From: Synechococcus sp. SB0662_bin_14
GTDB lineage: Bacteria; Cyanobacteriota; Cyanobacteriia; PCC-6307; Cyanobiaceae
Direction of reading: 5' to 3'
Assembly: GCA_009840445.1 (NCBI GenBank)
Contig: VXNS01000004.1
Location: forward strand, 1 to 52,391
Length of the DNA stretch: 52,391 bases
The notes beneath the pieces are model-generated. The model had not been told where the DNA came from and did not search any database. It was given only the letters and a program-made list of their open reading frames with translations. Positions 1-52,391 of the stretch are shown here, piece by piece (within the stretch, counting starts at the first letter, position 1; each line of letters starts with the position of its first letter). A program made the translations under genes and the position numbers.

Positions 1-54
1 CGGAATGAAACCCCTGTCCCTGGATAGAAGACTTCATCCATCCACGTTCCTGTT

Positions 55-130
55 GGGCGCCACGAAAAATCGGACGATAGTCCCACGCGGGATGACCTCA
101 TATCAGGAGAGATCAACCAATCCTTCTGGC
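55..130 (-). repeat. Degenerate third copy (one end) of the 132-bp inverted-repeat element
   Basis: Bases 55-72 match 17 of 18 bases of the reverse complement of the right terminal repeat seen at 38880-38897. The next 40 bases or so resemble the reverse complement of the right interior of the copy at 10721-10852, allowing small gaps. The opposite end cannot be found before the response-regulator stop codon at 170, so the copy appears truncated and inverted relative to the other two. The outer boundary near 130 is a guess. Confidence 0.45.
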
Positions 131-169
131 GTATTAAAGATAACATCCGTGACCATGAGCATCATCCTC

Positions 170-943
170 CTAGTCCACCAAACGATGTTCCAACGCATAG
201 CGCACCAATTCCGTGCGGCTGGAGGTGGATGTTTTGCCAAACAGACGACTCACGTACTTTTCCACGTTGCGGATGGATGTGCCCAGTTGTTTGGCGATTT
301 GTTTATTCATCAGTCCTTCCGCCACAAGTTGCAGCACACTGGCCTCCCGTGGCGTGAACTGTTGCTGAGGCGCTTCGCCAACACCACGGCCTCCTTGTTT
401 GCCCATCAAACTGCCTTGCCCCCCCCCCTGGCCCAGGAGACTGCGAATCTCGGTAATCTGCTTGGCCAACTGACCCACGTCCGCATCGGCAAAGCGGGCC
501 GCTTCCGTAAGGAGCCGCTGCTGACGGGCCAACACACTGCGCACCCGAGCCACCAACTCGTCAGGATCAAAGGGCTTGGGGATGTAGTCGTCCACACCGG
601 CTACGAAACCGGCAATGCGGTCTGCAGTCATGCCTTTGGCGGTGAGAAACACCACCGGTGTGCCCGCCAGCCGTTCGTCTTCCCGTAGCCGGGCCAGGAG
701 CCCGTAGCCATCCAAACGGGGCATCATCACGTCGCTGATTACCAGATCGGGGAGCAGTTGCTGAGCCTTCTCCCAACCCTCCTCACCGTCTTTGGCGGTG
801 TCCACGCAAAAGGATTCCTCTTCCAGATAGGCCTGGGTGGCCTTGCGAAGACCAGGCTCGTCGTCCACCAGCAAAAGCCGCGCCGGACTGGGGGGGGATT
901 CCGCCGCACCCTGATCGGGGGATTGGGATGGAGGGATTGTCAT
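170..943 (-). CDS. LuxR/NarL-family two-component response regulator
   Basis: This is a DNA-binding response regulator. An N-terminal receiver domain (about residues 20-140) carries the acidic pair in LLVDDE, the phospho-acceptor Asp in LVISDVMMPRLDGYG and the conserved Lys in YIPKPFDPDEL. A linker of about 60 residues contains a Gly/Gln-rich stretch. The C-terminal LuxR-type helix-turn-helix reads FTPREASVLQLVAEGLMNKQIA followed by IRNVEKYVSRLFGKT. No sensor kinase lies beside it, so its signal is unknown. It is divergent from eno, with about 100 bp between the starts. The ATG at 943 is preferred because it leaves a short tail before the receiver domain; an in-frame ATG at 967 is possible. 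The fold is clear, but the regulon cannot be read from sequence. Confidence 0.9.
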   Translation of the reverse strand: MTIPPSQSPDQGAAESPPSPARLLLVDDEPGLRKATQAYLEEESFCVDTAKDGEEGWEKAQQLLPDLVISDVMMPRLDGYGLLARLREDERLAGTPVVFLTAKGMTADRIAGFVAGVDDYIPKPFDPDELVARVRSVLARQQRLLTEAARFADADVGQLAKQITEIRSLLGQGGGQGSLMGKQGGRGVGEAPQQQFTPREASVLQLVAEGLMNKQIAKQLGTSIRNVEKYVSRLFGKTSTSSRTELVRYALEHRLVD

Positions 944-972
944 GGCTGGCAGCAGGAACCCCATCAACCTAG

Positions 973-2349
<1,377 letters not shown>

Positions 2350-2390
2350 GCGCTTCATTTGACTGAGCGCCACGCCTTTGCCCTGCCCCC

Positions 2391-4082
2391 TCAGCCTCCC
2401 GGCAGACGCTCTTCCCGCCGCAGGCGCAGGTTGGCTTGTAGCCAGCCCTTCACCACAGGCGCCATGGCCGCCAGGGGCAGCACCGCCAGCCAGGGGGAGG
2501 CGCTCAGACTGGTGGAGAGGATGGCGGCGGCAATGGCCAGGCCCCCCAGAAGCATGGCTTGACCACTGGATTGCTGCGCCAGCACCAAGCGCCGCAGAAT
2601 GCGCTCACTGTCCCCGGAGCGCACCTGCACCTGCAGGTCTCCCTGCTCCAGCCGGGCCAGGCTTTCATCCAGGCGGCGCGGAATACCCAGGGCACGGCTG
2701 CCCACTTCCGCCGCCTGGCGGCTGAGACCACTGAGGAAAACCTTGGTCCCGGCGCCTTGGCTGTCCTTGTCTTGACTGTTCATGAGAGGAATGAGGTAAG
2801 GCTTGGCGATGTCCACCAGGGTAAAGTCCGGATCCAGGGTGCGGCCAACTCCCTCGAAGGTGGAGAGGGCCCGCAGCACGAAAATCAAATCCGGTGGTAG
2901 ACGAAAGGGTTGGCCATAGACCAGATCGTAAATATCACCGGAAAGCTTCTCCAACACATGGGAGGAGAAGGGGGGGGTGAGCACTTCCTTGAGCATCAGC
3001 CGCACCAGACGCCGCACAGGCCCCAGGTCAATGCCCTTGGCCAGCAGACCCACCCGCTGCAATTCTTCGGTGAGCCCGGCCGCATCCCGTGATGCGGCAT
3101 AGGTCACCATACGGCGGATACGGCTCCGCAACAGGGGGGACACGGTGCCCATCATGCCGAAGTCGTAGTAGATCAAGCCACCGTCATCGGCCACAGCCAG
3201 GTTGCCCGGGTGGGGATCCGCATGGAAAAAACCGAAGACCACCAACTGGCGCAGGTAGCTGCCCAAGCCACGGCTGGCCACCTCCCGGGGATTCAAGCCG
3301 CGCTCCAGCAATTCCTGACGGTCGGTGATCTTCAGACCGGGCACGTAGTCCAGGCACAGCACGCGGCGGCTGCAAAGCTCCCACACCACTGCCGGCACCC
3401 GCACCATGGGGTCATCGGCGAATTGCTGACGGAAACGGGCCGCGTATTCCGCTTCCAGACCAAAATCCAGCTCCCGCAGCAACACCCGACGGCATTGCAA
3501 CGCCAAGGCGGGCCAATCCCGACCCCGGCCCCAGCGGGGATGGCGCTGCAACAACCGGGCCACCTGCTGCATCACCTCCAGGTCCAACCGGAACAGTCGG
3601 TCCAGATTGGGGCGTTGCAGTTTCAGCACCACGGCGCGGCCGTCCGCAAGGCGGGCTCCATGCACCTGGGCCAGGCTGGCGGAACCCAGGGGCGTCTCCT
3701 CAATGGAGAGAACCTGGTTCAGCCGCTCACCCAACTCCTCGCGCAGCAACTGCCGGGCCAGGGAGAAGGGGAAGGCGGGCACCTGATCCTGCAGCTTGCT
3801 GAGCTGGGCCACGTAGTCGGGTGGCAGCACGTCAGGACGGGCAGAGAGGAGTTGTCCCAGCTTGATGAACGTGGGACCCATGTTGATGAGCTCCTGCAGC
3901 AGCCATCGGGCGCGCCGTCGCTGCTGCCGCCGTCGCCGCTCTTCCCGGTTGGGGCCACGGTCAACCCAGGGTTGTTGATCCCACCACAGCCGCAGCAGGA
4001 GCAGGGCCACAAACGTCCAGATGCGGACAATGCGCCGCTGCCGCCAGAGCCAGGACGCCCCGCTGTCGTGTCGCGCCGTCAC
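2391..4082 (-). CDS. ABC1/UbiB-family atypical protein kinase
   Basis: This is a member of the ABC1/COQ8/UbiB atypical kinase family, linked in plants and cyanobacteria to prenylquinone and lipid metabolism. The 563-residue protein shows a basic N-terminus with a hydrophobic stretch near residues 20-35, the family KxGQ motif in FIKLGQLLSARPDVLP, the Ala-rich nucleotide loop LGSASLAQVHGA, the phosphate-binding Lys in VVLKLQRP, the catalytic loop HADPHPGN and the metal-binding YYDFGMMG. Two hydrophobic C-terminal helices probably anchor it in a membrane. The start codon overlaps the stop of the upstream small gene by 4 bp (ATGA), so the two are probably translationally coupled. Pairing with eno recalls marine Synechococcus genomes (from memory). 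The substrate is unknown. Confidence 0.93.
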   Translation of the reverse strand: MTARHDSGASWLWRQRRIVRIWTFVALLLLRLWWDQQPWVDRGPNREERRRRQQRRRARWLLQELINMGPTFIKLGQLLSARPDVLPPDYVAQLSKLQDQVPAFPFSLARQLLREELGERLNQVLSIEETPLGSASLAQVHGARLADGRAVVLKLQRPNLDRLFRLDLEVMQQVARLLQRHPRWGRGRDWPALALQCRRVLLRELDFGLEAEYAARFRQQFADDPMVRVPAVVWELCSRRVLCLDYVPGLKITDRQELLERGLNPREVASRGLGSYLRQLVVFGFFHADPHPGNLAVADDGGLIYYDFGMMGTVSPLLRSRIRRMVTYAASRDAAGLTEELQRVGLLAKGIDLGPVRRLVRLMLKEVLTPPFSSHVLEKLSGDIYDLVYGQPFRLPPDLIFVLRALSTFEGVGRTLDPDFTLVDIAKPYLIPLMNSQDKDSQGAGTKVFLSGLSRQAAEVGSRALGIPRRLDESLARLEQGDLQVQVRSGDSERILRRLVLAQQSSGQAMLLGGLAIAAAILSTSLSASPWLAVLPLAAMAPVVKGWLQANLRLRREERLPGG

Positions 4083-4480
4083 AGGGTGTTTTGCTCAAGA
4101 CGCTGGTTCAGCCCGGCCACCTCGGCACGCAACTGGTCAATGCTCTCCTGCACCTGGGCAGGGCTGGTCCGCTTCCGGGTGGTGGGTTCCGGCTGGGGCT
4201 GGCTCTCACCTTCGGAGTCCTGCTGCTGGTCCGCGGCAGGCCCCTGCCGGGATGCGGTGGACGGCGATGGGTCCGGCTCTGGCGCCTCCTCCCCTGGCTG
4301 CTCCAGCCGCTCCGCCTCCAACTGGACTTCCTGCCAGAAAAGCTGCCACTCCTGTTGCACGTGCTGCGCCGCCAACTCCGCTTCCGTGACCATCTGGGCA
4401 GTGGCATCCGCAAGACCACTGCGAATCCGGGATCGTAGCCGGCTTGCAGTGGCCAGGAGCAGCATCCGCGTTGACGGCAT
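4079..4480 (-). CDS. Small hypothetical protein, predicted coiled coil, upstream of ABC1 kinase
   Basis: I do not recognise this family. Starting at the ATG at 4480 it has 133 residues; the frame is open to 4543. It contains a short hydrophobic/basic N-terminus (RMLLLATASRLRSRIRSGL), a Glu/Gln-rich helical middle, a Pro/Ser/Gln-rich low-complexity linker and a C-terminal heptad-like segment (QVQESIDQLRAEVAGLNQRL) typical of a coiled coil. Its stop overlaps the ABC1 kinase start by 4 bp, so the two probably share an operon and perhaps a membrane-associated function. Coding is supported by this overlap and by its position between two same-strand genes. Confidence 0.65.
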   Translation of the reverse strand: MPSTRMLLLATASRLRSRIRSGLADATAQMVTEAELAAQHVQQEWQLFWQEVQLEAERLEQPGEEAPEPDPSPSTASRQGPAADQQQDSEGESQPQPEPTTRKRTSPAQVQESIDQLRAEVAGLNQRLEQNTL

Positions 4481-4539
4481 ACCTGAAACACAAGGACCTG
4501 CAGTCTGAATCATGGGACCGGCAACTGCGTTGCCCCTCC

Positions 4540-5061
4540 TCAAGGGGCAGGAGGGGGAGGCGACGAGAGTGGCGGTGCCCCGAAGGACGGGGGAGCAGAG
4601 GCGGACGGTCCCGTAGGGGGAGGCTGGTTCCGGGTAGGTCCGTCGTCGCGGCGTTCAGGGGTGGTCCGGGTGACGGCTGGGGCTGGGCCGTTCGCTGGGC
4701 CATCCGGTGTCAGAACCAGTGGCGGTGGCACGGGACGGTCTGGCGGGGCGGTGGGATTCAAGAGTGGGGACAGTTGGCTTCCATAGCGGCGCACGAGGCT
4801 GTCCAGACTGGTGCCGGGAAGGGGTTTTGCGGCAAAGGGTGGGGAGAGGTCGAGGGGCTCGTAGGTCTTCGTCTGATCCCATAGCCGGAACGTCACGTGG
4901 AATCCCAGGGAGAGGGCCAGGCCGGCCACAAGGTGTCCCAGGGGGATCCAGGGGCTCTTCCACCAGGGTTTGCGGTTCTTTCCGGACGTCTTGCCAGAAG
5001 GGCCGCCTCTCCTGGGGGCAGTGGCCTGTTGAGACGCCTTGTCAGGTGGTGTAGTGGGCAT
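4540..5061 (-). CDS. Hypothetical single-pass membrane protein, Pro-rich tail
   Basis: This is an unrecognised protein of about 173 residues from the ATG at 5061. A basic, Lys-rich N-terminus (including GGPSGKTSGKNRKPWWK) precedes one hydrophobic segment (IPLGHLVAGLALSLGFHVTF). A region with LDSLVRRYGSQLSPLL follows, then a long Pro/Ala/Ser-rich tail. The topology suggests an inner-membrane anchor with an extended periplasmic or cytosolic tail. The start overlaps the 3' end of argJ by about 20 bp, so the run argJ - this gene - small coiled-coil gene - ABC1 kinase reads as one operon on the minus strand. The tail is compositionally biased and could mislead similarity searches. Confidence 0.65.
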   Translation of the reverse strand: MPTTPPDKASQQATAPRRGGPSGKTSGKNRKPWWKSPWIPLGHLVAGLALSLGFHVTFRLWDQTKTYEPLDLSPPFAAKPLPGTSLDSLVRRYGSQLSPLLNPTAPPDRPVPPPLVLTPDGPANGPAPAVTRTTPERRDDGPTRNQPPPTGPSASAPPSFGAPPLSSPPPPAP

Positions 5062-6292
5062 TGATGCGAATGTACTCCGGCGATAGATCACAACCCCAGG
5101 CAGACCCTGATGCCGGACCTGCGCCCACCACCAGGCGGATCTCCACGCAGTCGTCCTGCAAATAGGCGCCAGCGGCCCGCTCTTGCAGATAGTGCCTCAC
5201 AGCGGCCCGATCCACCGCCAGCGGCCCGCCGTCCTTGACCAATTGATGGGGACCGATCCAGAGGGCCAGGGCCTTGGGATCCAGGTGGACCCCTGAGCGG
5301 CCCGCCGCCGCCACGATGCGGCCCCAGTTGGGATCACGGCCATGGATGGCGGTCTTCACCAGGGAAGAACTGCAAATGGTGCGGGCCATGGTCCTGGCTT
5401 CGGCGGCAGTAGCTGTGCCGCTCACCGTCACCTCCAGGAGACATGTGGCCCCTTCTCCATCCCGGGCGACGGCCTTGGCCAAATCACGGCAGAGGCGCTC
5501 CAGGCCCAGCGCCAGTTGGGGCAGGTGCTCTGCAGGCAGGGGGGCGCCAGCGGCAAAGGCCAACACGGTGTCGTTGGTGCTGGTGTCTCCGTCCACCGTG
5601 ACGGCGTTAAAGGAACCGTCCACCGCCGCTTGCAGCGTCCGCTGCCACCATTGGGGATCCACCCCTGCGTCACAGGTGACGAAGGCCAGCATGGTGGCCA
5701 TGTCCGGGTGAATCATGCCGGAACCCTTGGCCATTCCCCCCAGGCGCACCACCCGGTCTCCGAGGCGAGCCTCCACGGCGTATTGCTTGCTCACCAGGTC
5801 GGTGGTGAGGATGGCCTCGGCAGCAGCGGTAGCGGCCTCCTCCGTTGCCGCCAACTCTGCGTTGAGGGCAGCCTGTCCCGCCAGCAGGCGGTCCATGGGC
5901 AGGGGCTGACCAATGACGCCGGTGGAGCAGATCTGCACCTGCTCCGGGGGAAGATCCAACCGCCGGGCCAGGGCTGTGGTGATACGCTCGCTCTCCGCCC
6001 GCGCCAAGTCCCCCGTGCAGGCATTGGCCTGGCCGGCATTGACCACCACAGCCCGGGCCTGCCCCCCGCTGCGCTGGAGCCGCTCGGCGCACAGGTCCAC
6101 ACAAGCCGCCCGCACCTGGTTGCCGGTAAAGACCCCCGCACAACTGGCCCCTGGCGGCGCCACCACCACCGCCAGATCCCGGGCGCCCGAAGGTTTCAAG
6201 CCCACAGCCACGCCACTGGCCTGGAATCCCGCTGGCGCCGTGATGCCTCCCCCAATGGGAGACCAGGAACAAGGACCCTCCACAATTCCCAT
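5042..6292 (-). CDS. argJ: Bifunctional glutamate N-acetyltransferase / amino-acid N-acetyltransferase
   Basis: ArgJ recycles the acetyl group in cyclic arginine biosynthesis (N-acetylornithine + glutamate) and can also make N-acetylglutamate. The 416-residue precursor is the normal length. The N-terminal GGITAPAGF, the KPSGARDLAV segment and the autocleavage site KGSGMIHPDMATMLAF are present, the Thr of ATMLAF being the new N-terminal nucleophile of the beta chain. TVDGDTSTND and HGRDPNWGRIVAA in the beta chain are also typical. The C-terminus ends in the family pattern EYIRINAHYTT. It begins at an ATG and leads the minus-strand operon that runs into the ABC1 kinase. Confidence 0.96.
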   Translation of the reverse strand: MGIVEGPCSWSPIGGGITAPAGFQASGVAVGLKPSGARDLAVVVAPPGASCAGVFTGNQVRAACVDLCAERLQRSGGQARAVVVNAGQANACTGDLARAESERITTALARRLDLPPEQVQICSTGVIGQPLPMDRLLAGQAALNAELAATEEAATAAAEAILTTDLVSKQYAVEARLGDRVVRLGGMAKGSGMIHPDMATMLAFVTCDAGVDPQWWQRTLQAAVDGSFNAVTVDGDTSTNDTVLAFAAGAPLPAEHLPQLALGLERLCRDLAKAVARDGEGATCLLEVTVSGTATAAEARTMARTICSSSLVKTAIHGRDPNWGRIVAAAGRSGVHLDPKALALWIGPHQLVKDGGPLAVDRAAVRHYLQERAAGAYLQDDCVEIRLVVGAGPASGSAWGCDLSPEYIRINAHYTT

Positions 6293-6365
6293 GCCGTAAG
6301 GTCGAAGTTGGAATCGACGATAGATTAGGAGGCGGGCTTGGTGAAGAGGCTTCCGAGCAACGACC

Positions 6366-6695
6366 TTGCGCCCGTGTGGGAATCCTCGCTTAGTGTGGAT
6401 TCACGTTGACCATGGTCATGCCCTTCAGCGTTTTGTTTTCCGTCTTTGGCATGGGTGTGCCCTGATGGGCCTCCAGATCCGCCTGTCCGGCCAGGTGAGA
6501 GATCAGATTCGAGGTGTCCATGGGGAGGTGAAAGACCTGGGCGGCCGCATTGAGCGGGTGCGTGACGAGCTCAACGGTCGTATTGACCAGGTCAGCAGCG
6601 AACTCAAGGACGTGCGTGGAGAGGTGACGTTGATCAAGGGCCACCTCTCCGCCGCCCTGGCGTTGGGTTTATCCAAGACGGTTGAAACGCCGTGA
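6366..6695 (+). CDS. Small coiled-coil protein, possibly a frameshifted membrane protein
   Basis: The open frame has 109 residues, but only the part from MGLQIRL onward (about 76 residues) looks protein-like: a heptad-rich segment VHGEVKDLGGRIERVRDELNGRIDQVSSELKDVRG. In another frame just upstream (from about 6412) there is a short hydrophobic peptide MVMPFSVLFSVFGMGVP that stops where the coiled coil begins. The gene at 11079-11348 has exactly this order, hydrophobic helix then 'TRIDTLGGDLNARIEQV', in a single frame. This one may therefore be a paralogue with a one-base lesion near 6460. Function is unknown. Confidence 0.45.
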   Translation: MRPCGNPRLVWIHVDHGHALQRFVFRLWHGCALMGLQIRLSGQVRDQIRGVHGEVKDLGGRIERVRDELNGRIDQVSSELKDVRGEVTLIKGHLSAALALGLSKTVETP

Positions 6696-6906
6696 AGGCG
6701 TCAACGCTGGTTCAACGCCATGGGGGATGGCCGAGGAGCGCCCAGCGGATTGGTCCATTGCCGTTACGTGAAGATTGATTGCCCAGCTTGCACCTGGGCC
6801 GCAGAGAGGCTTGACAAAAGCGCGGTTGCCTGCTCAAATGTCAATGTCGCCAATGTTTGTAGCGTTCCCTCGTATGATTCAAAGAGCTGTCCCAGTTCTC
6901 AAGGCG

Positions 6907-6970
6907 CACACCAGCACACCAGCACACCAGCACACCAGCACACCAGCACACCAGCACACCAGCACACCAG
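6907..6970 (+). repeat. Eight perfect tandem copies of an 8-bp unit
   Basis: The unit CACACCAG is repeated eight times without interruption. Because 8 is not a multiple of 3, loss or gain of one unit shifts any reading frame that crosses it. It lies about 270 bp upstream of the autotransporter signal peptide, inside a frame that is open from 6720 into that gene, and could act as a slipped-strand switch either in the coding frame or by changing promoter spacing. It is too short and too tandem for a CRISPR array. Confidence 0.95.
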
Positions 6971-7000
6971 CCTAGCTAACTTCGCCCTAGCTAACTTCGC
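6971..7000 (+). repeat. Two perfect 15-bp direct repeats adjoining the 8-bp tandem array
   Basis: The 15-mer CCTAGCTAACTTCGC occurs twice head to tail, immediately after the 8-bp tandem repeat. Being a multiple of three, it keeps frame and would encode a repeated LANFA peptide if translated. It may simply mark a replication-slippage hot spot, or be a protein-binding site in the leader of the autotransporter gene. No promoter can be assigned with confidence in this stretch. Confidence 0.85.
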
Positions 7001-9562
7001 CAAGCCTGGTGCGAATGATAAAAATCTTGTAATAAAACTTCGCAACAATTTGTCGGGACTGGGCCTCTCTTCTCCAGGTTCTCCCGGATGCAGGTCTTGC
7101 CCACGGGACGGCGCAAACGTCTCGGGTAAAACAAGCCCACGTCAGTTGCTTCCCCAAGCGGATCCAGGCGCAAACTCCCTGACTCTTCTCCTGTCCGGAT
7201 GGTCTGCTGTTGCGTCCTTCTCAGCGTTAACAGCCTTGACCCTGGGAACACCAGCTCTTGCACATCATTTTAGATATGGAGACCAGTCCACAGATCCCGA
7301 AAATGGTCGTAAGGGTGGACTATTCATTCCGCCTGGACATCCACGTTACAACTTCACAGTTCCTATATGCACTCCAAACGATCTTGCAAGAGCTACTGTC
7401 TCTAGTCCCTTTACCTGGGAAGGTCAAACTGTGACCACCCATCGACTTGAGTGGCTCCCTAATATAGAATCACTCCCTTATTACGCAGTATGCCATGAAC
7501 CTGAAAACACCCCACCCGAGGTCGTTCGTCAGCATAGAGACATAACCTTCCCTAGATCCGGCATGGACGAGACGGATCGTCTTGCCTGGGGTTTTACCAA
7601 CAATCCAGGCAACCATTTCCGTGATCCCGACGGGGACGATCTCACCTACACCGCTGTCAGCAGCAATCCCGGCCTGGTGAGGGCAGTGATAACAAGCGGC
7701 GGCAGACTGACGTACAACGCCGTGGTGGGGGGAGGCACGGGAACCGCCACCATTACGGTGACCGCCAGGGACGGCGAAGACAGCGCCAGCTTGTCCTTCA
7801 CCGTCACGGTGTCCAGTTCCAGACCTGAAAGTTCCAGACCCGGAAACCAACCGGAAACCGAACCGGAATTTGAACCTGACCCAGAGGCGGAAACCCAGCC
7901 GGAGGAACTGGAGACCCAGCCGGAGGAACCGGAGACCCAGCCTGAAGAGGAGGAAGAGCAATCTTTCCTTGATGAGTTGGCGGAGAATTTTGACCCGGAG
8001 GGGACTATTGACGCGGGTAAGGACGTGGCGAAGGGCGAGATTGTTGAAAAAGTGGCAAAGAAAGTTTTGGGTAAGACGTTGAGAAAAGCTATTCCCGTTG
8101 GAGGATTTGTTGGCGACGTCAAAGATATTGCCGAATTTGCCTCTATGGTTGTAGATGTAGAAAGAACCAAAGCCCAGACCAGGAAGATAGAGGCCCAGAG
8201 ACAACAACTTGAACAACAGCTACAACAACGACTGGAAAATCAACAACCCGGCGTTGGCGACCAATCCAGCAGCGGGATGGGGAACCTGTTCAACGATTTT
8301 GCCACGGCGCTCTACGTCCACCAGGACGCCTTGGAGAACGGTAACTTCTCTCTGGCACAAGCGTTTTCCGGTCGGAAGTTTGCCTATCCCTTCTCCCTTG
8401 CCCAGGGCGGGGCAGAGGAGGAGGGGAGCGGCGGCAGTGCCAGGCGCTTCAGCGGTTTCTTCAGCGGCGGCGTGGATTTCTCCCGCTTCAGCGACGATAG
8501 CGGCGATTCCGACCTGGACGGCAGCAGCACCACCTACCGCTTTGGTCTGGACGTGTTGCCCAATCCTGAAGCACCACTGGTGACCGGTGTGCAGTTGGCC
8601 TTCACCCGCGCCGACGTGGATTTTGAGGACAGGGAGATCGACACCCGAGGGGGACTATGCCCTGCGGCTGTTCACCGTCTCCCCCACCGTTGCCTGGGAC
8701 GCCACGGACAATCTCACCCTCCAGGCCAGCATCAGCTACGGCCGTGGGGAAACAGAAACCACCATTGCCGCCATTGCCGACGACCGTTTCGACTTTGTGG
8801 AAGGCTCCACCACCACTGATAGCGGCGATCTTTTCAGCGTTGCGGCCGGCGCTAATCTCCGTGTGTGGGAATCGGACGTCTCCGCCCTTGCCATTCAGGT
8901 GGGTGGCGCCACCGTTTCCTTCCTGGATAGCGATAGCCAGCAGGGTCGCCTTGCTGCCCAGTTCTCCCGTGACTTCGCCCTTGATGCAGGCCGGGTGAAG
9001 TCTTCCGCGAACTTGGCGCTGCTGCTGAGCAACTCGGATCCCAGCGCCACGGAACTGAGCGGTTCCCTCAACTGGCTACCGGATCAAGGGCGCTTGAGCG
9101 GCTCCACCACCGCACGGGTGCTGCTGTTTGGGGGTGACCGCAGCGAATGGGGCATCAGCGGCGGCCTCTCCCTGCAGCCCGGCCCACAGGGGGAAGGCCT
9201 CTCCCTGGCCCTGCAACCCTCCTTCGGACAGGCCAACGCTTCCCTCGCGGGGCTGGAGGGTCTGGTGGATGCCTGGGATCGCTACAACGACCTGACGGAC
9301 CTGGACCTGGGCGCTACACCACTGACGGCCCGCTTCCATGCTGAAGTGGCCTACGGCATCCCCACCGGCAACGCTCTCCTCACCCCCTATACCCAACTGG
9401 ACATGAGCGACACCAGCACCCTCTACGGCGCCGGTCTCCGTTACGCACTGGACGACAGCCTGGATCTGGACCTGAGCGCCAGCCACCGCAGCCGCTCCTC
9501 CGGCAACAACGACAACCGCCTCTTCCTTCAGCTTCGTACCGATCTCTGATTGGTGCGGGGCT

Positions 9563-9598
9563 CAGCGCCAGCCGGATTGTGCCTCCCGGCTGGTGCTG
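9563..9598 (+). terminator. Strong hairpin after the autotransporter gene
   Basis: Thirteen-base arms (9563-9575 and 9586-9598) pair with a single G-T wobble around a 10-base loop, starting 14 bases after the autotransporter stop codon. There is no long T-run afterwards, so it is an imperfect intrinsic terminator or an mRNA 3'-end stabiliser. Position and stem strength are the only evidence. Confidence 0.55.
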
Positions 9599-9650
9599 GG
9601 GCGTTCCCTTAGACCCCATCTCTCTCCCTACCATCTTCATAGGAACCGCC

Positions 9651-10070
9651 ATGTCTCGCTTCTTCTCTCGGCTGCTGATTGCTCCTGCTGTAGCTGGCTT
9701 CTTCTTGCTTCCCCATAGAGGTAGTGCGCAGGTAAAACGTGGTTTTAGTAGACAGCCCATTAACAAACAGGAGGTGGAAACCTCAAGCAGCGTACTCTCC
9801 GATTTCGAGAAATACGACATGTATATCGAGCAAGACTCAGACTTGTCCTCCTTTCAAAAAGATGAAAGTCAAAGTGAAAGTACACGAGAATACTTCACTT
9901 CAAATATAGCTATGGCACCTTTACCATCTATGACAAGAGTAACTTCTAAAAGTTTACGGCGAATGCCAAAGAAAATATTCATTTTCTTGTTAATTCCAAT
10001 TCTGTTGTTTGATTGGCTTTTCTGGTATCTTAAGAGAAGCCATGAAGACCCTCAAAGTAGGTCTACATAA
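9651..10070 (+). CDS. Small AT-rich membrane protein with a porin-like signal peptide
   Basis: From the ATG at 9651 this has 139 residues. The first 27 (MSRFFSRLLIAPAVAGFFLL...SAQ) look like a Sec signal peptide and resemble the N-terminus of marine Synechococcus SomA-type SLH porins as I remember them. The porin body is absent: a Ser/Glu-rich polar middle follows, then one C-terminal hydrophobic helix (KIFIFLLIPILLFDWLFWYL) flanked by basic residues. The rest of the gene is AT-rich compared with the GC-rich surroundings. It may be a chimera between a porin leader and foreign sequence, or a decayed exported protein. Function is unknown. Confidence 0.6.
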   Translation: MSRFFSRLLIAPAVAGFFLLPHRGSAQVKRGFSRQPINKQEVETSSSVLSDFEKYDMYIEQDSDLSSFQKDESQSESTREYFTSNIAMAPLPSMTRVTSKSLRRMPKKIFIFLLIPILLFDWLFWYLKRSHEDPQSRST

Positions 10071-10171
10071 GACTCTCTCCCCTTCCATAGCAAGGCTTCT
10101 CAAAGGGCCGGGACTGGGGCAGGGGACGTTTTCCATCTCTCAAACCAAGTAAACCTTTGCCGACTCAACCA

Positions 10172-10720
10172 ATGTCAACTTCAGTCCCTTTCTTCTCTGT
10201 CTCCATCAAAAAGCTAATCGTCATGTCTGTTTCTACAGCAGGCATATATGATATTTACTGGAGTTATAAGCATTGGCACTGTATAAAGGAATATAAACAA
10301 AAACAGCATCAAAACTTAAAACAGACAAGCGGACAAAATATCCATCCGCGTCTTTTTTTAATATTCTCTCAAATAACGATTATTGGCCTGGCAAGACGAA
10401 TTAACAGAGAAGCACACCGACTTGCTAAGCAAACATTTTTATCACCTTTATGGACATTTTTAATTCATACAGTTCTGTTATTTATCTTGACTTTTCAATT
10501 CATTGAGCAAGAACATTTACTAACGCCTTTTTATTTTATACAATTTATTCTTTCTGGTTTGACACTCAGAATTTCTCCTTTGCTTCTTCTTCAGATTACT
10601 GCCAATCAAGTTAACAATAAAATAGATAATGAAGTTGCTAGAAATAGAAGCTTTTCAACAGCAAATACTATTATAGCTTTAGTCAGTTTTATTATAATAG
10701 TTTTCCTTCTTTTCTCTTGA
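10172..10720 (+). CDS. Multi-pass membrane protein resembling the DUF4234-like 'YWFYKNW' family
   Basis: From the ATG at 10172 this has 182 residues (a TTG at 10157 is also in frame). The opening FFSVSIKKLIVMSVSTAGIY, continuing into IYWSYKHWHCIKEYK, matches the pattern of small bacterial membrane proteins that begin with a 'VS..KL..MS..T.G.Y..YW.YK.W' segment. Four or so hydrophobic helices follow. The gene is strikingly AT-rich against its neighbours, a sign of recent acquisition. It ends with its stop codon directly against the inverted-repeat element at 10721. The role is unknown; membership of this family is recalled by eye only. Confidence 0.65.
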   Translation: MSTSVPFFSVSIKKLIVMSVSTAGIYDIYWSYKHWHCIKEYKQKQHQNLKQTSGQNIHPRLFLIFSQITIIGLARRINREAHRLAKQTFLSPLWTFLIHTVLLFILTFQFIEQEHLLTPFYFIQFILSGLTLRISPLLLLQITANQVNNKIDNEVARNRSFSTANTIIALVSFIIIVFLLFS

Positions 10721-10852
10721 GGTCACCACGAAAAATTGTCTTTCCCCTACTTGGAAAAATCTGCTGGCCCACGCGAACCCTTATCCAAAACTGACTTTCT
10801 CATGGTGCGAGGCATCTCGTGCGGGAAGCTTGTCCGACTTTTGGTGGTGCCC
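10721..10852 (+). mobile_element. 132-bp miniature inverted-repeat element, copy A
   Basis: The left end (ggtcaccacgaaaaattg) and right end (cgacttttggtggtgccc) are imperfect inverted repeats. The whole segment aligns colinearly with the copy at 38765-38897, including an identical interior run ctgactttctca. It has no transposase and no coding capacity, as in a MITE mobilised in trans. No target duplication is visible here, so this is probably an older copy. Its left end abuts the stop codon of the preceding gene, and its right two thirds are read through by a small downstream frame. Confidence 0.8.
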
Positions 10853-11059
10853 AGAAGAGGTGTTGATGATTGTGCCGCCTATGTCGAGGCCTGGCCCTGG
10901 GAGGATGGCTCTGTTGCGCCTCCTGTAGCACTGGAGAAACGGGATGCGGCCGGTTTATACCAGGCCTTTTCTCCACCTGCCGCAGCAGTCAATGGCCAGG
11001 GTGTCATCTGTCACGTCTTTGATGATAGAGCCGACTATTGTGGGAAGCCTTCAGCCTGA
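10736..11059 (+). CDS. Doubtful small ORF starting inside the miniature element
   Basis: A 107-codon frame starts 15 bp into the inverted-repeat element and continues about 200 bp beyond it. The part past the element (including RGVDDCAAYVEAWPWEDGSV and YQAFSPPAAAVNGQGVICHV) has a protein-like, GC-rich composition and might be the 3' remnant of a gene truncated by the insertion. I recognise no family. The first third is certainly element sequence, so the frame as it stands is unlikely to be an ancestral gene. Confidence 0.3.
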   Translation: MSFPYLEKSAGPREPLSKTDFLMVRGISCGKLVRLLVVPRRGVDDCAAYVEAWPWEDGSVAPPVALEKRDAAGLYQAFSPPAAAVNGQGVICHVFDDRADYCGKPSA

Positions 11060-11078
11060 GGAATAAAGCCACCACCCC

Positions 11079-11348
11079 ATGACCTCCACCAGCCCGCCAA
11101 CCAGCCCCGAGGCGCAAGCCCAGGCAACACCCACAACCGTGCCAGGCAGCACTGGTCCCGGTGGCCGCCCATGGCTGGAACCTGCCGTTCTGGTGGCGGT
11201 GCCTGGTTTGGCGGTGACCATTCTTGCCTTGTTGCTGTCCATCGCTTTCGGGATCTACAGCATGAACACCCGCATCGATACCCTTGGCGGCGACCTTAAC
11301 GCCCGCATTGAGCAGGTGTACCAGTTCCTCCTGCCCAAGGAACGGTGA
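11079..11348 (+). CDS. Small membrane protein with C-terminal coiled coil
   Basis: This 89-residue protein has a Pro/Thr-rich N-terminus, one transmembrane helix (EPAVLVAVPGLAVTILALLL) and a short amphipathic tail containing MNTRIDTLGGDLNARIEQVYQFLL. The tail pattern resembles the coiled-coil segment of the gene at 6366-6695, suggesting a small paralogous family in this genome. It ends 4 bp before the coaE start and is probably cotranscribed with it. Function is unknown. Confidence 0.65.
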   Translation: MTSTSPPTSPEAQAQATPTTVPGSTGPGGRPWLEPAVLVAVPGLAVTILALLLSIAFGIYSMNTRIDTLGGDLNARIEQVYQFLLPKER

Positions 11349-11352
11349 CGGC

Positions 11353-11994
11353 ATGAAGCCGGAGCCCCACCACCCACGGTGCCGCTGGTGCGGACCCCAA
11401 CGCCGCATTGGGCTCACCGGCGGCATTGCCACGGGCAAGAGCACCGTTGCCGCCATCCTCTCGGACCGTCATGGTCTGCCGGTGCTGGACGCAGACGTTT
11501 ATGCCCGCAAGCTGCTGGCGCCCGGCACGGCGGCCTGTCAGGCCGTGCTGGACCGCTATGGCCAGCAGGTGCAAACCCCCGGCGGCGCGCTGGACCGCCG
11601 TGCCCTGGGGCGCATTGTTTTTGCCCGACCCGGTGAACGGCGCTGGCTGGAAGTCCTGATCCATCCCCTGGTGAAAGACGCCTTCACCAGGGATCTGGCG
11701 TGGCATCACCAAGTGGCAACAGTGGTGCTGATGGCGCCCCTCCTGTTTGAGGCCGGTTTAGAGGCCCTGTGCAGCGAGGTGTGGCTGGTGGATCTGGATG
11801 AGGCCGGCCAACTGGAGCGTCTCCTGGCAAGGGACCACCTCAGCCCCCAGGAGGCCCGGCAGCGGATCCAGGCCCAGTGGCCGCTGGCGCGCAAGCGCGG
11901 CCTGGCTGACGTGATCCTCAAGAATCACGGTGATCTTGTGGAACTGGCCCGGCAGGTGGACGAGGCCCTTGCCAAGCAGGCGCCCCGACCCTGA
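11353..11994 (+). CDS. coaE: Dephospho-CoA kinase
   Basis: CoaE phosphorylates the 3'-hydroxyl of dephospho-CoA, the last step of coenzyme A synthesis. The 213-residue product shows the P-loop RIGLTGGIATGKSTVA, the LDADVYARKLL segment with the substrate-binding Asp, and the family pattern VVLMAPLLFEAGLEALC. The ATG at 11353 is chosen because the frame upstream overlaps the small membrane protein gene. A slightly long Cys-containing N-terminus (HPRCRWCGPQRR) precedes the P-loop, as in some cyanobacterial copies. It is convergent with gatB: only 7 bases separate the two stops. Confidence 0.95.
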   Translation: MKPEPHHPRCRWCGPQRRIGLTGGIATGKSTVAAILSDRHGLPVLDADVYARKLLAPGTAACQAVLDRYGQQVQTPGGALDRRALGRIVFARPGERRWLEVLIHPLVKDAFTRDLAWHHQVATVVLMAPLLFEAGLEALCSEVWLVDLDEAGQLERLLARDHLSPQEARQRIQAQWPLARKRGLADVILKNHGDLVELARQVDEALAKQAPRP

Positions 11995-12001
11995 CCAAGG
12001 A

Positions 12002-13489
12002 TCAACCCTTGAGGGCGTCGGCCAGGATCCGGTTGGCCAGCTTGGGATCCGCCTTGCCCCTGGTTTTCTTCATCAACTGACCCACAAAGAAGCCCTGGAG
12101 CTTGGTCTTCCCCTGGCGAAATTGGTCCACCTCCTTGGGGTGGGCCGCCAGCAACTCTTCCACCAGGGCGGTGAGCTGGGCGGGGTCGCTCACCATGGTG
12201 AGACCCCGTTGCTTCACCAGGGCCGACGGTGAACCACCATGGGCCAATAGTTCGGGCAAGAGTTCCTTGGCGGTCTTACCGCTGATGGTGTTGGTCTCAA
12301 CCAACCCCACCAATTCCACCAACTGGGCGGGCGTGAACAGAAGTTGGTCGGCGCTGAGCTTGTGGGCATTGAGGTGGGCGGAAAGATCGCCCATCAGCCA
12401 GTTGGCAACGGTTTTGGGTTTGCCCCCGGCAGTTACGGCGGCCTCGAAGTAATCGGCCATGGGTCGCTCGTCGGTGAGCACCCGGGCGTCGTACTCCGAG
12501 AGCCCCAACCCCTGGCCGTAGCGGTGGCGGCGGGCAGCGGGCAACTCCGGCAGTTCCGCCTGCCAGGCCTGGCGTTGAGACACGCTGACGTGAATGGGAC
12601 CCAGGTCCGGCTCGGGAAAATAACGGTAATCACTGCTGCCCTCTTTCTTGCGCATGGATTTTGTGCATTGTCGTCCTTCATCCCAGAGGCGGGTTTCCTG
12701 GATAACGGCCTCTCCAGCGGCAACGGCTTGCACTTGGCGCTTGAATTCGTAATCACAAGCCTTTTGAATCGCGGAGAAGGAGTTCATGTTCTTGATTTCC
12801 ACCTTGGTGCCGAAGGGGGCGTCTTCACTGGGGCGCACCGAGATGTTCACGTCGCAACGCAGGGAACCCTCCTGCATGTTGCCGTCACTCACCCCCAGGT
12901 AGCGCATGATGCGGCGCAACTCCGCGGCATAGGCGGCAGCCTCACGGCCACTGCGCAAATCCGGCTTGGAGACAATCTCCACCAGAGGAACACCGGCACG
13001 GTTGTAATCCACCAGGGAATGGGTGCTGCCCGAGAGTTGATCCGCACCGGCATGGAGGAGTTTGCCCGCGTCTTCCTCCATATGAAGCCGTTCAATGCCG
13101 ATGCGTTTGGTGATGGTGGGTTGTCCCTTCTCGGTTACTTCAATCTCAAGCCAGCCTTCCGTGGCAATGGGTTGGTCGTATTGGGAGATTTGGTAGTTTT
13201 TGGGAAGGTCGGGATAGAAGTATTGTTTGCGGTCGAATTTGCTGTGCTCGGCAATGCGGCAGTTGATGGCCAACCCTGCCTTGACGGCAAACTCCAGCAC
13301 CCGGGCATTGAGCACCGGCAGGCTGCCCGGCAATCCGAACACCACCGGGTCCACATGGGTGTTGGGGGCATCGCCGAAGGCGGTGGCGCTGGGGGAGAAA
13401 ATTTTGCTCCGGGTGGCCAGTTGCACATGGGTTTCCAGACCGATAACGGGAACCCAGTGGTGATGCTTTTGCTCAGCCGCAACTGCCAT
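12002..13489 (-). CDS. gatB: Aspartyl/glutamyl-tRNA(Asn/Gln) amidotransferase subunit B
   Basis: GatB, with GatA and GatC, converts misacylated Glu-tRNA(Gln), and in some organisms Asp-tRNA(Asn), to the cognate amide form; it binds and phosphorylates the tRNA-linked substrate. The 495-residue protein starts at the ATG at 13489 (MAVAAEQ); the frame extends upstream to 13576 without conservation. Family landmarks are VIGLETHVQL, FGLPGSLPVLN, the KFDRKQYFYPDLPKNYQISQ block, EEDAGKLLHA, DYNRAGVPLVEIVSKPD and KNMNSF. The C-terminal YqeY/GatB-like helical domain, which contacts tRNA, is complete and ends in LANRILADALKG. gatA and gatC are not in this window. Confidence 0.96.
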   Translation of the reverse strand: MAVAAEQKHHHWVPVIGLETHVQLATRSKIFSPSATAFGDAPNTHVDPVVFGLPGSLPVLNARVLEFAVKAGLAINCRIAEHSKFDRKQYFYPDLPKNYQISQYDQPIATEGWLEIEVTEKGQPTITKRIGIERLHMEEDAGKLLHAGADQLSGSTHSLVDYNRAGVPLVEIVSKPDLRSGREAAAYAAELRRIMRYLGVSDGNMQEGSLRCDVNISVRPSEDAPFGTKVEIKNMNSFSAIQKACDYEFKRQVQAVAAGEAVIQETRLWDEGRQCTKSMRKKEGSSDYRYFPEPDLGPIHVSVSQRQAWQAELPELPAARRHRYGQGLGLSEYDARVLTDERPMADYFEAAVTAGGKPKTVANWLMGDLSAHLNAHKLSADQLLFTPAQLVELVGLVETNTISGKTAKELLPELLAHGGSPSALVKQRGLTMVSDPAQLTALVEELLAAHPKEVDQFRQGKTKLQGFFVGQLMKKTRGKADPKLANRILADALKG

Positions 13490-13603
13490 GGCCAGCCATT
13501 TCAAGACGCTCCAGGATCCTACCTGCTCCCGCAGCCCCGGCTGGCCCAGCCATCGGGGGAGCGTTCCATGCACCATTAGGCAAGACCCTCGCTACGACCT
13601 GCC

Positions 13604-14782
13604 ATGACCCCACAACGCCGGAGCCGGCAACAGCAGGTGTTGGTGCTGGGGGGCGGGCTGATGGGATTGGCGGTGGCCCACGGCCTGGCCCGGCATGGGT
13701 GGTCCGTCCATCTGCTGCGCCGTGGCCGGCGGGAGGCGGCGGGCTTTGCCGCCGCCGGAATGCTGGCGCCCCACGCCGAAGGCCTTGGCGGACCCCTATT
13801 GACGCTGGGCCAGCGCAGTCTCCGGATGATCCCGGCATGGGTCAGTGCCATTGAGGAAGACAGTGGCCTCCCCTGCGGTTGGCTGTCCTGTGGCACGGTG
13901 GCGCCCTTCACCAGCCAGGCCCAACGCCAGACATTCCCCACGGCAGCCCTGGGCCATCCCCTGGATCGGGCGGCGCTGGAGGCCGAGGCGCCAGGCATCA
14001 GCCCTGCCTTCACCTGCGGGCTGTTGTTTCCCCAGGATGGCCAGTTGGATAATCGTCGCCAGTTGATGGCGGCCCTGGAGCAGGCCTGCCGTCGTCGTGG
14101 TGTGCGTTTTACGGAAGGGGTCACGGTGGAGCGGCTGTGTGGGGAAGAGGACGGCGGCGGCCACAGGCACTTGGTGGGCATTGCCCTGCGCACCGGTGAC
14201 GGGGAGAGGCAGAAACTGTCCTGTGGGCAGGCGGTGCTGTGTTGCGGCGCCTGGAGTCAACAGTTGCTCCCCCAGGTGCCGGTGATGCCCGTCAAGGGGC
14301 AGATGTTCTCTGTGCAGGCGCCGCGCCAGGCTTTGCGGCGGGTGCTCTTTGGTCCCGGTACCTACCTGGTGCCTCGCCAGGACGGCCTGGTGGTGGTGGG
14401 GGCCACCAGCGAGCAAGTGGGCTTTACCCCAGGTCTCACCCCCATGGGGCAGAGCCGGTTGGAACAGGGTCTACGGCAATTGTTGCCAGTAGCGGCCCGC
14501 TGGCCCCCCATGGAGCGTTGGTACGGGTTCCGGCCCTGCACGAGGGATCAACAGCCGGTGTTGGGGCCGGGTCCCTTGGCGGGGCTGGTGATGGCCACGG
14601 GCCACCACCGCAACGGGGTCCTTCTGGCCGCCGTCACCGCAGAACTCACCCGAATTGTCCTGGAGACCGGTCCAGCGGCAGCGGGCTGCCACAACACCCC
14701 CTGGGCCGCCCCCTTCCTCCATGCCTTCCGCTGGAACCGCTTTTCTCCAGCCCCTGCTCAAGCCTCAGTGCGCCAGGTTTGA
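13604..14782 (+). CDS. thiO: FAD-dependent glycine oxidase ThiO
   Basis: ThiO oxidises glycine to iminoacetate for the thiazole half of thiamine. This 392-residue protein opens with the FAD-binding Rossmann motif [21 protein letters not shown], has [12 protein letters not shown] near residue 50, the GAWS and VKGQMF segments of DAO-type oxidases, and the C-terminal FAD clamp [22 protein letters not shown]. The last 40 residues or so are non-conserved. The 3' end overlaps the ndk 3' end by 25 bp on the opposite strand. About 95 bp of its 3' part recur at 16519-16598 at the junction of the dapB duplication. Upstream it is divergent from gatB across 114 bp. Confidence 0.88.
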
Positions 14783-15216
14783 TCCGCCGGTTGCCAACTG
14801 CTGAGTTCTTCCGGTTGGAACCAGAGGCCGATTTCAAACCGGGCCGTCTCCGGGCCGTCGGAGCCGTGGACCACGTTGCGGCCAATGTCCACCGCCAGGT
14901 CGCCCCGAATGGTGCCGGGGGCGGCTTCCAGTGGCTTGGTGGCGCCAATCAGAACACGGGCGCTGGCAATGACCCCTTCCCCTTCCCACACCATGGCCAC
15001 CACCGGGCCGGAGGTGATGAACGCCACCAGCCCCGCGAAGAAAGGCCGCTCCCGATGGACTCCGTAGTGCTGCTCAGCCAGCGCCCGGCTGGGGGTCAAC
15101 AGCTTGAGGCCCACCAGCTTGAAGCCCTTGCGCTCGAAACGCCCCAGGATGTCCGCCACCAATCCCCGTTGCACCCCATCAGGCTTGATGGCAATAAACG
15201 TGCGCTCGCAGGCCAT
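14758..15216 (-). CDS. ndk: Nucleoside diphosphate kinase
   Basis: NDK moves the gamma-phosphate of ATP onto nucleoside diphosphates through a phosphohistidine. The 152-residue protein begins [19 protein letters not shown] and contains the active-site block [19 protein letters not shown], in which the His is the phosphorylated residue, and the family C-terminus [11 protein letters not shown]. The ATG at 15216 fits the normal N-terminus; the frame upstream is not conserved. It is convergent with thiO and divergent from dapB copy 1 across 124 bp. The duplicated thiO fragment further along lacks ndk, so ndk was either lost from the second copy or inserted later into the first. Confidence 0.96.
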
Positions 15217-15340
15217 GGCCAATTCCACAAACGGCAGCCATGGTCCATGGTGGCCGGACCCTTTGGCAAGGGACTTGTTGGTTGGTGTCAGTGGGTGCGT
15301 GGTTATGGTTTGGGGTAAGCTTGGACCCGATGCCTGCCCC

Positions 15341-16204
15341 ATGCCCGTGACCGATCAAGGCTCCTCCTCTCCTGCTTCCACAATTCCCGTGCTGGTGGTT
15401 GGAGCGCTGGGGCGCATGGGCTCCCTCGTGGTGCCGGCCGTCACCGCGGCTGCGGATCTCAGCTTGGTGGCCGCCATTGATACGGCGCCAGAGGCCCAGG
15501 GGGAGGATGTTGGCGCCCTGCTGGGCCTGGGTCCTCTGGAGGTGGCGGTGAGCCAGGATCTGGAGGGGAACCTTTGCCTGGTCAGCCAGCAGCATCGCGG
15601 TGCCGTGATGGTGGATTTCACCCATCCCGCCGTGGTGTACGACCACACCCGAGCGGCCATTGCCTATGGCGTTCACCCGGTGATTGGCACTACGGGTCTC
15701 TCTCCCGAGCAACTGGAGGACCTGGCCGACTTCAGCCGCAAGGCGTCCGTTGGCGCTGCGGTGATTCCCAACTTTTCCGTGGGCATGGTGTTGCTGCAGC
15801 AGGCCGCCGTGGCTGCGGCCCGTTTCTACCACCATGCGGAGTTGATTGAGTTGTTCCACAACGGCAAGGCGGATGCCCCCAGCGGCACCTGCATCAAAAC
15901 AGCAGAGTTGATGGAAGCCATGGGCAAGGCCTATAACCCGGCCGCTGTGGAGGAGAAGGAGAGCCTTGCGGGCAGTCGTGGTGGGCAGCGCCCCAGCGGT
16001 CTGCGGCTCCACGCCCTCCGGCTCCCCGGCCTGGTGGCCCATCAGGAGGTGATGTTTGGCGCTCCTGGCGAGACTTACACCCTGCGGCACGACACCATCG
16101 ACCGCAGCGCCTACATGCCCGGTGTCCTGCAAACCATTCGCCAAGTGGGCGCCTTGGAGGGACTGGTGTACGGGCTGGAACATCTCCTCAAGGCGCCATG
16201 CTGA
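15341..16204 (+). CDS. dapB: 4-hydroxy-tetrahydrodipicolinate reductase, copy 1
   Basis: DapB reduces 4-hydroxy-tetrahydrodipicolinate with NAD(P)H in lysine/diaminopimelate synthesis. The 287-residue protein has the intact nucleotide loop [10 protein letters not shown], the [12 protein letters not shown] and HPVIGTTGL segments, and the substrate motif [15 protein letters not shown]. One odd feature stands out: the His-His pair normally four residues before the Lys (E. coli H159/H160, K163) reads Phe-His (ELFHNGK), so the residue proposed as general acid is replaced. The same change is in copy 2. The stop overlaps the start of the downstream DUF gene by 7 bp. The sequence is identical to copy 2 from 15602 onward. 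Confidence 0.93.
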
Positions 16205-16437
16205 TTCCGCTGAGCGGAACGGAGCGGGACCGGTTGCTCCCCAAGGTGGCCACCGGTCCCCAGTTCAGCGCCTGCTGGGGCGGCCCCCAGGTGTTGCTCC
16301 AGCGGGTGGTGATTTCCGTGGTGGTCAGCTTGCTCCTCAGCCAGGCCTTGGGTTTTGGCAGCCCCTTGGGCTCCTTTTGGCTGGTCACCGGCATTGTCTT
16401 CGGCCTCACCTGGTTGTGGGCGCCCGTGGCCGTGGCG
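15602..16437 (+). repeat. 836-bp perfect direct repeat, unit 1 (dapB 3' part plus start of DUF gene)
   Basis: By line-by-line comparison this segment is identical to 16863-17698 at a constant offset of 1261 bp. The 260 bp or so immediately upstream, the 5' parts of the two dapB genes, differ at roughly one base in ten. Such an abrupt change in identity suggests recent gene conversion across the identical block rather than a single recent duplication. Confidence 0.95.
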
Positions 16438-16508
16438 ACCCGGCGCAACGGTCGTCTGCGCCGGCGGTTCCCCCCCCACGGCCCTGGTGATGGCCCAAGC
16501 GGGGGACC
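16198..16508 (+). pseudogene. Truncated copy of the conserved membrane protein gene following dapB
   Basis: The first 80 codons or so are identical to those of the intact gene at 17459-18106, including the two hydrophobic helices ([18 protein letters not shown] and [17 protein letters not shown]). Differences start at 16438, and a net 4-base insertion in a C-rich stretch near 16465 breaks the frame. Recognisable homology ends near 16508, where the sequence switches to a fragment of thiO. It is therefore a remnant left by the tandem duplication. Any product would be a short two-helix peptide with an unrelated tail. Confidence 0.85.
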
Positions 16509-16518
16509 GTCTGACGGG

Positions 16519-16598
16519 CGTCACCGCAGAACTCACCCGAGTCGTGCTGGAGTCCGGTCCAGCGGGCTGCCCCCTGGGTGCCCACTTCCTCCATGCCT
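16519..16598 (+). repeat. Duplicated fragment of the thiO 3' region at the duplication junction
   Basis: This stretch aligns with thiO 14632-14725, starting at the shared cgtcaccgcagaactcaccc and ending at ttcctccatgcc, with several substitutions and a gap of about 12 bases. It joins the truncated DUF copy to the second dapB. The shared atgcct at the right-hand junction may be the microhomology used for recombination. It is non-coding debris that records the order thiO - dapB in the duplicated segment. Confidence 0.8.
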
Positions 16599-16604
16599 GC
16601 CCTC

Positions 16605-17465
16605 ATGCCCATTACCGATCAAGGCTCCTCCTCTGCTTCAACAATTCCTGTTCTTGTGGTCGGAGCACTGGGGTGCATGGGCTCCCTCGTGGTGCGGGCC
16701 GTCACCGCGGCCACGGATCTCAACCTGGTGGCCGCCATTGATACGGCGCCGGAGGCCCAGGGGAAGGATGTTGGTGCCCTGCTGGGCCTGGGTCCTCTGG
16801 AGGTGGTGGTGAGCCAGGATCTGGAGGGGCATCTTTGCCTGGCGAGCCAGCAGCACCGCGGCGCCGTGATGGTGGATTTCACCCATCCCGCCGTGGTGTA
16901 CGACCACACCCGAGCGGCCATTGCCTATGGCGTTCACCCGGTGATTGGCACTACGGGTCTCTCTCCCGAGCAACTGGAGGACCTGGCCGACTTCAGCCGC
17001 AAGGCGTCCGTTGGCGCTGCGGTGATTCCCAACTTTTCCGTGGGCATGGTGTTGCTGCAGCAGGCCGCCGTGGCTGCGGCCCGTTTCTACCACCATGCGG
17101 AGTTGATTGAGTTGTTCCACAACGGCAAGGCGGATGCCCCCAGCGGCACCTGCATCAAAACAGCAGAGTTGATGGAAGCCATGGGCAAGGCCTATAACCC
17201 GGCCGCTGTGGAGGAGAAGGAGAGCCTTGCGGGCAGTCGTGGTGGGCAGCGCCCCAGCGGTCTGCGGCTCCACGCCCTCCGGCTCCCCGGCCTGGTGGCC
17301 CATCAGGAGGTGATGTTTGGCGCTCCTGGCGAGACTTACACCCTGCGGCACGACACCATCGACCGCAGCGCCTACATGCCCGGTGTCCTGCAAACCATTC
17401 GCCAAGTGGGCGCCTTGGAGGGACTGGTGTACGGGCTGGAACATCTCCTCAAGGCGCCATGCTGA
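16605..17465 (+). CDS. dapB: 4-hydroxy-tetrahydrodipicolinate reductase, copy 2, altered nucleotide loop
   Basis: This second tandem dapB has 286 residues from the ATG at 16605; a GTG at 16578 is also in frame but lies in the junction fragment. Residues beyond about 85 are identical to copy 1, including the unusual ELFHNGK in place of the usual His-His motif. The N-terminal domain differs at about a dozen residues. Most notably, the dinucleotide-binding loop reads GALGCMGS instead of GALGRMGS, replacing the Arg of the conserved GRMG. This may weaken cofactor binding, so the copy may be impaired or redundant. It overlaps the downstream membrane-protein gene by 7 bp, as copy 1 does. Confidence 0.92.
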
Positions 17466-17698
17466 TTCCGCTGAGCGGAACGGAGCGGGACCGGTTGCTC
17501 CCCAAGGTGGCCACCGGTCCCCAGTTCAGCGCCTGCTGGGGCGGCCCCCAGGTGTTGCTCCAGCGGGTGGTGATTTCCGTGGTGGTCAGCTTGCTCCTCA
17601 GCCAGGCCTTGGGTTTTGGCAGCCCCTTGGGCTCCTTTTGGCTGGTCACCGGCATTGTCTTCGGCCTCACCTGGTTGTGGGCGCCCGTGGCCGTGGCG
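16863..17698 (+). repeat. 836-bp perfect direct repeat, unit 2
   Basis: This is the partner of 15602-16437. Identity ends where the intact DUF gene reads gtggcggcccagc and the truncated copy reads gtggcgacccggc. A tandem direct repeat of this length is a natural substrate for homologous deletion or amplification, so copy number may vary between strains, and short-read assemblies could collapse it. Confidence 0.95.
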
Positions 17699-18106
17699 GC
17701 CCAGCGCAACGGTCGTCTGCGCCGGTTTCCCCACACGGCCCTGGTGATGGCCCAAGTGGGGGACCTGTTCACGGAAGAGCGGGTGGCGCAGCGTCGGGAG
17801 GACGTCAACGCCAAGGGACGACTGGAGTTGGTGGAGAGCAAGCGCCGCTGGCTCAACCTGGAGCTTGCCGATGAGGACGGCTTCCTGGGCACCCTGGCAT
17901 TCCCCCTGGAGCAGAAGCACCAGGGCATTCGCCGGGGCGATACCGTTTGCTGTCTGGCCATGGCCCAACGTCGGGATTTCTCCCCCGTCATGGCCTTCAG
18001 CGATGCCTGGCTACCTCAGCAGAACCTTTGGGTTGGTCGCTACCCCTATCTGCGCCGGGATCTGCTGGTGAACCTGTGTCGGCGTCAGTTGGCCACCTGG
18101 GGCTGA
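17459..18106 (+). CDS. Conserved cyanobacterial membrane protein of unknown function
   Basis: This 215-residue protein is of a type common in cyanobacteria, sometimes labelled 'phosphate ABC transporter permease' without support. It has an N-terminal soluble segment ([21 protein letters not shown]), two adjacent transmembrane helices with a [10 protein letters not shown] boundary, and a C-terminal domain of about 130 residues ([16 protein letters not shown] and [15 protein letters not shown]). The start codon overlaps the dapB copy 2 stop by 7 bp, so it is probably translationally coupled to dapB, and the same arrangement survives in the truncated copy. It converges on folP with a 22-bp overlap. 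No catalytic motif is visible. Confidence 0.82.
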
Positions 18107-18966
18107 GATTCATCCAGTGGTGAGCCGGCCTGGGGCGAACGCCAGAGGGCATCCGCCATGGTGGCCACCTGGGCCATGGCCTCCACGTCATGGATGCGCA
18201 CCACGGCGGCGCCACCGGCAACGGCCTTGCAGACCGTCGCTGCCGTGCCCCAGATGCGCCGGCAGGGGTCGGGCTGCTCAAGAACCGCACCGATGAACCG
18301 CTTGCGGGACGGCCCCACCAGCAGGGGATAACCGTGGTGGGCCAGGCGGGACAGGTGGCGCAGAAGGGTCAGGTTGTGGTGGGTGGTTTTGGCAAATCCC
18401 AGGCCGGGATCCCAGAGGAGTTGCCAGGGCTCCACGCCAGCGGCTTGCGCCGTGGCTGTCTGGCGCAGCAGTGCAGCCTCCACCTCCCCCACCACGTCCT
18501 CGTAGTGGGCCATGGCGTCCATGGTGCGGCTGTTGCCACGGCGGTGCATGAGCACGTAGGCACAACGCCGGCGCGCCACCAGCGGCAGCATGGCGGGATC
18601 ATGGTTGCCGCCGCTCACGTCGTTCACCCAGTTCGCCCCCGCCTCCAGGGCCGCGTCGGCCACGTCGGCCCGGAAGGTGTCAACGGAGAGAACGGGTTCA
18701 GGCCCCAACTGCTGGCGAACGGCCTGAATCACGGGCACCACCCGCTCCGTCTCCACGGCAGGCCCCACTTCTTCCGCACCGGGGCGGGTGCTCTGGCCGC
18801 CAATATCCAGAACGTGGGCGCCCGCCTGGAGATGGGCGCCACAGACATCCACGGCCTGGGCCACGCTGGTGATACGTCCCCCGTCGCTGAAGCTGTCGGG
18901 CGTGATGTTCACCACCGCCATCACCGCCGTACGACCCGGCGCCAGGCCTGGGATGGCGCTTTCCAT
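18085..18966 (-). CDS. folP: Dihydropteroate synthase
   Basis: FolP condenses 6-hydroxymethyl-dihydropterin pyrophosphate with p-aminobenzoate in folate synthesis. The 293-residue TIM-barrel protein carries the diphosphate-binding loop AVVNITPDSFSDGG, the second loop DIGGQSTRPGAEEV, SVDTFRADVADAALEAG, VNDVSGG, the segment WDPGLGFAKTTHHNL and the C-terminal pABA/phosphate loop VGPSRKRFIGAV plus VRIHDVEAM. It lies 20 bp downstream of tpiA on the same strand and is likely cotranscribed with it. The C-terminal 15 residues are non-conserved and overlap the convergent DUF gene. Confidence 0.96.
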   Translation of the reverse strand: MESAIPGLAPGRTAVMAVVNITPDSFSDGGRITSVAQAVDVCGAHLQAGAHVLDIGGQSTRPGAEEVGPAVETERVVPVIQAVRQQLGPEPVLSVDTFRADVADAALEAGANWVNDVSGGNHDPAMLPLVARRRCAYVLMHRRGNSRTMDAMAHYEDVVGEVEAALLRQTATAQAAGVEPWQLLWDPGLGFAKTTHHNLTLLRHLSRLAHHGYPLLVGPSRKRFIGAVLEQPDPCRRIWGTAATVCKAVAGGAAVVRIHDVEAMAQVATMADALWRSPQAGSPLDESQPQVAN

Positions 18967-18986
18967 GGCGTGCAGCCTTGGTTCCC

Positions 18987-19718
18987 CTAAAACGACTGAT
19001 AGTTGACGATGCGGGCAAAGGCGTCCGGGTCCAGGGAGGCGCCACCCACAAGCACCCCGTCAATGTGGGACTGGTGCATCAGCTCGTCAATGGTGCCGGG
19101 TTTCACGGAGCCGCCGTATTGGATGGTCAACTCCGGATTGCCGGACCATTGGCGGATCAGCCCGCAGATGCGGTTGGCCTCCGAGGCATCACAGGTCTGC
19201 CCTGTGCCGATGGCCCAGAGGGGTTCATAGGCCACCACCAGGGAATCCAACTCCAGACCATCCAGCCCGGTTTTCACTTGGTGGTGAATCACCGTGTCGG
19301 TTTCCCCGGCCTGGCGTTGCTCCAGGCTTTCCCCGATGCAGACAATGGGTGTCAACCCCTCCTTTTGCGCCGCATGGGCGCGACGGTTGACCGCCTCGTC
19401 GGTTTCGCACCAATACTTGCGGGGCTCGCTATGGCCCACAATCACGTAGCGCACCCCGTGTTCCGTCAGCATGGGGGCAGAGATCTCGCCTGTGTAGGCC
19501 CCGTCCCCGTCCCAATGCACGTTCTGAGCACCCAGGCGAATGCGACCTCCGTGCATGGCGCTGCTGAGGCTGGACAGGGCCGTGAACGGCGGGACCAGGA
19601 TGACGGTCCGGTCCGTGGGGGTTTCCGTAACCTGGGGGAGGAAATCTTCAAGAAAACGCAGGGCGGCCGCACAGGTCATGTGCATCTTCCAGTTCCCCGC
19701 AATGAAAGCCTGACGCAC
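18987..19718 (-). CDS. tpiA: Triosephosphate isomerase
   Basis: TPI interconverts dihydroxyacetone phosphate and glyceraldehyde-3-phosphate in glycolysis and the Calvin cycle. The 243-residue protein holds the catalytic Lys in AGNWKMHMT, the His in [11 protein letters not shown], the catalytic Glu with the flexible lid in [16 protein letters not shown] and the phosphate loops IQYGGSVKP and [10 protein letters not shown]. The usual GHSERR reads GHSEPR here, which I recall as normal for marine picocyanobacteria. It begins at the ATG at 19718 and is followed by folP. Confidence 0.97.
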
Positions 19719-19783
19719 GAAAAACGATGATTCCGTTGCCAGCTTACCAGCGCCCGGACTGGCTGCCCCAGCGCCGGGGCATT

Positions 19784-20011
19784 CTAGGCTTTGGGGGGTT
19801 CGGGTTGATCCCCTTGCTCGGAAGATTCAAGGGAGGCCATGAGAATCATGGCAATCAGCAGGCCTTGGCCCAGGGCCAGCGTGACGGCCACAACCAATTC
19901 CAACAGCGCCAAGATCCAGGCCGTGGCGGTGATCAACCTGCTCTTCAGTTGCAGTTCCCGGGGCTGCGGTGGCGCCGGCGAGCCTCTGAACGCAACGACC
20001 CCGGTATCCAT
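19784..20011 (-). CDS. Small hypothetical protein with one or two hydrophobic helices
   Basis: From the ATG at 20011 this encodes about 75 residues: a polar N-terminus ([19 protein letters not shown]), one long hydrophobic stretch ([28 protein letters not shown]) that could form one or two membrane helices, and an acidic tail. It sits on the same strand as tpiA and folP, 65 bp upstream of tpiA. No family is recognised. Coding is plausible because of the membrane-like pattern and gene order but is not certain. Confidence 0.5.
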
Positions 20012-20167
20012 CACCAACGGACTCAAGCCAATCATGCTCAATGCCTGCAAGGGTTGTCATCATCTTACAGGCCTTTCTCCCGCCTTGAGACAAGGTGATC
20101 ACATCCACCCAAGTCGTTGTCCCCCTGGAGACCCCCTTTCCTGATGTCCAGCCTGATATCCAGCCCC

Positions 20168-21046
20168 ATGTCCGGCCCGCAAACGTTCCAGCAGATCATC
20201 GCCACCCTCAACGGCTTCTGGGCAGAACAGGGCTGTGTCCTACTCCAGCCCTACGACACGGAAAAAGGGGCCGGCACCATGAGCCCCCACACCTTTTTGC
20301 GCGCCCTTGGTCCGGAGCCATGGGCCGTGGCCTACCCGGAGCCCTGCCGACGACCCGGGGACGGGCGTTACGGGGATAACCCCAACCGGGCCCAGCACTA
20401 TTTCCAATACCAGGTGCTGATCAAACCTTCTCCCGCCGGTATCCAGGAAACCTATTTGCGCTCCCTGGAGGCCCTTGGTATTGCCTGCGAGCGCCACGAT
20501 ATTCGCTTTGTGGAAGACAACTGGGAATCCCCGACCCTGGGGGCCTGGGGCGTGGGTTGGGAGGTGTGGCTGGACGGCATGGAGATCACCCAGTTCACCT
20601 ATTTCCAGCAGTGCGGCGGGCTGGACTGCTGTCCTGTCTCCGTGGAAATTACCTACGGCCTGGAGCGGCTGGCCATGTACCTGCAGGAGGTGGATAATCT
20701 TTGGGATCTGCGCTGGAATCACCACCTGCGTTACGGCCAAATCTGGCTGGAACAGGAGCGGCAGCAGTGTCGCTACAACTTTGTCGCCAGTGATCCCCAG
20801 CGTCTTCTGAAGCTGTTCCACCTCTATGAAGCGGAAGCCAGCCAACTGGCTGAACAAGGCTTGGCGGTTCCGGCCCTGGATTGGGTTCTCAAGTGCAGCC
20901 ATTGCTTCAATTTGCTGGATGCCCGGGGCGCCATCTCCGTCACGGAGCGGCAGCGCACCATCATGCGCATCCGCAAGCTGGCGGCGGCAGTGGCCCAGGC
21001 CTGGCAACTTGAGCGGGAGACCATGGGCTACCCCCTGTTGACCTGA
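20168..21046 (+). CDS. glyQ: Glycyl-tRNA synthetase alpha subunit
   Basis: GlyQ is the catalytic subunit of the alpha2-beta2 bacterial glycyl-tRNA synthetase. The 292-residue protein contains the family opening [17 protein letters not shown], then [19 protein letters not shown], the [17 protein letters not shown] block (class II motif 2 region), [35 protein letters not shown] cut into recognisable parts, and [13 protein letters not shown] (motif 3 region). The ATG at 20168 is preferred because only a few residues then precede the conserved FQQII; an upstream ATG at 20144 is in frame. The beta-subunit gene glyS is not in the window. ald follows after a 34-bp gap. Confidence 0.96.
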
Positions 21047-21080
21047 GTGGGAAGATAACCGGAGCCGGGATTGGGTCGCT

Positions 21081-22208
21081 ATGGCCATGTCGTCAACTGC
21101 CAATGTGGGCGTTCCACGGGAGGTCAAACGGGACGAGCGGCGTGTGGCGCTGACGCCGGACGCCGCCAAGGAGTTGGTACGCCACGGCCTGGGGGTATGG
21201 GTGGAGCGGGGCGCCGGCGAGGAAGCGGGTCTTGCGGACGAGGACTTTGCCGCGGCGGGGGCGGTTCTTGTGGACGCCGCCACCGCCTGGTCCGCCAACG
21301 TGGTGGTCAAGGTGAAGGAACCCCAGCCGGAGGAGTACCGGTTTTTACGGGAAGACCTGGTGCTGTTCACCTATCTGCACCTGGCGGGCTATCCGGCGGT
21401 GGCCAGGGCCTTGATGGAGGCCCGGGTCACCGCCGTTGCCTATGAAACCGTGCAACTGGAGGACGGCAGCCTGCCGCTGCTGGCCCCCATGAGCGAGATT
21501 GCCGGGCGGCTGGCCACCCAGGTGGGGGCCCACCTGCTGGAGAAACCCCATGGGGGCCGCGGGGTGTTGATCGGGGGCTGCACAGGCGTCCAACCGGCGC
21601 GGGTGGTGGTGTTGGGGGCCGGCACAGTGGGTTGGAGCGCAGCCCGCATCGCGGCGGCCATGGATGCCGAGGTGATTCTCCTGGATCTCTCCCCGGGCCG
21701 ACTCCGTCAGTTGGAGGCAGAACGCCGTGGCCGGATCACGGGCCTGGTGAGCAGTCGGACCACCATTGAGCACCTGGTGCCCACGGCAGATCTGCTGATC
21801 GGCGCCGTGCTGACCCCCGGTGGCCGCGCCCCCACACTGGTGGACGAGCAACTGGTTCAGCGCATGACCCCCGGCTCGGTCATTGTGGACGTGGCCATTG
21901 ACCAGGGGGGCTGCGTGGCCACCAGCCAGGAGACGGTCCATACGGACCCGGTGCGCATTGTCCATGGCGTGGGGCACTATGCCGTGGGCAACATGCCCGG
22001 CGCCGTGCCCCGCACCGCCACCCAGGCTTTGGTGAGCGTCACCCTCCCCTACGTCCAGGCCATCGCCGGGCGCGGGTTGCGGGAAGCGGTCACGGAGAAG
22101 CCGGAGCTCCTGGGGGGCTTGAACACGGCTGACGGCTCCGTCTGCCATCCGACCGTGGCCAAGGCCCTGGGTCTTGACCAGCGCCATCCCATGGCCTGCC
22201 TGGGTTAA
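21081..22208 (+). CDS. ald: Alanine dehydrogenase
   Basis: Ald interconverts L-alanine and pyruvate plus ammonia using NAD. The 375-residue protein has the N-terminal GVPREVKRDERRVALTP segment, the substrate-binding Lys in VVVKVKEPQPEEY, the catalytic His in FTYLHLAGYP, the ETVQLEDGSLPLLAPMSEIAG stretch seen in parts, the NAD loop VVVLGAGTVGWSAARIAAAM, the pattern LIGAVLTPGGRAPTLV, and VDVAIDQGGC with the catalytic Asp. It lies just downstream of glyQ on the same strand. A TTG-free, unambiguous ATG at 21081 is used; the ATG at 21087 is equally possible. Confidence 0.95.
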   Translation: MAMSSTANVGVPREVKRDERRVALTPDAAKELVRHGLGVWVERGAGEEAGLADEDFAAAGAVLVDAATAWSANVVVKVKEPQPEEYRFLREDLVLFTYLHLAGYPAVARALMEARVTAVAYETVQLEDGSLPLLAPMSEIAGRLATQVGAHLLEKPHGGRGVLIGGCTGVQPARVVVLGAGTVGWSAARIAAAMDAEVILLDLSPGRLRQLEAERRGRITGLVSSRTTIEHLVPTADLLIGAVLTPGGRAPTLVDEQLVQRMTPGSVIVDVAIDQGGCVATSQETVHTDPVRIVHGVGHYAVGNMPGAVPRTATQALVSVTLPYVQAIAGRGLREAVTEKPELLGGLNTADGSVCHPTVAKALGLDQRHPMACLG

Positions 22209-22219
22209 GGCGGCCCACC

Positions 22220-22972
22220 TCAGGTCTCGAAGTTGAAGCGTTTGAGAACGCCTTGCCGCGGCCGGCCTGGTCCTGCAGAGTCACCCGACCCAAGGGGGCG
22301 GCCCACCGGTCTTCTGCCGTGGAGCACTCTCCCCCGTCCACCCTGCTCTCTGTCAAAACGTCCTCTCCTCACAAACTGAATCACGTCGTAGCGCTCCACG
22401 TGCAGACTCTGTCCATGGCGTTTCAGGTCCAGGTTGAGGAAGTGGCGCAAAGCACGGCGTGGCACAGCCCCATGGAGCGTCAGCTTGAAGTTGCGTCCGC
22501 GCTGAGAGGTGGTGTTGCCCCGGGGCTGCTGGCGAATTCTGACCACAAGCTGCCGTGCTTCGGGATCCGTGAACATCAACTCACCGCGCACGGAAAAATA
22601 CCCGTCTGACGGCTCAATATTCTGGGAATCCTGCGGGTCTTCGGACGGCTGGGGGGCTTGCGGCGGCGCATCGGTACGGTCCAGCAAGCTGGGCTCCCAA
22701 AGGCCCATCACTTGCAGGTGGAGCTTGTCCTGGTCCTTGTCACGATTGCGTGGGTAGCACACCCAGAGATGGGGCTGGTCCAAGTCCACGTGCCGCCGCA
22801 CCAAATGGATCACGCGGCCGAGAAGAACGGCCTCCAGTTGGGTGTTGTCCGCGGTGTGGATGACTCCGGTGGTGAAGGAGTCCGGACCGTCTGAACGATA
22901 GATGCCCCTCACAAGTCCGATGGCTCGGAATTGCAGAGGGTCTGTCACCGGTGAAATGGGTTGTTTTGCCAT
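22220..22972 (-). CDS. Conserved cyanobacterial protein of unknown function
   Basis: This 250-residue soluble protein is unnamed. Residues 10-110 form a beta-rich domain (FRAIGLVRGIYRSDG, TQLEAVLLGRVIHLVRRH, LDQPHLWVCYPRNR, LHLQVMGLWEP). A second beta-rich part follows (YFSVRGELMFTDPEARQLVVRI). A very basic tail (RRGRFDREQGGRGRVLHG) ends in the motif GVLKRFNFET, which suggests RNA or nucleic-acid binding. I recall similar proteins in marine Synechococcus without a named function. It converges with ald, the stops being 11 bp apart, and is divergent from the TPR gene across 62 bp. Confidence 0.75.
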   Translation of the reverse strand: MAKQPISPVTDPLQFRAIGLVRGIYRSDGPDSFTTGVIHTADNTQLEAVLLGRVIHLVRRHVDLDQPHLWVCYPRNRDKDQDKLHLQVMGLWEPSLLDRTDAPPQAPQPSEDPQDSQNIEPSDGYFSVRGELMFTDPEARQLVVRIRQQPRGNTTSQRGRNFKLTLHGAVPRRALRHFLNLDLKRHGQSLHVERYDVIQFVRRGRFDREQGGRGRVLHGRRPVGRPLGSGDSAGPGRPRQGVLKRFNFET

Positions 22973-23034
22973 CCCCAGCCTGGATTCCTGCCCTGTGAGA
23001 CAGTTTAATCCTGCCAGACCCCTGACCGCCCACC

Positions 23035-23886
23035 GTGCCCCGTGCCATCGTTCTGTTACTCCAGGGCGTGTTGCTTGGCGGCAGCTATGGCGGCATTTTT
23101 CTCCTGGGCTGGTGGGCGTCCGGCAATACCTCTGCCGAGGTGGCCACCACCTCGGCCGTTCCGGCCGAGCAACAGGAGGTTGTCAACTTCCGCAAGCAAC
23201 CGGGTCGCTTGCCGGACGATCCGGACTTGCTGCTGGAGTTGATCACGACCCAGCTTCAGCAAGGGGATCTCCAGGCCGCCTACGACCACTTGCAGGCCCT
23301 GCACCGGAAGCATCCCCAGCGCTGGCAGTTGAGCTTGCTGGCTGCCGAGCTGCTGCGGGCCAGTGGCGAGTTGACCGCTGCCCAACGGCAGGTTCAAGGT
23401 CTTCTGGCGGTGGACCCCGACAACCTTTCACTGCTGCGGCTCTATTGCCGCATCCTGCTGGAGCGGGGCGAGGCAGACCGGGCAGAGGCCGTGGCAGACG
23501 CCGCCTGGCAACGGGCTCAGCCCCCGGAGCCGCCGGATACGGATACGGAGAGAACGGTTGATGCCGTTCCCTACGGCTTGCTGTTGGCGGACGTGCGCCG
23601 CACCCAGGGCAAGGTGGGCGCGGCAGACCAACTGTTGGAGCAAATGATCGACCGCTCGCAGCGCAGGGAGACGGATCCGCGCCCCCTTGTTGCCCAGGCC
23701 ATGTTGCGGCAGGACAACGGCGACCTGGAGACTGCTCAACAATTGCTGGCGGAAGCTCGCCAGTACGGCGATTCCGTCACCGTTCAATGGCTGGACATTC
23801 TGTCCCGGAGGTGGAGCCTGGAGTTTACCCGTGTCCTCACCACTCAACTCCCCGGCACGCCACCACCGCCGCCCACCAACCCGTAG
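23035..23886 (+). CDS. Membrane-anchored tetratricopeptide-repeat protein
   Basis: This 283-residue protein starts at a GTG. A hydrophobic N-terminal helix (IVLLLQGVLLGGSYGGIFLLGWW) acts as a signal anchor. Several degenerate TPR units follow (DLLLELITTQLQQGDLQAAY, LLRASGELTAAQRQVQGLL, LLADVRRTQGKVGAADQLL, AMLRQDNGDLETAQQLLAEA), and it ends in a short Pro-rich tail. TPR solenoids usually act as protein-interaction scaffolds, here probably on the periplasmic side. No partner is evident. Its 3' end overlaps the convergent glcE-like gene by 43 bp. Confidence 0.75.
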   Translation: MPRAIVLLLQGVLLGGSYGGIFLLGWWASGNTSAEVATTSAVPAEQQEVVNFRKQPGRLPDDPDLLLELITTQLQQGDLQAAYDHLQALHRKHPQRWQLSLLAAELLRASGELTAAQRQVQGLLAVDPDNLSLLRLYCRILLERGEADRAEAVADAAWQRAQPPEPPDTDTERTVDAVPYGLLLADVRRTQGKVGAADQLLEQMIDRSQRRETDPRPLVAQAMLRQDNGDLETAQQLLAEARQYGDSVTVQWLDILSRRWSLEFTRVLTTQLPGTPPPPPTNP

Positions 23887-25013
23887 GGGTCCAGGGCGTG
23901 TTTAACGGCCAGCATCACGTCCGCAGCAGGCTGACGCTGCCACGGCGGCAGGGGAAACGGGATGCTGCCGTGGGGCTGCACCAGAATGGTCAGAAAACCA
24001 CCATGGGCCGTGAGGTGGTTCCGCAACTGAAGCACCTGCTCAGCAGTGAGGGCGCCGATGGCGTAGCCCAGGCCGGTGGTGAGCCCACCGTGCCAACACA
24101 GCCCCGCGGCGCCACTCTCCAGCATGAGCTGGGCCATGGATGCAGGGCGGCAGCCCAGATGCAAGAGCCAGGCGTCTGGCTCCGGCGGCCGCGCCAGGGC
24201 CACCTGTGGCCAGTTGGGCAAGGGTTGTATCCGGACGGAGTCCCCAAGCTGTGCCGCCAGGGCCTGCTCTTGGGCCTTGATGGCGTCCTGGGAAATGCTG
24301 CCCAAACTGATCGCCAGGTACAGATCACCCTCTGGAGAAGCTCCATGGCCCAACCGCCTTGCCATGGCGGGACTCCACCAGTCCATCCGCTCCGGGGTGA
24401 GACAGGAGCGCAACAGCCACTGGCGCAGTTGAAGCATGGATTCCCGGGGGCCACAAAGCAGCAGGTGACGCCGCTGGGGGGGGATGGGATAGGTGCGCAG
24501 GGTCAGACGGGTCAGCAGCGCGAGGGAGCCCCAGGAGCCGCAGAGCAGTCGCATGAGGTCGTAGCCGGCCACGTTCTTGACCACACGGCCGCCTGCCTTG
24601 GCTGCCACGCCGTCGGCCCGCACAAAGCCCACCCCGATGAGCTGATCCCGGATGCCCAGATAGCGATGGCGCAGACCGGCGGAGAGGCCACGGGCCACCA
24701 GTCCGCCAACGGTGCCTTGGCTGCCAGCCGGCGGAGGGTCCACCGCCAGCCATTGCCCCTGTTCCGCCAAGGCCGCCTGCAACCAGGCCAGGGGGAGTCC
24801 CGCCTCCACCTCGATGGTGAAGTCTTCCACGCTATGGCGGAGGATCCTGTTGTTGCCGGCAACGGAGACAACCTGACCGTCCCACGGCCCAGAGTGACAC
24901 CAATGGAAATGTGCCCCCAGCCCGGCAGGGCGCCAGGGTTGACGGGCCACGTTGAGTTGGCGCAGGAGATCGGGAACCTCCTGCAGCGTGGGCCGCAGCC
25001 AGCCACGGGGCAT
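23844..25013 (-). CDS. glcE: FAD-binding oxidoreductase, glycolate oxidase subunit GlcE-like
   Basis: This is an FAD-linked PCMH-fold protein of the kind that forms glycolate dehydrogenase with GlcD and GlcF in photorespiratory glycolate oxidation. From the ATG at 25013 it has 389 residues. The flavin-binding segments are VEAGLPLAWLQAALAEQG, the VDPPPAGSQGTVGGLVARG loop, IGVGFVRADGVAAKAGGRVVKNVAGYDLMRLL in parts, and a C-terminal VKHALDPYGLVGGGGGVPG resembling the FAD-linked oxidase end (KxxxDPxGxxNPG). glcD and glcF are not in the window. It is divergent from the DUF1537 kinase, with only about 32 bp between the starts, so they share a compact promoter region. Confidence 0.85.
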   Translation of the reverse strand: MPRGWLRPTLQEVPDLLRQLNVARQPWRPAGLGAHFHWCHSGPWDGQVVSVAGNNRILRHSVEDFTIEVEAGLPLAWLQAALAEQGQWLAVDPPPAGSQGTVGGLVARGLSAGLRHRYLGIRDQLIGVGFVRADGVAAKAGGRVVKNVAGYDLMRLLCGSWGSLALLTRLTLRTYPIPPQRRHLLLCGPRESMLQLRQWLLRSCLTPERMDWWSPAMARRLGHGASPEGDLYLAISLGSISQDAIKAQEQALAAQLGDSVRIQPLPNWPQVALARPPEPDAWLLHLGCRPASMAQLMLESGAAGLCWHGGLTTGLGYAIGALTAEQVLQLRNHLTAHGGFLTILVQPHGSIPFPLPPWQRQPAADVMLAVKHALDPYGLVGGGGGVPGS

Positions 25014-25045
25014 TGTGGCCCTTCCCATCTCACGTCCCGGTGTCA

Positions 25046-26377
25046 ATGACCCCAGCGCCCATCACCAAGTTGATTGTCATTGATGATGACCCAACGGGCT
25101 CCCAGACGGTTCACAGTTGCCTGCTCTTGTTAAGTTGGCGTGTGGAAACCCTGGTGGCAGGGCTTCAGCACCCCGCCAATGTTGTCTTCATTCTGGGAAA
25201 CACCCGCGCCTTGCCCCGCCAGGATGCGGAAGTGCGTCTTCGCGCCATCTGTCGCAACTTGCGCTTGGCGCTAAAGCGGCTGAATCTGAAGCACTGGCAG
25301 TTGGTGAGCCGGGGGGATTCCACCCTGCGCAGCCACTTCCCCCTGGAGGCACAGGTGCTTGGCCAGGAGTTGGGTCCTTTTGCGGCGGTGTTCCTGTTGC
25401 CGGCCTTCCTGCCGGGTGGTCGCACCACCGTGGGCGGCCGTCACTTTCTCCACGGCCAGCCGGTCCACCTCAGCAGCTACGCACGGGACAGCCGCTTTGG
25501 CTACACCACCAGCTTCCTGGCGGCATGGGTGGAGCAGAAGAGCGGCGGCCGCATTCCGCAAGCCACGGTCACCGGACTTCACTGGGAGAATCACGGCGAT
25601 CCCGGCCGCCGCTTGGCGTCCCTCCCCCAGGGCGCCGTGGTGACCGTGGATGCCAGTGAGCCGGAGCACCTGCGCCGTTTTGGTCAACTGATGCAGCGAC
25701 GGCGCCAGCAGGGGCATCGGGATCTGTGCTGGGGAGCCGCCAGCCTGATTAACGCCCTGGTGGATCCCGGCCCCCAGGTGCTGACTCCAGGGGATTTTGC
25801 GGCGCTGCGGCGGCGGGATGCAGGGGGACCGCAACCGGGCCTCGTTCTGGTGGGCTCCCACCAACCCGGTGCAGACCGCCAACTGGCAACACTGCTCACG
25901 GCCCCCTCCGTGAAGGGCCTGGAGATCCCTCTGGAGCGTCTACACCATGGCCCGGACCCCTCTCTGGCCATGGCGCTGGCCGCTGCCTTGGGGCACACCC
26001 TGCACCAGGAGCGCCGCACCGTGGCGCTCTACACCAGCCGCGGCGAACGCCTGCGGGGCGACGGGGCCGGCCAACTGGCCATGGCGGAGGCCGTTGCCCA
26101 GCTTCAGAAGATCCTGTTGGCTCCCCTGTGCCCCGGCTTGGGCTACGTGATCAGCAAAGGGGGAAGCACCAGCGACACCCTGCTGCGCCATGGGCTGGGC
26201 CTGGATCGCGTGGTGCTGCGGGGTCAGGTGATGCCGGGCATCTCGCTGGTGCAGCCTCCCGTGCCCAACAAGGGCCAAGCGGGTCTTCCGGTGATCTGTG
26301 TGCCAGGCAACATGGGGACGGACGAGACCCTGCTGGATCTCCACCGGCTCATGGAGCCGGAGCACGACCGACCATGA
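25046..26377 (+). CDS. Four-carbon acid sugar kinase family protein (DUF1537)
   Basis: Members of this family (OtnK/DtnK) phosphorylate four-carbon acid sugars such as erythronate and threonate. The 443-residue protein shows the N-terminal substrate domain motif KLIVIDDDPTGSQTVHSC, SRGDSTLRSHFPLEA, LLPAFLPGGRTTVGGRHFLHG in parts, and the C-terminal nucleotide domain with VISKGGSTSDTLLRHGLG and a final PVICVPGNMGTDETLLDLH. The ATG at 25046 places the DDDPTGS loop close to the N-terminus as in the family. It sits divergent to glcE and 6 bp before selO. The usual partner enzymes are not seen, so the substrate may differ; a role in clearing a damaged or oxidised sugar acid is possible but inferred. 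Confidence 0.87.
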   Translation: MTPAPITKLIVIDDDPTGSQTVHSCLLLLSWRVETLVAGLQHPANVVFILGNTRALPRQDAEVRLRAICRNLRLALKRLNLKHWQLVSRGDSTLRSHFPLEAQVLGQELGPFAAVFLLPAFLPGGRTTVGGRHFLHGQPVHLSSYARDSRFGYTTSFLAAWVEQKSGGRIPQATVTGLHWENHGDPGRRLASLPQGAVVTVDASEPEHLRRFGQLMQRRRQQGHRDLCWGAASLINALVDPGPQVLTPGDFAALRRRDAGGPQPGLVLVGSHQPGADRQLATLLTAPSVKGLEIPLERLHHGPDPSLAMALAAALGHTLHQERRTVALYTSRGERLRGDGAGQLAMAEAVAQLQKILLAPLCPGLGYVISKGGSTSDTLLRHGLGLDRVVLRGQVMPGISLVQPPVPNKGQAGLPVICVPGNMGTDETLLDLHRLMEPEHDRP

Positions 26378-26383
26378 CGATCA

Positions 26384-27892
26384 ATGACCATCAACCGGGC
26401 CAATCCCCTGCTGGGGCTCCCCTTTGAGCCTTCCCTGGAGCACCTGGGGGGTGACTATTGGGACGTGGTGGAGGCCGCCTGCTTCCCGGAAACCCGTTTG
26501 CGGTTTCGGAACGACGATCTGCTGCGGCAATTGGGCCTGGACCCGGCCACCGTGAACAGGGACCATCTGGAGGCCGCCTACGGTCGCTTTCTGGGACGTC
26601 AGCCCCTGTTGGCACTGCGCTACCACGGCTATCAATTTGGCGTCTACAATCCCCAGCTTGGGGACGGGCGCGGATTTCTCTACGGCCAGGTGCGGGATCG
26701 CCACGGCCGGCTCCAGGATCTGGGCACCAAGGGATCGGGCCAGACCCCCTGGTCCCGTGGCGGGGACGGGCGTCTGACCCTCAAGGGAGGGGTGCGGGAG
26801 GTGATTGCCGCGGAGGCCCTCCATCGCCTGGGTGTGACCACCAGCCGCACCATGAGCCTCATTGAAACGGGCGAGCAGCTCTATCGCGGGGACGAACCCT
26901 CCCCCACCCGCAGTTCGGTGATGGTGCGCCTGGCCCAAACCCACCTGCGCTTTGGAACCTGTGAGCGGTTGCTGTATCTGCAGCAGCCAGCCCAGCTTGG
27001 CCGACTCCTCCGCCACGTGCAGCGCACCTACTACGCCCACTTGAACGAAGCGGACAACCCCCTGCTGGCCATGGTGGGGGAGTTGGTGGAGCGGGTGGCG
27101 CAGATGGCGGCCCAGTGGATGGTGGCCGGCTTCACCCACGGCGTCCTGAACACGGACAACATGTCCCTGGCGGGGGAGAGCTTCGATTACGGCCCCTACG
27201 GGTTTCTGGCGGCCTGGGATCCCGACTTCACGGCAGCCTATTTTGACCACACGGGGCTCTACGCCTATGGCCGTCAGCCGGCCATCTGCCATCAGAACTT
27301 GAAGCTGCTACTCCGGCCTCTGGCCATGGCGCTGCCCCTTGAGGCCCTTGAGGCCGCCATGACGCCGTTCGGGTCCGTCTACGAGACCTCCTACCGCTCC
27401 GGCCTGTTGCGGCGCCTTGGACTGGTTCAGCCGTGGGTCCCGGTTCAAACCACGGATCCTCCCGACGGGGATCTGGTGCCCCTGACGCTGCAACTGCTGG
27501 CGTCCTGGAGGATTGATTACGGGGACTTTTTCGCTGGTTTGAGGGATCAGGTCAGCCACTCGGACCTGGAGGAACCCGATGCCTTGACCCCTTGGCAAGC
27601 GCCGGAGCCGCCCCGCCAACCGTGGCTGGCCTGGCGTGACTGCTGGTGGAGTCATTGGCACAATCTCCCTGGGGACGGCCGCATGGCCACCCGTTGGGCC
27701 TTGCAGCGTTGGAACTTGACCCGTACCCCCACCCGCCCCGTAATTGAACAGGTGTGGCAGGCCATCAGCGACCACGACAACTGGGACCCGTTCCACCAAC
27801 TGGTGGACTCATGGCGCTGGACGGGTGCGGCGCAGCCAGAGCCAGCAGAACAAACCCAGACCCACCCCCGAGGTCAGGCCCACCAGGGTTGA
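26384..27892 (+). CDS. selO: Protein adenylyltransferase SelO (YdiU/UPF0061 family)
   Basis: SelO is a pseudokinase that transfers AMP from ATP to protein hydroxyls and is linked to redox stress. The 502-residue protein contains YQFGVYNPQLGDGRGFLYG in parts, the LGTKGSGQTPWSRGGDGRLTLKGG nucleotide-binding stretch, VREVIAAEALHRLGVTTSRT, VMVRLAQTHLRFGTCERL and the metal/catalytic segment WMVAGFTHGVLNTDNMSLAGESFDYGPYGFL, read in parts. The ATG at 26384 follows the DUF1537 stop by 6 bp. The C-terminal 30 residues are a Gln/Pro-rich tail overlapping the convergent DUF2062 gene by 84 bp, which is unusually long. Confidence 0.94.
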   Translation: MTINRANPLLGLPFEPSLEHLGGDYWDVVEAACFPETRLRFRNDDLLRQLGLDPATVNRDHLEAAYGRFLGRQPLLALRYHGYQFGVYNPQLGDGRGFLYGQVRDRHGRLQDLGTKGSGQTPWSRGGDGRLTLKGGVREVIAAEALHRLGVTTSRTMSLIETGEQLYRGDEPSPTRSSVMVRLAQTHLRFGTCERLLYLQQPAQLGRLLRHVQRTYYAHLNEADNPLLAMVGELVERVAQMAAQWMVAGFTHGVLNTDNMSLAGESFDYGPYGFLAAWDPDFTAAYFDHTGLYAYGRQPAICHQNLKLLLRPLAMALPLEALEAAMTPFGSVYETSYRSGLLRRLGLVQPWVPVQTTDPPDGDLVPLTLQLLASWRIDYGDFFAGLRDQVSHSDLEEPDALTPWQAPEPPRQPWLAWRDCWWSHWHNLPGDGRMATRWALQRWNLTRTPTRPVIEQVWQAISDHDNWDPFHQLVDSWRWTGAAQPEPAEQTQTHPRGQAHQG

Positions 27893-28297
27893 CCCCAGCA
27901 GAACACAGCGGGCCACCGCCCATCCCAAGGACCACACGTCGTTCCAGGGCACGGACGATGCAGCGCCGCCATGGAGACCGTCAAGCCCGCCGGGCTCCCC
28001 CAGCAGACGTTTGCCGATGGTGTAGTTGAACCAGTAGAGGGGCACGTAGGTGAACGGGTTGCTGATCCAGGTGCCGGCCGCCGCCAGGATGCGGTTTCCT
28101 TGCAATAACGAAGCCAGGGCAACGCCCAGCAGGGTCTGGAGGCCAAAGAACGGGAAGCAGCCCGCAAACACACCCGCCGCCAGGCCGCGGCTCCGTTGGC
28201 CGGGGGAACCCTCCTGCTGCACGAGCCACTGCACGCCCTGGCGTAGGCCCGTTAGCAGCGGGGGCAGGTGCTTCTTCTGTCGATGGGGGAGGGGCAA
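27809..28297 (-). CDS. DUF2062 family small membrane protein
   Basis: This 162-residue protein begins at a TTG at 28297; no ATG or GTG fits better. It has three to four hydrophobic helices with the family core SRGLAAGVFAGCFPFFGLQT, LGVALASLLQGNRILAAAGTW, and the strongly typical ISNPFTYVPLYWFNYTIG. Such proteins are found next to glycosyltransferases or alone, and their function is unknown. The C-terminus is basic. It overlaps the 3' end of selO on the opposite strand by 84 bp. Confidence 0.85.
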   Translation of the reverse strand: MPLPHRQKKHLPPLLTGLRQGVQWLVQQEGSPGQRSRGLAAGVFAGCFPFFGLQTLLGVALASLLQGNRILAAAGTWISNPFTYVPLYWFNYTIGKRLLGEPGGLDGLHGGAASSVPWNDVWSLGWAVARCVLLGSTLVGLTSGVGLGLFCWLWLRRTRPAP

Positions 28298-28313
28298 CCC
28301 TGGCAGACAACTT

Positions 28314-28592
28314 TCTACTATAGGGGACCATGAAGAAAGGCAGGGCAGTAGATCAAGAAGAAAAAGTCGGTATTAGGGACGGGCGGGCAGAGTGAGGGAA
28401 ACGCTGGAGACCCGCCGTTGACACCAGGCATCAAGGGAGGAAGAGCTGAATCGTCTAACAAATCGAGCATTTTCAAGGTCGGAAGACCCTTTGCAGTGGT
28501 TCTTGGCCATGCCTCGCAGCCTGGTCTTAACGGACACAACAAGCTGCTGTTTGATCGGGATTGCGAGACGAGATTGATTGTCCCATAGTAGA
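28314..28592. repeat. Imperfect inverted-repeat-bounded segment in a 392-bp intergenic region
   Basis: The region between the DUF2062 gene and isiB has no convincing gene. Its outer parts carry an inverted repeat: TCTACTATAGGGGACCAT at 28314-28331 and, on the other strand, TCTACTATGGGACAAT reading in from 28592. They match except for one gap and one or two substitutions. The enclosed 280 bp or so is open on the minus strand (104 codons, no recognised family). It resembles a decayed insertion sequence or a second type of miniature element. No target duplication is clear. Confidence 0.5.
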
Positions 28593-28689
28593 GAAGCTCA
28601 CCCCCGCAAGAGAGTAAGCTTCTCAATGTCACGAATTACGATGGAAGCCCTGTCCCATCAGAGGTCAAAAGGGCAGATGCTGGTTGGGT

Positions 28690-29211
28690 TCACAACCCTG
28701 GCATTTCGTGTTTGAGTTGTTCGGCCCATCGAGCGAGGCGATCATCCGTCATGTCGGATTCGCTGTCCTCGTCCAGCGCCAACCCACAGAACTGGTCTCC
28801 AACCACACTTTTCGACTCTTCAAACGTATAGTCACTTTTGTCCACATAGCCCACCATCGTGGCGCCGGCCTGCTTGAAAAAATTATGAAGCTCTTCCATG
28901 GCATCGCAGAAGTTATCGGTATAACTTCCAGAATCCCCCAAACCAAAGACCGCAACAGGTTTACCACTGAGGTCCAGCTCGGCTATGTCTTCAAGCACCC
29001 CGTCCCAGGCCGTTCCTGAGCGTTCGGTGTCTGCGCCTGTATTCCAGGTGGGGGTACCGCAGATCAGCCCGTCAAATTCGGTGAACTCACTGACGTCGGC
29101 CACGTCGGCAAGATCCTTCGGGGTGGTGGCGGAACCGAGCAGAGCATGGAGTCGCTCAGCTACATCCTGGGTTTTGCCGGTTGTTGTGGCAAAGTAGATG
29201 CCTACAGCCAT
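28690..29211 (-). CDS. isiB: Long-chain flavodoxin
   Basis: Flavodoxin replaces ferredoxin as the soluble electron carrier after photosystem I, particularly under iron limitation. The 173-residue protein from the ATG at 29211 shows the FMN phosphate loop IYFATTTGKTQDVA, the aromatic-flanked loop GTPTWNTGADTERSGTAWD, the segment VAVFGLGDSGSYTDNFCDAM and the long-chain insertion around VGYVDKSDYTFEESKSVVGDQFCGLALDEDSE seen in parts. A short in-frame extension to 29226 is not conserved. Its upstream region contains a weak Fur-like sequence. The adjacent isiA is not present in this window. Confidence 0.95.
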   Translation of the reverse strand: MAVGIYFATTTGKTQDVAERLHALLGSATTPKDLADVADVSEFTEFDGLICGTPTWNTGADTERSGTAWDGVLEDIAELDLSGKPVAVFGLGDSGSYTDNFCDAMEELHNFFKQAGATMVGYVDKSDYTFEESKSVVGDQFCGLALDEDSESDMTDDRLARWAEQLKHEMPGL

Positions 29212-29266
29212 GGGGTCATAAAGCATATATTCCTGCCTATGGTAAGGAGATGCACAGTGGGCCTAG

Positions 29267-29285
29267 GATAAGGATTGAACATTCA
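29267..29285. promoter_or_regulatory. Weak candidate Fur-like half site upstream of isiB
   Basis: GATAAGGATTGAACATTCA matches the left half of the classical 19-bp Fur consensus at 8 of 9 positions, but the right half matches poorly. It lies 56-74 bp upstream of the isiB start, where iron-responsive control would be expected. This is suggestive only. Confidence 0.22.
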
Positions 29286-29413
29286 CCACTGACAATTCAT
29301 ACATCTTCTGCAGGGTCAGCCCACCGCCTTTGGTAGCAAGGGCATTACCAGCCTGTGCTTCTTGTCCTGAAGGCGGACGGGAAGAGGCAATAGGGTCAAA
29401 ACCACAATCAACA

Positions 29414-29695
29414 ATGGCAACAATGGCAAAACCTTCGGGATTGATTGCCGCTCAACGGACTGAGTTGGAATCTTCCCAGGAGCATCCCCATACCCGCTGC
29501 CTTGGCCCAATTGAAGGCTGGCGGACCCGTCGCCTCCTCATGGCCCTGTCACTGCAGCAGGCTGGATGGTCGCTGGAAAAAATCGCGAACCATTTGCGCT
29601 GTGCCACCCTCACCCTCACCCGAGACATCACTGTCTATCGGCACTCAAGCCGTTCCCAGGCGGCCCATGGGATGAGGGCCGCACTTTGGGGGTGA
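29414..29695 (+). CDS. Small hypothetical protein with a possible helix-turn-helix
   Basis: From the ATG at 29414 this encodes 93 residues; the frame is open from 29330. The centre (RLLMALSLQQAGWSLEKIANHLRCATLTLTRDITVYR) has the spacing of a helix-turn-helix of the kind found in small regulators: a helix, a turn around 'GWS', and a recognition helix. It could be a small DNA-binding protein. It converges with larE: the stops are only 5 bp apart. Promoter and target are unknown. Confidence 0.5.
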   Translation: MATMAKPSGLIAAQRTELESSQEHPHTRCLGPIEGWRTRRLLMALSLQQAGWSLEKIANHLRCATLTLTRDITVYRHSSRSQAAHGMRAALWG

Positions 29696-29700
29696 CGGGG

Positions 29701-30543
29701 TCAGGTGACCAGTGACCGGTTCAACTTGCCGCTCACCAGACCCTCCAGGTCCAGGCTCACCGCCGTAAAGCCCAGGTGGAGGAAATGGGCCACCAGTTGG
29801 CAGCGGTCCACGTGGCTCAAGAAGTCGGCAATGGCGGCGGCAGGGATCTCAATCCGCGCTGTGGTGCCTTGACTGCGGACCCGCACCTGTCGATAACCAC
29901 GGGCCAGAAGCCAGGCCTCTGCGGCCGCAACCCGCTCCAGACCCTTGGCGGTGACGGGTTCCCCGTAGGGGAAGCGGGAACTGAGACAGGGCTGGGCCGG
30001 TTTGTCCCACCAGGGCAGGCCCAGGGCACGGGAAAGCTGGCGCACCTGCAGCTTGCCGATGCCACTGTCCACCAGGGGAGAGCGCACCCCCCGTTGTCGG
30101 GCCGCGGCAATCCCGGGCCGGTGGTCCCCCAGGTCGTCCTGATTGACCCCATCCACCACCTGGGCGCCGGAGGCCACAGGCTCCAGGTGGGCCAGATGCT
30201 GGTGGAGGGTGGCCTTGCAGGCATGGCAGCGCTCCGGGGGATTGTTGGCATAGTCCGCCACGTGCAACTCCCGGGTGGCCACCTCCTGATGCCGTATGCC
30301 CAGCCATTGGGCCTGCCAGCGGGCCTCGCGCCGCAGGTGGGGCGCCAACGCCGGAGACACTCCGGTGACCGCCAGAGCGGCATCCCCCAACTGCTCCACT
30401 GCAACGGCCGCCACCAGGCTGCTGTCCACCCCACCGGAATAGGCAACCACCACCGCCCCCAACCGGTGCAGACACTCCCGGAGTTGCGCCAGTCGTGTTT
30501 GCAGCTCGGGATCCAGCTCCTCTTGCAGCGGCAACTCAGCCAT
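29701..30543 (-). CDS. larE: ATP-dependent sacrificial sulfur transferase LarE-like
   Basis: LarE-type enzymes activate a nicotinate-derived carboxylate with ATP and supply sulfur, in the known case from their own cysteine, for the nickel-pincer cofactor. The 280-residue protein carries the PP-loop VVVAYSGGVDSSLVAAVA, a CHACK pair (ERCHACKATLHQHL) characteristic of the family, VVDGVNQDDLGDHRPGI, and the sulfur-donor-type Cys in AQPCLSSRFPYGEPV. larB and larC are not in this window, so cofactor synthesis cannot be claimed. In cyanobacteria this family is common without a lactate racemase. It begins at an ATG and is divergent from the CobO gene across 100 bp. Confidence 0.88.
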   Translation of the reverse strand: MAELPLQEELDPELQTRLAQLRECLHRLGAVVVAYSGGVDSSLVAAVAVEQLGDAALAVTGVSPALAPHLRREARWQAQWLGIRHQEVATRELHVADYANNPPERCHACKATLHQHLAHLEPVASGAQVVDGVNQDDLGDHRPGIAAARQRGVRSPLVDSGIGKLQVRQLSRALGLPWWDKPAQPCLSSRFPYGEPVTAKGLERVAAAEAWLLARGYRQVRVRSQGTTARIEIPAAAIADFLSHVDRCQLVAHFLHLGFTAVSLDLEGLVSGKLNRSLVT

Positions 30544-30643
30544 GGCAACAGTTTAGGCCCACGGGCAGGGGCGTGACAGGTTCCGGCTCCGCCGTCTAGG
30601 CTATAAAAACGTTTTCCTTGCCATGGTCTGTGCTTGATCTGTC

Positions 30644-31771
30644 ATGAGCGGCATCGGCATCCGCACAGCCACGTCGGCCCACGAGCGCACTCGCGGTCAG
30701 TTGCACATCTACGACGGCGAAGGCAAGGGCAAGAGCCAAGCGGCTTTAGGGGTGGTGTTGCGCACCATCGGTCTGGGGATTTTTGAGCGGAAAAACACCC
30801 GTGTGCTGCTGTTGCGCTTTCTCAAGGGACCTGGCCGCACCTACGACGAGGACGCTGCCATTGAGGCGCTGCAGCAAGGATTTCCCCATCTCATTGACCA
30901 GGTGCGCACCGGACGGGCGGAGTTTTTCTCCGCTGACGAGGTGACGGAATTTGACCGCCAGGAAGCCCAGCGAGGGTGGGACATTGCCAAGGGGGCCTTG
31001 GCCAGTTGCCTCTACTCCGTGCTGGTGCTTGACGAGCTGAATCCCGTTCTGGACCTGGGCCTGCTGGACAAAGACCAAGTGATCAAGACCATGGGGCAGA
31101 TGCCCGCCGACATGGAAATCATCGTCACCGGTCGGGGGGCGCCGCGGGAGTTGACCCGGCTCGCGGACCTGCATTCGGAAATCTGCCCCCATCAGCACCA
31201 GCCCACCGATGATCACCGGATCGGGGGGATCGAGGTTTACACCGGCGAGGGCAAGGGGAAATCCACCAGTGCGCTGGGCAAGGCGCTCCAGGCCATTGGG
31301 CGGGGCATCAGCCAGGACACCAGCCACCGGGTGTTGATCCTGCAGTGGCTCAAGGGTGGGCAAGGCTATACGGAGGATGCCGCCATCGATGCCTTGCGCC
31401 AGAGCTACCCCCACTTGGTGGACCATCTGCGCAGTGGACGGGACGCCATTGTCTGGCGCGGCCAGCAGCAACCCATTGATTACGTGGAGGCGGAGCGGGC
31501 CTGGGAAATTGCCCGGGCCGCCATCAGCAGCGGTCTCTACAAGACGGTGATTCTCGATGAGCTGAATCCCACCGTGGACCTGGAGCTGTTGCCTGTGGAG
31601 CCCGTTGTGCAGACCCTGCTGCGCAAGCCCAAGTTCACGGAAGTGGTGATCACGGGGCGCTGTAAAAACCTGCCGTCCTACCTGGCCTTGGCCAACACCC
31701 ACTCCGAGATGGTGTGCCACAAGCATTACGCTCAGCAGGGGGTGAGCCTGAAACGGGGCGTGGATTACTGA
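30644..31771 (+). CDS. cobO: Tandem-domain ATP:corrinoid adenosyltransferase (CobO/BtuR type)
   Basis: This 375-residue protein consists of two homologous P-loop domains of the CobO/BtuR fold, which add the adenosyl group to cob(I)alamin or cob(I)yrinate. Domain 1 (about 15-185) has GEGKGKSQAAL, RTYDEDAAIEALQ, FDRQEAQRGWDIAKGAL, VLVLDELNPVLDLGLL and EIIVTGRGAP. Domain 2 (about 196-360) repeats the same order: GEGKGKSTSAL, YTEDAAIDALRQ, IDYVEAERAWEIARAAI, TVILDELNPTVDLELL and EVVITGR. Both P-loops and both DELN motifs are intact, so both halves may bind nucleotide. I recall two-domain versions in marine Synechococcus. cobT lies 2 kb away. The aquaporin gene begins 2 bp after the stop. Confidence 0.87.
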   Translation: MSGIGIRTATSAHERTRGQLHIYDGEGKGKSQAALGVVLRTIGLGIFERKNTRVLLLRFLKGPGRTYDEDAAIEALQQGFPHLIDQVRTGRAEFFSADEVTEFDRQEAQRGWDIAKGALASCLYSVLVLDELNPVLDLGLLDKDQVIKTMGQMPADMEIIVTGRGAPRELTRLADLHSEICPHQHQPTDDHRIGGIEVYTGEGKGKSTSALGKALQAIGRGISQDTSHRVLILQWLKGGQGYTEDAAIDALRQSYPHLVDHLRSGRDAIVWRGQQQPIDYVEAERAWEIARAAISSGLYKTVILDELNPTVDLELLPVEPVVQTLLRKPKFTEVVITGRCKNLPSYLALANTHSEMVCHKHYAQQGVSLKRGVDY

Positions 31772-31773
31772 GG

Positions 31774-32427
31774 ATGCAGCGTGCTCTCATTGCGGAAGCC
31801 GTTGGGACCGCCCTGCTGCTCATGGCCGTGGTGGGTTCGGGCATCATGGGGGAGCAGTTGGCGGACGGCAACGCGGGCCTGGCCCTGCTGGCCAATGCCG
31901 TCAGCACGGGGGCCATGCTCTATGGCCTGATTACGGTGCTGGGTCCCGTCTCCGGCGGCCACTTCAATCCAGCAGTGACCCTGTGCTTCTGGCTGCGGGC
32001 AGAGATCGCCGCACTGCCGGCACTGCTCTATGGCCTGGCCCAGGTGGTGGGCGCTATCCTGGGGGTATGGGCCACCCACCTGATGTTCGGCCTGGCGGTG
32101 TTGCAGCAGTCCACCACCGCCCGCACAGGTGGTGGCCAATGGTTCTCGGAAGCGCTGGCCACGGCCGGCCTGTTGCTGGTGATCCACGGGGGACGGCGTC
32201 ATCAGCCCAGCGCCGTACCCGCACTGGTGGCGCTCTACATCACCAGTGCCTATTGGTTCAGCAGCTCCACCAGCTTTGCCAATCCCGCCGTCACCATCGC
32301 CAGGGGCATGACCGACACCTTCAGCGGCATCCTGCCGGCCCACGCGCCCATGTTCGTGGCCGCCCAACTGCTGAGCGCGGCGGTGGCCACACCGTTGCTC
32401 GGGTGGTTCTTTTCTTCCAGGGAGTAA
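31774..32427 (+). CDS. MIP-family channel (aquaporin / glycerol-facilitator type)
   Basis: This integral membrane channel has 217 residues and six hydrophobic helices. Both half-helix NPA motifs are present: SGGHFNPAVTLCFW in the first half and SFANPAVTIARG in the second, with an Arg after the second, as in the selectivity filter. Whether water, glycerol or a metalloid passes cannot be decided from sequence. It starts at the ATG at 31774, 2 bp after the CobO stop, so they are probably cotranscribed, although no functional link is evident. It is convergent with the DUF924 gene. Confidence 0.9.
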   Translation: MQRALIAEAVGTALLLMAVVGSGIMGEQLADGNAGLALLANAVSTGAMLYGLITVLGPVSGGHFNPAVTLCFWLRAEIAALPALLYGLAQVVGAILGVWATHLMFGLAVLQQSTTARTGGGQWFSEALATAGLLLVIHGGRRHQPSAVPALVALYITSAYWFSSSTSFANPAVTIARGMTDTFSGILPAHAPMFVAAQLLSAAVATPLLGWFFSSRE

Positions 32428-32441
32428 CGGAAGTCAGGGGT

Positions 32442-32993
32442 TCAGGTCAGGAGACCGCCTTCTTGCAAAAACGCTTCTTCCGCAGCGGTGCTTTTGCGGC
32501 CCAGGATCTTGTTTCTGTGGGGGAATCGCCCAAAGCGGCGAATGACGTCCATGTGCAGGAGGGCATAAAAGTAGCCTTGCTCATCCCCGTACTTCCGAAA
32601 GCAGTCAACAGCAATTGTCTGCGCCTCCATGTCTTCCGCATGTTCAAAGGGGAGAAAGAAAAATTGCCGCGCCGTCGTGGGGTAAGCCAGATGATCCCGC
32701 CGCGCCAAGGTTTGTCCGGACAGGGCAAGGGCCTTGCTGTCCGTCGCAAAGGCGCGGGGCGTGTCCCGGAACATGTTGCGGGGAAACTGGTCCAGCAGAA
32801 TCAACAGCGCCAGCGCGCCATGGGGGGTTGCCTCCCAGTGGTCCAGCCCTCCGGCGGCGGCATGGTGGTACATGGCCATGAATTGATCCGCCACCTGTCG
32901 GTCAAAGGCGGCATTGGTGCTGAACCATCGCTCGGGGCCGACCTGCCACCAGAAAAAGAGGATATCCACCGCCTGGTGTTGCCCACTGGCCAT
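32442..32993 (-). CDS. DUF924 family protein
   Basis: This 183-residue protein begins at the ATG at 32993 (ASGQHQAVDILFFWWQVGPERWF), the normal family N-terminus; the frame extends upstream without conservation. It carries ALALLILLDQFPRNMFRDTPRAF in parts, the family signature of DUF924, then FFFLPFEHAEDMEAQ, HMDVIRRFGRFPHRN and a C-terminal EEAFLQEGG. These proteins form a helical TPR-like bundle with no assigned activity. The gene ends 14 bp from the aquaporin stop. Confidence 0.92.
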   Translation of the reverse strand: MASGQHQAVDILFFWWQVGPERWFSTNAAFDRQVADQFMAMYHHAAAGGLDHWEATPHGALALLILLDQFPRNMFRDTPRAFATDSKALALSGQTLARRDHLAYPTTARQFFFLPFEHAEDMEAQTIAVDCFRKYGDEQGYFYALLHMDVIRRFGRFPHRNKILGRKSTAAEEAFLQEGGLLT

Positions 32994-33112
32994 TGTCGTG
33001 CCTTCCCCTGCGCCCCAACAATGTAGGGGCCGGTCAAGGCACGGCTGCAGTACCGGGGAGATGGCCCGGATCTCTGCTCCCACCGGGGCCGTCATCTGCA
33101 GCATTAACGACT

Positions 33113-34327
33113 TCAGGACTCACTCCTTCCCTCCAACTGGTCCATGGCCTGGTCACAGAGGCGGGCCAGCCGGGAATTGGACAGACCCGCCAGGCCGGCC
33201 GCAATGGCCAACCCCCCTGCCCCCACCCCCTCTTTCACGTAACCCGCCTCGTAGTCCCGCAGCGCTGGATGGGTGCAGGGGGAAAAGTCCAGGGTGCTGG
33301 CCATGGCCAAGGGGGCCTGGGGGAGTTGCAGTTGGCCATGAACCCGCTCCAGCAGCAGGGCCAGGTTGCTGCCCGGCTCCCGGGCCACCCAGCGGGTGGT
33401 GCCCACAGCGGTGGTGCGCAGCAGAGGGGTGAGGGGTTGGCCACGGCTACGGGCCATGGCCATGGCCATGGCCAGCACGGCCGCCATCTGACTGCCCCCC
33501 GCCAGCAGGAGCGGCGCCGCCCCGCCACAGCCCAGGATCACACCGGCCACCAGAGGTTGCATGGGATCCCCCACAGCCGCCGCCAACTCCGGCACTGTGG
33601 CGGGGCGACCCGAGCGTTGTCGCCCCTGGGTGACGAGCTGCTGACGCAACCGGTGGGGGGGCTGGCGCAGGCTGCCACTCACCAATCCAGTCCCGTCCAC
33701 CCCCAATCCCTGCAGGACGGCGGCGGCGGTGCTGGTACCCCCGGCCACACATTCCCCCACCACCAATAAGGCGCCCGGTTGGCGACGCACCCAAGCCCGC
33801 CCGAAGTTCTCCCCCCACCGCAGCAGGTTTTGCACCTGTTGCAGGGGCAAAGCCCGGCCCGTGCTGAGGCAGGCAGCGGGTTGACAGCCCGGCACCTGCC
33901 CATGGGCCACGGCTGGAGCCACCTCCACTCCGGCGTTCACCACCCGCCGGTCCAGGCGCAACTGTTCCAGCACCACCCAGCTAATCAGGGCCGGAGAGAC
34001 GCCAGCGGGCAACGGGGGCAAGGCATGGGGGCGTGGCGCCCCAGGACCCAGCACCACCAGTTCCCCATCCGCCGCCGCCGTGAAACGGCGACTCTCCGGT
34101 GTGCTACCCGCTGCGGAAATCCCCGCCACAGCCGCCGTGGCCGTGGCCGCCAACACCAACAGGAACTCCCCCTGCCCCACCCCCTGCCTGGCCTGATCAC
34201 ACCAGCCGGCGGCCAGGGCGGCATCCCCGCTCACCAGCAGCGGTCCGTCGGGGTTCAGGACCATGGCCGTGGTGGGGGATTGGCTGTCATGGGGCACAGG
34301 AGGGGGTAGGGCATCTTCTCCCGTCAT
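33113..34327 (-). CDS. cobT: CobT-like nicotinate-nucleotide:base phosphoribosyltransferase (archaeal/cyanobacterial type, UPF0284)
   Basis: This resembles the TIGR00303/UPF0284 branch of NaMN:dimethylbenzimidazole phosphoribosyltransferases, which prepares the lower ligand for cobamides; marine Synechococcus mostly make pseudocobalamin, so the base may be adenine. From the ATG at 34327 it has 404 residues. Visible segments are ALISWVVLEQLRLDRRVVNAGV, VGECVAGGTSTAAAVLQGLG, VAGVILGCGGAAPLLLAGGSQMAAVLA in parts and DFSPCTHPALRDYEAGYVKEGVGAGGLAIAA in parts. A Glu near the start of the VGECVAGGTST motif is typical. It is the last core gene before the defence island. Confidence 0.85.
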   Translation of the reverse strand: MTGEDALPPPVPHDSQSPTTAMVLNPDGPLLVSGDAALAAGWCDQARQGVGQGEFLLVLAATATAAVAGISAAGSTPESRRFTAAADGELVVLGPGAPRPHALPPLPAGVSPALISWVVLEQLRLDRRVVNAGVEVAPAVAHGQVPGCQPAACLSTGRALPLQQVQNLLRWGENFGRAWVRRQPGALLVVGECVAGGTSTAAAVLQGLGVDGTGLVSGSLRQPPHRLRQQLVTQGRQRSGRPATVPELAAAVGDPMQPLVAGVILGCGGAAPLLLAGGSQMAAVLAMAMAMARSRGQPLTPLLRTTAVGTTRWVAREPGSNLALLLERVHGQLQLPQAPLAMASTLDFSPCTHPALRDYEAGYVKEGVGAGGLAIAAGLAGLSNSRLARLCDQAMDQLEGRSES

Positions 34328-34496
34328 TGCAAGCGGGGAGATCAGCAACAGTCAAGCCGGGACGTTGGACAGATGACCGGAGCACATGATCGGAAAACAG
34401 AAAATTTCTTGTAGGCTCTTTACCGTACCAAGGGTTGCCTTCATATGCCCGTTAATTCGGTGCTAGAAATACTGTACCTGGAATACAAGATCTAAA

Positions 34497-35090
34497 ATGC
34501 ACCTGTGCCACCTCTGCCACATCAACTCAGGCTACACCACCACCCGCCGCCTGGAACCCGCCCCTGCGGACGGACTGCCGGCCATCCAACTGGGGGATCT
34601 CCATGGGGACGCCCCCATCAGGGCTGAGACCCTGTACAGGTACAAATTTGAAACCCGTCCCCCGGACCGCTACCTGGTGCAGGGCGGGGAAGTGCTCTTC
34701 AAATCCCGGGGTGATCCCAGCATCGCCTCAGTGGTGAGCACCACCTTGGTGGAGCCGGCGGTGGTGATCCTGCCGCTGCTGATCCTCCGCCCCCGTCAGG
34801 AGTTGGTTCGAGGGGATTACCTGGCGTGGGCCGTCAATCAACCGGATGCCCAACGCCGCCTCAATCGAGAAGCCCAGGGCACCAGCCTGCGCATGGTGCC
34901 CAAGACCGTTCTGGAGCGGCTTGACGTGCCGCTTCCCGACCTGGACACCCAGGGCCGCATCGCCGCCATCCATGCCCTGACCCAGCAAGAGGGCCGCCTG
35001 CTCCACACCCTTGCCCACCGTCGCCAACAGCGCACCGGCCTCATGCTCCGTGAGCGGGCCACGCTTACCCAACACCACGCCAATGACTGA
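34497..35090 (+). CDS. Half-size type I restriction specificity protein (HsdS-like, single TRD)
   Basis: This 197-residue protein is about half the length of a normal HsdS. It opens with INSGYTTTRRLEPAPADGLPAIQLGD, matching the 'SGYTFR..IEP....VIQLKD' start of target-recognition domains, then VLFKSRGDPSIASVVSTT, YLAWAVNQPDAQRRLNREAQGTSLRMVPKTVLERLDVPLPDLDTQGRIAA in parts, and a C-terminal helix with QQEGRLLHTLAHRRQQRTGLML. One TRD plus one spacer helix could dimerise to form a full recognition unit, as known for some half-S subunits. It overlaps hsdM by 8 bp, so it is cotranslated, and leads the locus after a 150-bp upstream region that has no clear promoter. The full-size S gene downstream is broken. 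Confidence 0.82.
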   Translation: MHLCHLCHINSGYTTTRRLEPAPADGLPAIQLGDLHGDAPIRAETLYRYKFETRPPDRYLVQGGEVLFKSRGDPSIASVVSTTLVEPAVVILPLLILRPRQELVRGDYLAWAVNQPDAQRRLNREAQGTSLRMVPKTVLERLDVPLPDLDTQGRIAAIHALTQQEGRLLHTLAHRRQQRTGLMLRERATLTQHHAND

Positions 35091-36600
35091 CTCCGTCACC
35101 CAACAGCAGATCAACCAGACCGCCTGGGCCGCCTGCGACACCTTTCGGGGGGCCGTTGATGCGGGGCAATACAAGGACTACATCCTGGTGATGTTGTTCC
35201 TGAAAACCATCTCCGACCTGTGGAGCGACCACCAGGCCACTTATCGGCAGCAGTACGGTGACGACGAGACGCGCATCCGCCGCCGCCTGGAGCGGGAGCG
35301 GTTCATCCTGCCCGTGGGCGCCAGCTTCGAGGACCTCTACGCCCGGCGCTGCGCCGCCAACATCGGCGAATTGATCAACATGGCCCTTGAGGCCATCGAG
35401 GACGCAAACCGCACCAAGCTGGAGGGGGTCTTCCGCAACATCGACTTCAATTCCGAGGCCAATCTCGGCCGCCCGAAAGACCGCAACCGCCGCCTCAAAA
35501 ACCTGCTGGAGGATTTCGCCAAGCCCGCCCTGGACCTGCGCCCTTCCCGGGTGACGGAGGACATCATCGGCGAGTGCTACATCTACCTGATTTCCCGCTT
35601 TGCCTCCGATGCCGGCAAGAAAGCGGGGGAATTCTACACGCCCACCGCGGTCTCCCGCCTCCTGGCCAGGCTGGCGGCCCCCAAACCCGGGGACACCATC
35701 TGCGATCCGGCCTGTGGCTCGGGCTCGTTGCTGATCCAGGCATCCCAGGCGGTGGGCTCTCCCGACTTCGCCCTCTACGGCCAGGAGGTGAACGGCGCTA
35801 CCTGGGCCCTGGCCCGCATGAACATGTTCCTCCATGCCCGGGACGCGGCCCGCATCGAGTGGTGCGACACCATCAACAGCCCCAGGCTGGTGGCGGGGGA
35901 CCACCTGATGCGCTTCGACGTGGTGGTGGCCAATCCCCCCTTCTCCCTGGAAAAATGGGGCGCAGAACATGCTGGCGCGGATCCGTACCGTCGCTTCTGG
36001 CGCGGCATTCCCCCCAAGTCCAAGGGGGACTATGCCTTTATCACCCACATGGTGGAAATCGCCAAGCGCCAATCCGGCCGTGTGGCGGTGATCGTGCCCC
36101 ATGGGGTGTTGTTTCGTGGGGGGGCGGAGGGGCGCATCCGCCAGCGGCTTATTGAGGAAAACCTGCTGGATGCCGTGGTGGGGCTGCCCGCCAACCTGTT
36201 CACCACCACCGGCATCCCCGTGGCCGTCCTGATCTTTGATCGCGCTCGTGAACCCGGCGGCGTCCATGAAACCCGGCGGGACGTGTTGTTCATTGACGCC
36301 AGCAAAGACTTCACCCCCGGCAAAAACCAGAACACCATGGCCGAGATCCACATTAACAAGGTGCTGGACGCCTACAGGGCGCGGACCGCTGTGGACCGCT
36401 ACGCCCACCTGGCTAGCCCGGAGGAAATCATGGACAACGGCTACAACCTCAACATCCCCCGCTACGTGGACACCTTCGAGCCGGAGGAGGAGATTGACCT
36501 TGCTGCCGTGCAACAGGACATCCTGCACATTGAAGCCGAACTGGTGGACGTGCGAGCCAAGATGGCGGGCTATCTGAAGGAGTTGGGGATCCATGGCTGA
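35083..36600 (+). CDS. hsdM: Type I restriction-modification system methyltransferase subunit
   Basis: HsdM methylates adenine in the recognition sequence and forms the core complex with HsdS. The 505-residue protein starts at the ATG at 35083, overlapping the half-S stop. The N-terminal helical domain (INQTAWAACDTFRGAVDAGQYKDYILVMLFLKTISDLW in parts) precedes the AdoMet domain with DPACGSGSLLIQA (motif I, about residue 207) and the catalytic NPPF (motif IV, about residue 284). KGDYAFITHMVEIAK and GVLFRGGAEGRIR are typical of the family. It overlaps the RhuM gene start by 8 bp. The gene is intact, so methylation is possible if an S subunit works. Confidence 0.96.
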   Translation: MTDSVTQQQINQTAWAACDTFRGAVDAGQYKDYILVMLFLKTISDLWSDHQATYRQQYGDDETRIRRRLERERFILPVGASFEDLYARRCAANIGELINMALEAIEDANRTKLEGVFRNIDFNSEANLGRPKDRNRRLKNLLEDFAKPALDLRPSRVTEDIIGECYIYLISRFASDAGKKAGEFYTPTAVSRLLARLAAPKPGDTICDPACGSGSLLIQASQAVGSPDFALYGQEVNGATWALARMNMFLHARDAARIEWCDTINSPRLVAGDHLMRFDVVVANPPFSLEKWGAEHAGADPYRRFWRGIPPKSKGDYAFITHMVEIAKRQSGRVAVIVPHGVLFRGGAEGRIRQRLIEENLLDAVVGLPANLFTTTGIPVAVLIFDRAREPGGVHETRRDVLFIDASKDFTPGKNQNTMAEIHINKVLDAYRARTAVDRYAHLASPEEIMDNGYNLNIPRYVDTFEPEEEIDLAAVQQDILHIEAELVDVRAKMAGYLKELGIHG

Positions 36601-37603
36601 AGGCGAACTCATCCTCTACAACACCGAAGACGGCGCCGCCACCATCGGCCTGCGGGCGGTGGACGGCACCGTGTGGCTGACCCAGCTTGAAATGGCGACC
36701 TTGTTCGACACCTCCAAACAGAACATCAGCCTGCACATCAACAACATTCTCTCCGAAGAAGAGCTGGTGGTGGATTCAGTTGTCAAGGATTCCTTGACAA
36801 CTGCCGCGGACGGCAAGCTTTATCGGATCAAAGTCTACAATCTGGACGCGATTCTGGCGGTAGGTTACCGCGTCCGCTCCCCCAGGGGCGTCCAGTTTCG
36901 CCGCTGGGCCACCACGGTGCTGCGGGACTACCTGGTGAAAGGCTTCGCCATGGACGATGCCCGCCTGAAACAAGCGGAGCGGTGGGATTACTTCGATGAG
37001 TGGTTGGCCCGCATCCGGGACATCCGCGCTTCGGAAAAACGCTTCTACCAGAAAGTTCGGGACCTCTACGCCACCGCCGTTGACTACGACAAGACCTCAC
37101 CCCATGCCCAGGAGTTTTTCAAAAAAGTGCAAAACAAAATGCTGTGGGCCGTCACCGGCAAAACAGCGGCAGAACTCATTGAAGACCGCAGCGATCCCGC
37201 CGCACCCAACATGGGGTTGACCAGTTGGAAAGGATCCATCGTGCGCAAAGGGGACGTGGGCACTGCCAAGAACTACCTCAAAGCCGAGGAAGTGGAGGAA
37301 CTCAACCGCATTGTGGTGATGTACCTGGACTATGCCGAGGACCAGGCCCAACGCCGCCGTCCCGTCACCATGGCGGAATGGGGTGATAAGCTGGATGCCT
37401 TCCTCTCCTTCAACGACCGGGACGTGCTCACCCATGCCGGCCATCTGCAAATGACCGTGGCCAAGCAACTGGCCGCCGAGCGCTTCCAAGCGTTTGACGC
37501 CCACCGCCGGGCTGCTGAAGCGTTGGCGGCGGACGAGGCGGACGTTGCCGAGTTGGAAGCGATGGAGAAGGCTGCTAAAGGGCGGCAGGAGGGGCGGGGA
37601 TGA
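36593..37603 (+). CDS. RhuM family protein (virulence-associated RhuM-like)
   Basis: RhuM proteins are often found inside type I restriction loci; their biochemical role is not established. This 336-residue copy begins EGELILYNTEDGAATIGLRAVDGTVWLTQLEMATLFDTSKQNISLHINN in parts, a DNA-binding-like N-terminus (helix-turn-helix around LTQLEMATLF), then the family core IKVYNLDAILAVGYRVRSPRGVQFRRWATTVLRDYL in parts and a helical C-terminus rich in Ala/Glu. It overlaps hsdM by 8 bp and the frame of the broken hsdS by 4 bp, so it is locked into the operon. It may act as a regulator or a toxin-like accessory. Confidence 0.9.
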   Translation: MAEGELILYNTEDGAATIGLRAVDGTVWLTQLEMATLFDTSKQNISLHINNILSEEELVVDSVVKDSLTTAADGKLYRIKVYNLDAILAVGYRVRSPRGVQFRRWATTVLRDYLVKGFAMDDARLKQAERWDYFDEWLARIRDIRASEKRFYQKVRDLYATAVDYDKTSPHAQEFFKKVQNKMLWAVTGKTAAELIEDRSDPAAPNMGLTSWKGSIVRKGDVGTAKNYLKAEEVEELNRIVVMYLDYAEDQAQRRRPVTMAEWGDKLDAFLSFNDRDVLTHAGHLQMTVAKQLAAERFQAFDAHRRAAEALAADEADVAELEAMEKAAKGRQEGRG

Positions 37604-38764
37604 TGGGTGAGGAAGTGGGCGGACTACTGGTGGCTTCTCAGGCGCAAGGTCATCTGAACGCCGATGCTGTAGGATTTGAAGCCACTTGCAAACGTGTCTC
37701 CAGGGGTCTGATTATGGTGCCTGGGGGGTGGAGAAGGCTATCTCTTGGCAAGTTTACGCATCCCAAGCAGTGGCCGACAATTTCCAAAGCCGAATTCGTT
37801 AAAGAAGGATTCCCAGTCTTCGGTGCAAACGTAGTAATTGGACGGTACTTTAGTTCTAATCATAAAGAACCTATCATCGTGGTTACGTGTCGAGGCGCAA
37901 CGTGTGGAGAGGTTAGCATGACTCCAGCAATGTCATATATTACCGGCAATGCGATGGCCCTTGACAATATCGATCCAAAGGAAGCTGAGACGTCTTTTCT
38001 GTTTTACGCGCTCAAGCACCGTGGATTGTTCGACATTATTTCTGGATCGGCTCAACCTCAGATCATTGGAAAAGACATCCGAGCAGTCAGCATCAACCTC
38101 CCCCCACTCCCCGAACAGCGCAAGATTGCCGAGATCTTGGGGACGTGGGACCGAGCCATTGAGTTGACGTCGGCGCTGCTGGAAGCTGCCCGCACTCGCA
38201 AACGTGGGCTCATGCAGATTCTTCTCACTGGGAAATGTCGCTTTTCGGAGTTTGAGGGGCAACCTTGGCGGGAGGTTTGGGGGACTTAGGCCAGTGCATT
38301 CGTGGTATCAGCTACAAGCCAAGCCAAGTTAAAGCCGAGGAAACCCAAGAAACAGTTCGTCTTTATCGGTCTACGAATATCCAAGATGGAGAAATTGTTG
38401 AAGAGAAACTCATTTTTCTTCCGAATAGCATTGTGTCTAAAGAACGCATTCTTCACTATGGTGATCTGATAGTGTGCATGTCAAACGGCTCTAAGGCACT
38501 GGTTGGAAAATCAGCTCCGTTTAGATCGGAGGATAATTGCCATAGTGTAGGTTCCTTTTGTGCAATTTTCAGAACGCGAGATCCAGAACTAAGAGATTTT
38601 GTTCGCTTCCTTTTTCAAAGTCTCGTCTATGATCGCCATGTTCTTCTGGCCCTAGCTGGATCCAGCATCAATAATCTCAAAAACAGTGATATCGAAAGAA
38701 TGTGTTTTTTATTTCTATCAATAAACAAGAGATTATTGCTATTGCCAATATCCTTAACAAGATA

Positions 38765-38897
38765 GGACACCACGAAAAATTGCCGTTTCCCCGCATGGGA
38801 GGACCCTGCCAGGCTACGAGAAATCCCTCCACAACTGACTTTCTCACGGTGAGACGGCAGCCCACTGGAAGGCCTTGCTCGATTTTTCGTGGTGCCC
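38765..38897 (+). mobile_element. 133-bp miniature inverted-repeat element, copy B, inside hsdS
   Basis: Terminal inverted repeats ggacaccacgaaaaat and its near-complement at the right end (atttttcgtggtgccc) bound a non-coding segment. It is flanked by a direct repeat GATA (or GATAG, ambiguous by one base) at 38761-38764 and 38898-38901. Deleting the element and one GATA gives aacaagatagataag, in frame with the HsdS spacer. It aligns end to end with the copy at 10721-10852. It encodes no transposase, so a source elsewhere in the genome must mobilise it. Read-through from hsdS would stop at 38902. Confidence 0.93.
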
Positions 38898-39040
38898 GAT
38901 AGATAAGGAGATAGTTTTGTTAGCAAAACAGATCGAAAATCTCCACATCCAGAAACGCGGCCTCATGCAGAAGCTGCTGACGGGAGAGTGGCGTGTTCCT
39001 CTTGAATCTGCTAGTATTCTCATGCACACACCCATTCACA

Positions 39041-39047
39041 AAGGAGG
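39041..39047 (+). promoter_or_regulatory. Perfect Shine-Dalgarno before the DUF2188 gene
   Basis: AAGGAGG sits 6 bases before the ATG at 39054 and overlaps the last codons of the broken hsdS. The sequence through TTGATC is nearly complementary to the 3' end of 16S rRNA. This is much stronger than other ribosome sites in this window and implies independent, efficient translation of the small gene even with hsdS disrupted. Confidence 0.8.
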
Positions 39048-39053
39048 TTGATC

Positions 39054-39284
39054 ATGACCAACGGAAACAACTACTGGACCCAACAGCAGCCAGACGGGCA
39101 GTGGGAGTCCAAGCGCGGAGGTGCTCGCCGTGCCACCACAGTCACTGACACACAGGCAGAAGCTTGGGAGGATTCCAGGCAGAGAGCCAGGGAGGAAGGA
39201 GGGGAGGCATTCCTAAAAGGCCGCGATGGGAAAATCCGTGAGCGCAACAGCTACGGCAACGATGCTCATCCACCCAATGGGTAA
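39054..39284 (+). CDS. DUF2188 family small protein
   Basis: This 76-residue hydrophilic protein has the family pattern: WTQQQPDGQWESKRGGARRATTVTDTQAEAWEDSRQRAREEG in parts, followed by FLKGRDGKIRERNSYGNDAHPP, where 'kdGkI.er.sYG.Dp.P' is the DUF2188 signature. The function is unknown. Such proteins are small, basic-acidic, and often sit in stress or mobile contexts. A perfect ribosome-binding site precedes the ATG. It lies between the broken hsdS and the ASCH gene and could be cotranscribed with either. Confidence 0.82.
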   Translation: MTNGNNYWTQQQPDGQWESKRGGARRATTVTDTQAEAWEDSRQRAREEGGEAFLKGRDGKIRERNSYGNDAHPPNG

Positions 39285-39296
39285 GTCATATTTCTG

Positions 39297-39950
39297 TTGT
39301 TCGACAGTCGGCAAATTCACCGATTAAAGAAAATTGGCAACCCTCGCCACCCATCGGCATGTTACGGTAGTGTGACACTTTTGGAAGAGAAACGCAATGC
39401 CGATGCTAGGCTAGTGGCTGTTGTACAGCTTGCCTTGCTCACCCAGGATGACCTCGCCACAGAGTGCCGTCACAGGGATCAGTTGGTGACACCCCGGCTG
39501 TTTGGTGACGAGACCTGCCCTGCTCCGAGAGATGTTGTGCTGTCGATCCACCCAAAATACTCTGAAAAAATCCTGGAGGAACGAAAAACAGTTGAGCTCC
39601 GACGTCGCTTTCCGGTGCCAGACCAAAGCGGTATCACTCTGTACATCTACTCCACCTCACCTGTACAAGCCATAGTTGGAGTGGCAAGAATCAAAGAGGT
39701 TCAGGAGCTACCTGTCCAGCAAATCTGGACAGAGTTTCAGGAAAATGCACTAATTAAGCATGAAGATTTTACAAAATACTTTCGAGGATTGAAATCTGGT
39801 TTTGTGCTTATTCTTTATGACATTAAGCCATTTCCTCAGCAGATACCGCTGAGGAGACTTCGAGAGGAGTTTGGGTTTGAGCCTCCTCAGTCTTTTCTTT
39901 ATGTCAAGAACGACCTCCGCAAGGCATTGCAAGATGAGTTATACACCTAA
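39297..39950 (+). CDS. ASCH-domain protein (predicted RNA/nucleotide-binding regulator)
   Basis: This frame has 217 codons from a TTG at 39297. The true start is uncertain: the GTG codons near 39371 and 39413 would give shorter forms beginning VTLLEEK or VAVVQLALL. The C-terminal 130 residues or so form an ASCH/PUA-like domain: DVVLSIHPKYSEKILEERKTVELRRRFP in parts, ITLYIYSTSPVQAIVGVARI, VQELPVQQIWTEFQ, then IPLRRLREEFGFEPPQSFLYV. ASCH domains are predicted to bind RNA or modified nucleotides. The last 17 bp overlap the start of the PIN-GNAT gene, so the two are translationally coupled. The segment is more AT-rich than the hsd genes on either side. The partner function is unproven. Confidence 0.82.
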   Translation: MFDSRQIHRLKKIGNPRHPSACYGSVTLLEEKRNADARLVAVVQLALLTQDDLATECRHRDQLVTPRLFGDETCPAPRDVVLSIHPKYSEKILEERKTVELRRRFPVPDQSGITLYIYSTSPVQAIVGVARIKEVQELPVQQIWTEFQENALIKHEDFTKYFRGLKSGFVLILYDIKPFPQQIPLRRLREEFGFEPPQSFLYVKNDLRKALQDELYT

Positions 39951-41490
39951 TCAAAATAATCGACAATCGTATCTTATTGATACGAACATTCTGATTGATC
40001 TTGAAGATCATCAGGTAATTGAGGAAGCTTACGCAAGTTTTGCCAGGCTTGCAGCATCTTACAACATTAGTGTGTTTGTTCATGAAGTTGCCAAAGATGA
40101 TATTGCACGAGATAATGACACTCAGAGACGCAAAATTTCTCTTAGCAAAATTGATAAATATCAGATTCTTGATAAATATCGAGACTTACAACGCTCAGAA
40201 TTGGAAGCTGATTTTGGATCACTGAAGAAAGACAACGATGTTATTGATGCCACTCTTCTACATGCGCTAAAGAGAAACGTAGTTGATTTTCTGGTTACAG
40301 AAGACAAAGGCTTGCATGATCGTGCTCAGAAATCTTCCCTAGAACTTGGACGAAGGGTTTTATTTATCGCCGATGCCACAGAACTGTTGAGGCAAACTTA
40401 CGAACCTCAATCGGTACCTATTCGTGACATAGAAGAAGTTAAAGCACATACAATTGACCACAAGCAATCATTTTTCAATAGTCTCCGAGATAATTATCCA
40501 GATTTTGATGAGTGGTGGGAAAATAAATGTGTCAGACGACATAGGCCATGTTGGGCTGTTTATGATAACAATGAGCTTGCAGGACTTGTTGTCTGGAAAG
40601 AAGAAGCTGGCAACGATACTGATGCTGTGACGAAAGTCGAGCGTATTCTAAAGATATGTACCTTCAAGGTTAGTGAAGGTAAGCGCGGAATGAAGCTCGG
40701 TGAATTACTTCTCAAGCAGGTGTTTTGGTATGTGCAGAAAAATAAATACAACTTAGCGTATCTCACAACTTACCCACACCAAGGCTCTCTCAGAAATCTT
40801 CTTGAGTTCTACGGTTTTCGTAATGTTGGGGAAAATAAACAAGAAGAATTAGTCTATGAACGAGATTTTGCTTCAGAGAAATTATTAAGAAAATCAGAGG
40901 AAGATTGTTTTGAAATAGATCGAAAAAACTATCCTAGATTTACTGTACCTAAAGAAATTCGTGGTTTTATTATTCCAATAAAGGAAGAATATCATGACAT
41001 ATTATATCCAGACCTTTGCCAACGTCAATTTTCTCAGCTCGATTTTTTCCATCCGAAAACCTTTCAATCCCAAAAACCAGGGAATACAATACGTAAAGTC
41101 TATCTTTGCCGAGCGCCGTCTAACTTGGGTGATCCAGGTTCAATTTTATTTTTCTATAAGAGCAAATCAGAAAATCTGCCATCGCAAGCAATTACAGCTA
41201 TTGGCATCTTGGAGAGTATGACCCTTGCGACGTCCCTGAAGGAGCTTATGCGACTAACTGGTGGGCGGTCGGTCTACAGTGAAACGGAATTAATAGATTG
41301 GGAAGCAAGCTCTGCCAAGCCAGTCAAAGTGATTAATTATCTCCTCGTTAGTTATGTTGAGTTGCCGATAAAGCTTTCAAAACTGTATCAAATGGATGTA
41401 ATCAAAAGATATCCTCAATCAATTTGCGAAGTTAATAATTGTTCACTGCGTAAAATATTAAATCATGCAGATTTAGAATTTGAGATTTAG
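39934..41490 (+). CDS. PIN - GNAT - ASCH/EVE-like fusion protein
   Basis: This 518-residue, strongly AT-rich protein has three parts. Residues 13-150 form a PIN nuclease-like domain with acidic candidates D16 (YLIDTNILIDLED), E51, D102/D105 (NDVIDATLLHAL) and E123-D124 (FLVTEDKGLHDR). Residues about 180-312 look like a GNAT acetyltransferase, with the cofactor loop KRGMKLGELLLKQ and a final LLEFYGFRNVGE. Residues about 330-518 look like a PUA-fold ASCH/EVE-type domain (IRGFIIPIKEEYHDIL, RKVYLCRAPSNLGDPGSILFFYKS, AITAIGILESMTLATS, GGRSVYSETEL). It overlaps the ASCH gene by 17 bp. I recall PIN-GNAT proteins beside ASCH genes in other bacteria, but know of no characterised activity. It could be a toxin with an in-cis sensing domain, or an RNA-processing enzyme. 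Confidence 0.8.
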   Translation: MSYTPNQNNRQSYLIDTNILIDLEDHQVIEEAYASFARLAASYNISVFVHEVAKDDIARDNDTQRRKISLSKIDKYQILDKYRDLQRSELEADFGSLKKDNDVIDATLLHALKRNVVDFLVTEDKGLHDRAQKSSLELGRRVLFIADATELLRQTYEPQSVPIRDIEEVKAHTIDHKQSFFNSLRDNYPDFDEWWENKCVRRHRPCWAVYDNNELAGLVVWKEEAGNDTDAVTKVERILKICTFKVSEGKRGMKLGELLLKQVFWYVQKNKYNLAYLTTYPHQGSLRNLLEFYGFRNVGENKQEELVYERDFASEKLLRKSEEDCFEIDRKNYPRFTVPKEIRGFIIPIKEEYHDILYPDLCQRQFSQLDFFHPKTFQSQKPGNTIRKVYLCRAPSNLGDPGSILFFYKSKSENLPSQAITAIGILESMTLATSLKELMRLTGGRSVYSETELIDWEASSAKPVKVINYLLVSYVELPIKLSKLYQMDVIKRYPQSICEVNNCSLRKILNHADLEFEI

Positions 41491-41534
41491 AACAAAGTAA
41501 TTCTTTTGCTGAGTTCAGCCCAGGAATTTAATGT

Positions 41535-41566
41535 GGCCGCTGATTCGCCATGCTGGTTCAGCGGCC
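41535..41566. repeat. Hairpin in the gap between the PIN-GNAT and AAA genes
   Basis: Nine-base perfect arms (GGCCGCTGA at 41535-41543 and TCAGCGGCC at 41558-41566) flank a 14-base loop, 45 bp after the PIN-GNAT stop. There is no T-run, so it is at best a weak or bidirectional terminator between convergent genes. The 239-bp gap 41491-41729 otherwise shows no convincing gene; a 79-codon plus-strand frame there runs into the AAA gene. Confidence 0.55.
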
Positions 41567-41729
41567 GAAACCTCGACTGATTCAAAGCCGATAGGCAGTG
41601 AACTCACTGACATTCTATGGGGAATGACCACAAATTGGGGGGCATCCCCGGCCCATGGCCAGAGAGGGAGGCTGCCGCTGCACAACGCCAAAGCCAGGAG
41701 GTGGGGTTGCGCCACCACCTCATCCCCCC

Positions 41730-43004
41730 TTAGCCTTGCCCCAAAGTCGCAAGTCTCACTTTGCCTGTAAGCAGATATTCGCTCTCGCGTTCAGGTCGTT
41801 TCGGCAGCGCTTCCACAGTGCCGGAATCGATGAGTTTTTCCATGGTTTCCGAGACCTCTTCAATGTCAAGATCCCAGATGCCCGACAACGTGGTCCGGGT
41901 TTGGATTGAGCCTGAATCTGCCACAGCCCACTGCAGGATACGCCTCCAGTTTGTCGGGCCTAGCTCCTCTTTTAATTCCTCCTGGTTCTGTTTCCTGAGT
42001 ACCGACAGGAGATCATTGAGACTGGCAGGTAAGGCCATATTGTCGGTCATGTCCAGTAGAAGGGTTTGCATTCCATCCTCCAGGCTTTTGAACATCCCCC
42101 GTAGATCTCCACGAAAAACGTCGTACAGCTTTTCCACAACAGAATCTTCAACGGGATTCCGGAACGGCTGGTTGGCATCAATTTGAAGTGCTTGATAGCG
42201 ATTGTTCAGCAGCTCATATACGTTTGATAGGGTTAATTCTTTCAAGACCATGGGGTTACTGAATACTGACCTGATTTGGGGGTGGTGGTTCACGACAGTG
42301 CGCACCACATCTGTGGCGCCCACGACAATCACGTGCAGGCCATCCAGCATCAACGCCGAGTCTCGAATATCCCGCAGCACATCCGCTGCATCCTGTGTAT
42401 CCGTCTTATTGAGATTTTCCAGATTATTCAGGTGCAGCAATATACCCTTGGCTCCTTTCTGTAGAGCGTAATTCAGCAGGTTACGAAGTACCCGGGGACC
42501 ATCCAGAATCAATGCACTGGGGGGCGTGGAAACCGTCTCTGATCCGCCGCCGCCAACCCCGAAGCCCGCCACTGACACGTTCATGGTTCCGCTCCGCAAT
42601 CTAACGCTACACACCAGTTGTTGGGCTTCCTCCACTGCCGGATCGTCGTCCGCATCGGGGTTGCAGGCCACAACGGCGTCGTAGACACCAGCAAGCAACT
42701 GTCCCAGCAGCACACCGCTACTTTCCGTTGTAATGGAAATGAAGTCATCCGCTGTCCAGTAGCCCGCCGCTCTGGCCCTGTCTTTGACCACCTGAACCAG
42801 TGTGGTCTTGCCGAGGCCGGGGCGACCGGCAACAGCCTGTCTGGAACCGAGATTGCTGCCGATGGTGGCAAGCAGCCGCCGCAACTCGCGCTGCCGCCCC
42901 ACGAACAGACTCAGTGGTTTTGTGTTTGAGTCCTTCTGGAGCGCAGTCTGGAAGTAGGGAGAGGATTTCAAATGAAAGATCTCCCAAATGTTTGGTAAAG
43001 ACAT
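41730..43004 (-). CDS. AAA ATPase with C-terminal winged-helix-like region
   Basis: This 424-residue protein is an ORC/STAND-like AAA ATPase. After an N-terminal lead it has the typical LFVGRQRELRRLLATIGSN, the Walker A AVAGRPGLGKTTLVQ (about 60-68), a beta-rich insertion ending in VAGFGVGGGGSETVS, and a Walker-B-like strand GILLHLNNLENL in which the usual acidic pair is Asn-Asn. VIVVGATDVVRTVVNHHPQIRSVFSNPMVLKEL in parts fits the sensor region. The C-terminus (NWRRILQWAVADSGSIQTRTTLSGIWDLDIEEVSETMEKLIDSG in parts) looks like a winged helix. It is on the minus strand after the Fic gene, opposite to the hsd genes. The biochemical role is unknown; a defence or regulatory ATPase is plausible. 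Confidence 0.75.
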   Translation of the reverse strand: MSLPNIWEIFHLKSSPYFQTALQKDSNTKPLSLFVGRQRELRRLLATIGSNLGSRQAVAGRPGLGKTTLVQVVKDRARAAGYWTADDFISITTESSGVLLGQLLAGVYDAVVACNPDADDDPAVEEAQQLVCSVRLRSGTMNVSVAGFGVGGGGSETVSTPPSALILDGPRVLRNLLNYALQKGAKGILLHLNNLENLNKTDTQDAADVLRDIRDSALMLDGLHVIVVGATDVVRTVVNHHPQIRSVFSNPMVLKELTLSNVYELLNNRYQALQIDANQPFRNPVEDSVVEKLYDVFRGDLRGMFKSLEDGMQTLLLDMTDNMALPASLNDLLSVLRKQNQEELKEELGPTNWRRILQWAVADSGSIQTRTTLSGIWDLDIEEVSETMEKLIDSGTVEALPKRPERESEYLLTGKVRLATLGQG

Positions 43005-43142
43005 GATTCAGTAGCGGCGTTTGGCGATCCTGACTCTTGGGGATCTTAGCAAAAGCCCAAGCCTCCATTCCTCCAAAAGCACAAGTAGCGCTTCAAGCCC
43101 TGGTCACCCTTGAACTTCACGCCACCTCTACCGGCTTGGGAC

Positions 43143-44312
43143 TCACCCGAGCGGCTCGCCGTCCTCACTGAGGATGGCCAGGTAGGCGTTATAGGCAAAC
43201 AGCCGGTTCCTGCGTCCTCCGGTGGTCTCGCGGGCAATGCCCAGCGCCGCCAAGTGATCCATGGCCTTGGCAGCCGTGGGAAAGCTGACGCCTGTCTGCT
43301 CCTTCAAGGCGCCAATGCTGGTCAGGGGCCGTTGGCATAGGGCTTGGAAGACCTGGCGGACGCCGAGGCCCGAGCGGCCCAGGTCGGCTTGGGCAAGGCG
43401 GGCCTCGTCACTTTTGAAGAGTTCCTGCAGACGACACACCATGGCAACAGCAGCGGTGGCGGTCCGTTGAACACCTTCCAAAAAGAAAGAAAGCCAGGCC
43501 TCCCAATCCCCCTCCTGGCGCACCTGATCCAGCAATGCGTAGTATTGGCTGCGGTGTTGCTTGAAAAACAGGCTGAGATAGAGCAACGGCTGCTGCTGCA
43601 CTCGGGAATCTACCAGCATCAGCACAATCAACACCCGGCCGAGGCGACCGTTGCCGTCCAGAAACGGGTGGATGGTCTCGAACTGGACATGGGCCAAGGC
43701 CGCTTTGGCCAAAGCCGGCACGTCGTCCTGGGCATGAATGAACCGCTCAAGATCGGCGATGCAATGGGCCACGTGCTCTGGCGGTGGGGGAACAAAACGG
43801 GCGTTTCCAGGACGGGTCCCGTCAATCCGGTTCTGACTGCGCCGGAACTCTCCTGCAACCTGGTTTGAACCCCGACCACGGGCCAGCAGCACCCCATGCA
43901 CCTCCCGCAGGAGCCGAGACGACAAGGGGAAGCCACTGTTCAGGCGACGCAGCCCATACTCCAGCGCCGCCACAGCACTGGACACCTCAACCACGTCAGC
44001 CAATGGCGCGCCAGGAGCCTCGTCCAATTCAAATAGCAGAAGGTCGCACAGGGAAGACTGGGTTCCCTCTATCTGCGATGACAGCAGGGCTTCCCGTTGC
44101 ACACAGGCATACAGGAAAAGGCTGAGTTCCGGGACCAGCACGGAGACTCCGTCAAGCCGTCCACAGGCAAGGAGCGCCGCATCGTGCAATGCCCGCAGCG
44201 AAGGGCTCCAGGCCAGTGGTGGGACCGGTGGCAGAGGATTGGGCACAAAGGCTTGAATCACCTCCCCCGCCGTGGTTGTGGTGACCGTATGACCGGTGGC
44301 GCCTCTGTGCAT
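43143..44312 (-). CDS. Fic family protein (AMP-transfer type, class II)
   Basis: Fic proteins transfer AMP (or related groups) to target hydroxyls. This 389-residue copy holds the full catalytic core FETIHPFLDGNGRLGRVLIV (HPFxDGNGRxGR, residues 215-226) and, near residue 78, SSQIEG, which fits the inhibitory (S/T)xxxE(G/N) helix of self-inhibited Fic enzymes. A winged-helix-like C-terminus (LTSIGALKEQTGVSFPTAAKAMDHLAALGIARETTGGRRNRLFAY in parts) follows. Type I restriction loci often carry such a gene. Three to four copies of a TTGAATA-like half-site lie just upstream. It is divergent from hsdR across 235 bp and is followed on the minus strand by the AAA gene after 138 bp. Confidence 0.92.
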   Translation of the reverse strand: MHRGATGHTVTTTTAGEVIQAFVPNPLPPVPPLAWSPSLRALHDAALLACGRLDGVSVLVPELSLFLYACVQREALLSSQIEGTQSSLCDLLLFELDEAPGAPLADVVEVSSAVAALEYGLRRLNSGFPLSSRLLREVHGVLLARGRGSNQVAGEFRRSQNRIDGTRPGNARFVPPPPEHVAHCIADLERFIHAQDDVPALAKAALAHVQFETIHPFLDGNGRLGRVLIVLMLVDSRVQQQPLLYLSLFFKQHRSQYYALLDQVRQEGDWEAWLSFFLEGVQRTATAAVAMVCRLQELFKSDEARLAQADLGRSGLGVRQVFQALCQRPLTSIGALKEQTGVSFPTAAKAMDHLAALGIARETTGGRRNRLFAYNAYLAILSEDGEPLG

Positions 44313-44333
44313 GGGGCCTACTGGAAAAGAGCT

Positions 44334-44435
44334 TTGAATAAGCGAGGAGCCTATTCAAGGATAGGGGCATAGCCTTGAATAACCACCGGGAGGTCTCGGC
44401 TGAGAACAGGTCCAGCCCCGTCCGCCGGCTGAATA
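44334..44435. promoter_or_regulatory. Cluster of TTGAATA half-sites upstream of the Fic gene
   Basis: TTGAATA occurs at 44334-44340, inverted as TATTCAA at 44352-44358, again as TTGAATA at 44375-44381, and as CTGAATA at 44429-44435. The first two form a perfect 7-bp inverted repeat with an 11-bp spacer. They lie 22-123 bp upstream of the Fic start, in the 235-bp divergent gap to hsdR. This is an operator-like arrangement that could be bound by the winged-helix tail of Fic itself or another regulator. Apart from this the gap shows nothing recognisable. Confidence 0.55.
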
Positions 44436-44547
44436 AGCACAAGGGGCTCCAGCAACGCCAGAACCCTCTTTGCTGATCGGGACAACCCCAATCCAATGGC
44501 CCGCGTAGCGTAGCAGGTGCGCCTCTTGACCACAGTCAGTCAGGCCC

Positions 44548-47500
44548 GTGAGCACCCCCATGACCTTTAACCCCACGGAAAAACACCAGTCCCAGATTCC
44601 GGCCCTTCAACTGCTGGTGGCCCTGGGCTTCAGGCCGCTGTCCCAGGCCGAGGCGCTGCGGTTGCGGGGTGGCCGGCGGCGGAACGTGGTGCTGGACGAC
44701 GTCCTGGCGCAGCAACTCATGGGCATCAACCGCTTCACCCACCGGGGCCAGGGCTACGGCTTTGATCTGGAAGACGCCCACGAGGCCATGGGGCGCCTCA
44801 AGCCCACCCCGGAGCAACTGAGGGGACTTCGGGGCGCCAACCAGGATATTTACGACACCCTGGTTCTGGGCACAACCATCACCAAAACCATTGACGGCGA
44901 CAGCAAGAGCTACACACTGCGCTTCATTGACTGGGACAATCCCGCCAACAACCGGTTCCACGTCACGGCGGAGTTTGCGGTGGAGGGTATGACTTCCGGC
45001 CAGGTGCGGCGCTGTGACGTGGTGGGGTTCGTGAATGGCATTCCGGTGCTGGTGATGGAGAGCAAGCGGCCTTCGGAGACTCTGGAGAAGGCGGACAGCC
45101 AACTGATTGGTTATCAATCTGCAGACAACATTCCCCATCTTTTCCACTTCGCCCAGCTTCTGGTCACCATGAACCGAAGGGAGGCTCGCTATGCCACGGT
45201 GGGCGCGTCACGGAAGTTCTGGCACCCATGGCGGGACAAGGAGGATACCGACGCAGCCATTGCGCTCCTGATTCACCGTGGCCTCTCGGCGGGGGAAAAG
45301 GAGGTCGTCTTTTCCGGTGACCTGGCCGCTGCTCGCCCCGATTTTGAGGCCATGGCCGCGGCGGGGGATCGTGTCGTCACCCCACAGGATCGCACCCTCT
45401 ACGGTCTCTGCCGGCCCGAGCGCCTGCTGGACATGATTCGGCGGTTCACGGTATTCGATGGCGGGATACGGAAGGTGGCGCGTCACCAGCAGGTGTTTGC
45501 CGTTCGCCGGGCCATGGACACCGTCAAGCAACAGGACATGAGCGGTAGGGGACGGCAGGGTGGCGTCATCTGGCACACCCAGGGTTCCGGCAAGTCCCTC
45601 ACCATGGTCATGCTGGGGCGTTCCCTGGCGTTGGCGCCCGATATCGAGAATCCGCGCATCATCATCGTCACGGATCGGGACGATCTGGACAAGCAAATCA
45701 AGGCCACCTTCAAGTCTTGTGATCTGGAGCCCGTCCGGGCCACCAGCGGCGCACACCTGCTGAAGTTGATCCGTGACAAAACCCCTCTCATCACCACCAT
45801 CATCAACAAATTCGACACGGCCTTGAAGAGAAGCCAGGTGATTGATGATGACCGGAATATCTTTGTGTTGGTGGACGAGAGCCACCGAAGCCAGACGGGG
45901 CGCTACGGCGGCCACAGCCGGATGGCCGGCAAGATGCGACGCATGTTGCCCAATGCCTGCTACCTGGGCTTCACCGGCACCCCGCTACTGAAGAGGGAGA
46001 GAAACACCCTCTCCAGCTTTGGCCGCTTGATTCATCACTACGCCATCAACGAAGCCGTTGCCGATCAAGCCGTTGTGCCCCTCCTGTATGAGGGCAGGCT
46101 TGTCCGGCAGCAGGTGACCGGTGAAGGAGTTGACCGCTGGTTCGACAAGATCAGCATTGGCCTGACGGACAACCAGAAGGCTGATCTAAAGCGCAAGTTC
46201 TCCCGCATGGATGCCCTGGCGAAAACGGATCAAGCGATCCGCGCCAAGGCCTTCGACATCTCGGAGCACTATCGCCAGCATTGGCAGTGTACTGGATTCA
46301 AAGCCCAGTTGGTGGCGCCCTCAAAGGCCGCCGCCGTGCGCTTCAAAGAGGTGCTTGACGAGATTGGTCACGTGTCCAGCGCCATCATCATTTCACCGCC
46401 AAACGACCGCGAGGGCAATGAGGAGGTGGATCAGGATTCCAAGGATCTTGTTCATGATTTCTGGTCGAAGATGATGAAGCAATACAAACATGAAGAGGAA
46501 TACAATCGCCAAATTATTGCAGCTTTTAAGGAATCAGATGATCCTGAAATCCTCATCGTTGTCTCCAAGCTGCTGACGGGTTTTGATGCGCCACGGAATA
46601 CGGTGCTCTACATCTGTAAATCCCTGAAGGAACACAATCTTTTGCAGGCCATCGCCCGTGTGAACCGTCTCCATGAAGACAGCAACGCAAAGCAGGAGAA
46701 ACAGTTTGGCTTTATTCTTGACTACGAAGGTCTTCTGGGTGAGCTGGATCGCACCTTGACCACCTACAGCGCTTTTGCGGAGTATGACCCGGCGGACCTC
46801 CAGGGAACCGTCCATGACGTTCGGGAGGAGATCCGTAAGTTACCCCAGTTCCGTGAACAACTGTGGGACCTGTTCAAGCCGGTGAGCAACAAGAAGGATA
46901 TGGAACAGTTGGAACAGCACTTGGGAGACGATGCCACCCGTGAAGCGTTCTACGAACGGCTGCGGGCCTTCAGCCGCTGTCTGCACATCTGCTTGTCTTC
47001 AGATAAATTTCCGGATGTCTTCAACGAGAAACAAGCTGATGCAATGAAAGACGACTGGCGGCAGTTCTCACACCTGAAACGCTCCGTGCAACGCCGCTAT
47101 CAGGACACCGTCAACATGCACCAGTTTGAGCCCAAGATCCAGCAGCTCCTGGACGACCATGTGGCGGCCATGCCAGCCGAGACCGTCATTGATCCGGTGA
47201 ACATCAACAACCCGGATGCCCTGAAGGCAGTGGTGGCGGAAACCGGCGTTTCCCAGGCTTCACGGGCAGACCGCATTGCCAGCGCCACCCGACGGGCAAT
47301 CACGGAAAAGATGGACCAGGATCCCGCCCTGTACAGACAGTTCTCCGAGCTGCTGGAAGAGACCATCCGCGCCTACCGGGACCGGCGCCTTTCCGAGCGG
47401 GATTATCTGGCCAAGGTGGTGGACCTGGCCGGCCAGGTGGCCCGCAAGGATCGCGGCGAGGGTGTGCCCCAGGCGCTCCTGGGCAACGACCATGCACAAG

Positions 47501-47784
47501 CCGTTTTTGGCATCCTCAAGGAGCACCTCTGTGGGAACCATGGGCTCCAGGTGGATCATGGGGAGGCTGCCGCCATGGCCTTGAACGTCATGTACATCAT
47601 CCAGGCCCATCTGATGGTAGGCATCTGGTCCAACGAAGAGGCGCAGAATGCCCTGCGCAACGCCATGGATGACTTCTTTTTTGACGTGGTGCGGGACCAG
47701 AAGGGCATTGCCGTGCCCGAGGAAGTTCTTGACCAGCTTCAGCGCGACATCATGGACGTGGCCCGTGCCCGGTTTGTCCGATGA
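44548..47784 (+). CDS. hsdR: Type I restriction endonuclease subunit R
   Basis: HsdR translocates and cleaves unmethylated DNA. The 1078-residue protein starts at a GTG at 44548 (an ATG at 44560 is in frame). The nuclease domain carries D157, then ESK (E171, K173) in VLVMESKRPSE and the QxxxY motif QLIGYQ. The SF2 motor has Walker A THTQGSGKS-like GSGKSLTMV (about 344-352), DRDDLDKQ, the DEAD-box variant DESHRSQ (443), LGFTGTPLL and VSKLLTGFDAPRN. The C-terminal helical domain ends with FDVVRDQKGIAVPEE and DVARARFVR. It is intact, so unmodified DNA could be cleaved if HsdS specificity is supplied. ATGA overlap links it to the next gene. Confidence 0.95.
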   Translation: MSTPMTFNPTEKHQSQIPALQLLVALGFRPLSQAEALRLRGGRRRNVVLDDVLAQQLMGINRFTHRGQGYGFDLEDAHEAMGRLKPTPEQLRGLRGANQDIYDTLVLGTTITKTIDGDSKSYTLRFIDWDNPANNRFHVTAEFAVEGMTSGQVRRCDVVGFVNGIPVLVMESKRPSETLEKADSQLIGYQSADNIPHLFHFAQLLVTMNRREARYATVGASRKFWHPWRDKEDTDAAIALLIHRGLSAGEKEVVFSGDLAAARPDFEAMAAAGDRVVTPQDRTLYGLCRPERLLDMIRRFTVFDGGIRKVARHQQVFAVRRAMDTVKQQDMSGRGRQGGVIWHTQGSGKSLTMVMLGRSLALAPDIENPRIIIVTDRDDLDKQIKATFKSCDLEPVRATSGAHLLKLIRDKTPLITTIINKFDTALKRSQVIDDDRNIFVLVDESHRSQTGRYGGHSRMAGKMRRMLPNACYLGFTGTPLLKRERNTLSSFGRLIHHYAINEAVADQAVVPLLYEGRLVRQQVTGEGVDRWFDKISIGLTDNQKADLKRKFSRMDALAKTDQAIRAKAFDISEHYRQHWQCTGFKAQLVAPSKAAAVRFKEVLDEIGHVSSAIIISPPNDREGNEEVDQDSKDLVHDFWSKMMKQYKHEEEYNRQIIAAFKESDDPEILIVVSKLLTGFDAPRNTVLYICKSLKEHNLLQAIARVNRLHEDSNAKQEKQFGFILDYEGLLGELDRTLTTYSAFAEYDPADLQGTVHDVREEIRKLPQFREQLWDLFKPVSNKKDMEQLEQHLGDDATREAFYERLRAFSRCLHICLSSDKFPDVFNEKQADAMKDDWRQFSHLKRSVQRRYQDTVNMHQFEPKIQQLLDDHVAAMPAETVIDPVNINNPDALKAVVAETGVSQASRADRIASATRRAITEKMDQDPALYRQFSELLEETIRAYRDRRLSERDYLAKVVDLAGQVARKDRGEGVPQALLGNDHAQAVFGILKEHLCGNHGLQVDHGEAAAMALNVMYIIQAHLMVGIWSNEEAQNALRNAMDDFFFDVVRDQKGIAVPEEVLDQLQRDIMDVARARFVR

Positions 47785-48497
47785 CCGGAGACCATGGCCG
47801 CCTGCGATACGGAGAGCAGGTCATCCCGTACCAAGTGGTTCGCCGACCCCGCAAGACCATGGAGATCGCCGTGGAGCCGGATACATCGGTCGTGATCGCC
47901 GCCCCCATGGAGGTCAGCATGGAGGCTGTTGCAGCCAAGCTCCGTCAGCGGGCAGCGTGGGTGGTCAAGCAACGGCGTTATTTTTCCCAATTCCTGCCGC
48001 GAACACCCCAGCGGCGCTTTGTGGCCGGGGAAACACACTACTACATGGGGCGACGATACAGGCTGAAAATTGTCCCCCACCGTCAGGACGGCGTGAAGTT
48101 GCTGCGGGGGTTCATTGTTGTGCAGACCCGGCAACCCCACCGACCCGGCATTGCACAGGACCTGGTGGAAGCATGGTACGGCCGTTGCGCCCGGGTCAAG
48201 TTCACCCAGCGCATGGCGGCTTGCCGCCAGCGTTTCCCGGAGCCTGATGACTTCCGCCCCCGCGGCCTCGTCATCCGCCACAGCCGGCGGCGGTGGGGAT
48301 CCATGTCTCCCGGAGGCAGGCTGCTCCTCAACCGTCGCTTGATCGAGGCGCCAGTGGTGGCCATTGACTACGTGATCACCCACGAACTATGCCATATGGC
48401 TGAGCCCCACCACGGTGCCGCCTTCTTCAAGCTGCTGGAGCGCGTGATGCCCGACTGGGAGCAGCGCAAGCAGCGGCTTGAACAGTTTATGGCGTAA
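47781..48497 (+). CDS. YgjP-type zinc metallohydrolase (DUF45, M48-like)
   Basis: This 238-residue protein belongs to the SprT-like/YgjP predicted metal-dependent hydrolases. The zinc motif is clear: DYVITHELCHMAEPHHGAAF (HExxH-type HELCH plus a downstream His). The N-terminus (YQVVRRPRKTMEIAVEPDTSVVIAAPM in parts) and SRRRWGSMSPGGRLLLNRRLIEAP in parts are typical. It overlaps the hsdR stop by 4 bp, as often seen in type I loci where this family follows hsdR. Its role there is not established, though peptide or RM-protein processing has been suggested. It is the right edge of the defence island. Confidence 0.93.
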   Translation: MTGDHGRLRYGEQVIPYQVVRRPRKTMEIAVEPDTSVVIAAPMEVSMEAVAAKLRQRAAWVVKQRRYFSQFLPRTPQRRFVAGETHYYMGRRYRLKIVPHRQDGVKLLRGFIVVQTRQPHRPGIAQDLVEAWYGRCARVKFTQRMAACRQRFPEPDDFRPRGLVIRHSRRRWGSMSPGGRLLLNRRLIEAPVVAIDYVITHELCHMAEPHHGAAFFKLLERVMPDWEQRKQRLEQFMA

Positions 48498-48549
48498 ATC
48501 TATGGCGTAAATTGCCCGGCGAGACCCCGTTCGGCCTCAGGCAAAATAG

Positions 48550-49752
48550 ATGCCCACAATGCAGACTTGGCCGGCCGCCATGGCTGAATTGCACTGTCGT
48601 CACCTCAGGCTGCCGGGGGAACCGGGCTTCTGGTGTTTCCACCTGGACGAGCAGGGCGTAGTCCGTGACGTGCGCCCCGAGCCGTCCCATGCTGTAGAGG
48701 GCCGCCAGCCGCGCCACTGGGACTGGCAGGGGGACTGGCTGAGTCCGGCGGCGGTGGACTTGCAGATTAACGGCCTGCAAGGCCTTTGGTTCGGCCTCCA
48801 GGTGGCCGAACAGTTGGATCCTCTTCGTCAAGCCCTGGTGTGGCTTCGGCAGCAGGGGGTGGATGCCGTTTGTCCCACCCTGATCACAGGGCCGCCGGCT
48901 CGGTTGCGCCGGAGCTTGGCGCTGCTGCGCCGGGTTCGGCAGCAGCAGGGTGTCGCTGAGGCCCGTCTGCTGGGGGCCCATCTGGAAGGCCCCTTTCTGG
49001 CGGTCAACAAACGCGGCGCCCATCCCCGGCGCCATGTCCAACCCCTGACGCTGGTGCACCTCAAACGGCTCATGGATGGATTCAGCACCGAGGACGTGGC
49101 CCTGGTGACCATGGCGCCGGAGTTGGACCCCCGCCATGAAGCCCTGGACTGGCTTGTGGAGCAGGGCATTGTGGTGGCCCTCGGGCACACGGAGGCCAAC
49201 CAGACGCAAGCAACAGCGGCCTTCGCGGCGGGGGCCCGCTTGCTGACCCACACGTTCAACGCCATGCCTCCCCTGCACCACCGGGCTCCAGGACCCGTTG
49301 CCGCCGCCGCCCTGGCGTCCGAGCCGGTGTTCCTGGGGCTCATTGCCGATGGTGTCCACGTTGATCCGGCTGTGGCTGTGCTCCTCACCCGCATGGCCCC
49401 AGGCCGGGTAGTGCTTGTGAGCGATGCCCTGGCCCCCTATGGCTTGGCCGAGGGGCGCTATCCCTGGGGTAGGCGCTGGATCACGGTTCAGCAGGGCACC
49501 TGTCGCTTGGAAGGCGGCGCCATGGCGGGCACCACCGTGGGCATCCTGGAGGGGGCGTGTCGGCTGGCGCGCTGGAGCCGGCAACCGGACGAGGCGATTC
49601 TGGCGGCAACCGTGCGGCCACGGGCTTGTCTGGGGCATGGTGCCACGGTGGTCCAACATCTGCAGGGCACTGCCCTTTCCCGGCTGTTGCGCTGGCGCTG
49701 GCAGCCGGAGGCGGCCCGTCTCGGCTGGGCCACGCCTCAACCCCGGGCTTGA
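48550..49752 (+). CDS. nagA: N-acetylglucosamine-6-phosphate deacetylase
   Basis: NagA deacetylates GlcNAc-6-phosphate in amino-sugar recycling. The 400-residue amidohydrolase shows SPAAVDLQINGLQGLWFG, LLGAHLEGPFLAVNKRGAHP (metal-binding Glu), VALGHTEANQTQATAAFAAGARLLTHTFNAMPPLHHRAPGPVAAAL in parts (two His ligands), IADGVHVDPAVAVLL and the catalytic Asp region VVLVSDALAPYGL. The start is an ATG at 48550; an ATG at 48559 and an ATG nearer AELHCRHLRL (48580) are also in frame. It is the first core gene past the island and converges on ppk with a 16-bp overlap. Confidence 0.9.
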   Translation: MPTMQTWPAAMAELHCRHLRLPGEPGFWCFHLDEQGVVRDVRPEPSHAVEGRQPRHWDWQGDWLSPAAVDLQINGLQGLWFGLQVAEQLDPLRQALVWLRQQGVDAVCPTLITGPPARLRRSLALLRRVRQQQGVAEARLLGAHLEGPFLAVNKRGAHPRRHVQPLTLVHLKRLMDGFSTEDVALVTMAPELDPRHEALDWLVEQGIVVALGHTEANQTQATAAFAAGARLLTHTFNAMPPLHHRAPGPVAAAALASEPVFLGLIADGVHVDPAVAVLLTRMAPGRVVLVSDALAPYGLAEGRYPWGRRWITVQQGTCRLEGGAMAGTTVGILEGACRLARWSRQPDEAILAATVRPRACLGHGATVVQHLQGTALSRLLRWRWQPEAARLGWATPQPRA

Positions 49753-51929
49753 CGATCTTCGCTTTGACGTTCCCTCTCCCGGACCATGGCGTCCGAGGGA
49801 TCCACCTTCCCCTGGACAGCCTGCCAATGCCGGATCAAAACCTGTTGAGCATCGCGCTCAGCCTCATCCTGGTGACGGGAAACCGGGCCATAGGAGCCGT
49901 CAGGCCCCATCTGCCAGGCTCCACAGTTGTCTTGCAGGTAGAGGCTGAGAAGGACTTCCAGCTTCTGGCGCAGCAGGGGATCCTCAACGGGGGTCAAGCA
50001 CTCCACCCGGCGGTCCAGATTCCGGGTCATCCAATCTGCGCTGCCAATGTACACTTCCGGTCTGCCCCCGTTGCCGAACCAGAAGATGCGGGAGTGCTCC
50101 AGAAAGGGGCCAATGATGCTGACCACGCGAATGGATTCGCTTAACCCCGGCACACCGGCCCGCAGAGAGCACATGCCCCGCACAACCAATTCAATACGAA
50201 CACCTGCCTTCGCGGCGTTGTAAAGCGCCTGGATGATGGCAGGATCCACCAGGGAGTTCATCTTGGCGCGAATACGGCCTCCCCGTTGGGTGTTGGCGTG
50301 TTTAATTTCCCGGTGAATCATGGCCTCCATGCGATCCCGCAGGGTCACTGGGGCCACAAGGAGTCTACGGAAGCGTTGCTGCTTTCCATAGCCTGTAAAG
50401 TAATTAAACAGCTCCACCAAGTCTTGGCCAATCATTGGGCGACAGGTGAATAGGCCGAGATCCGTATAAAAACGAGATGTTTTTGCGTTGTAATTCCCGG
50501 TGCCAATATGAGCATAACTACGTACACCTTGCCGTTCCTTGCGCACGACCAAGGTCACTTTTGTGTGGGTCTTGTAACCCAAAACTCCATAGACCACATG
50601 AACACCGGCCCGCTCCAATTGACGCGCCCATTGAATGTTGTTATCTTCATCAAAGCGCGCCTTCAATTCCACCAACGCCAGCACCTGTTTACCATGCTCC
50701 GAAGCCCGCTCCAGAGCATCCACAATCGCTGATTTCGGTGATAACCGATACAGGGTGAGCTTAATGGCCAGCACGTTCGAGTCATCAGCCGCCTGGTTAA
50801 TAAACTCCTCCACAGAACTGGTAAATAGATCATAAGGATGATAGACCAACACGTCACCACGGCGAATCACGTCAAAGACGCTCTCAAATTCCTCCTGGGG
50901 GAGGGAGCCATCCGCCAGCAGGCTTTTCTGTGCCCGACAAAAGGGCGGCGGCAGCCGACCACGGTGGGGGGGATACCGCAACCCGGGTTGAGGGGTGGTT
51001 GTGAGACCAAACAGATCATCCAGCCCCAAGGGACCACGAATGCGATAGAGATCTTTCTCCTCAACAGCCACCCCTTCCATCAGTTGATCCACAACCCCTT
51101 GGGGCATGTGCTCGTCCACCTCAAGGCGCACCACCCTCCCTTCCAAACGGCGCTTGCGCAGGCTGGCTTCAATGGCCTGTAGTAAATCGTCCGCCTCCAG
51201 CTCCAGATATTCCAGGTCCGCATCACGGGTCACTCGGAAGAAATAATGGTCTGTGACCAGTGTACCGGGGAAAAGCATATCGAGATTGTTGGCGATGATC
51301 TCTTCCAGAAGAACAACCGTGCGCACAGGATCCAGTTCCGACAGTTCGGCCGGGATATCCACAAAGCGGGGCAGGCTTCTGGGCACCTTGACCCGGGCAA
51401 ACTGGTGGCTGCCGGTTTCCGAGTCTTTAATGAGCACCGCAATGTTGAGGCTCAAGTTGCTGATAAAGGGAAACGGATGAGCCGAGTCCACCGCCAGGGG
51501 GGTAAGCACGGCAAAGACAAAGGACTGAAAGTAGTGGGTGGTCCAGTCTTTCTGGCGACTGTTGAGCTCTGTATAGTTGAGAACTTCCACACCGTGTTGC
51601 CGCAGTGTGGGGACGAGATAATGTTTATAGTGCTGTTGCTGTTGTTGCAATAAAGGAGTGAGTTGCTCGCGGATATCCAACAGTTGCTGCAGGGGAGAGC
51701 GGCCATCCACGCTGAGCTGGTCCACCCCTGCCTCCACCTGGGACTTGAGGGAAGCCACGCGAACCATGAAGAATTCGTCCAGGTTATTGCTGAAAATCGC
51801 ACTAAACCTGGCTTGCTCCAGCAGTGGCGTTTGCGGATTAAGAGCCTGGGCCAACACCCGTTGGTTAAAGTGAATCCAACTGCGTTCCCGATTAATAAAC
51901 GTGGATGGGGAAAGACCGGCGGCTGCCAT
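49737..51929 (-). CDS. ppk: Polyphosphate kinase 1
   Basis: PPK1 makes polyphosphate from ATP through an autophosphorylated His. The 730-residue protein starts at the ATG at 51929 (AAAGLSPSTFINRERSWIHFNQRV). It contains the N-terminal domain (FFMVRVASLKSQVEAGVDQLS in parts), the central SVEEFINQAADDSNVLAIKLTLYR region with catalytic HIGTGNYNAKTSRFYTDLG (phospho-His), a phospholipase-D-like fold including VLVYHPYDLFTSS and NTQRGGRIRAKMNSLVDP, and ending with NLDRRVECLTPVEDPLLRQKLEVLLSLYLQDN in parts. The C-terminus carries about 50 extra polar residues. It runs downstream of an MFS gene on the same strand. Confidence 0.95.
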   Translation of the reverse strand: MAAAGLSPSTFINRERSWIHFNQRVLAQALNPQTPLLEQARFSAIFSNNLDEFFMVRVASLKSQVEAGVDQLSVDGRSPLQQLLDIREQLTPLLQQQQQHYKHYLVPTLRQHGVEVLNYTELNSRQKDWTTHYFQSFVFAVLTPLAVDSAHPFPFISNLSLNIAVLIKDSETGSHQFARVKVPRSLPRFVDIPAELSELDPVRTVVLLEEIIANNLDMLFPGTLVTDHYFFRVTRDADLEYLELEADDLLQAIEASLRKRRLEGRVVRLEVDEHMPQGVVDQLMEGVAVEEKDLYRIRGPLGLDDLFGLTTTPQPGLRYPPHRGRLPPPFCRAQKSLLADGSLPQEEFESVFDVIRRGDVLVYHPYDLFTSSVEEFINQAADDSNVLAIKLTLYRLSPKSAIVDALERASEHGKQVLALVELKARFDEDNNIQWARQLERAGVHVVYGVLGYKTHTKVTLVVRKERQGVRSYAHIGTGNYNAKTSRFYTDLGLFTCRPMIGQDLVELFNYFTGYGKQQRFRRLLVAPVTLRDRMEAMIHREIKHANTQRGGRIRAKMNSLVDPAIIQALYNAAKAGVRIELVVRGMCSLRAGVPGLSESIRVVSIIGPFLEHSRIFWFGNGGRPEVYIGSADWMTRNLDRRVECLTPVEDPLLRQKLEVLLSLYLQDNCGAWQMGPDGSYGPVSRHQDEAERDAQQVLIRHWQAVQGKVDPSDAMVRERERQSEDRQARG

Positions 51930-52044
51930 GGACGACAAGGGAAAACGCAGCGGGAGGCTGTGGTGGAAACAGTCTTCTCTTCTTCTAGCAGATTGCCGAG
52001 GCTGCACCGGGCATCGTCACAGCCGTCTCCCCCAGACTGTTGCA

Positions 52045-52391
52045 TCAGCGAGAGCGCTGTCGTTGCAAAGCGCCGCTGGTGAGGGCAGCCACGATCACCA
52101 GAACCACAATGGCCACCCAAAAGGGAGCCCGTGGCGCCAAGCTGGTGAACAAGACGCCAGCAACGGGAGGACCGATGGATGTTCCCAGGCTTTGCAGGGC
52201 CTGCAAGCTCCCCAGCCCACGCCCCTGGCTCCCGGCATCCAGCCGCCGGGAAATCATGGCCCGCAGGGACGGGGCCGTCACGCCAATCCCCATGGCCATC
52301 AGCACCGCGGCGCTGTAAATCGCCGGCTGGGCCATAGGTCCCTGGGCATGGGCCTCCGGCTGGGCAAGGCTCACCAGCAGGTACCCCGCCA
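52045..52391 (-). CDS. MFS transporter, C-terminal part (runs off the window)
   Basis: This is the 3' end of a major facilitator superfamily permease whose 5' part lies beyond the window. About 115 residues are visible, with three to four hydrophobic helices: AIYSAAVLMAMGIGVTAPSLRAMISRRLDAG in parts, GRGLGSLQALQSLGTSIGPPVAGVLF and FWVAIVVLVIVAALTSGAL. The loop pattern GxGxxQAxxSLGxxxGP is typical of the drug/sugar efflux branch (tetracycline-resistance type C-terminal half). It lies 115 bp upstream of the ppk start on the same strand. The substrate is unknown. Confidence 0.85.
   Translation of the reverse strand, partial: AGYLLVSLAQPEAHAQGPMAQPAIYSAAVLMAMGIGVTAPSLRAMISRRLDAGSQGRGLGSLQALQSLGTSIGPPVAGVLFTSLAPRAPFWVAIVVLVIVAALTSGALQRQRSR

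Follow-up and report, generated by a model that had tools for sequence, protein, structure and literature searches.

An array of eight perfect octamers upstream of a secreted-protein gene in the window (the whole stretch of 52,391 nucleotides analysed here) is probably an SSR contingency locus, and arrays of this octamer class would act as translational ON/OFF switches. The reading was reached from sequence anatomy and a comparison of loci, and the model was framed after the loci had been seen. Transcription would begin upstream of the array at a putative promoter, and translation would start at ATG 6844 (or at 6853 or 6874) and run through the CACACCAG array. With 4, 7, 10 and so on copies, ribosomes would pass through a long leader and reach the signal peptide of a barrel protein that is secreted and adhesin-like; with any other number they would terminate a few codons later, at a TAG or TAA in the CCTAGCTAA element. 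Replication slippage within the population, by gain or loss of an 8-bp unit, would in this way turn expression of the gene ON or OFF, and the assembled state of eight copies is predicted to be OFF. The locus is laid out as follows.

6366–6695, forward strand: small coiled-coil-like open reading frame of 109 amino acids, preceding the cassette
6811–6839, forward strand: promoter-like TTGACA-17-TCAAAT, a consensus match only (10 of 12 positions)
6844–6906, forward strand: probable start of the switch reading frame at ATG 6844 (alternatives 6853 and 6874, same frame), open into the array
6907–6970, forward strand: (CACACCAG)x8 array of perfect copies, which translates as (AHQHTSTP)n whichever frame is read
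6971–7000, forward strand: two CCTAGCTAACTTCGC 15-mers, giving TAG (6973) and TAA (6977) in both non-signal-peptide frames
7001–7193, forward strand: pre-signal leader, open in the signal-peptide frame only, with TTG at 7050 and 7146 and neither ATG nor GTG
7194–7262, forward strand: signal peptide core SGWSAVASFSALTALTLGTPALA, by eye
7263–8640, forward strand: mature N-terminal part with a Big_9 (bacterial Ig) domain, from the family model, and an acidic linker
8641–8654, forward strand: 1-nt frameshift relative to paralogues C47 and C74, which splits the gene in this assembly
8587–9549, forward strand: remainder of the outer-membrane beta-barrel in another frame, OMP_b-brl above cut-off

Eight perfect 8-bp copies followed by two 15-bp repeats ahead of the signal peptide had been described in an earlier note on this DNA, and both are confirmed, at 6907–6970 and 6971–7000. 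The (CACACCAG)x8 array is the highest-scoring tandem array in the window (score 132); two adjacent CACACCAG units occur seven times in the window and not once in 100 dinucleotide shuffles, and the window copy is the sole exact CACACCAG array in its genome, G000. The array is perfect and its unit is not a multiple of three, as in contingency loci, and like them it lies in the 5′ part of a reading frame that copy number would shift if ATG 6844 is used. The 3′ end of the small coiled-coil-like reading frame is found, too, ahead of the arrays at C47 and C62 and of a remnant (L007) in the genome SP3.

The frame from 6720 to 8819 is open through the array and on into the signal peptide at 7194–7262 (signal peptides were judged by eye throughout). 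The earlier claim of a frame open from 6720 holds to this extent, but a start at ATG 6720 is unlikely, because this codon precedes the promoter-like site and the equivalent frame of paralogue C47 is closed; the frame also stops short of the end of the protein, at the 1-nt frameshift. Frame 0 of the window contains no ATG, GTG or TTG between the promoter-like boxes (6811–6839) and the array. The ATGs at 6844, 6853 and 6874 lie in a different frame, which with eight copies ends at TAG 6973, and the translation start is probably ATG 6844, not 6720. Reading the flanks with 3–12 units connected ATG 6844 to the signal peptide at 4, 7 and 10 copies only. The promoter-like score of the window site was matched by 6 of 1000 shuffles; a stricter promoter scan at this site found no promoter.

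The same arrangement recurs before unrelated secreted genes both in G000 and in two congeners, and a third congener keeps a remnant. The order of this cassette is TTGACA-17/18-minus-10, ATG, homogeneous 8-mer array, short stop element, long open leader and signal peptide, and the array unit is CACACCAG, CACACCGG or CACGCCAG, one kind per array. In C47 the upstream region is nearly the same, the array is (CACACCGG)x4 plus one CACACCAG, and a single 15-mer stands in place of two, followed by an intact Ig-domain/barrel gene, and in C62 a (CACGCCAG)x4 array is followed by a secreted protein. Seven CACACCAG copies precede a leucine-rich-repeat gene in the congener G004 (C109). The congener G009 has one x4 array, and four of its contigs begin in CACACCAG arrays (contig ends C10, C16, C29 and C53), a pattern that two long arrays would leave if each had interrupted the assembly. 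SP3 retains a remnant of 2–3 copies. Copy numbers of 8, 5, 4 and 7 are thus found across paralogues and species (one genome per species), and the units have been homogenised separately at every paralogue; that every array is uniform with its own unit points to repeated slippage. The CACACCAG array was found in three genomes of this genus and in no others among 151 genomes drawn from the family, and a search of viral contigs returned none. With the leader as protein query only weak matches were obtained, one of which led to C62. Further octamers, CTTCTGAT, GCGCTCCT and CAGGAGCC, are present in G009 at C17, C60 and C4 (L241, L255 and L237); some of them adjoin TATAAT- or TACAAT-like boxes, and two are at contig starts.

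TTGACA-like and minus-10-like boxes, 17–18 nt apart, were found as consensus matches in all seven cassette upstream regions. Six of the regions score 10 of 12, a value that 0–6 of 1000 shuffles reach; for C47 the score is 9, which 58 shuffles reach. An ATG after the boxes opens into the array, and both other frames run into a stop no more than 18 nt past it; the CCTAGCTAA element supplies TAG and TAA in both non-signal-peptide frames, a part played by another sequence in C53. The stretch from array to signal peptide is open in the signal-peptide frame only at the window locus (C71), C47, C62, G004 and C53. The chance of such an open frame in shuffles is 0.096–0.136 per locus and jointly about 1.8e-4 for the four less related loci, a joint value that is optimistic because the leaders are partly related.

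These features bear on the possibility, which we consider unlikely, that the array is untranslated, that the protein starts at TTG 7050 or 7146, and that its repeat is a 5′UTR minisatellite, either neutral or weakly regulatory. In-frame TTG codons do lie downstream of the array in C71 and C47, and the array-free paralogue C74 begins at a plain ATG, with a leader of like length. C62, however, has no ATG, GTG or TTG in the signal-peptide frame and C53 has just one TTG, at the hydrophobic core, and a leader open in the signal-peptide frame only, at five loci, likewise argues for translation through the array. Starts have also been lost relative to array-free relatives. A relative of C62 at window position 9651, which has no array, carries ATG where C62 has ATA. 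In C41 (L166, 5511–5554), outside the cassette family, (TCGGCGGC)x5.5 is followed by the gene of a fibronectin-type protein, with at least 1,852 open codons; the ATG before this array is out of frame and no ATG, GTG or TTG occurs in the signal-peptide frame, and C78, a relative of C41 without the octamer array, has an ATG at its start. The seven copies in G004 are in frame up to the signal peptide. Under the translational model C71, C47, C62 and C41 are all OFF, and this outcome at all four octamer loci of G000 for which an out-of-frame ATG was identified favours an untranslated array; it is allowed by chance if the loci are switches, and fits unused ATGs equally well.

The products of these loci appear to be secreted or surface-exposed, with signal peptides (by eye) and Big_9, outer-membrane barrel, LRR and fn3 domains, and it is their production that the arrays would control. 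Family models support an outer-membrane barrel and a bacterial Ig domain (Big_9), and the barrel models above cut-off are OMP_b-brl and one other. The Autotransporter model is absent from the Pfam matches of the window protein, and TIGR01414 gave 13.4 bits for C47 (cut-off 16) and no match for the window protein, so that the family models lend no support to the name autotransporter under which the gene had been described. An AlphaFold2 prediction of the C47 barrel had a mean pLDDT of 32.5 and is uninformative on a 12-strand C-terminal barrel. A further barrel paralogue, with an ATG start and no array, lies on the reverse strand of C62 in G000 (local 2590–6201, L030), and its N-terminal part has by eye a likeness to a CAP/SCP-type domain.

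The window copy is frameshifted (8641–8654) where C47 and C74 are intact. dN/dS is 0.21–0.23 for the barrel (0.215 against C47 for the part at 8587–9549) and 0.22–0.42 for Big_9 (about 0.22 against C47 for the Big_9 region of the window), and the value of about 0.2 for the barrel beyond the frameshift indicates that the frameshift is recent or a sequencing error. Copies in G009 (C15/C10) and SP3 are broken, and that in G004 is frameshifted just after the signal peptide. It could be argued from the window frameshift and the broken G009 and SP3 copies that the locus is a pseudogene in decay and that its repeat is a relic without present function. We regard this as quite improbable, given a dN/dS of about 0.2 also past the frameshift, an intact C47, and an array whose copies are all perfect, which marks it as recent.

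A census of exact tandem arrays covered about 937 kb of G000 (the window, sampled stretches and three targeted loci) and was joined by pattern searches; arrays with a unit that is a multiple of three, or with three copies only, were left out of the repertoire count. G000 has at least 17 arrays of 4-, 5- or 8-bp units, which include the following.

Octamer arrays in G000: C71, C47, C62, C41, C26 and C56
Tetramer array (TGGC)x7.5: C19 (L189), 1325–1354, directly 3′ of an ATG and in frame with a secreted leucine-rich-repeat protein
Pentamer arrays: C12 and nine TATAAT-(CGGRT)n loci, at C8, C20, C42, C44, C55, C73, C78, C82 and C84 (L256–L264)

The C19 tetramer array resembles a classic tetramer switch in the ON frame, and more ATGs lie downstream of it. 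Runs of 47 G (L173, 8666–8712) and 51 C (L177, 1–51) at contig ends are probably assembly artefacts. The downstream gene is readable for 14 arrays, and in all 14 cases its product has a signal peptide by eye. Under a strict automatic secretion rule, six of the eight untargeted arrays pass, compared with 10.1% of random positions; the window and C41 fail it. In 400 kb of a closed relative from another genus of the family (G017), no array with a unit of at least 4 bp, three copies and 20 bp was found.

The (CGGAT)n and (CGGGT)n arrays lie between TATAAT and ATG, the readable ones directly before the ATG of secreted proteins, and TATAAT-(CGGRT)n arrays were present in G000 only, being absent from the 59 others of 60 genomes searched. 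Since the pentamer class is placed between minus-10 and ATG, its mode must differ from that of the octamer class. Five of these loci have six full units and C44 has nine; with most resolved pentamer arrays at six units, strong variability is unsupported there. That frame cannot matter in this second class would fit array length tuning transcription or mRNA properties, like spacing-type SSRs, instead of frame, a reading that we think very unlikely for the window, where the array is downstream of the promoter-like boxes and ATGs and not between minus-35 and minus-10, and which six copies in most resolved pentamer arrays also disfavour.

The proposal in the earlier note of a phase-variation switch is therefore retained in an altered form: the recurrent cassette, the separately homogenised units, the copy numbers of 8, 5, 4 and 7 and the at least 17 5′ arrays speak for it, whereas the start at 6720 and the assumption of a free-living host are given up. 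A broader claim, on which our confidence is evenly balanced, is that at least 17 SSR contingency loci across the genome, with units of 4, 5 and 8 bp, may bring random variation to the adhesin-like and eukaryotic-like proteins that G000 secretes, and that a mobile promoter-ATG-array-stop cassette may have been placed before unrelated surface genes.

Repeats of this kind had been thought unusual on the premise of a free-living picocyanobacterium, which proved wrong. With the barrel domain as query, the nearest named relative is Candidatus Synechococcus spongiarum SP3 (G005; 73% identical), a sponge symbiont, and the genome of the window (2.16 Mb, 85 contigs) belongs to the same genus, which rules out a free-living origin. 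The Ca. S. spongiarum lineage is sponge-dwelling (PMC5408123, PMC6506613), and secreted eukaryotic-like proteins are known from these symbionts in work that does not mention phase variation (PMC6506613). No report of phase variation in these sponge symbionts was found in the literature searched, which is not proof of its absence. If the switch model is true, a sponge symbiont would have a contingency repertoire at secreted LRR, fibronectin-type and Ig-type genes, one that the sampled relatives were not found to share. Most known cases of repeat-driven phase variation come from vertebrate-associated bacteria, and pathogens switch adhesins on and off randomly; a repertoire of this kind would suggest that the same bet-hedging is favoured by life in an animal that has innate immunity or feeds by phagocytosis.

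Translational SSR contingency loci are well known from Haemophilus, Neisseria and Campylobacter. The window locus is like these in having a unit that is not a multiple of three, placed after a start codon near the 5′ end of a surface-protein gene, where slippage would shift the frame. It differs in that the 8-bp unit lies inside a long pre-signal leader, ahead of a short element that carries stops in the two remaining frames, and in that one cassette is common to unrelated secreted-protein genes, in a cyanobacterium. The leader shares an unusually long N-terminal extension before the hydrophobic core with the long signal sequences of autotransporters and their extended signal peptide region (PMC2805444), a likeness by description, and unlike them it contains a repeat. 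Within the cyanobacteria, the heptamers GGGGA(C/T)T of Nostoc have variable copy number and a unit that is not a multiple of three, and their attachment to all gene classes led to the judgement that a part in phase variation is unlikely (PMC4692102); no such association is seen here, where 14 of 14 readable arrays precede secreted-protein genes. The nearest described case that we found by unit size is that of hmw1A/hmw2A in Haemophilus influenzae biogroup aegyptius, in which 12–15 copies of the octanucleotide GCATCATC, differing between strains, lie upstream of an adhesin gene (PMC3309571). The hmw1A/hmw2A repeat has been described as part of the putative promoter region (PMC3309571), whereas the window array follows both the promoter-like site and an ATG.
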